From NCBI GenBank assembly GCA_002456975.1, contig NTKA01000011.1:1-43475 (forward strand): 43,475 nt of DNA. The letters run 5' to 3'. How positions within the stretch are numbered: position 1 is the stretch's first letter; each line of letters begins with the position of its first letter. Of the stretch, positions 1-43,475 are shown piece by piece. The notes beneath the pieces are model-generated. The model was not told the origin of the DNA. It worked only from the letters and a program-made list of their open reading frames with translations, and did not search any database. The stretch comes from Halieaceae bacterium MED-G27 (GTDB taxonomy: Bacteria > Pseudomonadota > Gammaproteobacteria > Pseudomonadales > Halieaceae). Both the position numbers and the translations under genes were made by a program.

Positions 1-992
1 TGACGCCAAGCATTACCCGTCAGTTCGTAGTTCTTTGAGGTTGCCTCAAGGGTCTCACTGTCCAAGCCCTCCGCCAGCACTTTGGCTGCAGGATAAGGCG
101 CTTCCGCATTCAAATAGTAGTAAGCGAGATTTACCAACTCGGCACTGCGATCCAACAAGCCCTGTTCGTGTGTCGCGATGAGCATCGCGAGCGCTCGATC
201 ATCGTCGCGCTTCTCTGTGTAAATCTGAGCCGCTTGCACCCAATACTGCTTCTTCGGGTAATACAAGATAAGTGACTTAACTGTCTCGAGCGCACTGTCG
301 ATATCACCCTTGTCGTAGTAAAGGAATTGCGCGAGAGCGTACCACTGCTCTTTTGGAATCTTGCCCGCGGCCTTCTCCATGTCCATGGCGACGTTGATAT
401 TTCTCAACGACTCATCGTAATCCTTTAACTGGTAGTACCCGTTTGCCAACAATACAAAAGCGTTGGAGTTTGGCTTGTCCGTCAGATCCAGCCAAACAAG
501 TAGCGCATCAACACCGTTCTTCCAGTCTTCTTGAACGAAGTAAAGCTGTGCGATGGTGTATCTTGTGTTGATCTCGAGCGCCAACGGAATATCTGGCTGC
601 TCAATCACTAGCTCGTAGTATCGTAATGAGCCTTTGTAGTCCTCGTTGGCATACCGCAAAAACGCGTAAGTGTTGTAGACGTTAGCTAGCTCGTAACTGT
701 TGAGCGACCGCTTCTTGCTGGTCTCACCAATCATCTCGTCCAGGATCGCCTGGGCACCAACGTAATCCTTTGCTTCAGCGAGCTCCTGCGCTTCAGCTAG
801 CTTTTCGTACACTGCATTACGAAGAGCTGGTGTTTTTCTGGTTTCGCGCTCCTTGGGCTTATCATCCGACTGCGCGTAAGCCGCTGGAACCACAGAAAGA
901 GTACCGCCTATGTGGCTACTAGCCACACCCGCGACTAAAACCACAGCTACGCATATAGCTTGACTGAGCAGCCGCATCATCGTTTCTCGCAT
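1..992 (-). CDS. TPR-repeat protein of the TonB operon (partial, 3' end outside window)
   Basis: The reading frame is open from the ATG at 992 to the window edge, so about 330 residues are visible and the C-terminus is missing. A hydrophobic stretch near residues 8-38 ending in an AYAQS-like cleavage site looks like a signal peptide, so the protein is probably periplasmic. The rest is helical and rich in Tyr/Ala pairs spaced like tetratricopeptide repeats (for example the segments containing YNTYAFLRY and QWYALAQFLYY). The start overlaps the tonB stop as TAATG and is preceded by a GGGAGG ribosome site. TPR lipoproteins or periplasmic proteins close TonB2-type operons in other marine gammaproteobacteria, where they are thought to assist the TonB complex; that role is inferred from context. 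Confidence 0.8.
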   Translation of the reverse strand, partial: MRETMMRLLSQAICVAVVLVAGVASSHIGGTLSVVPAAYAQSDDKPKERETRKTPALRNAVYEKLAEAQELAEAKDYVGAQAILDEMIGETSKKRSLNSYELANVYNTYAFLRYANEDYKGSLRYYELVIEQPDIPLALEINTRYTIAQLYFVQEDWKNGVDALLVWLDLTDKPNSNAFVLLANGYYQLKDYDESLRNINVAMDMEKAAGKIPKEQWYALAQFLYYDKGDIDSALETVKSLILYYPKKQYWVQAAQIYTEKRDDDRALAMLIATHEQGLLDRSAELVNLAYYYLNAEAPYPAAKVLAEGLDSETLEATSKNYELTGNAWR

Positions 993-1609
993 TACCTGCC
1001 TCCCTCAAGTTCGTAAGTGAACTTGTTAGCAACGCCCACCACTTCAATCGCCTGACCATCGACTACTCGTGGCTTGTACTTAAACTTCTCCGCAGCTTTG
1101 ATTGAAGCGCTTCGGAAAATCGACTGCGGACAGTCTTGCTCAGGGTTGGCAATATAAGGATCACGGATCGATCCACTCGAAGTAACCGTATAAGTGACAA
1201 TACAGAAGCCTTCCAGGCCACGTGTTTGCGCCCGTCTCGGGTAAATTGGCGCCACTTTTACAATGGGAAGATACTCTCCGTCTCCGGATGACATGCCACT
1301 CGCATTAATATTCACCGTTACAGCCACTGCCGGCGCAGTGTTGGCCATGTTCATATCGACGTCGGTATCAAACTCAAGAGGCTCCATATCCGGCGGAGGT
1401 TCCTCGGGATCTTCGACTTTCTCAGGCAACACTTCCTTGAGATTTGTCTCAATCACCTTGTCGGGAACAACGATATCGGCAATCTTTCGCGCCTTTGTTT
1501 CCTCTTGCTGAAAGTCACGCGACACCAATACAGTCATGATGTAAAACAAGCCGACAGCGATAGGGACAGCTACAACAGCGCCTATTATTGATCGCACACT
1601 AGCTGGCAT
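992..1609 (-). CDS. tonB: TonB energy transducer (TonB2-type)
   Basis: A 205-residue protein with one N-terminal transmembrane anchor (about residues 8-28). A Pro/Glu-rich periplasmic linker follows (EDPEEPPPDMEP region, near 65-80). The C-terminal TonB domain carries the conserved APIYP motif and ends with a YKPR strand. TonB spans the periplasm and passes energy from ExbB/ExbD to outer-membrane TonB-dependent receptors. The short linker and the position after two exbD genes match the compact TonB2 class rather than long enterobacterial TonB. It starts 5 bases after the preceding exbD stop. No receptor gene is visible in the window, so the substrate cannot be named. Confidence 0.92.
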   Translation of the reverse strand: MPASVRSIIGAVVAVPIAVGLFYIMTVLVSRDFQQEETKARKIADIVVPDKVIETNLKEVLPEKVEDPEEPPPDMEPLEFDTDVDMNMANTAPAVAVTVNINASGMSSGDGEYLPIVKVAPIYPRRAQTRGLEGFCIVTYTVTSSGSIRDPYIANPEQDCPQSIFRSASIKAAEKFKYKPRVVDGQAIEVVGVANKFTYELEGGR

Positions 1610-1614
1610 ATCGC

Positions 1615-2037
1615 TTAAGCCTCGTCAGTCGAGATGCACGGCGGCGCTGTCAGCACTGGCCGAACTGTATCAATCAGTTCTTCAACAGCGAACGCTGGCG
1701 TTTCTCGGTCGATTTGAATCACTATATTTGCCTGAGGCGCCTCCTTCTTAGCAGCCTCTGCAGTTCTCAATGCCCGGTCAAGGGGCACTTTGTTCTTGTT
1801 GTAGTAAATCTCGCCGCGCGTATCTACCGCAAAAATAATCGTACCGCGCTCGCATGCCTCGGTAGTTTCTGCCTGCGGCTTGAAGATCTCGATACCAGGC
1901 TCTTTCACAAAAGAAGAAGTGACAATAAAGAATATCAACATAATAAAGACGACGTCCAACATCGGCGTCAAGTCAATTTGATTCTCTTCCTGCTTTGAAG
2001 CCGCGGACGGGCGACCAGCTTGATCTCGCAAACTCAT
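1615..2037 (-). CDS. exbD: ExbD/TolR-family biopolymer transport protein (second copy)
   Basis: A 140-residue protein with a cytoplasmic N-terminus, one transmembrane helix starting at the IDLTPMLDVVFIMLIFF signature, and a periplasmic domain. The Asp in LTPMLD is the residue family members need for proton translocation. It is a paralogue of the exbD just upstream, from which it is separated by 3 bases. It differs in its periplasmic half, which contains two cysteines (TTEACER and a C-terminal PPCIS). It probably forms the ion-driven motor with the ExbB proteins. Two exbD genes in tandem suggest a heteromeric ExbD pair, which is inference. Confidence 0.92.
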   Translation of the reverse strand: MSLRDQAGRPSAASKQEENQIDLTPMLDVVFIMLIFFIVTSSFVKEPGIEIFKPQAETTEACERGTIIFAVDTRGEIYYNKNKVPLDRALRTAEAAKKEAPQANIVIQIDRETPAFAVEELIDTVRPVLTAPPCISTDEA

Positions 2038-2040
2038 ACG

Positions 2041-2448
2041 TTAACCCTTATCACTGGCCCAGTTGACGATGCCAACACCCGCTTCGCGCGCTGCATCGGC
2101 CACATCTACGACGATACCCGACTTCGCACCTTTCTCTACCTTGACTGTCACCGGCGCTTCAGGATCCTCCGCCAACAGACGCTGGATATTCGCTCGTACT
2201 GCGCGGACGTCAACTCTGCGGTTTTCCATCCAAATCTGACCGTCTGACGCTATCTCAACAACAATACTTACCGAATCATTAGGATCCTGCTGCTGGTTGT
2301 CATCAGGCCGGTTTACCTCAATACCTGCTTCCTTAATGAAAGAAGCGACCACGATGAAAAAGATAAGCATGATGAAAACAACGTCAAGCATTGGGGTTAA
2401 ATCGATTTCAGCCCCGTCCTGCTCTTGTTCTTTTGCTATTTTTCGCAC
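2041..2448 (-). CDS. exbD: ExbD/TolR-family biopolymer transport protein (first copy)
   Basis: A 135-residue protein with the same DLTPMLDVVFIMLIFFIV membrane signature as its downstream paralogue, including the conserved membrane Asp, followed by a periplasmic domain of about 90 residues. Translation starts at a GTG (2448) with an AGGA ribosome site 8 bases upstream. It sits between the short exbB and the second exbD, within one minus-strand operon. Its likely role is the proton-conducting partner of ExbB in energising TonB. Confidence 0.92.
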   Translation of the reverse strand: MRKIAKEQEQDGAEIDLTPMLDVVFIMLIFFIVVASFIKEAGIEVNRPDDNQQQDPNDSVSIVVEIASDGQIWMENRRVDVRAVRANIQRLLAEDPEAPVTVKVEKGAKSGIVVDVADAAREAGVGIVNWASDKG

Positions 2449-2471
2449 TTAAAAAGTCCTCTGCTGACCGA

Positions 2472-2993
2472 TCAGTGATCAGACGTCAGCTGATCCTCCA
2501 AGAGTTGCTGCTCACGCAAAGCAATGCTCTGAAGCTGTGTATTTGCAAATAGCCCTGACAATGCGGCTACCATTCCCGCCATCGTTGGAATGGTAGATCG
2601 TTCAACACCGCCGGCCATGGATTTAGCATCGCCACCACCGGTGACCGCCATCACATTAAACACCTCGATCATCCCAGTCACTGTGCCCAGCAACCCCAGC
2701 AGCGGGCAAAGCGCCACGCAGGTCGCGATCAGTCCCATATTGTCGTTGATTAGCCCTCGACTCTGAGACAGCAGCTTCACTCGGATTTGCTTGGCATTCC
2801 AAGATTTCCGCTCACCTCTACCTTCCCAAGCATCAATAACTGCGATCTTGTCAGTTTTCCAACCTCCAGCCAGAAAATAAACAAATCGCTCAATGATCAA
2901 GGTCCACATAAAGAATACTAGGATGGCGATGAGCCAGAGGACATCGCCCCCTTTGCTCATGAAGGCCAAAATGGTACTGATTAAGTCTCCCAT
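2472..2993 (-). CDS. exbB: ExbB/TolQ-family proton channel protein (short form, ExbB2)
   Basis: A MotA/TolQ/ExbB-domain protein of 173 residues if the ATG at 2993 is used; a TTG directly before it would add one residue. A GGAG ribosome site lies 9 bases upstream of the ATG. Three membrane segments are visible. The family signature GLLGTVTGMIEVFNVMA is followed by a Gly/Ala-rich helix containing a conserved Thr (STIPTMAG). The length matches ExbB2 of TonB2 systems rather than the 240-residue ExbB1. Together with the long ExbB immediately upstream it should form the stator around ExbD dimers. Confidence 0.92.
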   Translation of the reverse strand: MGDLISTILAFMSKGGDVLWLIAILVFFMWTLIIERFVYFLAGGWKTDKIAVIDAWEGRGERKSWNAKQIRVKLLSQSRGLINDNMGLIATCVALCPLLGLLGTVTGMIEVFNVMAVTGGGDAKSMAGGVERSTIPTMAGMVAALSGLFANTQLQSIALREQQLLEDQLTSDH

Positions 2994-3018
2994 CAATCTT
3001 TACTCCGAGTAATTCGAG

Positions 3019-4440
3019 TTAGCTGCCAGTAGCTTCAGCTCGCTCGGCAACAATACCGGTCGCCTGCTCGTTTATGATGTGGATGACTTTCTGTGCTCGC
3101 CCGTTCACGATGGTGTGTAACAACACTGTTGGGATGGCTACCAACAGACCCAGTACTGTAGTTACAAGCGCACTCGAGATACCACCGGCCATCGCCTTGG
3201 GATCACCAGCACCAAAGATCGTAATCGCCTGGAAGGTAATAATCATACCGGTTACTGTACCGAGCAGACCCATCAAGGGAGCCACCGCAGCGATAATCTT
3301 CAGCAGCGTCAGACCTGACTCCAGCTTCGGCGTCTCTCGAAGCACAGCTTCGGCCATCTTGAGCTCGAGAGTCTCAGTATCGATGCTTCGATTGTCTTGG
3401 CTCACCTTAAGTACGCGACCCAATGGATTGTTATCGTTAGCATCAGACGATTTCAACTGTCGCGATACCGCTCCGCCAACCATGGTCAACATAATAACTC
3501 GGTATATCGCCAGTAAGAATGCAAACGCACCAACGGCCGTAATTGCGTACCCGACATAGCCGCCCTGATGCCAACGCTCTTCAAGCGTGGGCGTGTCGAT
3601 AATCGCAGCTAGGAAAGAACCACCGGTTGGGCCAGTTGGATCGATACCGAACTGTGAAAGACCCGAGGTACTGCCAGCTAGCGCACTTGCCTGAGCAGTC
3701 GCGCCACCACCGGGCTGGCGAGGCAATTCCGCCAATTTGTCGTTGTTGTAGGTCAAATAATTACCGCTAGCATCGATAATGTTAAATGCACCAACACGAA
3801 CCACATCACGTGATCCGATTTCACCGGATGGCGTCGCAACGTCAGCCGCGAAACGTGACACCACGCCTTGCTCGCTGATCTCACGTAACATTTCGAACCA
3901 TACACGCTCGATCTCTTCGATCTGAGGCAACCGGTCTGATCCTGTCATCTTAGCAATTAAGTCTTTCAAGAATACTTCGCGGTCGGGGTACTCAGCACTG
4001 ACCAGTGAAACCTCAATGTTAGACGCGAGGTCGCCCGACGCTGCAGTCAGGTGACCGAAAAGTTCTGCGAGTGTACCCAGACGCTCTTTCAGTTGGTCTT
4101 GCTTAGCAGCGATCAGCAGTTCGTTGTCCTCAAACTGCTTTTCGAGTCGCGCCGACCGACGCTCTTCCGCAGCCCGCTCTCGGCGAGCGCGCTCCAAAGC
4201 GGCTTGCTGATTGGCTTTGTCCTGCTGGAAACGCTGCTCACGGGCCTCATTTTCTGCGGCGGCTCGCGCGCGCCCCTGCTTTACGAGATCGAGTAACTCA
4301 TCCATATTCTGAGCTGCGATTTCTTGCGGCGTTGGTCCTGCTGGCACTTCTGGCGCCGCCGCTTCTTGTGCATAGACACCACTCGAGGCAATTAAACCTG
4401 CGACTGCAAATGCGGTTGCTTTAAAAAACTTAACCTTCAT
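3019..4440 (-). CDS. ttpC: TtpC-type long ExbB/MotA-family protein
   Basis: A 473-residue protein. It has a signal peptide (first 24 residues, ending VYAQE), a long periplasmic region with an Arg/Ala/Glu-rich coiled coil at about residues 45-125, and a C-terminal TolQ/ExbB domain from about 290. That domain contains a GLLGTVTGM signature with conserved membrane helices. This architecture matches TtpC of vibrio TonB2 systems, where the protein is essential for TonB2-dependent iron uptake and is thought to bridge the inner-membrane motor to periplasmic partners. It lies 1 base downstream of the DUF3450 gene and 25 bases before the short exbB, consistent with one operon. The gene name follows the vibrio system. 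Confidence 0.88.
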   Translation of the reverse strand: MKVKFFKATAFAVAGLIASSGVYAQEAAAPEVPAGPTPQEIAAQNMDELLDLVKQGRARAAAENEAREQRFQQDKANQQAALERARRERAAEERRSARLEKQFEDNELLIAAKQDQLKERLGTLAELFGHLTAASGDLASNIEVSLVSAEYPDREVFLKDLIAKMTGSDRLPQIEEIERVWFEMLREISEQGVVSRFAADVATPSGEIGSRDVVRVGAFNIIDASGNYLTYNNDKLAELPRQPGGGATAQASALAGSTSGLSQFGIDPTGPTGGSFLAAIIDTPTLEERWHQGGYVGYAITAVGAFAFLLAIYRVIMLTMVGGAVSRQLKSSDANDNNPLGRVLKVSQDNRSIDTETLELKMAEAVLRETPKLESGLTLLKIIAAVAPLMGLLGTVTGMIITFQAITIFGAGDPKAMAGGISSALVTTVLGLLVAIPTVLLHTIVNGRAQKVIHIINEQATGIVAERAEATGS

Positions 4441-4441
4441 T

Positions 4442-5221
4442 TTAGTTAGCCTCCGGTGCCGCTACGGGCATATTCAAGAGATCAATAGTTGCTTGCTTCT
4501 TAGCAATTCGGACACCCTTGCGAACTTCCGCAGAGTAGTCGGAGGCAGACAATGCCTCCCATGACGCTGACTCTTTATTCCACGCTCCACTCTCGGCTGC
4601 ATCGGTTGTCTGGTAAATCAACGCCACGCGCCCTATCCGCAACATATCCACGTCGCGCTCGGAGCCACCCACGGTAATCGTATCGCTGTAGGCTTCGATG
4701 CCCCTGCCGTACTGAAGCTCGATCGAGTAAAGCTCCAGAACTTGACGAAACGCCTCGGCAGCAGTCACGTCTGAGCGATCTAAGTTACTGCGGACCGCTT
4801 CGATATTGCCCAAGCGAGTATCAAGATCAAACGGCATATCAAGGTTGATGAACTGCTCTAAGGCGTCGACCATCCGAGTCACGAGTGGTGGTATCTGACG
4901 CTGAATCACGGCCGAGTCAGAAATCGACTGATCGATATCAGCGATGCGGCGGTTTTGGTTTTCGATCTGACGATCGAGGCGCGCGTTGTATACCTTGAGC
5001 CCCTCCACCTGCTTTATTACCGTCTTGTAGTCAGACAGCAGATCACGAGTTTCGTCAGCGAGGCGATCGATATTAATCTGAGACGCTGCCGCGTCGTCAG
5101 TACGATCTTTACCTACCTGCATAATTGCATCTAGAGATTCAGCGTTCGCCGCTGATACTCCTGTGAGGCTAGCGATCAGAGTCGCCGAACCGAGGAGTGT
5201 TTTAAGCCGAGTCACAGTCAT
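4442..5221 (-). CDS. DUF3450 periplasmic coiled-coil protein, first gene of TonB operon
   Basis: A 259-residue protein with a signal peptide (about residues 1-27, ending SAANAES). A long heptad-rich helix follows (about 50-105, with LKVYNARLDRQIENQN), then a helical globular domain. DUF3450 proteins are regularly encoded just upstream of ttpC-exbB-exbD-tonB in marine gammaproteobacteria; their exact function is unknown. Conserved linkage suggests a structural role with the coiled-coil part of TtpC. The start has a GAGGAAG ribosome site 10 bases upstream. About 200 non-coding bases precede it and must hold the operon promoter, but I see no convincing Fur box. Confidence 0.85.
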   Translation of the reverse strand: MTVTRLKTLLGSATLIASLTGVSAANAESLDAIMQVGKDRTDDAAASQINIDRLADETRDLLSDYKTVIKQVEGLKVYNARLDRQIENQNRRIADIDQSISDSAVIQRQIPPLVTRMVDALEQFINLDMPFDLDTRLGNIEAVRSNLDRSDVTAAEAFRQVLELYSIELQYGRGIEAYSDTITVGGSERDVDMLRIGRVALIYQTTDAAESGAWNKESASWEALSASDYSAEVRKGVRIAKKQATIDLLNMPVAAPEAN

Positions 5222-5424
5222 GGGATTTATACTTCCTCAAGCAAAAGAATTCTAAGACCAGTCAAGATCCATTTTTCGTCATTACGGAATGAGCTCGATT
5301 ACAGATCTATTTATTCACCGTGTTGGAACCTGTTCGAGCGAGTCCGAAACTCTATCGTCGAACTTTGCCGTTGGCAACGTCTCTCACGAGCAATCGGGCA
5401 CGAATCCGTAAAATTTATGAGGCA
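5222..5424. other. Intergenic region upstream of the TonB operon
   Basis: About 200 bases separate the end of folA from the DUF3450 gene, both on the minus strand. I find no credible ORF in it. A small inverted repeat (TTGCC-AAC-GGCAA on the minus strand, near 5365-5377) is present, but there is no terminator with a U-run. A -35-like TTGACT lies near 5260-5270 on the minus strand without a convincing -10 at the right distance. The TonB operon promoter presumably lies here. Confidence 0.4.
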
Positions 5425-5946
5425 TCAGGGCTTTTCAAGCTCAACCACCGAGAAGTTGTGACTGTTTTGCGTGCCACCCTCGACGTCAGAGCACTTACGC
5501 TCGATCCAGTGATCGAAGCTCGAGAGATCAAAAAAGGCATCGCCATCGACTTGGCCGTGCACCCGAGTGACAACGGCCCGAGTGCAAAATGGTAACGCCT
5601 GACGGTAGACCTCAGCTCCACCGATAATCATGACGCTATCGGCGCCATCGATCAGCGCTTGTTGCTCTGCTAAATCAATCGCATCGCCAATCGTAGCGGC
5701 AGTGGATACGCCTACCGCCTGCCAATCAGTGCTTCGCGTCAAAATGATATTGAGTCGCCCAGGCAAGGGACGACCGATGGACTCAAAGGTCTTTCTACCC
5801 ATGATGATTGGGCGGCCCATTGTGGTCTGCTTGAAGTGCTTCAGGTCATCCGGAAGATCCCAAGGCAAGGCATTGCCCCTGCCAATCACACCATTATCTG
5901 CCACAGCAACGACGAGCGTCACTTCCAAATCACTGTCAAATGTCAT
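5425..5946 (-). CDS. folA: Dihydrofolate reductase
   Basis: Type I dihydrofolate reductase of 173 residues, which reduces dihydrofolate to tetrahydrofolate with NADPH. Motifs seen are VVAVADNGVIGRGNALPWDLPDD (split here by the Pro-Trp of the active-site loop), the NADPH-binding MGRKTFESIGRPLPGR, and VMIIGGAEVYRQ near residue 105. The acidic active-site residue is the Asp in WDLPDDLKHF. I chose the ATG at 5946 over the TTG two codons upstream. It begins 2 bases after the thyA stop, so the two genes are probably translationally coupled. ThyA consumes methylene-tetrahydrofolate and makes dihydrofolate, which FolA recycles. Confidence 0.95.
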   Translation of the reverse strand: MTFDSDLEVTLVVAVADNGVIGRGNALPWDLPDDLKHFKQTTMGRPIIMGRKTFESIGRPLPGRLNIILTRSTDWQAVGVSTAATIGDAIDLAEQQALIDGADSVMIIGGAEVYRQALPFCTRAVVTRVHGQVDGDAFFDLSSFDHWIERKCSDVEGGTQNSHNFSVVELEKP

Positions 5947-5948
5947 GA

Positions 5949-6782
5949 TCAAATCGCCACCGGGGCAGCGATATTTGGCTCAGGGTCGTAACCCTTGAGT
6001 ACAAAGTCTTCAAATTTGTAGCCATAAATCGAGTCTGGACACCTGAGAATCTGGAGCTGTGGGCGCGCTTTTGGCTGCCTTGCCAACTGAGTCGCCACTT
6101 GCTCCCAATGATTGCTGTAAAGATGACAGTCGCCCATGGTGACTATGACCTCTCCCGGTACCAAGCCAACCTGCTGAGCCAACATGTGAACCAAGAGTGC
6201 GACCGAGGCGATATTAAAAGGCAAGCCAAGAAATGCATCGCTAGAGCGGATGTAGAGCATGGCTGATAACTTACCGTCGGCAACGTAGAGCTGATAGAGC
6301 AGGTGGCACGGTGGCAATGCCATCCGGCCTTGCTCCACATTTTCTTGTGGCGAAATCGATTCATCAGGTAAGTATTCGACATTCCATGCATGAAACAGGA
6401 TACGGCGGCTCTCGGGCCTATTCCGAAGGCAATCGAGGACGTAATCGATTTGGTTGATAGAACCACCATCGCGCGTGGGCCAATTAACCCACTGAGCGCC
6501 ATACAGCGGCCCAAGATCACCAGACTCAGTGGCCCATTCATCCCAAATTGAAACGCCATGCTCGCGCAGCCATTGCGTATTGGTATCGCCACTCAAAAAC
6601 CAAATAAGCTCATTCACCACGCTTTTAAAGTGAACTTTCTTGGTGGTCAGAATGGGAAAGCCGACATCGAGATCAAATCGCAACTGCCGGCCGAATACAG
6701 AGCGGGTTCCTGTGCCTGTGCGATCACCACGATCAGTACCGTTATCGCGGATGTCTGCGAGCAAGTCGAGATAATTCTGCAT
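5949..6782 (-). CDS. thyA: Thymidylate synthase
   Basis: ThyA converts dUMP to dTMP with methylene-tetrahydrofolate. The 277-residue protein shows the [11 protein letters not shown] phosphate-binding loop near residue 20. The active-site cysteine is C159 in [15 protein letters not shown], and [12 protein letters not shown] is the dUMP/folate pocket. It is about 13 residues longer than the E. coli enzyme because of an insertion around residues 138-152 (the [12 protein letters not shown] segment), a length also found in other bacterial ThyA proteins. A TAGGAA ribosome site precedes the ATG. It lies between lgt and folA on the same strand, the usual gammaproteobacterial order. Confidence 0.97.
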
Positions 6783-6791
6783 AGCAAGTTC

Positions 6792-7583
6792 CTAGTTGGA
6801 CGGCTGGCGTCGATACGCCCAAATCATTAACAACAGACCACCAATCAGCATGGGTACCGATAATAGCTGCCCTCGAGTCAGCCATCCAAACGCCTCGAAT
6901 CCAATGTGCGCGTCGGGCTCCCTGAAAAACTCCGCGAACGAGCGCAACAGACCGTAGCCAAGCAAAAACAGACCCGCCGCAGACCACGTCGGCCTGGGCT
7001 GTTTAGTAAACCAATACAGCACCACGAACAGCAAAACTCCCTCGAGTGCGAACTGATAGAGCTGTGAGGGGTGGCGCGCTAAACCCAAAGGGTCTTTTGG
7101 AAACACCATAGCCCAAGGTACATCAGTCGCTCTGCCCCATAGCTCTTGGTTAATAAAATTCCCCAACCTACCAAGCGCCAGTCCGATCGGTGCCAATGGC
7201 GCAACAAAGTCCATGACACCAGGAATGCTTAACTTATGGTGTCGGCAGAATAACGACATGGCAGCGATGACCCCAAGCAGACCGCCATGGAATGCCATAC
7301 CTCCCTCCCAAATACGAAACAGCCGGAGCGGATCTGCCATCAGACCGCTCCAGCCATAAAAAATGATGTAGCCAATCCGACCACCCAGAATAATGCCAAG
7401 CGCCGCATAAAAGATTAGATCGTCTAACTGATCTTCAGATACCACAGCGCCGGGCAATCGGGATCGCTGGCGGCCCAACCACCACGCGAATGCGAGGCCA
7501 GCCACATAGGTCAGACCGTACCAGGCGATATTGATAGGCCCTATCGATATCGCGATCGGATCAATTTCGGGATAGGCAATCAT
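6792..7583 (-). CDS. lgt: Prolipoprotein diacylglyceryl transferase
   Basis: An inner-membrane enzyme of 263 residues that transfers diacylglyceryl from phosphatidylglycerol to the lipobox cysteine of prolipoproteins, the first step of lipoprotein maturation. About seven hydrophobic segments are visible. The Lgt signature GRLGNFINQELWGR lies near residues 140-153, and the HGGLLG motif with its catalytic His near 100. The start ATG has an AGAGG ribosome site. The thyA start follows its stop by 9 bases. In relatives ptsP and a TSUP permease gene often lie upstream; here rppH is the next gene up. Confidence 0.96.
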   Translation of the reverse strand: MIAYPEIDPIAISIGPINIAWYGLTYVAGLAFAWWLGRQRSRLPGAVVSEDQLDDLIFYAALGIILGGRIGYIIFYGWSGLMADPLRLFRIWEGGMAFHGGLLGVIAAMSLFCRHHKLSIPGVMDFVAPLAPIGLALGRLGNFINQELWGRATDVPWAMVFPKDPLGLARHPSQLYQFALEGVLLFVVLYWFTKQPRPTWSAAGLFLLGYGLLRSFAEFFREPDAHIGFEAFGWLTRGQLLSVPMLIGGLLLMIWAYRRQPSN

Positions 7584-7726
7584 GTCAGAAGCTACCTCTT
7601 TAACATTTGGGCTTAGAAATATCGGGGCTTACGCAACCATCGCTTTCAATGCAGAAATAGGCGCTTTATCTGCGCACGCAACTCGTTTCATTTTCTTAGT
7701 TTCAGGTTCCGAGCAATCGCGCCCAA

Positions 7727-8281
7727 TTATCGTCGCCGCCGTCCGCCACCCCTGCGCCCACGACGCGGCTGCTCTGCCGCCAACAACTCCGACAGTGCAG
7801 CGCGATATACATCACGCTTAAAATCAACGACGGCTGCCACTGGATGCCAGTAGGTGACCCAGCGCCAATGGTCGAACTCAGGCGTATCGTCCAAATCGAG
7901 CCTAACCGCATCGTCGTCCGCCTCAAGTCTCAGCAAAAACCATTTCTGCTTTTGCCCTATGCAAACGGGTGACTCGTATTTTCGGACGTACTTTGCCGGC
8001 AACCGATATTTATGCCAGCTCTTAGTCTGCGCGAGCAAGGTAACGTGCTCGGGCAGCAATCCTACCTCTTCTCTGAGCTCGCGATACATAGCTTCTTCAG
8101 CAGACTCATCGGCATCAATCCCACCCTGAGGAAACTGCCAAGAATCTCGCCCTTTGACGCGACGGCCCCAAAGCACTCGACCCTCTTTGTTGCTGATGAC
8201 AATGCCGACATTCGGCCGGAAGCCTTGCTCATCAATCACTCTGGCTTTGCCAGGCTCAGTGCCCATTTGATCACTAGACAC
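7727..8281 (-). CDS. rppH: RNA pyrophosphohydrolase (Nudix) with Arg-rich tail
   Basis: A Nudix hydrolase of the RppH/NudH type, which removes pyrophosphate from 5'-triphosphorylated mRNA and triggers RNase E decay. It has the family opening [20 protein letters not shown], and the Nudix box ([20 protein letters not shown]) near residues 54-73. The start is uncertain. A GTG at 8281 has a TAAGGA site 10 bases upstream and gives 184 residues. A GTG at 8239 would begin right at the usual [10 protein letters not shown] start and give 170. The C-terminus is unusual: the last 13 residues contain eight arginines with glycines, a probable RNA-contacting tail (inference). Confidence 0.94.
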
Positions 8282-8395
8282 AGCTAGATTCCTTACATGG
8301 AATATGTCGCCTCGGACGCATCGTAGATTTGCTCGTTAACAACATAAGTCTCTTCAAATATCGCGTATCATAGCTCAAAACACAGGCGAGCTAAG

Positions 8396-9055
8396 ATGGC
8401 GCTGGCACTCTTTGATCTTGATAACACTCTGATAGCAGGCGACTCAGACCATCTCTGGGGTGAATATCTGGTCGACCGGCAGCTGGTAGACGCAGAGCGC
8501 CATGAACTGCAAAACGATCACTACTATACGCAGTACCAGGCGGGAACGCTCGATATTCTCGACTACCTTGAATTCGCACTGAACCCGATCGCCCGTATGA
8601 CACCCGAGGCCGTAAGGGAGTTGCAGTGGCCTTTCATGAAGAATTATGTCGAAAAAATTCTGCTCAATGCCGCTTTTGACTTAATCGCGTATCACCGCCA
8701 ACGCGGTGATACGTTGGTCATTGTTACTGCAACCAACTCGGTGGTCACTCGCCCTATCGCCGATAGGTTGGGAATCGAACACTTAATTGCCTGTGATGCT
8801 GAACTTATTGATGGATATTACACAGGTAAGCCAACAGGCGTACCCTCGTTTGCCGAAGGCAAAGTGACACGGATCAACGAGTGGCGGGCGTCCAATAGCA
8901 AAACGTTTGATACAAGCTATTTCTACAGCGACTCCCACAATGATTTACCGCTACTAAGAGAAGTCGATCATGCGACAGCGGTGGACCCGGATGAAAAACT
9001 GGCGCTGTTTGCGGCCAATGCTGGCTGGCCTATCATTTCACTGAGGAATGATTAG
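8396..9055 (+). CDS. HAD-superfamily IB phosphatase
   Basis: A 219-residue HAD subfamily IB hydrolase related to the SerB/CicA type. Motif I is [14 protein letters not shown] near residues 5-18, with the nucleophile and acid/base Asp pair DLD. Motif II is the VIVTATN Thr near residue 113. Motif III/IV is [13 protein letters not shown] with its acidic metal ligands near 175. It probably dephosphorylates a small metabolite. Members of this subfamily adjoin rppH in Pseudomonas (PA0335 position), which supports orthology but does not reveal the substrate. It is divergent from rppH, with 114 bases between, and convergent with gcvH (stops overlap by 4 bases). Confidence 0.88.
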
Positions 9056-9444
9056 TCCTCGTTGTCGCAAAACTCGGCGTACTCATCGGCAGCCATTAAA
9101 CCGTCCAGCTCACCCATGTCATCGGGCTGAATCTTGAAGAACCAGCCTTCGGTGTAGGGTTCGGTATTCACTAGCTCAGGTCCGTCTGCGAGCTCTTCAT
9201 TGACGGACATCACTTCTCCCGAGACAGGCGCGTAAATATCCGATGCCGACTTAGTGGATTCGACAACCCCTGCTTGGTCACCTGCAGCAATGGCGTCGCC
9301 GATCTCAGGCGTTTCCACAAACACAATATCGCCGAGGGCTTCTTGTGCGTGGTCGGTAATTCCGACCGTTAGTGTGCCGTCTTCCTCGCGCCGGACCCAC
9401 TCGTGCGACTTGGCGTAAAAAAGCTCGTTCGGTGTTTCACTCAT
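9052..9444 (-). CDS. gcvH: Glycine cleavage system H protein (orphan)
   Basis: The lipoyl carrier of glycine cleavage, 130 residues from the ATG at 9444, which has a GGGGG ribosome site; a longer frame starting at 9492 lacks support. The lipoyl lysine is K65 in [18 protein letters not shown]. The family N-terminus YAKSHEWV is intact. In E. coli the order is ygfB-pepP-ubiH-ubiI-gcvT-gcvH-gcvP. Here gcvH directly follows the ubiI-like gene on the same strand, and gcvT and gcvP are not in the window. It may serve an enzyme encoded elsewhere or lipoate transfer. Confidence 0.95.
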
Positions 9445-9537
9445 GTCGCGACCCCCATATTTCGCAGACTCAAAGAGTAAGACGTGATGCAAATCATGGC
9501 AATCAAGAGAGCGTTTTTCTCACACCATCCGCAACTA

Positions 9538-10731
9538 TCAGGCGCCTGCTGCCTGTTTGGCGAACCAGTTCTTGATCCAGCGCTGTTCATCAACCATACG
9601 AAGGCCAAAGTTTCGCGCCATCACCGCCGTTGGATTACGACTCCCAAAACCCCACTTGAACGCTTGCATGGCGGCCATCATGGCGAGGTTTTCTGTCTTT
9701 CGCAGACGCTGATAACGGCCTAGCACCGGTGCACTCGCCCAGGGCCCACCTCGCTGAATAGCATTAATTATGCTCTCAGCAAGCACCTTCGCATCGGCGA
9801 GACCTAGGTTGATACCCTGACCTGCCAGCGGATGGATGCTGTGCGCAGCGTCGCCAACCAGCACAATACGATCCTTTACGTAGTCAACCGCGTGACACTG
9901 AACAAGTGGAAATGTCGCGCGCTCACCAACCGCAGTGACTCGCATCGGAACTGCCGACAACGCTCGATTCAGTCCATCGACAAACTCCGCATCGGAGGCT
10001 GCCTCCCATCGTGGGGAGACATCGTCATCGAGAGACCAGACAATAGAGCAATGATTTGATTCAGCGAGAGGCAACAAGGCCAGCGGCCCGGTCGCCAAAA
10101 AAGCCTGCCAACAGGTATCACGGTGGTCCTGTTCAAGCTCAACGGTGGCGACAATCGCGTTCTGTTGATAGCGCCACTGCCGGGTCCTCATCGCGGCAAG
10201 ATCCCTAATATTGGACCGTGCGCCATCAGCAGCAATGACAAGCTCCGCTCTAATGGAAGAGCCATCGTCGCAGTCAAGTTCCACCCCTTCGGCATCAGAC
10301 GTACATCCTACGACCCTCGCGCTCCAACGGTTGTGGATGGCAGGAGCAGCGGCCACCAATTCCGCGAGGACACTCATCGTCAGTTGGGACTCAGCGATGT
10401 GCCCAAGCGCCGTCGCACCCACGTCACGGGCAGCAAAGTGGATGGCCCCCGACGCTTCTCCATCCCAAACCTGCATAGCCGTATAGCTCGCGACACGGTC
10501 AGTGCGATGCATCGCTGACCAGGCATCGAGTGAGCCGAGAAACTCCTCAGAAGCCGGAGTCAATGCCGTAACACGTTTGCCCCAGCCATCCACTCCTCTG
10601 CCTGATGGCTCGCTCGCAGGCGCCGAGGCCGCATCAATAAGCGTTATCGACAATCCGCTCTCCTTGAGCGCTAAAGCGACCGACATACCGATCACTCCGG
10701 CACCCACGATTGCCACATCGTAACGATCCAT
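9538..10731 (-). CDS. ubiI: UbiH/UbiI/UbiF-family FAD monooxygenase (ubiquinone synthesis)
   Basis: A class A flavoprotein hydroxylase of 397 residues. It has an N-terminal FAD Rossmann motif (VAIVGAGVIGMSVALAL), the second FAD motif (VIAADGARSNIR, near 170), and the C-terminal motif DRIVLVGDAAHSIHPLAGQGINLG near 290. Such enzymes hydroxylate the aromatic ring of ubiquinone precursors. Position after ubiH suggests UbiI (VisC), the C5 hydroxylase in E. coli; regiospecificity cannot be read from sequence alone. I use the ATG at 10731 just after the ubiH stop rather than a TTG two codons upstream. Confidence 0.9.
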   Translation of the reverse strand: MDRYDVAIVGAGVIGMSVALALKESGLSITLIDAASAPASEPSGRGVDGWGKRVTALTPASEEFLGSLDAWSAMHRTDRVASYTAMQVWDGEASGAIHFAARDVGATALGHIAESQLTMSVLAELVAAAPAIHNRWSARVVGCTSDAEGVELDCDDGSSIRAELVIAADGARSNIRDLAAMRTRQWRYQQNAIVATVELEQDHRDTCWQAFLATGPLALLPLAESNHCSIVWSLDDDVSPRWEAASDAEFVDGLNRALSAVPMRVTAVGERATFPLVQCHAVDYVKDRIVLVGDAAHSIHPLAGQGINLGLADAKVLAESIINAIQRGGPWASAPVLGRYQRLRKTENLAMMAAMQAFKWGFGSRNPTAVMARNFGLRMVDEQRWIKNWFAKQAAGA

Positions 10732-10733
10732 CG

Positions 10734-11930
10734 TCAACGTACCCCCATCCCAAGTTGAGCAACACGTCGGCGAAGCGGTGGTGTTATATCGAGTGCAGAT
10801 AACGCAAGCGGTGACCCGACATCGATAGCCGGTGAAGGCGTGTCAAATACAGATGCGAGCGCTGTGGTCGCCGATTGCGTAACTATACGATCACTTTCAA
10901 CGGAGTGAGAAAAGTTGCGTAGGCGTTCTGACAGCTCCCTCGAGTCATCCCGCTCGAAATCAAAATCTTGCAGGACCGTGGCGAGGGCCGAAATATCACG
11001 CACCGACAAATTGAAGCCCTGCCCTGCGACTGGATGGAGCGTGTGCGCTGCATTGCCCATCAATACGCATCGATGCCGAGTGACTTCCGTGGCCTCAACT
11101 GATGCTAAAGGCCAACTGCCACGAGCTCCACACGCGAGGAGCCTGCCAACCCGCCAACCAAATGTCTCTTGCATGGCCGCGAGCAAGGCGCTGTCAGACA
11201 TCGGCATCAGCTGGTCCACCGTCGTTTGATGAGCGCACCAGATCACGTTATATACCGCTTGCCCGTTAATCGAGTTTGGCAGGGGTAAAAAGGCAATCGG
11301 ACCCTCCTCGGTAAATCGCTCGAACGCCCGACCTTCGACTGCTTCAGATACGGCGACATTGCAGGCGATGGCGTACTGAGATGCCTCACGAGCTAGCGTT
11401 TTCATGTTCAGCGATTGACGCAGGCGTGAGCGAGCCCCGTCAGCTACTACTAACAATGATGCTGAGATGTTCGAGCCATCGCTCAGACTCAAGCTGGGGT
11501 ACTCACCAGTGTCGGTCATAGCATCGATTGTGACGCCAGTCCTGATGTCGATTTCAAGTGATCGTGCAAGGTCGAGCCATGAGCTCATCATCGCGCTATT
11601 TTCAACCACGTAACCAAGCGCATCGAGTTGCTGCTCCTTGGCAGACAGCAACGCGCTGCCAAACCGCCGATAGCGCGACACATGAATATCTGTAATCGCT
11701 GCTGTCGATGACTCCAGGCCAGCCCAAAGACCCCAACTGTGGAGCCTCTGCCTAGAATCGGCGCTTAATGCTGTCGCCCGAGTATCGAGTATCGCTTCGC
11801 TCGATAGCGGGAACTCTCGTTCTATCACGGTGACTGTGGCGCAAGAAGACTGCGATTGCTTACAAACACAGGCCAGTAGCAGCCCGACTAGGCCGCCGCC
11901 GGCGACAACAATATGCGACTTGCTTTGCAC
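10734..11930 (-). CDS. ubiH: UbiH-type 2-octaprenyl-6-methoxyphenol hydroxylase
   Basis: A 398-residue FAD monooxygenase paralogous to the gene immediately downstream. It shows the dinucleotide motif VVAGGGLVGLLLA, the central VVADGARSRLRQ motif, and RCVLMGNAAHTLHPVAGQGFNLSVRD near residue 285. In the ubiquinone pathway UbiH hydroxylates C1 (E. coli numbering). The GTG start overlaps the last base of the pepP stop, and the gene lies in the conserved ygfB-pepP-ubiH-ubiI operon, which is the main reason for choosing UbiH. Several cysteines near residues 20-30 are not part of known motifs. Confidence 0.9.
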   Translation of the reverse strand: MQSKSHIVVAGGGLVGLLLACVCKQSQSSCATVTVIEREFPLSSEAILDTRATALSADSRQRLHSWGLWAGLESSTAAITDIHVSRYRRFGSALLSAKEQQLDALGYVVENSAMMSSWLDLARSLEIDIRTGVTIDAMTDTGEYPSLSLSDGSNISASLLVVADGARSRLRQSLNMKTLAREASQYAIACNVAVSEAVEGRAFERFTEEGPIAFLPLPNSINGQAVYNVIWCAHQTTVDQLMPMSDSALLAAMQETFGWRVGRLLACGARGSWPLASVEATEVTRHRCVLMGNAAHTLHPVAGQGFNLSVRDISALATVLQDFDFERDDSRELSERLRNFSHSVESDRIVTQSATTALASVFDTPSPAIDVGSPLALSALDITPPLRRRVAQLGMGVR

Positions 11931-13246
11931 TAGGCCGCCGCCATTAAAGCCTCGATGGCGTCCGCTGTTTTGGGAACTCTGTGAGTCAAAACCTCACAAC
12001 CCGACTCAGTAACAACCACATCGTCCTCAATGCGAATACCAATACCCCGCCATTTCTGTGCAACCTTTTTGTTGTCGGCAGCGACATAGATACCCGGCTC
12101 GATAGTGAGCACCATACCCGGCTCGAGCGGTCGCCATTTACCATCGATGCGGTATTCACCCACATCGTGTACGTCGAGCCCCAACCAATGACCAGCACGG
12201 TGCATATAAAAATCTCGATAGGCGCCCTCCCCGATCAGCGTTTTCACGTCGCCTTTAAGGAGCCCTAGCTCAACGAGTCCCTGAGTAATCACTCGGACTG
12301 TGACATCGTGAGGTGTATTCCATTTCTTTCCAGGTTTCACCGAGGCAATCGCTGCTAACTGAGATTTCAATACGAGGTCGTACAAGGCCCGTTGAGGCTC
12401 TGAGAACTTCCCGTTCACAGGGAAAGTGCGAGTGATATCGGCCGCGTAGCCTTGATACTCACAACCGGCATCGATGAGCACCAAGTCACCGTCCTCCATG
12501 CGAGCATTATTCTCAGTGTAATGGAGCACACAGGCATTCTTGCCGCTCCCTACAATCGAGTTGTACGCAGGGTGACGCGCGCCATTTTCGCTAAAGGTAT
12601 GACAGATTGCGGACTCCAAGTGGTACTCGAAACGACCGGCGCGACTCTCTTTCATTGCACGGCAATGCGCATCGGCACTGATATCCGACGCTTTCTGCAT
12701 AATCTTCAGCTCGGCGTCAGACTTGATTAATCGGTGTTCATGTAAAAGAAACGCGAGATCGGAAATATCGCCGGGTGGCTTAGCGCCGTTTCTAACTTTT
12801 GCTCGGATCTGATTTACCCAAGACAGTACTCGCCGGTCAAATTGATCGTCGTGGCCCATCGAATAATAGATCGTTGATCGACCCTCAATAAGCCCCGGAA
12901 TGATGTCGTCGACATCGCTCTCTGGATAAGCGTCATTCATGCCAAAGTTTTTGACAACGCCCTCTGGACCCTGACGGTATCCGTTCCACAGCTCGAGCTC
13001 GGGATCGCGATCTCGACAAAACATAATGACTTGCCCCTGGCGCCTACCTGGCACCAACACGAGTACCGCGTCGGGCTCCTCAAAGCCCGTGAGGTATAAA
13101 AAGTCGCTATTTTGACGAAATGGATACTCGGTATCTCTGCTACGTGTCACCTCACGGGCCGCAGGAATTATGGCAACACTTTCGGGTGCCATTCCCGCCA
13201 TGAGACGTTTCCGACGTTGCGCGAACTCTGACTTACTGATCTTCAC
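11930..13246 (-). CDS. pepP: Xaa-Pro aminopeptidase P
   Basis: A 438-residue dimetal aminopeptidase of the pita-bread fold that removes N-terminal residues preceding proline. The N-terminal creatinase-like domain (FRQNSDFLYLTGFEEPDAVLV) is followed by the catalytic domain. All metal ligands can be seen: two Asp in LIDAGCEYQGYAADITRTF, His in HRAGHWLGLDVHD, Glu in LTIEPGIYV, and Glu in GIRIEDDVVV. It begins 3 bases after the ygfB stop and overlaps ubiH by one base, so the four genes are co-transcribed. The length matches E. coli PepP (441 residues). Confidence 0.97.
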   Translation of the reverse strand: MKISKSEFAQRRKRLMAGMAPESVAIIPAAREVTRSRDTEYPFRQNSDFLYLTGFEEPDAVLVLVPGRRQGQVIMFCRDRDPELELWNGYRQGPEGVVKNFGMNDAYPESDVDDIIPGLIEGRSTIYYSMGHDDQFDRRVLSWVNQIRAKVRNGAKPPGDISDLAFLLHEHRLIKSDAELKIMQKASDISADAHCRAMKESRAGRFEYHLESAICHTFSENGARHPAYNSIVGSGKNACVLHYTENNARMEDGDLVLIDAGCEYQGYAADITRTFPVNGKFSEPQRALYDLVLKSQLAAIASVKPGKKWNTPHDVTVRVITQGLVELGLLKGDVKTLIGEGAYRDFYMHRAGHWLGLDVHDVGEYRIDGKWRPLEPGMVLTIEPGIYVAADNKKVAQKWRGIGIRIEDDVVVTESGCEVLTHRVPKTADAIEALMAAA

Positions 13247-13249
13247 TAG

Positions 13250-13828
13250 TTAAAACTCCCTGTTATTTACCACGTCTTGAACGATACTAACGGCCGCGAG
13301 GCGCACGTATTCAATCAGTTCTTCCAGATTACGCTCCGCATCGTCGCTATCCGCTTCGTCCGTATCAACCTGCGCTAGCATTGCGAAATCGCGCAAAATA
13401 TCAGCGGTGGAGGTATCGACCGCATCACTGGACGCGTTGCGCGATGACACGCCCTCTGTAAAACCTGACAAAAATCCAGTTACCCAACCTGACAAAGAGC
13501 GAAGGCGGGTCTCCATCGCATCGTCGTCCGACGGCAGTAATGGCTGGAATGCATAATCGGAATCGACAATCGCCGACAGTGTCGCAAGGCTTAATCGACC
13601 CATTGTCTCAGCAAGTTCACCGGTAACATCCATCCCTAGTGCGCGCTCGGTGGCGGCTACGGTCTGCGCCAAATGGTTGTCATCTGCCGGATCGAACCCT
13701 GAGGCCAACAGACCCACCATCACCCCGTGAATTTCGGAGGGATTGACGGTTTGACCTGCGTTAAATACGAGGTCCGCCAGCTCCTCCCAATCCGGCATGT
13801 CTTCGAAGGCGCCTAGCGAATCGAGCAT
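13250..13828 (-). CDS. ygfB: UPF0149 (YgfB/YecA-like) family protein
   Basis: A 192-residue acidic helical protein of the UPF0149 family, matching the length of E. coli YgfB exactly when the ATG at 13828 is used. The open frame runs further upstream to 13906, but that extension has no family resemblance. Features are NPSEIHGVMVGLLASG near residue 33, a TGFLSGF segment, and the conserved C-terminal acidic stretch followed by EYVRLAAVSIVQ. YgfB modulates amidase expression in Pseudomonas; its general function is unclear. It heads the ygfB-pepP-ubiH operon and diverges from the zapA operon over about 130 bases. Confidence 0.9.
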   Translation of the reverse strand: MLDSLGAFEDMPDWEELADLVFNAGQTVNPSEIHGVMVGLLASGFDPADDNHLAQTVAATERALGMDVTGELAETMGRLSLATLSAIVDSDYAFQPLLPSDDDAMETRLRSLSGWVTGFLSGFTEGVSSRNASSDAVDTSTADILRDFAMLAQVDTDEADSDDAERNLEELIEYVRLAAVSIVQDVVNNREF

Positions 13829-13957
13829 AAAAATCCCAGTTAGTGTAGATCCGTGTGAAACTGCTACGGTCACAGTCGCATTTCGTATTTCACCGCGTTT
13901 GACCACCCATGAGCGGTTACCTATAGTGAAGCCGAATTGGGTAGTGGGTGCAATAAC

Positions 13958-14164
13958 GTGACTGAGAATCTCATCAAGACCTTGGAGTCAAAGGTCGACG
14001 ATTTAGTCGAGCTCAGCACACAGTTAAAAGCCGAAAATATGTCGTTGAAGAAACGCGTCGCTGACCTCCAACATGACAAGCGCAACCTGGCCGATCGGCA
14101 CCGCAAAGCTAACGAATACATCGAGCGATCGATAAGTCGGTTACAAAAGCTGGAGGGCAACTAA
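13958..14164 (+). CDS. TIGR02449-family small coiled-coil (ZapB-like) protein
   Basis: A small, almost wholly coiled-coil protein of 68 residues from the GTG at 13958 (TENLIKTLESKVDDLVEL...). A TTG at 13937 would add seven residues with no coiled-coil character. Heptads run through LSTQLKAENMSLKKRVADL to the end. It lies 5 bases upstream of zapA in the same operon, the standard place for this family in Pseudomonas and relatives. By size and coiled coil it resembles ZapB, the ZapA-linked division factor; that function is inferred from context. Confidence 0.85.
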   Translation: MTENLIKTLESKVDDLVELSTQLKAENMSLKKRVADLQHDKRNLADRHRKANEYIERSISRLQKLEGN

Positions 14165-14169
14165 GAGCG

Positions 14170-14484
14170 ATGCGCCCAAACACTGTCAGTATCGAAATTC
14201 TTGATAAGAGCTACCAAGTTGCCTGCGAGCCAGAGCAAGAGGATGAACTCCTCCTAGCAGCTCGAGACCTAGATGCCCAAATGCGAGCGATCCGAGCAAC
14301 TGGAAAGGTAATCGGGATAGAACGCGTTGCCATCATGGCTGCCCTCAATTTAAGCCATCAATTATTGCTTGAACGAGGGGCTCCGAGCGCAGTGGCATCA
14401 CCCGATAATGAAGATCAAATCAAGTCTTTGACCTCCAAAATCGACGAAGCTCTGTTCCAACTTAGACAGTTTGAGATTTCCTAA
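14170..14484 (+). CDS. zapA: Cell division protein ZapA
   Basis: A 104-residue FtsZ-associated protein that cross-links FtsZ filaments. The N-terminal beta/alpha domain (VSIEILDKSYQVACEPEQEDELLLAARDLDAQM) carries the conserved globular-head residues. The C-terminal half, from about residue 50, is a coiled coil (VAIMAALNLSHQLL). It is followed at once by the 6S RNA gene and ygfA, as in E. coli and Pseudomonas. Confidence 0.95.
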   Translation: MRPNTVSIEILDKSYQVACEPEQEDELLLAARDLDAQMRAIRATGKVIGIERVAIMAALNLSHQLLLERGAPSAVASPDNEDQIKSLTSKIDEALFQLRQFEIS

Positions 14485-14505
14485 TTTTCTTTGAGCGCAC
14501 TGGGT

Positions 14506-14511
14506 TATACT
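14506..14511 (+). promoter_or_regulatory. -10 box of the 6S RNA promoter
   Basis: TATACT lies 6-7 bases upstream of the predicted 6S 5' end (about 14518), at the right spacing for a sigma70 start. The -35 region is poor (TTTTCT near 14485), so the promoter is inferred mainly from the -10 box and the RNA. Confidence 0.5.
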
Positions 14512-14517
14512 GGCATT

Positions 14518-14693
14518 GACCTGGTGTATGCGCTAGACCGTCAGTCCTCGAGCCGATAATGCACCACCCGGAGATTCTTCATTTTTACTGTTGTGCATGC
14601 CCGGTGCGGCCGGGAAGCCTGATGTAGGATGAGGGTCACCACCTTGAACCGCATGGGTTCAAGGGCGACACTGTCGGCGGTACTCTGGGTCAT
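14518..14693 (+). ncRNA. ssrS: 6S RNA
   Basis: Between zapA and ygfA lies a 176-base non-coding stretch with the hallmarks of 6S RNA, the RNA that binds sigma70-RNA polymerase as a promoter mimic. The ends pair (GACCTGG with the TCTGGGTC side). The motifs GAGCCGATA, GTGCATGCCCGGT, CCGGGAAGCCTGATG, CACCTTGAACC and GGGTTCAAGGGC match conserved 6S blocks in order. The synteny zapA-ssrS-ygfA is classical. End positions are estimates good to a few bases. Confidence 0.93.
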
Positions 14694-14698
14694 ACCTA

Positions 14699-15277
14699 AT
14701 GCACGACGATTCATCTTCAAAAAAGAAGCAGTTGAGACAACAATTGCTTGCGGCTCGGGCAGCGCTCCCACAGCGAGATCGAGCACAGTTCAGTCAAAGG
14801 GCTACCGAAATTCTCTTGGACAGCGCCCTGTGGCGAGCCGCCAGCCGGATCGGTGTCTACCTCCCGCTCAAAACTGAACTCGACATCAGTCAAATATGGG
14901 CGAAGGGCTCAAATCAAGGTCGATGCTTCTGCGCGCCTAGAGTGTTAACCAGCGGCGCCATGACCTTTCATGAATTCCAGTCAAACAGCGATTTGGAAGT
15001 GGGTATGGGAGGCATTGCTCAACCGACCGAAAATGCTGCCGAAATCGCGGTAGATAGTATCGATTTATTTTTGGTGCCCTTAGTGGGCTGTGACAAAGCT
15101 GGTAACCGTTTGGGTTTTGGTAAAGGCTGCTACGACCAAACGCTGAACCGGGGGAAGGGATTTAAACTGGGTGTTGGATTCGCTGTGCAACTGCAAGACA
15201 GCGTGCCGATTGACGGACACGACATCCCAATTAACGGATTCCTCAGCGAGCGCGGATTGATTTTTTTCAGTCGTTAA
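14699..15277 (+). CDS. ygfA: 5-formyltetrahydrofolate cyclo-ligase
   Basis: A 192-residue enzyme that converts 5-formyl-THF to methenyl-THF using ATP, a folate salvage and repair step. Motifs are a basic N-terminal helix (KKKQLRQQLLAARAALP), GVYLPLKTELD, and the signature DLFLVPLVGCDKAGNRLGFGKGCYDQTL near residues 120-150 with the ATP/folate loop GFGKGCYD. It is transcribed with 6S RNA in other bacteria, and here its ATG lies 5 bases beyond the RNA's estimated end. It converges on a small minus-strand ORF, overlapping it by 11 bases. Confidence 0.95.
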   Translation: MHDDSSSKKKQLRQQLLAARAALPQRDRAQFSQRATEILLDSALWRAASRIGVYLPLKTELDISQIWAKGSNQGRCFCAPRVLTSGAMTFHEFQSNSDLEVGMGGIAQPTENAAEIAVDSIDLFLVPLVGCDKAGNRLGFGKGCYDQTLNRGKGFKLGVGFAVQLQDSVPIDGHDIPINGFLSERGLIFFSR

Positions 15278-15419
15278 CGATCTGCTCAGCGTTGACTAGG
15301 ATGCCCGCCTCGTGAGGCTCGAGATCAACACCATCATTGGCCGTCAGCGCGCTTGCTAGGATCGCTACAACAAAACCGACTCCCAGTAGTGGCACCAAAC
15401 CTAGTTGCTTCCTCTTCAT
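15267..15419 (-). CDS. Small exported or membrane protein, 50 residues
   Basis: An unrecognised ORF of 50 codons with ATG at 15419 and a GGGGGAG purine stretch immediately upstream. The spacing to the start is short, so initiation is uncertain. The product begins MKRKQLGLVPLLGVGFVVAI, a classic basic-then-hydrophobic signal or anchor. It continues with LASALTAND and an acidic tail (VDLEPHEAGILVNAEQIVND). It sits alone between ygfA (convergent, 11-base overlap) and ilvA (same strand, upstream). The coding pattern (hydrophobic N-terminus, acidic exported tail) looks real, but no family is recognised. It could be a small envelope or stress protein. Confidence 0.6.
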   Translation of the reverse strand: MKRKQLGLVPLLGVGFVVAILASALTANDGVDLEPHEAGILVNAEQIVND

Positions 15420-15507
15420 GACTCCCCCTGTTTATTTTGTTATGTCCCGCTAAAAGCGGCCGCAGAGTATGACAGGAAAATTTGGTAATAGTTCACATTT
15501 TTTTACA

Positions 15508-17019
15508 TTATTTTAAATAGGCCACGTAAGCACGATTACTGGTCTCTTCCTCATAGGGATAACCCAGATCGTTCAGGCGCGCTATTAACTCTCCGTCATT
15601 GCCACTGATCGCGAAACCCACGAGGATTCTGCCGTAGGCGGCACCGTGGTTTCGATAGTGAAACAATGAGATGTCGAACTCGCTACCTAGTGCATCGAGG
15701 AATTTCATCAAGGCACCCGGCCGTTCTGGAAACTCTATCCGAAATAAGCGCTCATGGCCTGCGGCACTCGGTGACCTGCCGCCGATCATGTACCGCACAT
15801 GCAACTTCGCGGTTTCATCGTCGGTAAGATCGGTGGTGGCATAGCCAGCGCTTTCAAACTGGCCAACCAGTGTTGTGTCATCTGAGGTGCCAGGGGCTAC
15901 CGATACACCAACAAAAATATTGGCACCTGCATCAGAGCTATAACGATAGTTGAACTCCGTGATATTCCGCTTACCGACGACTCTGCAGAAGTCCCTAAAC
16001 GCCCCTCGACGCTCAGGAATAGCAACACTGAAAATAGCCTCGCGACGCTCACCGATATCGGTTCGCTCGGAAATGTAACGCAAGCGGTCGAAATTCGTGT
16101 TGGCCCCGCTGATCACGGCCAAAATAGAGCTATCTTTAAGTGCGTGTTCTACCGCGTACTTTTTCATACCAGCGATCGCCAAGGCGCCTGCTGGCTCGGC
16201 AATCGCTCGGGTGTCTTCAAAAATATCTTTGACAGCGGCGCACATCTCGTCGGTAGTCGCTGTGATGATGTCATCGACATACAGCTCGATCAGCCGGTGG
16301 GTTTCTTCTCCAACACGAGCGACGGCACAGCCATCAGCAAACAGACCCACTTCCGATAATGTTACGCGCGATCCCGCCTGTCGAGCCGCCAGAGCGCAGG
16401 CCGCATCCGAAGGCTCGACACCGATAACTGTGGTATCAGGCCAATGGTGCTTCAATAAAACGGCCATACCCGCCAGCAGGCCACCACCACCGCAAGGGAT
16501 AAAAACATAGTCCTGTGGTGTCATCTGATTGATTAACTCCAGCGCCACCGTGCCCTGGCCAGCAATGACATCGGGATCATCAAACGGGGGCAAATACGTC
16601 CGCCCCTCCGTATCGACCAGCGACTCTGCAAATTTGGCGGCATCATCGAAGGCATCGCCATGAAGAACAACTCGTGCACCTCGACGCCTTACGGCATCAA
16701 CCTTGATAGATGGCGTGGTCACAGGCATTACGATGACGGCATCGATACCCAATTTGCTAGCGGCTAGCGCCACTCCCTGCGCATGATTCCCCGCCGAGGC
16801 GGCAACAACCCCGACGGCCTTCTGCTGATCGCTTAGCCGCGACATCTTGTTGTAGGATCCGCGGCATTTGAAACTAAAGATAGGCTGCAAGTCCTCGCGC
16901 TTCAGCGAGATGTCACAGGTTAAACGATCCGACAACCCCGGAGCCTGAGACACGGGCGTTACCGAGGCGACATCGTAGACCGATGTGTCCGCAATCGCTT
17001 GTAAATAATTGCTAGTCAT
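15508..17019 (-). CDS. ilvA: Threonine ammonia-lyase (biosynthetic threonine deaminase)
   Basis: A PLP enzyme of 503 residues that makes 2-oxobutyrate from threonine, the committed step to isoleucine. The PLP lysine is in SFKCRGSYNKM (about residue 51), the substrate loop is AASAGNHAQG, and the phosphate-binding loop is PCGGGGLLAGMA. Two ACT-like regulatory domains follow from about residue 325, one containing RRGAFRDFCRVV and the other PERPGALMKFLDAL. These allow allosteric control by isoleucine and valine and mark the biosynthetic, not catabolic, form. I use the ATG at 17019; a GTG adjoins it at 17022. The gene lies 42 bases downstream of fba. Confidence 0.96.
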   Translation of the reverse strand: MTSNYLQAIADTSVYDVASVTPVSQAPGLSDRLTCDISLKREDLQPIFSFKCRGSYNKMSRLSDQQKAVGVVAASAGNHAQGVALAASKLGIDAVIVMPVTTPSIKVDAVRRRGARVVLHGDAFDDAAKFAESLVDTEGRTYLPPFDDPDVIAGQGTVALELINQMTPQDYVFIPCGGGGLLAGMAVLLKHHWPDTTVIGVEPSDAACALAARQAGSRVTLSEVGLFADGCAVARVGEETHRLIELYVDDIITATTDEMCAAVKDIFEDTRAIAEPAGALAIAGMKKYAVEHALKDSSILAVISGANTNFDRLRYISERTDIGERREAIFSVAIPERRGAFRDFCRVVGKRNITEFNYRYSSDAGANIFVGVSVAPGTSDDTTLVGQFESAGYATTDLTDDETAKLHVRYMIGGRSPSAAGHERLFRIEFPERPGALMKFLDALGSEFDISLFHYRNHGAAYGRILVGFAISGNDGELIARLNDLGYPYEEETSNRAYVAYLK

Positions 17020-17061
17020 CACTGCTGTCTCGTGACTGGCATACCACCAGCCAACTTCGAA

Positions 17062-18111
17062 TTAAATGGCCCCAGAATCGTAGCGCTCCTGCATCGCTGC
17101 GAGCGACATAGGCTTAATCTTGGAAGCGTGCCCCGCGGTGCCAAAAGCCTCGTAGCGAGCAACACAGATATCGCGCATGGCAACAAGGCTTTCTTTAAAG
17201 TATTTGCGCGGATCAAACTCCGCAGGATTTTCGGCCAGAAATCTACGGATCGCGCCGGTCGCAGCCAACCGCAAATCTGTATCGATATTAACCTTCCGCA
17301 CCCCGTGCTTAATGCCTTCAACCACTTGCTCGACGGGGACTCCATAGGTTTCGGGAATTTCACCGCCAAACTCATTGATGATCGCGAGCCAATCCTGAGG
17401 TACCGCCGATGATCCATGCATCACCAAGTGCGTTGACGGAATGTTGGCGTGAATCGCTTTGATTCGATCAATGGCGAGAATGTCTCCGGTCGGTGGACGG
17501 GTAAATTTATACGCGCCGTGACTGGTACCGCAGGCAATGGCCAAAGCATCAACGCCGGTATCCTGCACAAACTGCTGCGCTTCGTCTGGGTCGGTTAGCA
17601 GTTGATCATGGGTTAGCTTACCTGCAGCCCCGATGCCGTCTTCCTCTCCAGCCTCACCGGTCTCGAGCGAACCGAGACAGCCAATTTCACCCTCCACTGA
17701 TACGCCACAGGCATGCGCGATATCCACGACACGCTTGGTAACGTCTGCGTTATAGTCATAGTCCATCGGCGTCTTACCGTCGTCACCTAACGATCCATCC
17801 ATCATGACCGAAGTAAAGCCAAGCTGAATCGATCGCTGACAAACAGCCGGTGACGTGCCGTGATCCTGATGCACAACGATAGGGATAGAGGGAAATTCGG
17901 TTTCCGCAGCTTGCATTAGCGCGCGAAGAAATGGCGCACCCGCATATTTTCGAGCGCCGGCACTCGCCTGCATGATGACTGGGGCGTCACAGGCTTCGGC
18001 TGCCTCCATAATAGCTCGGGTCTGCTCGAGATTGTTAACGTTAAAGGCCGGCACCCCAAACTCGTGCTCTGCCGCATAATCCAATAACTGACGCATACTG
18101 ATTAAGGCCAC
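17062..18111 (-). CDS. fba: Class II fructose-bisphosphate aldolase
   Basis: A 349-residue zinc-dependent class II aldolase of the Calvin-subtype (CbbA/Fba) group. It splits fructose-1,6-bisphosphate into glyceraldehyde-3-phosphate and dihydroxyacetone phosphate, or makes it in gluconeogenesis. Zn ligands lie in VVHQDHGTS and VMHGSS, and [10 protein letters not shown] and [11 protein letters not shown] complete the active site. The start is a GTG with an AAGGAGG ribosome site 5 bases upstream. It follows pgk on the same strand, as in Pseudomonas (epd-pgk-fba order). Confidence 0.96.
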
Positions 18112-18149
18112 TTCTACCTCCTTATCCTGTCTTTCCCAACTATACGGGC

Positions 18150-19295
18150 TCAGCGCTCCTTGAGTGCACGCACAGCGGGTAATTCTTTGCCTTCAACGTA
18201 CTCAAGGAACGCGCCGCCACCTGTCGATATGTAGGACACCTGATCAGCAATACCAAACTGATCGATAGCTGCTAGGGTATCGCCCCCGCCGGCGACCGAA
18301 AATGCCTCACTATCAGCTACTGCTTGAGCAAGGGCTGCTGTCCCAGCTGCAAAGGCAGGGAACTCAAACACACCCACGGGCCCATTCCACAACAGCGTCC
18401 CAGCCTCAGAAATCACATCGGCCAGCCGTTGCTGCGACAATGGACCGATATCGAGGATCATGTCGTCGTCACCAACATCCGCTGCCAACTTCGTGGTGGC
18501 AGTAGCATTTTCGCTAAACGACTGAGCAACCACCACGTCCAGCGGCAGCGGTATTTGAGTCTTAGACATCAAAGTTCGCGCCATGGGCACCAAGTCCGCT
18601 TCATACAGTGACTTGCCCACGGGGTAACCCGCGGCCGCCAAAAAGGTATTGGCGATGCCGCCGCCCACCAACAGCTGATCGCAGAGCTCTGCTAATCGCT
18701 CAAGCACGGCTAGCTTGGTTGATACCTTCGAACCACCTACCACGGCTACAAGTGGCTTTTTAGGTTCAGCCAATGCGGCGTCAAGTGCCTCAAGTTCGGC
18801 CTGAAGCAGAGGGCCTGCACAACTGACTGACGCCTGTTGGATAACACCATGGGTCGATGCCTGCGCACGATGGGCTGTCCCGAAAGCATCCATCACGAAG
18901 ACATCGCATAACGACGCATAACGTCGCGCGAGCGCTTCACCGTCAGATTTCTCGCCCTCGTTAAAGCGGACGTTCTCCAAGAGCCAGACATCACCGGCTA
19001 AAGGTGAATGCTCAGGCCAATAAGGCATTAGTGTTACTGGACGACCCAGCAGGTCCGTGAGCGCATCGGCGACCGGCGCCAGCGAAAAAGTAGGATCGTA
19101 GACACCTTCGGTCGGCCGGCCCAAATGAGACATCAAAATAACGCCAGCGCCTTTCTCAATTGCTTTTTGGATCGTGGGTACTGCCGCCCGCAATCTGGCA
19201 CTGTTGGCGACCACGCCATCTTTTATTGGCACATTGAGGTCTTCGCGAATGAGCACGCGTTGGTTAGTCAACGACAAGGATTCCATCGTCAGCAT
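18150..19295 (-). CDS. pgk: Phosphoglycerate kinase
   Basis: A 381-residue enzyme that transfers phosphate between 1,3-bisphosphoglycerate and ADP. Signatures include [10 protein letters not shown] near residue 14, [35 protein letters not shown] and the C-terminal [10 protein letters not shown] with [13 protein letters not shown]. The length is slightly under the usual 387-395. A GGAG ribosome site lies 8 bases before the ATG. It lies between epd and fba in one minus-strand cluster. Confidence 0.97.
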
Positions 19296-19339
19296 CTCTT
19301 AATTTCTCCTCAACAACGATTGATCATTCACCACTAAAC

Positions 19340-20371
19340 TCAAAGGTTCGAGTCGCCTTGCTCTAATGCATCCATGCGAATCGCAATATCAATCATTCGA
19401 TTGACAAAGGCCCACTCGTTATCGAACCAAATCAGTACCTTCAGTAGTCGATTACCACTAACTTGGGTCTGGGTTAAGTCCACAACACAAGAAGCGGGGT
19501 GCCGTAGAAAATCGCAAGATGCCAATGGTTCATCGCTCACATCCAAGATCGGTGACAACGTTTGCTTGGCATCGAGTAACGCTTGATTCACGCCCTCCAA
19601 ATCGATCTCCGACCGAAGCACCACCGATAGGTCCAGCGCCGACACATTGACTGTAGGCACACGCATGGCACGAGCACTGAATCGGCCTAATAAATGAGGT
19701 AGTAACCGGTCGACACCAGCGGCTAGTTCGGTGTCAACAGGAATAACCGAACTAAAGGCCGATCGGGTCTTCCGAAGGTCGGTATGGTGATAAGCGTCAA
19801 TGACGGGCTGATCGTTCATGGCGGAATGAATCGTCGTGACCACTCCGGCATCCACCCCGAAGGCATCATCGAGCACCTTGATGACTGGGATCAATGCATT
19901 ACTAGTACAGGAACCCGCGGAAACAATTCGCATGTCGGACCGCAAATCGTCTTGATTGACACCAACGATAATGGTCGCGTCGACATCGGGTGTAGCGGGC
20001 TGAGATAAGAGAACTTGCTGCACGCTCCCCGATAGATGTCGCTCCGCCGAGGCTCGATCTGCCGAAGTACCAGAGCAGTCGACAACGAGATCAACTTGCT
20101 CGTCTGACCAGGGAATAGCTGACGGGTCCTCTTCGTGGAAGATCGGGAAGGTCTGATCGGCGACCGTTAAGCGTTCGCCATCGAGCTCAATCGCGCCCGA
20201 GTACCTACCAAAAGTGGAGTCATACTTTAGTAGATGGGCAATGGTGGGGCTGTCCGCAAGCTCATTACAGGCTGCTAGGGACAGGCGATCTCTCGCATCG
20301 GAACGATCTCTGAGGCAACGGATTAAGAGACGCCCAACCCTGCCCAGGCCATTGATTCCCAGGCGAGTCAT
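19340..20371 (-). CDS. epd: Erythrose-4-phosphate dehydrogenase-type GAPDH
   Basis: A 343-residue member of the GAPDH family. The NAD fold GINGLGRVGRLL opens it, the catalytic Cys sits in SAGSCTSN and the His in TTIHSAM. The stretches NELADSPTIAHLLKYD and IHSAMNDQPVIDAYH resemble E. coli Epd more than GapA. Epd oxidises erythrose-4-phosphate to 4-phosphoerythronate, the start of the DXP-dependent PLP route; some members also act as GAPDH. The gene overlaps the tkt stop (TAATG), and transketolase makes the erythrose-4-phosphate substrate. The CTSN motif differs slightly from the usual CTTN, but key residues remain. Confidence 0.88.
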   Translation of the reverse strand: MTRLGINGLGRVGRLLIRCLRDRSDARDRLSLAACNELADSPTIAHLLKYDSTFGRYSGAIELDGERLTVADQTFPIFHEEDPSAIPWSDEQVDLVVDCSGTSADRASAERHLSGSVQQVLLSQPATPDVDATIIVGVNQDDLRSDMRIVSAGSCTSNALIPVIKVLDDAFGVDAGVVTTIHSAMNDQPVIDAYHHTDLRKTRSAFSSVIPVDTELAAGVDRLLPHLLGRFSARAMRVPTVNVSALDLSVVLRSEIDLEGVNQALLDAKQTLSPILDVSDEPLASCDFLRHPASCVVDLTQTQVSGNRLLKVLIWFDNEWAFVNRMIDIAIRMDALEQGDSNL

Positions 20372-22371
20372 TAGCTAAGAATAACGTCCTCGACAGCCTC
20401 GAGCACAGCATCAACGGTAAAACCAAACTCGCGCATCAGGTCAGATCCGGGTGCTGACTCCCCAAAGGTACTCATACCAACCACGCGTCCGTCGAGGCCA
20501 ACGTACTTAAACCACCAATCTTTGTGTGATGCCTCAACTGCCACTCGTGCCAAGACGTGGCTGGGAAGTACCGACTCCCGATAAGCAGCATCCTGTCGCT
20601 CAAAGACCTCCGCGCATGGCATCGAGACCACTCGCACGCCCCTGCCAGAAGCGGCTAGTTGAGCCGCAGCATCCACAGCAAGTGCCACCTCAGATCCTGT
20701 CGCGATTATGACGGCTTCCAACTCGCCCTGCTCTTCTAGCAACACGTAGCCACCGCGCGCCACATCCGCCACACGCTCTGCTGACCCAACCTGATGTGGC
20801 AAGGTTTGACGGGACAATACCAGGGCTGTGGGACCATCCTTCCGAAGAATGCCTTGCCGCCAGGCCATCGATGATTCGACGCTATCGCAGGGCCTCCAGG
20901 TATCAAGGTTAGGCGTCGAGCGCATTGCAGCGAGTTGCTCTACAGGTTGGTGGGTAGGTCCGTCCTCACCAAGCCCAATCGAATCATGCGTGAACACGTA
21001 GATTACCCGTTGTTTCATCAACGCCGCCATGCGCACCGCATTACGCGCGTATTCCATAAAAATCAGGAAGGTACCGCCGTAGGGAATAAATCCACCATGC
21101 AAGGCCATACCATTCATCATGGCCGCCATCGCGAACTCCCTCACCCCGTAAAAAATATAGTTGGCTTCTTCACCACTACGATCGGCACCTTTTGCACCCG
21201 CCCATAGCGTCAGGTTTGATCCCGCGAGATCCGCACTGCCACCCAACAACTCGGGTAGTGTGGGACCGATGGCTTCCAAGACCTGCTGTGACGCTTTTCT
21301 GGACGCTACCGAAGACTCGCCGGCCACACAGCTGGCAACAAATTCGTCGATGCCAGTCAAAAACGCCTGGGGTAGCTCGCCTGCGGCCCGGCGAGAAAAC
21401 TCCTCTGCCAAAGCGGGGTGCTCTTTTGCGAAGGCCTCAAAGCGCGCGCGCCATTCTTGCTCTGCACTGGCGCCAGTATCGACTGCACTCCAATGGCTGT
21501 AAATCGCATCAGGGATCTCGAACGCAGATTGGGTCCATCCGAGTGAGTCACGAGTCAACGCTACCTCTTCGGTACCCAGCGCTGCACCGTGACAGGCCTC
21601 TGTGCCTCCTTTATTAGGACTTCCTTTCCCGATGACTGTCTTACAACAAATAATAGTGGGACGAGCCGTATCGGCAACTGCTGCATGCATAGCATCGCTG
21701 ACAGCTGCAGGGTCGTGACCATCTACGTTGGCGATGACCTGCCAGCCATAGGATTCAAAGCGTTTGACTGTGTCATCGGTAAACCAGCCGTCCACCTCAC
21801 CGTCAATCGAGATGCCGTTGTCGTCATAAACCACGGTGAGCTTGCCAAGGCCCAGAGTACCGGCTAATGAGCAGGCCTCATGACTGATGCCTTCCATCAG
21901 GCAACCATCGCCAACAAAGCACCAGGTGCGGTGATCGACGATGCGATGTGTGCCCTGATTGAAGCGGGCGGCCATCAACTTTTCGGCAACCGCCATGCCA
22001 ACAGCATTTGCCAGCCCCTGACCCAGAGGTCCGGTCGTGGTTTCGACACCGGGCGTGTAGCCGTACTCGGGGTGGCCGGGAGTCCTGCTGTGGAGCTGCC
22101 GAAAATCTTTGATGTCGTCCATACTCAGGTCGTAACCCGATAGATGAAGCAGCGAGTAAATCAGCATCGAGCCGTGGCCGTTTGAGAGCACAAAGCGATC
22201 TCTGTCAGGCCATTGTGGGTTCTTCGGGTTGTGCCTGAGGAAATCATTCCAGAGCACCTCGGCGATATCTGCCATGCCCATGGGTGCGCCAGGGTGACCA
22301 CTATTCGCTTTTTGAACTGCGTCCATGGCCAATACGCGAATGGCGTTAGCTGCCTCTAATCTTGAGCTCAC
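20371..22371 (-). CDS. tkt: Transketolase
   Basis: A thiamine-diphosphate enzyme of the pentose phosphate pathway, 666 residues from the GTG at 22371. I chose this start because GGAG lies 6 bases upstream and the resulting N-terminus ([22 protein letters not shown]) aligns with E. coli TktA; a GTG at 22386 would add five residues. Seen are [17 protein letters not shown], the ThDP/Mg motif [13 protein letters not shown] near 153, the pyrimidine-domain stretch [23 protein letters not shown], and a C-terminal transketolase domain. It precedes epd with a one-base overlap. Confidence 0.97.
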
Positions 22372-22487
22372 AAGCTTCTCCGACACACCAAAATTATGGC
22401 CGGCAGTCTAGCACCAAACGAGCGCTTGCCGGTGGGCAGGTCGCAGGTTATCGCGTGAATTTCATTACAAACTTACGAAAATGAAAG

Positions 22488-23717
22488 TTAGAACAAGACT
22501 CGGCAACGGAGCGTCCCGGAAATAGCGGTCAGCCGATTCAAGACCTCCTCTGAATAATTGGCTTCGATATCGATCACCACGTAACCGGTATCACCGCGAG
22601 TCTGGAGGTATTGACCACTGACGTTGACATCATTGTCAGAGAACACAGCGTTAATGGCGCCCATGATTCCCGGCACATTATCGTGAACATGCAGTAAGCG
22701 ATGCTTACTTTGATGCTCAGGCAGTGCTACCTCGGGGAAATTTACTGCGCTTACCGTCGTGCCGTTGTCACTGTAATGGGCTAGTTTTTCCGCTACTTCG
22801 ACACCAATATTGGCCTGGGCTTCCTGGGTTGAGCCGCCAATATGAGGGGTCAGAATACAGTTATCGATACCGCGTAATGGCGATTCAAAGCTGTCATTGT
22901 TTGATTTCGGCTCAACTGGGAACACGTCGATAGCAGCGCCCCCCAAGTGATGGGAGCGCAAAGCATCGGCCAGGGCATCAATATCGACAACATTACCTCG
23001 CGATGCGTTGACCAACATGGCACCGGGTCGCATCCTCGCGATCTCATTGGCACCGATAAGTCGGTCTGTCTTGTCATCTTGCGGTACATGAAGGCTAATC
23101 ACGTAGGCTTCTTTCAACAGTGCATCGAGGGTCGGTACTGGCTGCGCATTGCCAATGGGCAGCTTTGATTTGATATCAAAATAAATCACTCGCATTCCCA
23201 GACTTTCTGCCAGGACACCCACCTGCATACCAATATTGCCGTAACCGACAACGCCAAGCGTTTTTCCACGGCACTCGTAAGACCCAGTCGCGGTCTTTTG
23301 CCATTCACCTCGATGTGCAGCGGCTGCGCGCTCGGGTATGCGTCGCAACAGCAACACCATCTCTGCAATCACAAGCTCAGCAACCGACCGGGTATTTGAG
23401 AACGGCGCATTGAAAACCGGAATACCCATCCTTGCTGCCGCACCCAAATCCACTTGATTGGTACCGATGCAAAAACACCCGATCGCCACTAGTTTTGGCG
23501 CACCAGCGAGTACTTTCTCAGTGAGCTGCGTGCGCGAGCGAATGCCCACGAAGTGGGCATCGGCGATTTCTTCCAACAACCGCTCCTCAGGCAACGCTTT
23601 TGGATGACACACCACGTGCGTGTAGCCCACCCGCGCCAATGCCTCGATAGCGCTGTCGTGGATGCCCTCGAGCATCAAGAACTTGATTTTCGTTTTATCG
23701 AGCGAAGTTTGGCTCAT
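22488..23717 (-). CDS. serA: D-3-phosphoglycerate dehydrogenase
   Basis: A 409-residue enzyme, closely matching E. coli SerA (410). It oxidises 3-phosphoglycerate, the first step of serine synthesis, and can also reduce 2-oxoglutarate to D-2-hydroxyglutarate. The NAD motif GVVGYGNIGMQVG lies near 155, INASRG-like NASRGNVVDIDAL near 240, and the catalytic His in LTPHIGGSTQEAQ near 290. A C-terminal ACT domain (about 335-409, LLHVHDNVPGIMGAIN) gives serine feedback inhibition in the family. It is divergent from a D-2-hydroxyglutarate dehydrogenase-like gene. Confidence 0.97.
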   Translation of the reverse strand: MSQTSLDKTKIKFLMLEGIHDSAIEALARVGYTHVVCHPKALPEERLLEEIADAHFVGIRSRTQLTEKVLAGAPKLVAIGCFCIGTNQVDLGAAARMGIPVFNAPFSNTRSVAELVIAEMVLLLRRIPERAAAAHRGEWQKTATGSYECRGKTLGVVGYGNIGMQVGVLAESLGMRVIYFDIKSKLPIGNAQPVPTLDALLKEAYVISLHVPQDDKTDRLIGANEIARMRPGAMLVNASRGNVVDIDALADALRSHHLGGAAIDVFPVEPKSNNDSFESPLRGIDNCILTPHIGGSTQEAQANIGVEVAEKLAHYSDNGTTVSAVNFPEVALPEHQSKHRLLHVHDNVPGIMGAINAVFSDNDVNVSGQYLQTRGDTGYVVIDIEANYSEEVLNRLTAISGTLRCRVLF

Positions 23718-23764
23718 AACTGTTCGTCTTTACATCCTGAAACAACCAGCCCTGGCAGTGGGGG

Positions 23765-23773
23765 TGCTATCAT
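23765..23773 (+). promoter_or_regulatory. Extended -10 promoter candidate for the FAD oxidase gene
   Basis: TGCTATCAT is an extended -10 element (TGn plus TATCAT) about 37 bases before the GTG start at 23810. The -35 region at the expected place (about 23745) is weak, which is tolerated by extended -10 promoters. Pattern match only. Confidence 0.4.
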
Positions 23774-23809
23774 CCAGTCTTCTTCCAAGAAGTAGCGGAG
23801 ATCCTAGTA

Positions 23810-25207
23810 GTGTCCCTATCGGCTAACGCCCTCGAAGCCCTGAGTGCTGCGCTTACCCCTGAGCAAATCCGAACCGACAGTGAATCTCTGAGCGCTTACG
23901 GTCAGGACTGGACTCGCTTTACCAAGCCCGCACCCTCTGCCATCGTATTCCCGCGCTCAACGGAAGAGGTCGCAACAATAGTGAAGTTGGCCAGAGAATA
24001 CCAGTTGTGCCTGGTTCCTTCCGGCGGTCGGACAGGCTTAAGCGGTGGTGCGGTCGCCACAAACGGTGAACTGGTCGTGTCACTGGAGAAGTTGAACTTC
24101 GTCAACGAAATCAATCCGACCGATCGCACGATCCATGTCGGTGCCGGTGCCATCACACAGCAAATACAGGAAACAGCAGAAACTAGTGACCTGCTCTACC
24201 CCGTCGACTTTGCGTCGAGCGGCTCAAGCCAAATCGGTGGAAATATTGCAACCAATGCCGGAGGCATCAACGTGATTCGCTACGGGATGACTCGTGACTG
24301 GGTAGCGGGCCTGACAGTTGTTACTGGGGCCGGGGATGTCATCAACCTCAATAAAGGCCTCATGAAAAATAATACGGGCCTTGATTTACGGCACTTGTTT
24401 ATAGGCTCCGAGGGGATTTTGGGGTTTATTACCGAAGCGACATTGAAGCTCACGGCACAGCCCATTAACCCCACCGTAGTGGTCCTTGGGCTTCGCGATA
24501 TGGCTTCGATTATGCAGGCGTTCAGCGCGATGCAAAAAACCGCGCCACTGCTGGCCTACGAGTTTTTCTCGGAGTTGGCAGTCGACAAGGTGGTCACGCA
24601 TGCAGGCGTCAGCAGGCCCTTCGATACGCGAACACCTTTTTATGCGCTGATCGAGTTTGAGAATACCGATGCCAACAGTGAAGCCAGGGTATTTAGCGCT
24701 GTAGAGGACCTGATGGAGCGTGGCATTGTCATCGATGCCGTTATGAGTCAAAGCGTTGCGCAAGCAAGAGCACTATGGCGACTGAGGGAAGATATTTCCG
24801 AGACCATCAGCCAATGGACACCTTACAAGAACGACATCTCGGTCACGGTGGCAAAAGTGCCTGCCTTATTGGAGGCGGTTAATCAGGAAGTGCATAGGAG
24901 CTACCCCGACTGGGAAGTGGTTTGGTATGGGCATATTGGCGATGGCAATCTGCACCTGAATATTTTGAAACCAGATACACTCCCAATAGACGACTTCAAG
25001 GCGCAGTGCGGCGAAGTGTCAGAGTCGATTTTTGATGCGATTGCTCAACTCGACGGTAGCGTATCGGCCGAGCACGGCGTAGGCACCTTGAAGGCCCCTT
25101 ACCTTCATTTCACTCGCTCATCGACCGAGATTGACTCAATGCGGGCGATTAAAGCGGTGTTTGATCCCGATGGCATTATGAACCCAGGTAAAGTGCTCGC
25201 CACCTAA
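23810..25207 (+). CDS. FAD-linked oxidase, probable D-2-hydroxyglutarate dehydrogenase
   Basis: A 465-residue flavoprotein of the VAO/GlcD family. FAD_binding_4 features are PSGGRTGLSGGAV near residue 67 and IGGNIATNAGGINVIRYG near 145. The C-terminal FAD-oxidase domain carries WYGHIGDGNLHLNI and AEHGVGTLKAPY. A GCGGAG ribosome site precedes the GTG start by 9 bases. In Pseudomonas the homologue beside serA is a D-2-hydroxyglutarate dehydrogenase that removes the D-2-hydroxyglutarate made by SerA and drives its reaction. The same neighbourhood here favours that over D-lactate dehydrogenase, but sequence alone does not settle it. Confidence 0.85.
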   Translation: MSLSANALEALSAALTPEQIRTDSESLSAYGQDWTRFTKPAPSAIVFPRSTEEVATIVKLAREYQLCLVPSGGRTGLSGGAVATNGELVVSLEKLNFVNEINPTDRTIHVGAGAITQQIQETAETSDLLYPVDFASSGSSQIGGNIATNAGGINVIRYGMTRDWVAGLTVVTGAGDVINLNKGLMKNNTGLDLRHLFIGSEGILGFITEATLKLTAQPINPTVVVLGLRDMASIMQAFSAMQKTAPLLAYEFFSELAVDKVVTHAGVSRPFDTRTPFYALIEFENTDANSEARVFSAVEDLMERGIVIDAVMSQSVAQARALWRLREDISETISQWTPYKNDISVTVAKVPALLEAVNQEVHRSYPDWEVVWYGHIGDGNLHLNILKPDTLPIDDFKAQCGEVSESIFDAIAQLDGSVSAEHGVGTLKAPYLHFTRSSTEIDSMRAIKAVFDPDGIMNPGKVLAT

Positions 25208-25237
25208 CCGACAACAAGATTGGTAGAGGATGTCAGT

Positions 25238-25903
25238 ATGGATAGTCAGTCTCTTAAGCAAGCGGTAGCCGATGAAGCCATCGCCCATATTAGTGACAAC
25301 TTTGCCGACAGTTTGGTTGTTGGGATTGGGACTGGCAGTACAGCAGAATGCTTTATCTCGTCATTACCAAGGCTCAAAGACCGGATCGAATTTACGGTGT
25401 CAAGTTCTGAACGTTCAACGGCCATGTTGCTAGACCTCGGATTCGAAGTCCGTGATCTCAACGAAACAAATCGCGTCGATATCTATGTGGATGGCGCTGA
25501 CGAAGCGACTCGAGACCGGCACCTGATTAAAGGTGGCGGTGCCGCACTCACCCGAGAAAAAATTGTCGCTGCCCGAGCCGATCAATTTGTCTGCATTGCC
25601 GACGACAGTAAATTGGTCGACTACCTAGGCGCTTTCCCATTGCCTGTGGAAGTGATTCCCATGGCCCGACGTCTTGTTGAAAAGGCGTTGAATGCTCTCG
25701 GAGGAGAAGCGCGCTGGCGTGAAGGGGTCATTACCGATAACGGCAACATAATCCTCGATGTACACGGTTTACAAATGACCGATGGCAGGCCGGTAGAGCG
25801 CGAAATCAACGATATTACCGGTGTGGTATGCAATGGGATTTTTGCGCTGAGACCTGCCGATATTCTGTTGATCGGCAGCAGCGCTGGAATCACCCGCCTT
25901 TGA
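25238..25903 (+). CDS. rpiA: Ribose-5-phosphate isomerase A
   Basis: A 221-residue enzyme that interconverts ribose-5-phosphate and ribulose-5-phosphate. GIGTGSTAE (near 30) and SSSERST bind phosphate. The acidic catalytic region is VDIYVDGADEA, followed by LIKGGGAALTREKIVA. The ATG at 25238 has AGAGGA 8 bases upstream and matches the family length; a TTG at 25220 is less likely. It follows the FAD oxidase by about 30 bases and lies upstream of the regulated metK promoter. Confidence 0.96.
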   Translation: MDSQSLKQAVADEAIAHISDNFADSLVVGIGTGSTAECFISSLPRLKDRIEFTVSSSERSTAMLLDLGFEVRDLNETNRVDIYVDGADEATRDRHLIKGGGAALTREKIVAARADQFVCIADDSKLVDYLGAFPLPVEVIPMARRLVEKALNALGGEARWREGVITDNGNIILDVHGLQMTDGRPVEREINDITGVVCNGIFALRPADILLIGSSAGITRL

Positions 25904-25919
25904 GGCATAAGAATTTACA

Positions 25920-25947
25920 TTGACATATAAAGATATCTTTATATAGT
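25920..25947 (+). promoter_or_regulatory. Strong sigma70 promoter of metK-ahcY
   Basis: TTGACA (25920-25925, perfect -35) and TATAGT (25942-25947, 5 of 6) are separated by 16 bases. Transcription would start near 25954, leaving a leader of about 16 bases before the metK ATG at 25970. That is too short for a riboswitch, so regulation should act on the DNA, through the palindrome in the spacer. Confidence 0.75.
25925..25944. promoter_or_regulatory. Perfect 20-bp palindromic operator in the metK promoter
   Basis: ATATAAAGATATCTTTATAT is identical to its reverse complement. It fills the spacer and overlaps both the last base of the -35 and the start of the -10, an ideal repressor position. Control of metK and ahcY by the ArsR-family, S-adenosylhomocysteine-responsive regulator SahR is known in Proteobacteria, and in Pseudomonas an ArsR-type gene adjoins metK. 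The assignment to SahR is inference. No regulator gene is in this window. Confidence 0.7.
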
Positions 25948-25969
25948 AGCGCCCAAAAGGGGGGCTACT

Positions 25970-27139
25970 ATGAAGTCTTATTCTGTATTCACGTCTGAAT
26001 CGGTATCAGAAGGTCATCCTGACAAGGTCTCAGATCAGGTTTCCGACGCTATTCTGGATTTATATCTAAGCCAAGATCCCAGTGCGCGAGTGGCGGTTGA
26101 GACTCTGGTAAAGACAGGCATGGCAGTCGTCGCAGGAGAAATTACGTCAAGCGCTTCGGTAACACCTGGTGATATCGAGGCTGTGGTGCGCAAAACAATT
26201 TGCGACATCGGATACGACAGTTCTGACGTTTGCTTCGACGGTAATACCTGTGCGGTCGTCAACGCCATCGGGTTGCAATCAGCAGATATCGCGATGGGTA
26301 CTCATGAGGCCGACGAAGCCAATCAGGGTGCAGGCGATCAGGGTCTAATGTTTGGTTACGCGACCAATGAAACAGCGGCATTGATGCCCGCCCCAATTTT
26401 CTACTCGCATCGATTAGTCGAAAAGCAAGCGGAGTTGCGCAGATCAGGGCGCGCCGACTGGCTAAGACCCGATGCCAAGAGTCAGGTTTCGATGCGATAC
26501 AACCAAGATGGTGCGCCCGAGGCGGTGGAAGCAGTGGTTTTGTCGACTCAACACAGTCCTGATATTTCGCAGAGCGATCTAAGGGATTTCGTTAAATCTG
26601 AGATCATCGAGTCAACGCTACCTACAGAGTGGTTAACCCCTGAGACCCAATTCCATATTAACCCCACGGGGCAATTTGTTATTGGTGGCCCCATGGGTGA
26701 CTGCGGCCTGACTGGTCGGAAAATTATCGTCGATACCTACGGCGGTATGGCGAGACATGGCGGCGGCGCTTTTTCTGGGAAGGACCCATCAAAAGTTGAT
26801 CGCTCAGCGGCTTACGCGGGACGTTATGTTGCCAAGAATATTGTTGCTGCTGGCTTAGCCGATCGCTGCGAAGTACAGGTGTCGTACGCAATCGGCGTCG
26901 CCGAGCCAACGTCGATCTCTGTCGATACTTTTGGCACATCAACGATCAGCGAAGACAGTATCGTGACATTAATAAGAGAGCACTATGATCTTCGTCCAAA
27001 AGGGCTCATTAATATGTTGGATCTTAAGCGTCCGATTTATCAAGCGACCGCAGCCTACGGGCACTTTGGTCGAGAACTCGCGTCCTTCACTTGGGAGCGC
27101 ACAAACAGGGCTGATGCATTACGACAGGCCGCAAACTAA
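25970..27139 (+). CDS. metK: S-adenosylmethionine synthetase
   Basis: A 389-residue enzyme that makes SAM from methionine and ATP. N-terminal [24 protein letters not shown] carries the ATP-binding His and metal Asp. The loop motif [12 protein letters not shown] (near 118) and the P-loop-like [23 protein letters not shown] (near 262) are intact. A GGGG ribosome site precedes the ATG. The gene is followed after 31 bases by ahcY, so SAM synthesis and SAH breakdown share one promoter carrying a palindromic operator. Confidence 0.97.
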
Positions 27140-27170
27140 ACCTACTTATTAGAAGTAAAGAGGATCTCTA

Positions 27171-28562
27171 ATGACTACAGCAGTCGATTTAACACAATTT
27201 TCGGACTACAAAGTCGCAGACATTGCTCTGGCTGATTGGGGTCGCAGGGAGCTCGCGATTGCTGAGACTGAGATGCCTGCACTGATGACGCTCCGCGAGC
27301 GCCTAAAGGCAGAACAGCCATTAGCTGGTGCAAAGATTCTGGGCTGTATCCACATGACGATTCAGACCGGCGTATTAATCGAGACGCTAGTAGATCTCGG
27401 TGCTGAAGTTCGATGGTCTAGCTGCAATATTTTCTCAACCCAAGACCACGCTGCCGCTGCGATTGCGGCAGGCGGTGTGCCAGTCTTTGCCTGGAAGGGT
27501 GAGACCGAACCAGAGTATGAGTGGTGTATCGAGCAGACCATTCTTAAGGATGGCAAGCCTTGGGATGCCAACATGATTCTGGATGATGGTGGCGATCTAA
27601 CTGCGATGCTGCACAACAAGTATCCAGAGATGTTGGAGCGAATTCACGGCATTACCGAGGAGACAACCACCGGCGTACATCGATTGTATGAAATGTTGGA
27701 AGAGGGGACGCTCAAAGTTCCTGCCATTAACGTCAACGACGCCGTAACCAAGTCGAAGAACGACAACAAATACGGGTGCCGGCACAGCCTAAACGACGCG
27801 ATAAAACGTGGCCTCGATCACCTGCTGGCAGGTAAGCGGGCACTGGTTCTGGGCTACGGTGATGTGGGCAAAGGCTCGGCTCAGAGCCTTCGACAAGAGG
27901 GAATGATTGTTAGGGTCACCGAGGTCGATCCTATCTGCGCCATGCAGGCCTGCATGGATGGCTACGAGGTAGTCTCTCCTTACATTAACGGGGTTAACGA
28001 CGGTACCGACGAGTGCATCGATAAAGCACTACTGGCGAGTACTGACCTGTTGTGCTCAGCCACAGGAAACGTTGATGTTTGTAATGCCGCAATGCTGCGA
28101 GCCCTCAAATCAAGTGCGGTGGTTTGTAATATTGGTCACTTCGACAATGAAATCGACACCGCCTACATGCGTGAAGCTTGGGAGTGGGAAGAAATTAAGC
28201 CACAGGTCCATAAGATCTATAGGGATCGGGACAGTAACGACCACCTGCTACTGCTAGCCGAAGGCCGATTAGTCAACCTAGGTAACGCTACCGGCCACCC
28301 CTCACGCATCATGGATGGCTCGTTTGCCAACCAGGTGCTGGCGCAAATACACCTTTATGAAAAGCGGTTCGCTGACTTGCCTGCCGATCAGCAGTCTGAC
28401 GCCGTTCGAGTAGAGGTCCTACCGAAACACCTCGATGAGCAAGTGGCAGCACTGATGGTCGAAGGTTTCGGCGGCGTTATGACCCGTCTTACCGGGCAGC
28501 AAGGTGATTACATCGGGGTCTCAGTCGACGGACCTTACAAGACCGATAGCTACAAGTACTAA
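27171..28562 (+). CDS. ahcY: Adenosylhomocysteinase
   Basis: A 463-residue NAD-dependent hydrolase that splits S-adenosylhomocysteine to adenosine and homocysteine, relieving product inhibition of methyltransferases. Substrate motifs are [17 protein letters not shown] and [15 protein letters not shown]. The NAD fold is [20 protein letters not shown] near 220, with the C-terminal [11 protein letters not shown]. It has the extra internal segment (about 150-190) typical of the longer proteobacterial form. AGAGGA lies before the ATG, and the gene is co-directional with metK and rsmE. Confidence 0.97.
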
Positions 28563-28586
28563 ATTTCTAAGTCAACTAACTGGTAA

Positions 28587-28614
28587 ACTCTGTAGGCATG
28601 CGGAGCTACAGAGT
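28587..28614 (+). promoter_or_regulatory. Hairpin with the rsmE start codon in its loop
   Basis: ACTCTGTAG (28587-28595) and CTACAGAGT (28606-28614) form a perfect 9-bp stem. The 10-base loop GCATGCGGAG holds the ATG of rsmE at 28598. No Shine-Dalgarno sequence is evident at normal spacing. In mRNA this could limit or expose initiation, or bind a protein; at the DNA level it could be a dyad operator. Confidence 0.55.
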
Positions 28615-29335
28615 CTACAGCGATTGTCCTCTAGACGTTGGCGCAATAGCGAACCTCGATAAAGGCGCGACCAAGCATTTGGTCGCGGTCTTGAGAGTGC
28701 AGCTGGAAAACACCGTTACGGTGTTTAATGGCGATGGCTTTGACTATCTCTGCTCGGTCGTCGAAATCCATAAGTCCGCGCTCGCGGTCCGTGTCGTATC
28801 AAGATCCTCACCGGACAATGAGTCTCGCCTGGTGACAACGCTGGGCTTGGCGGTATCGAAAGGCGACCGATTTGACTGGGCTATCAAGAAAGCCACCGAA
28901 CTGGGCGTCACCTCAATCGTACCGTTGCTGACAAAGCGGGTTGATGTGCGATTACCCCCAGATCGGTGGGTAAAAAAACGTGCTCATTGGCAGCAGGCAG
29001 TGATTGCTGCCTGCGAACAATCAGGTAGGGCTTATGTGCCAACCGTATGCGATGCACAACCACTGGCAAGCTGGTTACTAACGCTCGAAGCTGACACACG
29101 TTTTGTGCTCGATCCTAGAACCCTGACTGCTGCCAGAACAGCGGACCAACCCGATCATATTGCTCTGCTGATTGGACCCGAGGGCGGACTCACTGATGAG
29201 GAAATTGAACTTGCTATAGCTAGTCAATTCGTTGGCTTGTCATTGGGGCCTCGGGTTATGAGAACCGAAACCGCGCCAATAGCAGCCTTGAGCATCATCG
29301 GAGCAAAGTGGGGCGATTTGAATACCTTTGAGTGA
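28598..29335 (+). CDS. rsmE: 16S rRNA m3U1498 methyltransferase
   Basis: A 245-residue SPOUT methyltransferase that methylates U1498 of 16S rRNA using SAM. The N-terminal PUA-like domain (about 1-70, with HLVAVLRV) is followed by the knotted catalytic domain. That domain has ALLIGPEGGLTDEEIELA near 188 and the C-terminal SLGPRVMRTETAPIAAL. It follows ahcY by 35 bases and may be in the same transcript, functionally fitting because it uses SAM and yields SAH. Its start codon lies in a hairpin loop. Confidence 0.95.
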   Translation: MRSYRVYSDCPLDVGAIANLDKGATKHLVAVLRVQLENTVTVFNGDGFDYLCSVVEIHKSALAVRVVSRSSPDNESRLVTTLGLAVSKGDRFDWAIKKATELGVTSIVPLLTKRVDVRLPPDRWVKKRAHWQQAVIAACEQSGRAYVPTVCDAQPLASWLLTLEADTRFVLDPRTLTAARTADQPDHIALLIGPEGGLTDEEIELAIASQFVGLSLGPRVMRTETAPIAALSIIGAKWGDLNTFE

Positions 29336-29795
29336 CTGATCACTTTCTCACTCGCGAAAAGTCGGTCGGTTGATCGAGGACACGGCCAGATCACAAGCAA
29401 CCATCGACTCAGCGAGATAGCAAACGGATCCTTCGACGCCACTAATCTCATCAATGACTAGTTGCGACTCATCGCTTAGAAAGTCTAGGGAGGGTCAACG
29501 TTATCTGCTCATCTCCCAAGCTGCATTCAAGCCGCATTAAAAGCGCGCTGAATAAATAACACTGTGTAAACCCGGGGGTATTTGTCATAAAGTCAAGCAA
29601 ACCACAGTACCCACCCCTAAAATCGAAACCGAAAAAAGTGCTACTATGAGGTGGAGCGTTTTTGGAATGCGACGCTTTTGAGGTGTGGCACTTATCGAGC
29701 GGGTCGACGCTTGGATGCGATGCGCCATCGACGCTATTCAGCTAGTGGCGTGCGCAAAATCTCTTGCAATACTCACGGCAGGACACCGGAACTAT
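29336..29795. other. Long intergenic region between rsmE and gshB
   Basis: This 460-base gap holds a probable frameshifted small minus-strand gene (29348-29537) and the gshB leader. An extended -10-like TGCTACTAT at 29639-29647 is a weak promoter candidate. The open frame upstream of gshB (from 29685) has no family resemblance before residue 38 and is taken as leader. The pilG gene that adjoins gshB in Pseudomonas is absent here. Confidence 0.5.
29348..29537 (-). pseudogene. Candidate small gene with a one-base frameshift
   Basis: An ATG at 29537 opens a frame reading MRLECSLGDEQITLTL, which soon stops. Moving one base at a CCC run (29488-29490) joins it to a second frame continuing LDFLSDESQLVIDEISGVEG and ending in INRPTFRE with a TGA at 29348. 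Joined, they give about 62 residues of acidic, protein-like composition. The length of 190 bases is 63 codons plus one, as expected for one inserted base. No ribosome site is obvious and no family is recognised. It could be a recent pseudogene, a sequencing error in a real gene, or chance. Confidence 0.35.
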
Positions 29796-30758
29796 ATGAG
29801 CTTGTTTATTGGGGTTGTGATGGACCCCATCTCGATGATCAATCCCGTAAAAGACACAACGCTCGGTCTGCTGGTGTCAGCGCAAGCTCGGGGCCATCGC
29901 CTTGCCTACATGGAGCAGAGTTCTCTGTATTTAAACCATGGCGAGGCAAGAGCCAAGGTGACCGAATTAGTGGTCAAAGCCGAGATGAAAGATTGGTTTG
30001 AGTTTGGCGATTCAGCAGACCTATCCCTGTCTGAGTTTGACGCCATACTGATGCGCAAAGACCCACCTTTTGATATGGAGTTCGTCTACACCACTCAATT
30101 ACTCGAGGTCGCTGAGCGGCAGGGTACGCTCATTGTTAACCGCTGCAGTAGCTTACGCGACTGCAACGAAAAACTTTTCGCAACGCAGTTCCCCCAATGC
30201 TGCCCACCACTGGTTGTCAGCCGCGATATGACAACCCTTAAGGCGTTTCATGCGGAGCATAAAGACGTCATTTTCAAGCCACTTGATGGCATGGGTGGTC
30301 AGTCAATATTCCGGGTATCCGAGCGCGACCCCAACTTAAACGTTGTGCTGGAAACCCTTACCAACCAAGGCACCGTCTCGATTATGGGCCAGCAGTTTCT
30401 GCCCGACATTAAGGGTGGCGACAAGCGGATTCTCATGATTAATGGCGAGCCGGCACCTTACTGCCTGGCGCGGTTGCCAACTGCAGGTGAACATCGTGGC
30501 AATCTGGCAGCGGGTGGTACGGGTGAGGTCAGAGCACTCACCGAGAGAGACCGCTGGATCGCAACCGAGGTTGGACCTAGTTTGCGGGAACGCGGACTGC
30601 TTTTTGTTGGACTCGATGTGATTGGGGACTATCTCACTGAAATCAATGTCACAAGTCCAACTTGCATGCGCGAGATAGACCGTGCCGAAAATACCCAGAT
30701 AGCCGAGCAAGTTATCGCATCGATTGAGCAGCACTGTGGACAGCCTGCTCACCACTGA
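29796..30758 (+). CDS. gshB: Glutathione synthetase
   Basis: A 320-residue ATP-grasp ligase joining gamma-glutamylcysteine to glycine. The family opening SLFIGVVMDPISMINPVKDTTL shows that the ATG at 29796 is the start; an upstream GTG frame is not part of the family. ATP-grasp motifs are DAILMRKDPPFDMEFVYTT, VIFKPLDGMGGQSIFRV near 183, GDKRILMINGEP, and the C-terminal GLDVIGDYLTEINVTSPTCMRE metal site. It overlaps the next gene, a TonB-like protein, by 23 bases, as in Pseudomonas. Confidence 0.96.
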   Translation: MSLFIGVVMDPISMINPVKDTTLGLLVSAQARGHRLAYMEQSSLYLNHGEARAKVTELVVKAEMKDWFEFGDSADLSLSEFDAILMRKDPPFDMEFVYTTQLLEVAERQGTLIVNRCSSLRDCNEKLFATQFPQCCPPLVVSRDMTTLKAFHAEHKDVIFKPLDGMGGQSIFRVSERDPNLNVVLETLTNQGTVSIMGQQFLPDIKGGDKRILMINGEPAPYCLARLPTAGEHRGNLAAGGTGEVRALTERDRWIATEVGPSLRERGLLFVGLDVIGDYLTEINVTSPTCMREIDRAENTQIAEQVIASIEQHCGQPAHH

Positions 30759-31437
30759 CTATCGCGAACCCAGTCGTCTGCCACTAGCGACCTCGGCGTC
30801 CATCCTGATCCACCTCGGTCTCTTTCTCGGACTCAGTACATCGCTTGCCATGACGATCATCAAAGATCCCTCCGTTGCTGTCACAGTGACTCTGACACCC
30901 TCGACCCAAGCCCCTACCGATGCCTCGCATTTCGCCAACAGTAACCAGATGTCTAACGCAGGCTTAGCAAATGAATTAACAACTGGGCAAACCCAAGCAT
31001 CTCTCGCAATAATGCGTGAAGAAACTGAGCAGGGGCCCAGCGCCGAAGCACTCTTTGAGGAAGTCGCCTTGTTACAAGGCGAAGTGGCAGAAATACAGCA
31101 GGCACAAAATACCCGCTTGGGATCGGTTGCGGCGCGACGGGCTTTGGATGCGGACTACCTCAGACGCTGGACTCGACGGGTTGAAGCCGTGGGTAATGCC
31201 GCTATCAATGGCGCGTCAGGACAGCGGGCCAGCGGCGATGTTCGCCTGCTCGTTGTAGTGTCTAAGCCAGGGGAGTTGCTCGATGTCCGGATCCTTAACT
31301 CCTCAGGATTTTCCCATTTAGACCGCGCGGCGTTGCAAACAGTTCGAGATGCCGCACCGTATCCAAAATTCCCACCCGCTTTAGCGCAACAAGTCGATAA
31401 ACTAGAGATCGTGCGAATTTGGCAATTTAGGCCATAA
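30736..31437 (+). CDS. TonB-family protein (TonB3-like)
   Basis: A 233-residue protein from the GTG at 30736, or 237 from a TTG at 30724; both overlap gshB. One transmembrane anchor (about residues 18-43, SASILIHLGLFLGLSTSLAM) is followed by a low-complexity periplasmic linker and a coiled coil (EALFEEVALLQGEVAEIQQAQN). The C-terminal TonB domain ends at about 225 (DVRLLVVVSKPGELLDVRILNSSG continuing to RIWQFRP). At the same place in P. aeruginosa is tonB3, required for twitching motility and not for iron uptake. The nearby pilTU pair fits that, but the function here is inferred. Confidence 0.85.
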   Translation: MDSLLTTDYREPSRLPLATSASILIHLGLFLGLSTSLAMTIIKDPSVAVTVTLTPSTQAPTDASHFANSNQMSNAGLANELTTGQTQASLAIMREETEQGPSAEALFEEVALLQGEVAEIQQAQNTRLGSVAARRALDADYLRRWTRRVEAVGNAAINGASGQRASGDVRLLVVVSKPGELLDVRILNSSGFSHLDRAALQTVRDAAPYPKFPPALAQQVDKLEIVRIWQFRP

Positions 31438-31452
31438 CAAAGGTCCATTAGG

Positions 31453-32040
31453 ATGGCAGCAAGCCCAACAAAAAGTATTCAGCGGACGACAGACTCGTTG
31501 CGCGATCACCTGCTGATCGCGACACCAAGTATTGGTCGCGGATTTTTTAAAGGCTCAGTTGCCTACATCTGCGAACACGGCGAGGCGGGTGCTATGGGCG
31601 TCGTAATCAATAAGCCGTTAGACCTGCACCTCGCCGATATCTTTGAGCATCTTTCAATACAGCCTCTCCTAAGCTACGACGAGGAAGTCGTCATGGCAGG
31701 CGGCCCGGTTAAAGTAGACCGGGGCTTTGTTCTGCACAGTAACGAGCTGAGCTGGGAAGCAACGCTGAATGTTAGCGATACGATTAGTTTGACCACATCC
31801 AAAGATGTATTGGCCGCGATTGCCGCAGGCGACGGCCCCGAGCAACATCTGGTCGCGCTTGGCTACGCTGGGTGGTCTGCAGGCCAACTCGAGGAGGAGC
31901 TGGCACAGAATAGCTGGCTCACCATCCAAGCAGATCCCAAGGTTCTCTTTGATACCCCCCACAGCGATCGATTAGATGCGGCTGGGCAGCTGCTGGGTAT
32001 CGATATCCGGCTACTGTCGTCACACGCTGGACACAGCTAA
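31453..32040 (+). CDS. algH: YqgE/AlgH family protein
   Basis: A 195-residue protein of the UPF0301 (YqgE/AlgH) family. It has the opening LRDHLLIATPSIGRGFFKGSVAYICEH, followed by GAMGVVINKPLD, the VMAGGPVKVDRGFVLH block near 78-93, and ALGYAGWSAGQLEEEL near 135. The biochemical role is not established; AlgH affects alginate regulation in Pseudomonas. It is followed after 3 bases by ruvX, with which it is nearly always paired. Confidence 0.95.
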   Translation: MAASPTKSIQRTTDSLRDHLLIATPSIGRGFFKGSVAYICEHGEAGAMGVVINKPLDLHLADIFEHLSIQPLLSYDEEVVMAGGPVKVDRGFVLHSNELSWEATLNVSDTISLTTSKDVLAAIAAGDGPEQHLVALGYAGWSAGQLEEELAQNSWLTIQADPKVLFDTPHSDRLDAAGQLLGIDIRLLSSHAGHS

Positions 32041-32043
32041 ATC

Positions 32044-32460
32044 ATGCGCAGCACAACAATCCTCGCTTTCGACTATGGCTTGTCTCAGATCGGCGTAGCG
32101 ATAGGCAACACAGTGACTAAAACAGCGCGCCCTCTCTATTTAGTTACAGCCACTCAAGGTAAGCCAGACTGGCCTTCGATAGAGCAGCTCATTGATGAGT
32201 GGCAGCCGCTAAAGCTGGTCGTAGGCGCGCCGGTGAACCGTGAGGGTGTCGATAACACCATGCTGAGTCATTGCGAACGATTTGCTCGGCAACTAGAAGG
32301 GCGATTTGGCCTTAAGGTGACCATGGTCGATGAGAGTTACAGCTCGAAAGAAGCGAAGTCGCTAGCAAGTACCGAAGGGCATAGCAGCGATTATAAAGAC
32401 GCCCCAATCGATCATTATGCGGCGGCAATATTTCTTAGCGACTTTTTAGCTGACACCTAA
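32044..32460 (+). CDS. ruvX: RuvX/YqgF Holliday junction resolvase-like protein
   Basis: A 138-residue RNase H-fold protein. The N-terminal FDYGLSQIGVAIGN carries the first catalytic Asp. LVVGAPVNREGVDN is the second strand, VDESYSSKEA contains the acidic Glu, and IDHYAAAIFL near the C-terminus holds the last Asp. Family members act in 16S rRNA 5'-end processing and possibly Holliday junction resolution. Its stop overlaps the pilU stop on the other strand by 4 bases. In Pseudomonas pyrR, pyrB and pyrC follow ruvX; here they do not. Confidence 0.95.
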   Translation: MRSTTILAFDYGLSQIGVAIGNTVTKTARPLYLVTATQGKPDWPSIEQLIDEWQPLKLVVGAPVNREGVDNTMLSHCERFARQLEGRFGLKVTMVDESYSSKEAKSLASTEGHSSDYKDAPIDHYAAAIFLSDFLADT

Positions 32461-33614
32461 CTGCCTTTGTCTTGCCACCACTTATCGCGGAAATGGGGAT
32501 CCGTCGCATCAACCTCAAGCGATGAGCGGCCCGACGTGGCGCGGGACTGTCCAGCCAACTTAATGGCAAGGCGCACGTCATTCTCCGATTCAGCGGCGCG
32601 AAGTGCCTGATCCGATGCGATGAGGCCCTGCTTGTAAGCCCCGATAATAGCCTGATCAAAAGTCTGCATGCCCTGATCGATGGAGCGCTTGATCAAATCT
32701 GGGATTCGATTGACCTCCCCGTCGCGGATGTACTCCTGCATCAGCATCGTCGACAACATCAACTCCACTACGGCGACGCGCCCAGAGCTGCCTTTGCGCG
32801 GAATCAGCTGCTGACCCACGACAGCTCTTAGGTTAATAGAAAGATCCATCCAGAGGCGTTTCACGTGTTCGTCGGGGAAAAAGCTCTGCACGCGTTCCAG
32901 CGCCTGTTTGGCGCCAGTCGCGTGCAGCGTGCATAAACACAAATGCCCCGTCTCTGCGTAAGATAGCGCCATTTTCATGGTTTCAGCGTCTCTAATCTCG
33001 CCGATCATGATAACGTTCGGTGCCTGACGGAGTGCAGTTTTAAGCGCTACCTCATAAGAGTCAGTATCGATACCAACCTCGCGCTGACTAACAATCGACC
33101 GCTTATGGCTGTGGACAAATTCGATAGGGTCCTCAACCGTGATGATATGGTCGTCGCGCTCAGAATTACGGTAGTCGACCATGGCCGCGAGTGTCGTCGA
33201 CTTACCAGCACCGGTGGCACCAACCACCATCACCAAACCGCGCTTCAGCAAACTCAGTTCTTTTAATTTAGCGGGAAGACCGAGTTCAGCAAAACTTTGG
33301 ACCTCGTCTTTAATTCGGCGAACCACAAGCGCCGGTTGCGTCCGCTGGGTATAAGCAGATGCCCTGAATCGACCCAGCTCAGAATCCTCAATGGCATAGT
33401 TAGCATCGCCCGAGATCGTGAACTGCTCGAACAAAGACTCCGACATGCTGGAATGAAGTATTGAGCGAACTGCTTCCTGCGACAGAGGCTCCGAATCACC
33501 GGGAGAAAGTGCGCCATCGACCTTGTAAGTCGGTGCAGCACCTACCGTTAAAAAGCCATCGGAGGTGTCGAGGTCAACAATCTTTTTTAAAAATACTTGT
33601 AAGTCTATAGTCAT
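32457..33614 (-). CDS. pilU: Type IV pilus retraction ATPase PilU
   Basis: A 385-residue secretion-type ATPase that supports PilT in pilus retraction. The ATG at 33614 is chosen over a TTG at 33620. Walker A is GATGAGKST (near 135), the Asp box EDPIEFVHSHKRS follows, Walker B is VIMIGEIRDAETM, and the His box TGHLCLCTLHATG. The long C-terminal tail with a basic DKWWQDKGS end is typical of PilU. The gene directly follows the pilT region on the same strand. The original pilT stop codon (TGA, 33617-33619), now out of frame, lies 2 bases before this ATG. Confidence 0.94.
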   Translation of the reverse strand: MTIDLQVFLKKIVDLDTSDGFLTVGAAPTYKVDGALSPGDSEPLSQEAVRSILHSSMSESLFEQFTISGDANYAIEDSELGRFRASAYTQRTQPALVVRRIKDEVQSFAELGLPAKLKELSLLKRGLVMVVGATGAGKSTTLAAMVDYRNSERDDHIITVEDPIEFVHSHKRSIVSQREVGIDTDSYEVALKTALRQAPNVIMIGEIRDAETMKMALSYAETGHLCLCTLHATGAKQALERVQSFFPDEHVKRLWMDLSINLRAVVGQQLIPRKGSSGRVAVVELMLSTMLMQEYIRDGEVNRIPDLIKRSIDQGMQTFDQAIIGAYKQGLIASDQALRAAESENDVRLAIKLAGQSRATSGRSSLEVDATDPHFRDKWWQDKGS

Positions 33615-33616
33615 AG

Positions 33617-33676
33617 TCAAAAGATCGCCTCGGGCGTTTTCGCCTTAGAGCGAGCTGTCGCAATGTCAATGATGTG
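33617..33676 (-). other. Out-of-frame remnant of the PilT C-terminus
   Basis: In a different frame from the pilT ORF this stretch reads HIIDIATARSKAKTPEAIF and then TGA. That closely resembles the usual PilT end (a helix with AREKAK and a final PENF-like sequence). It directly follows the truncated end and stops just before pilU, so it is the lost tail of pilT. Confidence 0.8.
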
Positions 33677-34640
33677 TTTGAAGACATTGATCCATTGTTT
33701 GCATGCCCACTGACTGCCCGGTCTGAATCGCCGAATACATTTGAGCTACCTTGTCTTCCCGAATCAAATTTCGGATGGCAGGTGTGCCTCTCATGATTTC
33801 AAGTGCAGCCACCCGCCCCCCGCTCTTCTTCTTAAGTAACATTTGTGACACCACCGCCATCAGGGACTCGGATAACATCGAGCGCACCATGCCTTTTTCT
33901 TCAGCTGGAAATACATCGATAATTCGATCAACCGTCTTTGCCGCCGATGTGGTGTGTAAGGTGCCAAACACTAGGTGGCCCGTTTCGGCTGCCGTCAGTG
34001 CCAATCGGATGGTCTCTAGATCACGCATCTCACCAACCAAAATGACATCGGGGTCTTCGCGCAAGGCCGATCGCAGCGCCGCCGAAAAACTCTGGGTATC
34101 GCGATGAACCTCTCGCTGATTGACAAGACAGCGCTTGCTTTCATGCAAAAATTCGATCGGATCCTCGATCGTCAGTATGTGGTCGTAGCGCTGATCATTG
34201 ATGTAATCAATCATGGCCGCCAGTGTGGTTGATTTACCTGAGCCCGTAGGACCGGTCACCAGTACTAAACCGCGGGGCATTTGCGCAAACTCCTGAATGA
34301 CATCGGGCATGCCAAGATCTTCTAAAGACAAGATCTTTGACGGAATAGTCCGGAAAACTGCACCGGCGCCACGGCTCTGATTGAAGGCATTGACTCGAAA
34401 TCGTGCAACCCCCGGCACCTCGAAAGAAAAATCAGTTTCTAATTGATCCTCATAGTCGCGACGTTGCTGATCGTTCATTATGTCGTAGATCAGACTCTGT
34501 ACTTCACCGTGATCCATGGGTGGTACATTTACCCGTCTTATTTCACCATCGACGCGAATCATCGGCGGTAGGCCGGCAGAGAGGTGTAGGTCCGATGCAT
34601 TTTGTCTGGCGCTAAATGCTAAAAGCTCCGTAATATCCAT
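33666..34640 (-). CDS. pilT: Type IV pilus retraction ATPase PilT, C-terminally frameshifted
   Basis: The main motor for pilus retraction and twitching, 324 residues as it stands; PilT is normally near 344. The N-terminal domain (ASDLHLSAGLPPMIRVDGEI) is intact, Walker A is GPTGSGKST (130-138), Walker B DVILVGEMRD, and the His box GHLVFGTLHTT. The retraction motif AIRNLIRE is at 288-295. After MDQCLQ (321) the frame ends with THH and a stop. The expected last helix is found downstream in another frame, consistent with loss of about 14 bases near 33677. Whether the cut protein retracts pili is unknown. Confidence 0.92.
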   Translation of the reverse strand: MDITELLAFSARQNASDLHLSAGLPPMIRVDGEIRRVNVPPMDHGEVQSLIYDIMNDQQRRDYEDQLETDFSFEVPGVARFRVNAFNQSRGAGAVFRTIPSKILSLEDLGMPDVIQEFAQMPRGLVLVTGPTGSGKSTTLAAMIDYINDQRYDHILTIEDPIEFLHESKRCLVNQREVHRDTQSFSAALRSALREDPDVILVGEMRDLETIRLALTAAETGHLVFGTLHTTSAAKTVDRIIDVFPAEEKGMVRSMLSESLMAVVSQMLLKKKSGGRVAALEIMRGTPAIRNLIREDKVAQMYSAIQTGQSVGMQTMDQCLQTHH

Positions 34641-34666
34641 GTCACTCCGCCTTACACTTGTTCCGG

Positions 34667-34683
34667 AAGGGGCCCAGCCCCTT
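34667..34683. repeat. Hairpin in the pilT-yggS divergent region
   Basis: AAGGGGC-CCA-GCCCCTT forms a perfect 7-bp stem with a 3-base loop. It is flanked by two copies of TTACACT (34652-34658 and 34683-34689), 31 bases apart. It lies in the 56 bases between divergent pilT and yggS, so it may be a dyad for shared control. Confidence 0.5.
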
Positions 34684-34696
34684 TACACTGCCTATC

Positions 34697-35401
34697 ATGG
34701 ACAGTCGCTTGCTCACTGACAATATCACAAAGGTTCGTTCGCGCATCTCGGCCGCAGTGACAGCTGCAGAGCGGGATCCTGCGAGTGTTGAACTGATTGC
34801 GGTCAGCAAGACAAAACCCGCCAGCTTGATCGAACAAGCCTATGCAGAGGGCTTGCGACACTTTGGAGAAAATTATGTCGCCGAGGCTCTGGAGAAAATT
34901 AACCTCTGTCAGCATCTCAGCATTTGTTGGCATTTCATTGGACCGCTGCAGTCGAACAAGACGCGATCAGTTGCCGAGCACTTTGATTGGATTCACAGTA
35001 TTGATCGTCTGAAGCTGGCGCGCCGACTCAATGATCAGCGACCCAAGTCACTGCCTCCTTTAAACATCTGCCTGCAGACTAATCTCGACCAAGAGCCGAC
35101 GAAGTCGGGCATCACCGATGACGCAGAGTTAACCGATTTGATGACTGCGATTTCCGAAATGCCCCGGCTCCAATTGCGAGGACTGATGGCCATTCCCCCG
35201 GCCAACAATAATTCAAGCAGCCAGCGGCACGCATTTGCCAAAGTGCGTGAGCTTAGTTTGCAATACTGCGCGCCTCTTGGCGCCAATGAGCTATCGATGG
35301 GGATGTCAGGCGATCTTGAGGCGGCTATCGCTGAAGGCGCTACGATGGTCAGGATTGGAACCGATATCTTCGGTACAAGGTATACTGCGCGGCCCAAATG
35401 A
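34697..35401 (+). CDS. yggS: YggS-family PLP homeostasis protein
   Basis: A 234-residue PLP-binding protein of the alanine racemase-like fold (PLPBP), which buffers pyridoxal phosphate. The PLP lysine is in ELIAVSKTKPA near residue 37. Other motifs are RHFGENYVAEALEK, WHFIGPLQSNKTR, INLQTN-like ICLQTNLDQEPTKSG, and LSMGMSGDLEAAI with VRIGTDIFG at the C-terminus. The ATG at 34697 matches the family; the frame upstream is not conserved. No ribosome site is visible. If the TACACT at 34684-34689 is a -10 box, the mRNA would be nearly leaderless. proC follows. Confidence 0.94.
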   Translation: MDSRLLTDNITKVRSRISAAVTAAERDPASVELIAVSKTKPASLIEQAYAEGLRHFGENYVAEALEKINLCQHLSICWHFIGPLQSNKTRSVAEHFDWIHSIDRLKLARRLNDQRPKSLPPLNICLQTNLDQEPTKSGITDDAELTDLMTAISEMPRLQLRGLMAIPPANNNSSSQRHAFAKVRELSLQYCAPLGANELSMGMSGDLEAAIAEGATMVRIGTDIFGTRYTARPK

Positions 35402-35411
35402 GGATGTCGGT

Positions 35412-36242
35412 TTGAGTAATTTTCCAACTATCGCATTTATCGGCGGTGGCAACATGGCTAAAGCTATCATTGGTGGACTGCTGGAGTCAGGCTGTCCGGG
35501 CCATAATATCTCGGTGGTCGTGCCTACACAGGCGACGCGACGAACACTGAATACGATGGGTATCGAGCAGGTTAGCTCCAGTCCGGGATCTCGAGAATTC
35601 GATGCCGATATTCTGGTGCTTGCAGTAAAGCCGCAAAAGTTAGCGACCGCATTACCACCTCTGCAAGGGAAACTATCGGGCGATACCACGGTCTTGTCGG
35701 TCATCGCGGGAGTGACTTCTGACACCCTCGCTCAATTGCTTGGTATCTCAGATATTGGGCAGATCGTCAGATGCATGCCCAACACCCCCTCATTGATCGG
35801 CCACGGTGTCACCGGTGTTTATGCCGCTGATGCGACCGATACCGTCAAAGTCGGCATGATTTGCGAGATGCTTGAGGCGATTGGTGACGTATTTTGGCTT
35901 GACTCTGAAGACGACCTCGATGTCATCACCGCTATTTCTGGAAGCGGCCCGGCCTACTTTTTCTTATTCATGGAGAGCTTATCCGCCGCGGGCGTATCGA
36001 TGGGGTTCAGCGAAGAGGTCGCCAGAAAGCTAGCCGTGCAAACGGCTCTCGGGGCCGGTCGCTTAGCCGAAGAATCACCCGAGTCATTGGCGCAGTTGCG
36101 TCGCAATGTGACTAGTCCTGGCGGCACAACCGAACAAGCTATCAATGCTTTCCTCCAAGGCGGTTTACCCGAACTCGTTGCCGCGGCGGCCAATGCTTCA
36201 AAGCAGCGTTCGATAGAAATAAGTAAGGAGCTCGCGTCGTGA
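35412..36242 (+). CDS. proC: Pyrroline-5-carboxylate reductase
   Basis: A 276-residue NADPH-dependent enzyme that completes proline synthesis. The start is a TTG at 35412 with GAGG 8 bases upstream, placing the protein directly before the NADP motif IAFIGGGNMAKAIIGGLLESG. The frame upstream overlaps yggS and is not conserved. Other motifs are LAVKPQKLATALP, VRCMPNTPSLIGHGVTGVY near 120, and the C-terminal dimer signature RRNVTSPGGTTEQAINAF. It overlaps yggT by 4 bases. Confidence 0.95.
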   Translation: MSNFPTIAFIGGGNMAKAIIGGLLESGCPGHNISVVVPTQATRRTLNTMGIEQVSSSPGSREFDADILVLAVKPQKLATALPPLQGKLSGDTTVLSVIAGVTSDTLAQLLGISDIGQIVRCMPNTPSLIGHGVTGVYAADATDTVKVGMICEMLEAIGDVFWLDSEDDLDVITAISGSGPAYFFLFMESLSAAGVSMGFSEEVARKLAVQTALGAGRLAEESPESLAQLRRNVTSPGGTTEQAINAFLQGGLPELVAAAANASKQRSIEISKELAS

Positions 36243-36829
36243 GCAATGACCTGATTGAAATCCTGCTGCCTGCGCTGCAGATGATCGTAAATGCACTGCT
36301 GGTGGTTCTATGTCTTCGACTGATAGCTCAGTCCTGTCAGGTCAACCCTTACAACCCTTACGTCGCAGTTCTAATTCGCGTGAGTGATGCAGTAGCCGGG
36401 CCCTGGCGAGCCATCTTGCCCCGTACTCGAAGGTTCGACTTAGCGACCTTTGCTACCATGCTCACCATTCAGTTGCTTTACATTGCTTTCATTCTCTACC
36501 TGTTAGGGGCCATCAGTGGCTTCAATTTCCCAGTCGCTGTGATGTGGGCGTCACTGGGTATTGCGGGACTGGCAATCGACCTATTTTTCATCTGCATCAT
36601 CGGAATGATTATCGTAAGCTTTATTGCACCTCACAGCACTCATCCCGGTATCGAATTGCTCTGGCAAATTACCGAGCCTGTGATGGCGCCCGTGCGACAA
36701 ATCCTCCCGCCGATGGGTGGACTGGATTTTTCTCCAATCGTTGTATTTATTGCTATCAACATCATCAGTAATTCACTGGCCAAAATAGCGGTTGCCGTCA
36801 GCTATCCGGGTTGGATTATCGGCCTCTAA
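36239..36829 (+). CDS. yggT: YggT-family membrane protein
   Basis: A 196-residue inner-membrane protein with two YGGT repeats, each with hydrophobic segments and a PxxxPYVAVLIRVSDAVAGPWRAILP-type or ELLWQITEPVMAPVRQILP amphipathic motif. The molecular function is not established; related proteins are linked to osmotic tolerance and to cell division or organelle partitioning. The start GTG overlaps the proC stop by 4 bases. The gene lies between proC and metX, as in Pseudomonas. Confidence 0.92.
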   Translation: MSNDLIEILLPALQMIVNALLVVLCLRLIAQSCQVNPYNPYVAVLIRVSDAVAGPWRAILPRTRRFDLATFATMLTIQLLYIAFILYLLGAISGFNFPVAVMWASLGIAGLAIDLFFICIIGMIIVSFIAPHSTHPGIELLWQITEPVMAPVRQILPPMGGLDFSPIVVFIAINIISNSLAKIAVAVSYPGWIIGL

Positions 36830-36833
36830 TCTC

Positions 36834-37970
36834 ATGACAGACACTGAAAACTCGGTCGGCATTGTCACCCCTCAGCGCTTCGTATTCGACGAGCCAATTG
36901 CCCTAGAAGCAGGTAGCGAACTGCGGCACTACGAGTTGGTAGTGGAAACCTATGGTGAGTTAAACAGTGACGCCTCGAATGCCGTCCTAATTTGCCATGC
37001 CCTGTCTGGCAATCATCATGCAGCCGGTAGGCACAGTCCCGAGGATGCAAAACCGGGGTGGTGGGATCTAGTGATTGGTCCAGGTAAGCCAATCGACACC
37101 GACCGCCTGTTTGTGGTGTCACTCAATAATTTGGGTGGCTGCGACGGATCGACGGGGCCAGCATCTGCCACCCATGATGGCGGTGATTTATGGGGTCCCG
37201 ACTTCCCCCAGGTCACTGTTAATGATTGGGTGGAAACACAGCGAAGACTAGCCTCACGGTTAGGAATCTCACGATGGGCTGCTGTCATCGGCGGTAGCTT
37301 AGGGGGCATGCAGGCGCTGCAGTGGTCTGTCTCTTACCCCGACTGGGTCGACCATTGCGTGATTGTTGCCGCAGCGCCAAGTTTAACAGCGCAAAACATC
37401 GCATTTAATGAAATTGCCCGACAAGCAATCTATGCCGATCCAGATTGGCGGGATGGAAATTATCTCGCCGCTAACGCACAACCGACTACCGGTATGGCGT
37501 TAGCACGGATGGTGGGTCACCTCACCTACATGTCTGCGGACCGCATGTCGGACCGGTTTGGAAGAGATTTGCGGAGCGGGAGCTTTGCGCCTGACTCGAG
37601 CGAAGCACCACTATTCGAGGTAGAGAGCTATTTGCGATACCAGGGCGAGCAATTCTCGACCCGATTCGATGCCAATACCTACATCTTGATGACAAGAGCA
37701 CTCGACCGCTTCGATATTTCGGACACCGCTAAGGGCGATCTTTGCAATGCCATATCGGAGGTACAAAGCGATTTTCTTGTCATTTCGTTTAGCTCGGACT
37801 GGCGTTTTGCACCCAACCGCTCGAAAGAACTCGTGGATGCTCTCGTCGCAAACGGCAAATCGGTGAGCTACGCGAATATCGAGAGCGATGGTGGTCACGA
37901 TGCCTTTCTATTAGAAAATGAAGACTATCTAGCCATCTTTTCCGCTTGGATGAAGAGGGTGGCCGCATGA
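36834..37970 (+). CDS. metX: Homoserine O-acyltransferase MetX
   Basis: A 378-residue alpha/beta hydrolase that acylates homoserine in methionine synthesis (acetyl or succinyl; the donor cannot be read with certainty). The ATG at 36834 begins the conserved protein; the frame before it overlaps yggT. The oxyanion motif LICHALSGNHHAAG lies near 48, the nucleophile elbow VIGGSLGGMQALQW near 155, and the catalytic Asp and His near 315-355 (GGHDAFLLE). It overlaps metW by 4 bases (ATGA). Confidence 0.94.
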   Translation: MTDTENSVGIVTPQRFVFDEPIALEAGSELRHYELVVETYGELNSDASNAVLICHALSGNHHAAGRHSPEDAKPGWWDLVIGPGKPIDTDRLFVVSLNNLGGCDGSTGPASATHDGGDLWGPDFPQVTVNDWVETQRRLASRLGISRWAAVIGGSLGGMQALQWSVSYPDWVDHCVIVAAAPSLTAQNIAFNEIARQAIYADPDWRDGNYLAANAQPTTGMALARMVGHLTYMSADRMSDRFGRDLRSGSFAPDSSEAPLFEVESYLRYQGEQFSTRFDANTYILMTRALDRFDISDTAKGDLCNAISEVQSDFLVISFSSDWRFAPNRSKELVDALVANGKSVSYANIESDGGHDAFLLENEDYLAIFSAWMKRVAA

Positions 37971-38557
37971 CGCAACGCAGTGATCTCGAACACATTATTG
38001 AGTGGGTGCCCAACGAGTCGCGAGTACTCGACCTTGGCTGCGGTGAAGGCGAACTGCTGGAAGCGCTGATTGACGCTAAACAAGTCAGCGGTGTCGGCGT
38101 CGATATCGACATCAGTAATATTGCGAAAGCATTGAATAGAGGATTACAGGTTCTGCAGCAAGACATGGAATTAGGGCTCGATAACTTCTCGGCAAAGAGC
38201 TTCGACGCCGTCATCGTTGCCTACTCTCTACAGGTGCTGAGCCAACCCCACGAGTTATTGGACCGAGTAGCCGATATCGGCAACGAGGTGATCGTCAGTT
38301 TTCCCAACTTCGGACACTGGCGCTCGCGTTTGGCACTCCTACTTGGCGGAAAAATGCCCAAAACCCGCTCTTTGCCGTACAACTGGTACGACACACCTAA
38401 TATTCACTTCTGCACCATCGTAGACTTTGAAGCCCTGTGCCGTGAGCTTAAAATTACTATCCTGGAAAAACGCACCATGGGCCCGATCGACGTACTGTCC
38501 AGCCTATGGCCCAACCTGTTCGCCAAATCCGCAACCTACCGAGTTAAACGACAGTGA
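37967..38557 (+). CDS. metW: Methionine biosynthesis protein MetW
   Basis: A 196-residue SAM-methyltransferase-fold protein. Motif I is VLDLGCGEGELLEAL near residues 22-36 and motif II is VGVDID. The stretches VSFPNFGHWRSRL and LPYNWYDTPNIHFCTI are diagnostic of MetW. It is nearly always paired with metX and is reported to be needed for MetX activity in some Proteobacteria. The ATG at 37967 overlaps the metX stop by 4 bases, and its stop overlaps the next gene by 4, so the genes are translationally coupled. Confidence 0.94.
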   Translation: MTQRSDLEHIIEWVPNESRVLDLGCGEGELLEALIDAKQVSGVGVDIDISNIAKALNRGLQVLQQDMELGLDNFSAKSFDAVIVAYSLQVLSQPHELLDRVADIGNEVIVSFPNFGHWRSRLALLLGGKMPKTRSLPYNWYDTPNIHFCTIVDFEALCRELKITILEKRTMGPIDVLSSLWPNLFAKSATYRVKRQ

Positions 38558-38982
38558 CTAGACTTCTTTTTTTGTGGGTGCTCCTGGTAGCGCCGCTGAC
38601 CCACGCACAACAATCGGAACGTTTCGACAACTACGAGCTGCACTACAGTATTGTGTACAGCACATTTTTGACGCCTCAGGTCGCGGCTGACTTTGGCTTG
38701 CCGAGAGGTAAAGACAAAGCAATGCTCACGCTTTCCGTTCGTGATGCCGAAGCCGGTGATATTCAGGGACGACCGATGGCGATATCGGGTCGCAGCTGGG
38801 ATTTAATCAACGGGGGGCCAATGGAGATTAAAGAAGTTCGCGAGGGCCGAGCCACCTACTACCTCGTTCCCTTTGAATTTCTCGATCAAGAGTATCGTTT
38901 TTTTGAGTTCACCTTCACACCGGAGGGGTCCGATACGAGCTACGACTACAAGTTCAAAACTCAGTTGTGGCGCCAGGAATGA
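38554..38982 (+). CDS. DUF4426 periplasmic protein
   Basis: A 142-residue protein with a clear signal peptide (MTRLLFLWVLLVAPLTHAQQ) and a beta-rich mature domain. FDNYELHYSIVYSTFLTPQVAADFGL and the central AMLTLSVRDAE are typical of DUF4426, a family found between metW and rdgB in Pseudomonas (PA0388 position). Function unknown. The GTG start overlaps the metW stop by 4 bases, and the stop overlaps the rdgB ATG. Confidence 0.87.
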   Translation: MTRLLFLWVLLVAPLTHAQQSERFDNYELHYSIVYSTFLTPQVAADFGLPRGKDKAMLTLSVRDAEAGDIQGRPMAISGRSWDLINGGPMEIKEVREGRATYYLVPFEFLDQEYRFFEFTFTPEGSDTSYDYKFKTQLWRQE

Positions 38983-39578
38983 ATCGCTTAGTTCTCGCAT
39001 CAAATAACAACGGTAAGTTGGTCGAGCTAAACAGTCTTCTGGAGCCCCTCGCTGTTACCGTGATCCCACAACGGGAGCTGGGTATCGAGGATGCCGAGGA
39101 AACCGGTCTAACTTTTATCGAAAACGCCATACTGAAAGCCCGCCACGCAGCTAGCGCTTCGCAACTTCCCTGCTTAGCCGACGATTCAGGGATTGTTGTC
39201 CCTGCGCTGGGTGGCAAACCGGGAATCTATTCAGCTAGATTTTCGGGGCAGGGCGACCAAGCAAATAATGAAAAGTTACTCGACGACCTGGCTGGTCTTT
39301 CTAGAGATGATCGACAAGCCTACTATGTTGCTGTCATCGCAATAATGACCTCGAGCACCGACCCAACCCCTCTGATCGCTGAGGGCCGCTGGCACGGCCA
39401 TATTGCTAGTAAACCCTCTGGCACAGGTGGCTTTGGCTACGATCCACTTTTCATACCAATGGGGTACGACACGACCGCAGCGTCGATGGCTCCCGAAGTG
39501 AAAAAGTCTCTGAGCCATCGGAGTAAAGCACTCGCGGTGCTGATGCCCCAGCTAAACGCCCTATACCCACAGCAGTGA
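38979..39578 (+). CDS. rdgB: dITP/XTP pyrophosphatase
   Basis: A 199-residue Ham1/RdgB nucleotide pyrophosphatase that removes non-canonical purine nucleotides. LVLASNNNGKLVEL opens it, ETGLTFIENAILKARHAA and CLADDSGIVVPALGGKPGIYSARFSG carry catalytic residues, and GTGGFGYDPLFIP and SHRSKAL complete the pocket. The ATG at 38979 overlaps the DUF4426 stop; a GTG four codons upstream is unlikely. hemW follows 12 bases later. Confidence 0.96.
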   Translation: MNRLVLASNNNGKLVELNSLLEPLAVTVIPQRELGIEDAEETGLTFIENAILKARHAASASQLPCLADDSGIVVPALGGKPGIYSARFSGQGDQANNEKLLDDLAGLSRDDRQAYYVAVIAIMTSSTDPTPLIAEGRWHGHIASKPSGTGGFGYDPLFIPMGYDTTAASMAPEVKKSLSHRSKALAVLMPQLNALYPQQ

Positions 39579-39590
39579 CTTGAATTCACA

Positions 39591-40739
39591 GTGACTCTCC
39601 CGCCACTTTCCCTGTACATCCATATACCTTGGTGTGAAAAAAAGTGCCCTTACTGTGACTTTAACTCCCACGAGCGTTTTGACCCATCGCTTGAACGGCC
39701 TTATCTGGAGGCCCTACGGAGAGATCTTGCAACCCAAGTGGATTGGGCGGCGGGGCGCCAGATAGCCACGATTTTTATTGGTGGCGGTACACCTAGCTTA
39801 TTTTCGGGCGACGCCATTACCGATCTTATCGATAGCATTAGGTCGATGCTTACTGTTGCCACCAGTGCGGAAATTACCTTGGAGAGCAACCCGGGCAGCC
39901 GAGATGCACAACGATACACACAGTACCGAGAGGCCAGTATTAATCGTTTGAGTATCGGGGTACAAAGCTTCGACGAAGGTCAGCTTCAGAAACTAGGGAG
40001 GATACATTCTAGATCCGAAGCATTCGATGCGATTGGCCTCGCGCAGCAAGCTGGCTTTGAACGCATCAATATCGACCTCATGCACGGCCTTCCGGGGCAG
40101 TCACCCCAGGCCGCGATAAGCGACATAGAGCTCGCCATCAGCACAGGGGTATCTCACATCTCTTGGTATCAGCTCACCATCGAGCGCAATACCGCCTTTT
40201 GGAATGACCCCCCAACACTGCCAGTGGAAGACGACCTTCAGACCATTAATGAAAAAAGCTATCAAACGCTCCGGGAGGCAGGCTTTGCTCAGTACGAGGT
40301 GTCGGCTTGGGCGAGGGCGGAACAAGCGTGTCTGCATAACCTTAACTACTGGCAGTTCGGCGACTATCTCGCGATCGGTGCCGGTGCGCATGGCAAAGTC
40401 ACTACTCAAGATGGTCAGGGTTTTCGATTTAATCGGACGCGTGCTCCCGACCATTACCTAGCCCAGTTTAGCCGCGATACGATTACTAACTCAGAGAACC
40501 AGCTCAACCCGATTCCTGACGACGAAAAGCTCGGTGAATTCATGATGAACGCACTGCGCTTAACAGAGGGATTTGAAGATAGCCTGATTACTGACAGGCT
40601 GGGTATCTCCGCAGACTCGCTGCGAGCACACTGTCAAGCACTGATGGAGCGGAACTTGCTGACCTGGATTGACGGTCGTATCGCGCCGACTAGGCTTGGT
40701 TATCAGCATCTCGATGCGGTGGTTGCAGAATTCATCTAA
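39591..40739 (+). CDS. hemW: Radical SAM heme chaperone HemW
   Basis: A 382-residue radical SAM protein of the HemN-like group. The 4Fe-4S cysteines are in HIPWCEKKCPYCDFNSH, near residues 14-26, with the IFIGGGTPS and RLSIGVQSFDEGQL motifs. HemW lacks the extra N-terminal region of true coproporphyrinogen dehydrogenase and binds and delivers heme. The length and rdgB-hemW neighbourhood match HemW rather than HemN. The start is a GTG with no evident ribosome site, which may mean coupling to rdgB. Confidence 0.94.
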   Translation: MTLPPLSLYIHIPWCEKKCPYCDFNSHERFDPSLERPYLEALRRDLATQVDWAAGRQIATIFIGGGTPSLFSGDAITDLIDSIRSMLTVATSAEITLESNPGSRDAQRYTQYREASINRLSIGVQSFDEGQLQKLGRIHSRSEAFDAIGLAQQAGFERINIDLMHGLPGQSPQAAISDIELAISTGVSHISWYQLTIERNTAFWNDPPTLPVEDDLQTINEKSYQTLREAGFAQYEVSAWARAEQACLHNLNYWQFGDYLAIGAGAHGKVTTQDGQGFRFNRTRAPDHYLAQFSRDTITNSENQLNPIPDDEKLGEFMMNALRLTEGFEDSLITDRLGISADSLRAHCQALMERNLLTWIDGRIAPTRLGYQHLDAVVAEFI

Positions 40740-40748
40740 AAGCACCTG

Positions 40749-41432
40749 CTAGCTCTTAGTGTAAAGAAGGTCCCAAACCCCATGACCCAGCCGCTGACCT
40801 CGCCGTTCAAATTTGGTCTCAGGCCGCCAGCGCGGTTTACTCGAATACTTACCTGCGCCAGCATCATTCGCCATTGTAGCGTTAGCCTCTAAGACTTCGA
40901 GCATATGCTCTGCGTAGGGCTGCCAATCAGTGGCAAGATGAAGCTGCCCGCCCGGCCTCAGCCTATCCGACAGCAGACTAACAAACTCGGGCTGAATCAA
41001 GCGGCGCTTATGGTGTCGTTTCTTGTGCCAAGGATCAGGAAAATAGATCTGAATACGATCCAGCGACCCGTTTGAGATGACTTGCTCAAGCACTTCAACC
41101 GCATCTTCTGCATAGACTTTCAGGTTATCGAGTCCTAGCCGGTCAATCTCGCTCAGTAGCCTACCGACGCCCGGTCGGTGAACCTCAATACCGACAAATG
41201 CGGCTGTGGTATCGGCTCTAGCCATGGTCGCAAGGCTATCGCCCATACCAAAACCAATCTCCAAAATGCGTTGTCGACCAACCCCAAATTCACGGGACCA
41301 AGCGAGGCTACCATCGCCTAGGCTAAGGCCATAGCGCGAAAACTGTGTTTCCCAAGCTTTATGCTGGGAGTCAGTCATTCGACCACCCCGCAAAACAAAA
41401 CTTTTGATGCGTTGTTGCTCGAGTGAGGTCAT
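40749..41432 (-). CDS. trmB: tRNA (guanine-N7)-methyltransferase
   Basis: A 227-residue SAM-dependent enzyme forming m7G46 in tRNA. ILEIGFGMGDSLATMA is motif I near 73-88. FVGIEVHRPGVGRLL, RIQIYFPDPWHKKRHHKRRLIQPEFV and LHLATDWQPYAEHM are TrmB signatures. The ATG overlaps the upstream DUF423 stop by 4 bases (ATGA). It is convergent with hemW, with 9 bases between the stops. Confidence 0.96.
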   Translation of the reverse strand: MTSLEQQRIKSFVLRGGRMTDSQHKAWETQFSRYGLSLGDGSLAWSREFGVGRQRILEIGFGMGDSLATMARADTTAAFVGIEVHRPGVGRLLSEIDRLGLDNLKVYAEDAVEVLEQVISNGSLDRIQIYFPDPWHKKRHHKRRLIQPEFVSLLSDRLRPGGQLHLATDWQPYAEHMLEVLEANATMANDAGAGKYSSKPRWRPETKFERRGQRLGHGVWDLLYTKS

Positions 41433-41824
41433 GGTCTAGATTCTAATACCGCTTGCGACAAGCCCCTTGCGAGCGAGAGCCACCCTGCGATCAACAAGAC
41501 GCCCCCGATGGGTGTTATTGCACCCAAGACCGCCGTATCTGTGAGTACCAATAGATACAAACTGCCTGAAAAAATCGCAGTACCCGCCAAAAACAACCAA
41601 CAGCTTCGACGATGCCATAACGTGTTCATCTCTTGCGCACCGAGACTTACTACGAGTAGCACCACCGCGTGAGCTAAGTGATAGTCCACGGCGGTGGACC
41701 AAGTATCCAGCCGAGAAGCCGCCACCATGCTGGCCAACGCATGCTCACCGAAGGCGCCCAGAACGACAGCGGCCGCTCCCAAGAGAGCGGCCGCTATTGC
41801 AAACCCATTATTCACAGAACCCAA
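41429..41824 (-). CDS. DUF423 membrane protein
   Basis: A small inner-membrane protein of 131 residues with four hydrophobic segments and the family feature GAFGEHAL near residue 25. Function unknown. The start is either a TTG at 41824, abutting the rpoH stop, or a GTG at 41815 that has GGG at better spacing. Codons near the start form an 11-bp perfect hairpin (41769-41796). It overlaps trmB and follows rpoH, suggesting one transcript rpoH-DUF423-trmB. Confidence 0.88.
   Translation of the reverse strand: MGSVNNGFAIAAALLGAAAVVLGAFGEHALASMVAASRLDTWSTAVDYHLAHAVVLLVVSLGAQEMNTLWHRRSCWLFLAGTAIFSGSLYLLVLTDTAVLGAITPIGGVLLIAGWLSLARGLSQAVLESRP
41769..41796. repeat. 11-bp GC-rich inverted repeat just downstream of rpoH
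   Basis: AGCGGCCGCTC (41769-41779) and GAGCGGCCGCT (41786-41796) form a perfect stem with a 6-base loop inside the DUF423 coding start, 29 bases past the rpoH stop. There is no U-run, so it is not a standard terminator. It could slow 3' decay or reduce read-through. Confidence 0.6.
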
Positions 41825-42706
41825 CTACTCGACAGTCATTCCAGAGCGCAGTTTGCGCATTGCATTGGCTTCCAATTGGCGAATTCGCTCTGCGGACACG
41901 CCGTACTCTGCAGCAAGCTCGTGCAAGGTAGCCTTTGGCTCAGTCAGCCAGCGACGGCTGACGATGTCGCGGCTGCGCTCGTCGAGATCGTCGAGTGCCG
42001 TCGCCAGCAATGCCGTTTCGTGGGTCGACGTATCGAGACTTTCTACCGCAGATTCTGGATTCGCCGACAAGTCTTCTAAGTAATGTTGCGGCGCTTGCCA
42101 TGCAGTGTCTTCGTCAGCGTCTGAGGGCATATCAAAGGCGACGTCTCTGCCAGCCAAGCGACCTTCCATACGCGTCACTTCGTGAGCATCAACACCCAAC
42201 TCATTGGCAATGGCCAATGTTTCTTCTTCAGTCAGCCAGCTAGTCGACGTTTTATGGCTACGCAGATTAAAGAAAAGCTTTCGCTGCGCCTTAGTGGTCG
42301 CCACCTTGACGATACGCCAGTTCTTCAGGATGTACTCGTGCATTTCGGCTTTGATCCAATGCACTGCGAAGGATACGAGGCGCACCCCCTTATTAGGATC
42401 GAAACGCTTTACTGCCTTCATCAAGCCGACATTGCCTTCCTGAATGAGGTCGGCCTCTGCCAAACCGTATCCGGAGTAGGTTCGCGCTACATGAACAACG
42501 AACCTGAGATGTGCTAGCACCAACTCTCGAGCGGAGTCGACACAATTGTCATAAAACAGCTTCTCGGCGAGCTCTAGCTCCCGCTCCTGCGACAGCATCG
42601 GTATTGCACCCACAGTTTGCACGTAGGCGCTTAAATTGGCACCCGGTGCCATTGTCAGCACCGCGCTGGGTGAGATAGCAACTGCTGTAGTAGCAGACTC
42701 TGTCAT
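41825..42706 (-). CDS. rpoH: RNA polymerase sigma-32 factor (heat shock)
   Basis: Sigma-32 of 293 residues, which directs RNA polymerase to heat-shock promoters. Region 2 includes LVLAHLRFVVHVARTYSGYGLAEADLIQEGNVGLMKA. The RpoH box QRKLFFNLRS lies near residue 141. Region 4.2 (KATLHELAAEYGVSAERIRQLEANAMRKL) closes the protein. AAGGAG lies about 7 bases before the ATG. A perfect CIRCE element lies 29-55 bases upstream, and a small hairpin may pair the ribosome site. It follows ftsX, as in E. coli and Pseudomonas. Confidence 0.97.
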   Translation of the reverse strand: MTESATTAVAISPSAVLTMAPGANLSAYVQTVGAIPMLSQERELELAEKLFYDNCVDSARELVLAHLRFVVHVARTYSGYGLAEADLIQEGNVGLMKAVKRFDPNKGVRLVSFAVHWIKAEMHEYILKNWRIVKVATTKAQRKLFFNLRSHKTSTSWLTEEETLAIANELGVDAHEVTRMEGRLAGRDVAFDMPSDADEDTAWQAPQHYLEDLSANPESAVESLDTSTHETALLATALDDLDERSRDIVSRRWLTEPKATLHELAAEYGVSAERIRQLEANAMRKLRSGMTVE

Positions 42707-42710
42707 AATA

Positions 42711-42724
42711 AAACTCCTTTTACG
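42711..42724 (-). promoter_or_regulatory. Possible hairpin over the rpoH ribosome site
   Basis: On the minus strand CTCC-GTAAAA-GGAG can fold with the GGAG of the Shine-Dalgarno in the stem. Only 4 bp are strong, so this is a suggestion. RNA thermometers control rpoH translation in other bacteria. Confidence 0.3.
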
Positions 42725-42734
42725 GAGACGTAGT

Positions 42735-42761
42735 TTAGCACTCGTGACCTTAGAGTGCTAA
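42735..42761. promoter_or_regulatory. CIRCE element (HrcA operator) upstream of rpoH
   Basis: TTAGCACTC (42735-42743), a 9-base spacer, and GAGTGCTAA (42753-42761) match the CIRCE consensus perfectly on both arms and in spacing. HrcA binds CIRCE and represses groESL and dnaK operons. Here it overlaps the likely rpoH promoter: on the minus strand TTAGCA and TAAACT could serve as weak -35 and -10 with 18-base spacing. Confidence 0.93.
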
Positions 42762-42786
42762 TTCGCTGCGGAGTTCAGTTGTTTTG

Positions 42787-43475
42787 CTAGCGCGGCTGTA
42801 TTTTTGTGAGATGCACCGAGACACTAACGAAGGCGCTCAACCAGCCAATAGCAGCCCCCGCACCACTCAGCAAAATCGCGAGCTCAGGGCTCAATCCAAG
42901 GCTCAATCCAAGGCTCAAAGGCTTACGATCATACAGTTCAAAAAGCCCTTCAGTTGCTGGAGCGATCGATGAACCAATCAACAAAACAACAACGCAACTC
43001 ACCAAACCACCCAGCGCCCCAAGCCACAGGCCTGAATACAAAAAAGGCCGTCTGGCAAAGCGATCACCCCCACCAATTAGCTTTATTACGATGATCTCAT
43101 CGCGCCTTGCTTCAATGCTGAGACGCAGGGTATTCCCTAGGACAAAAATCACGCCTAAGGCCAATAACACCCCGATTGACTGAACGGTGACTTGGCCAGC
43201 TTCGAGCGACGCTTCCAGGCGCTTTAACCAGCGACTATCAACCACGGCTTCAGCTACGCCACTACTTTTTTCGAGATCCTGTGCCAGTGCCTCTATGCCT
43301 GCTTGCCTGACATTAGGTGCTGGATAAACCCACAAGGTATGAGGTAAAGGATTGTTTGTTAACGAATCCATCAGCTGGGTTAAGCCGGTAGCCTCAACGA
43401 ATTCCAACAGCGCGTCATCTCGAGGTTTTAACTCGACTGTGGAAATACCCGGTTTTCGCTCTATCTGAGACAGTA
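42787..43475 (-). CDS. ftsX: Cell division protein FtsX (partial, N-terminus outside window)
   Basis: The C-terminal 229 residues of FtsX, the ABC-type permease that with FtsE controls peptidoglycan hydrolases at the septum. The frame continues open to the window end (43475), so the true start lies outside; the TTG at 43407 is internal. Membrane helices lie around LLALGVIFVLGNTLRLS, PFLYSGLWLGALGGLVSCVVVLLIG and the C-terminal AILLSGAGAAIGWLSAFVSVSVHL. RRDEIIVIKLIGGGDRFARRPF is the diagnostic cytoplasmic FtsX segment. An internal LSLGLSLGLS stretch is encoded by a 12-bp repeat. Confidence 0.93.
   Translation of the reverse strand, partial: LSQIERKPGISTVELKPRDDALLEFVEATGLTQLMDSLTNNPLPHTLWVYPAPNVRQAGIEALAQDLEKSSGVAEAVVDSRWLKRLEASLEAGQVTVQSIGVLLALGVIFVLGNTLRLSIEARRDEIIVIKLIGGGDRFARRPFLYSGLWLGALGGLVSCVVVLLIGSSIAPATEGLFELYDRKPLSLGLSLGLSPELAILLSGAGAAIGWLSAFVSVSVHLTKIQPR
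42888..42918. repeat. 12-bp tandem repeat inside ftsX
   Basis: GGCTCAATCCAA is repeated twice exactly with a partial third copy. In frame it encodes repeated LSLG/LGLS residues in a loop near the last periplasmic region of FtsX. The unit length keeps the frame whatever the copy number. Confidence 0.8.

Follow-up and report, generated by a model that had tools for sequence, protein, structure and literature searches.

The rpoH gene, which encodes the heat-shock sigma factor sigma-32, is likely to be controlled in this bacterium by a composite site, in which a sigma-E promoter is overlaid by an operator of the repressor HrcA and which would feed a loop between GroEL and sigma-32. The reading is built on the sequence and its comparison with relatives. 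The CIRCE element in front of rpoH is a predicted operator that is real and conserved and that probably works, and the promoter beneath it, whose -10 element lies within the operator, is probably of the sigma-E type. GroEL would then act on the rpoH gene via HrcA, the promoter concerned would be one driven by the envelope-stress sigma factor, and three stress circuits would meet in approximately 40 bases of DNA. GroEL sensing would also extend to the sigma-32 targets grpE and dnaK, both of which are without CIRCE in the same genome.

The predicted operator and the genes around it

The features of the window, that is, of the whole stretch of 43,475 nucleotides that was analysed, are collected in Table 1. 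According to the first-pass annotation, both 9-base arms and the 9-base spacer of a dyad before rpoH matched the CIRCE consensus. The arms do so throughout, and the spacer has the expected length of 9 bases; CIRCE spacers have no fixed consensus sequence, and length alone is comparable. The distance given there, 29-55 bases 5' of the rpoH ATG, was the same when measured. The operator is the sole match in the whole window when three mismatches are allowed, and 100 dinucleotide shuffles of the window yielded a mean of 0.02 matches, with a match in 2 of the 100. The annotation had further proposed to search the genome for CIRCE and for hrcA. The former search (≤ 3 mismatches) gave two sites, at rpoH and groESL, both perfect, and the reversed pattern gave no match in the same genome. 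The assembly (2.02 Mb) is 75% complete, so a further CIRCE site may be missing. The latter search gave one full-length hrcA of 344 aa (TIGR00331, 313.2 bits against a cut-off of 197.2, residues 8-341), whose product also matches PF01628 and which is followed by grpE and then dnaK.

Table 1. Positions of the predicted control elements and genes in the window, and of sigma-32-type sites in the hrcA locus (L001)
Feature	Position	Strand	Remarks
trmB-like methyltransferase gene	40749..41432	minus	PF02390; overlaps the end of the DUF423 gene
DUF423 protein gene	41429..41824	minus	PF04241; directly 3' of rpoH
rpoH, sigma-32, 293 aa	41825..42706	minus	TIGR02392, 384.7 bits (cut-off 323.1)
Shine-Dalgarno-like AAGGAG	42714..42719	minus	7 bases 5' of the rpoH ATG; sequence inspection
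Predicted CIRCE operator, TTAGCACTC-N9-GAGTGCTAA	42735..42761	not applicable	0 mismatches in 18 arm bases
Sigma-E-like -10, TCTAA	42750..42754	minus	16 bases past the -35, inside CIRCE
Sigma-E-like -35, TGAACTC	42771..42777	minus	2 mismatches to GGAACTT; position conserved in relatives
ftsX, 3' part, continuing beyond the window end	42787..43475	minus	TIGR00439, E 2.7e-58, 197.5 bits (below the cut-off of 255; gene cut by the window end)
Sigma-32-type sites	L001 2260-2285 and 2893-2918		hrcA-grpE gap and grpE-dnaK gap

The identity of rpoH is given by TIGR02392, an equivalog model whose cut-off was exceeded, and its translation contains the region C motif QRKLFFNLR, which we take to be a mark of RpoH. 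The ATG lies 80 bases from the ftsX stop, and the minus-strand order of ftsX stop, TGAACTC, 16 bases, TCTAA, leader, AAGGAG and rpoH ATG fits this gap. Judging by adjacency, the DUF423 gene is probably on the same transcript as rpoH, and the trmB-like gene probably is as well. As the three genes lie end to end (40749-42706, minus strand), trmB may share the stress-controlled promoter.

Conservation of the predicted operator and its association with hrcA

The annotation had suggested aligning the DNA upstream of rpoH from relatives, and the dyad proved to be conserved in the genus, among the named loci and in the class. The genus set consisted of 36 relatives; an rpoH match reaching the start was found in 31 of them (29 as loci; G020 and G012 by coordinates), and the remaining five gave no rpoH match. 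All 32 same-genus genomes with a located rpoH start, our own included, carry a perfect CIRCE at rpoH, and the spacer varies among these relatives while the arms stay perfect. Of the 37 genomes of the genus, again with our own included, 34 have a detected hrcA. The named set comprised 80 loci, the nearest of which belong to Halieaceae and Luminiphilus; one locus was excluded because its upstream DNA was too short. CIRCE with at most one mismatch stands at rpoH in 72 of the 79 named loci with sufficient upstream DNA. When two mismatches were allowed in a slightly different search stretch, the number rose to 74, and five loci were still without CIRCE (three Marinobacterium, one Nitrincola and one Pseudoteredinibacter). 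As to the neighbouring genes, a trmB match was seen beside rpoH at 30/30 genus-set and 75/80 named loci, and a DUF423 match at 18/30 and 66/80, respectively.

The class was sampled with 133 genomes, one per family, in which rpoH (E ≤ 1e-60) was found in 121, CIRCE (≤ 1 mismatch) in 96 and hrcA in 96. CIRCE (≤ 1 mismatch) lies within 300 bases of rpoH in 72 of the 88 genomes that hold both hrcA and rpoH; the arrangement is thus widespread and not peculiar to our genome. The corresponding figure for rpoH-bearing genomes without detected hrcA is 5 of 33 (odds ratio 25, Fisher p 1.7e-11, uncorrected for descent). All 121 rpoH upstream stretches were also scanned with up to three mismatches, in a set that leaves out our own genome and in which one genome (G087) was entered twice; CIRCE was found in 81 of the 88 hrcA-positive rows, leaving seven without it, and in 6 of the 33 others. 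The class sample holds at least 198 CIRCE sites; among the matches listed, rpoH accounts for 78, the vicinity of hrcA for 27 and other places for 93, and one genome (G158) has at least one site beyond the 198. Short protein motifs left 26 of 121 CIRCE loci unlabelled, so the 93 sites elsewhere are not all established as groESL sites. Within the order, CIRCE (≤ 2 mismatches) was found at rpoH in six of the six sampled hrcA-positive families other than our own, and 13 of the 15 families without detected hrcA were also without CIRCE; the other two, G052 and G038, have it with one and two mismatches, respectively.

In G052 (contig C34, locus L473), an order relative with a 96% complete assembly, no hrcA was detected and the 1-mismatch CIRCE precedes rpoH; either hrcA was missed, or the operator outlived its repressor. 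Tandem CIRCE pairs stand before rpoH in G065 (contig C61, 202567 and 202599, the second with one mismatch) and in G106 (locus L229, the second with three mismatches). G087 has two rpoH genes, of which the copy on contig C325 has CIRCE (≤ 1 mismatch) and the copy on C289 has a best match with eight mismatches.

The candidate sigma-E promoter and competing explanations

The plausible promoter that the annotation had seen overlapping the dyad can be specified in part: a match of the sigma-E type overlaps the dyad, and a search of 42650-42950 for sigma-70-type sites gave none. The candidate -10 is formed by the last two left-arm bases and the first three spacer bases of CIRCE, and as TCTAA at 16 bases it fits the pattern TCTRA at 15-16 bases. 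The -35 is weak and shares five of seven bases with GGAACTT.

Comparison of many sites, aligned on CIRCE, revealed a GGAACTTTT-like box just upstream of it. Boxes were scored as GGAACTT with at most one mismatch, 7-10 bases before CIRCE, in site sets that overlap one another. Such a -35 stands before the rpoH CIRCE in 56 of the 73 distinct named sites; the genus set has it at 9 of 20 sites and the class set at 15 of 38, and none of the 36 groES CIRCE controls (10 from genus and order, 26 from the class) has it. Ten of the 20 genus sites have a -35 with two mismatches. In the complete class set, a good -35 accompanies 42 of 87 CIRCE rows, at a distance of 9 bases in 32, 10 in nine and 8 in one, and the other 4-base bins around CIRCE hold 0-4 matches each; 45 rows have no -35 at ≤ 1 mismatch. 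At this distance, a sigma-E -10 would span the junction of the left arm with the spacer. TCTRA occupies the expected place at 40/73 named, 2/20 genus and 20/87 class sites and at 0/36 groES controls, and the spacer begins with T at 72/73 named and 60/87 class sites versus 14/36 groES controls.

The sigma factor itself is encoded in the genome, where the rpoE product scores 282.4 bits with TIGR02939 (cut-off 236.15) and rpoE is preceded by GGAACTT-N16-TCTCA, with one mismatch in the -10. A strict scan of 30 rpoE loci found GGAACTT-N16-TCTGA exactly in five, a weaker match in two and none in 23. Bare sigma-E boxes at rpoH were found in 2 of 34 class rows without CIRCE (reverse-strand control, 0) and in three of the 15 order families in which hrcA was not detected. 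Exact composites of -35 and CIRCE number three in 397 genomes of the phylum, with one preceding a clpB-like gene and not rpoH; the strict pattern misses the site of the window itself and says little about spread. The clpB-like gene, named from its translation, lies in G123 (locus L471, composite GAACTT-CIRCE at about position 1500), and the rpoH of this genome has no recognisable CIRCE (best match, six mismatches).

HrcA might instead repress an rpoH promoter of another kind, either a housekeeping one or read-through from ftsEX, with the GAACTC box incidental or decayed. The 5/7 match of the -35 and the degenerate boxes of many relatives speak for this explanation, and a promoter may lie farther upstream, within ftsX. 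We nevertheless hold it to be rather unlikely, given the lack of a sigma-70-type site in the stretch searched, the presence of rpoE in the genome and a GGAACTT box that keeps a fixed distance at 56/73 and 42/87 rpoH sites and is absent from all groES sites scored. Another proposal would place the function of the inverted repeat in the rpoH mRNA and not in the DNA: it would form a hairpin, stabilise the message or serve as an RNA thermometer. A transcription start farther upstream would bring the repeat into the transcript; a CIRCE at groESL of Rhodobacter capsulatus reportedly, by the title of a paper, stabilises the 5' end of the mRNA, and E. coli rpoH carries an RNA thermosensor. The arm letters, however, are conserved beyond what pairing needs and equal those of the groESL operator, and the predicted start falls within the repeat. 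The leader from 42745 folds slightly better than its shuffles (z -1.54; 16 of 200 shuffles equal), and an RNA thermometer was rejected on this weak fold. A role in the mRNA is accordingly regarded as very improbable.

The rpoH CIRCE could also be a functionless relic, as it is kept in six class rows and two order families in which hrcA was not detected; unfinished assemblies may hide hrcA there. Arms that stay perfect in all 32 genus genomes with a located rpoH start despite a varying spacer, the presence of CIRCE tracking that of hrcA, and the lack of CIRCE in 13 of the 15 order families without detected hrcA leave this explanation with hardly any credence. The sigma-E promoter overlaid by an HrcA operator is retained as the preferred reading.

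Proposed circuit and comparison with known systems

Sites of the sigma-32 type were sought with the pattern CTTGAAA-N11/16-CCCCAT, taken from the accessible portion of PMC545781. In our genome, groESL has CTTGAAA-N13-CCCCAA (one mismatch) directly after its CIRCE; CTTGAAA-N13-CCCCAT is exact in eight of nine other groESL loci, and no sigma-32-type site was found at groESL of an order relative (L035). Between hrcA and grpE, CTTGAAA-N13-CCCCAT occurs without mismatch, a placement that assumes that grpE starts at a downstream Met and not at TTG, and a site with one mismatch lies upstream of dnaK; neither gene has CIRCE. Control of hrcA by sigma-32 or by CIRCE was rejected for this locus: nothing with ≤ 3 mismatches to the sigma-32 pattern precedes hrcA (the best has four), and no CIRCE was found with ≤ 5 mismatches. 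Upstream DNA of hrcA was compared in 14 of 30 loci, the anchor motif being missing in the other 16, and one of these 14 (L321) has a sigma-32-like site with three mismatches before hrcA. As the sigma-32-type sites lie downstream of hrcA, before grpE and dnaK, hrcA itself may escape sigma-32 control here.

In the circuit that we propose, the RpoE promoter (TGAACTC, 16 bases, TCTAA) would drive rpoH, and CIRCE would cover its -10 and the expected start point. In unstressed cells, GroEL would keep HrcA folded, and HrcA on the operator would exclude RNA polymerase. Once unfolded protein occupied GroEL, HrcA would leave the operator; envelope damage would release sigma-E, and rpoH would then be transcribed. 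Sigma-32 would then activate groESL, with its CIRCE beside the sigma-32-type site, as well as grpE and dnaK. HrcA would also repress groESL, and newly made GroEL would restore HrcA and close the loop. In our genome, the DnaK arm would come under HrcA solely via rpoH. Two stress sensors may thus jointly decide the heat-shock response. For this organism, we infer binding by HrcA, transcription by sigma-E, the position of the start and control of HrcA by GroEL, the last from reports on other bacteria: in the accessible portions of the sources, GroEL supports HrcA in Caulobacter (PMC8119881), and GroE modulates HrcA in B. subtilis and Chlamydia (PMC9959188). The idea of the annotation that HrcA represses rpoH is strengthened by the presence of hrcA and the conserved dyad; the arrangement is common in the class, and the sigma-E input had gone unnoticed.

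A perfect CIRCE at position -51 of rpoH was predicted for Geobacter sulfurreducens in 2004 (Rodionov et al., PMC545781, Table 8), and CIRCE at rpoH as such is therefore not new. The two cases are alike in being perfect sites and computed predictions. Unlike our genome, this delta-proteobacterium has CIRCE also at hrcA-grpE-dnaKJ, and a sigma-E element at its rpoH is not mentioned in the accessible portion of that paper. As far as the accessible portions of the literature naming both reach, CIRCE at rpoH was found only there; those of PMC10696704, PMC3989490, PMC8762339, PMC3557214, PMC2758279, PMC13171946, PMC6238624 and PMC9959188 hold no mention of it, and PMC9866376 mentions neither HrcA nor CIRCE. 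A sigma-E promoter overlapped by CIRCE was not found described in the literature searched, which was accessible in part and has most subscription journals outside its coverage, nor in the accessible portions of PMC1978210, PMC8119881, PMC11764788, PMC2215328 and PMC4577112. The sigma-E element nested in CIRCE, the constancy of its geometry and the association with hrcA measured across the class seem to be new.

The operator need not confer strong heat control, as stated for groESL of M. loti in the accessible portion of PMC3989490; the title of the Rhodobacter capsulatus paper points the same way. With the known HrcA/CIRCE regulon (groESL and hrcA-grpE-dnaK-dnaJ), our genome shares an identical operator, the presence of hrcA and a groESL with CIRCE; here the second target is rpoH, and the hrcA locus is without CIRCE. 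In some groups, rpoH is entered as a target of HrcA in regulon databases. With respect to sigma-32 promoters, the pattern is matched at groESL, grpE and dnaK, and is absent before hrcA (≤ 3 mismatches).

In the textbook model of E. coli, chaperone feedback on sigma-32 works at the protein level. An hrcA match was found in 7 of 14 control genomes, E. coli not among them, and no CIRCE lies upstream of rpoH in E. coli MG1655 (best match, eight mismatches). The same upstream DNA contains TGAACTT-N16-TCTGA, presumably rpoH P3, with its -10 ending 93 bases before the ATG; set against TGAACTC-N16-TCTAA in the window, it is a similar sigma-E-type promoter. By the accessible portions of the sources, rpoHP3 (rpoHP3-lacZ) is sigma-E-regulated in E. 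coli (PMC2215328), and rpoH is among the sigma-E ChIP-seq sites of Salmonella (PMC4577112). Opinion can be evenly divided on whether the CIRCE-nested sigma-E promoter was the ancestral rpoH promoter of Gammaproteobacteria, one site reading both envelope stress and GroEL load, with the E. coli P3 as a remnant after hrcA loss. The rarity of bare sigma-E boxes in class rows without CIRCE weakens this history of the E. coli promoter and leaves the composite itself unaffected. As the arrangement occurs in many families, E. coli, which is without hrcA, may be a simplified case.
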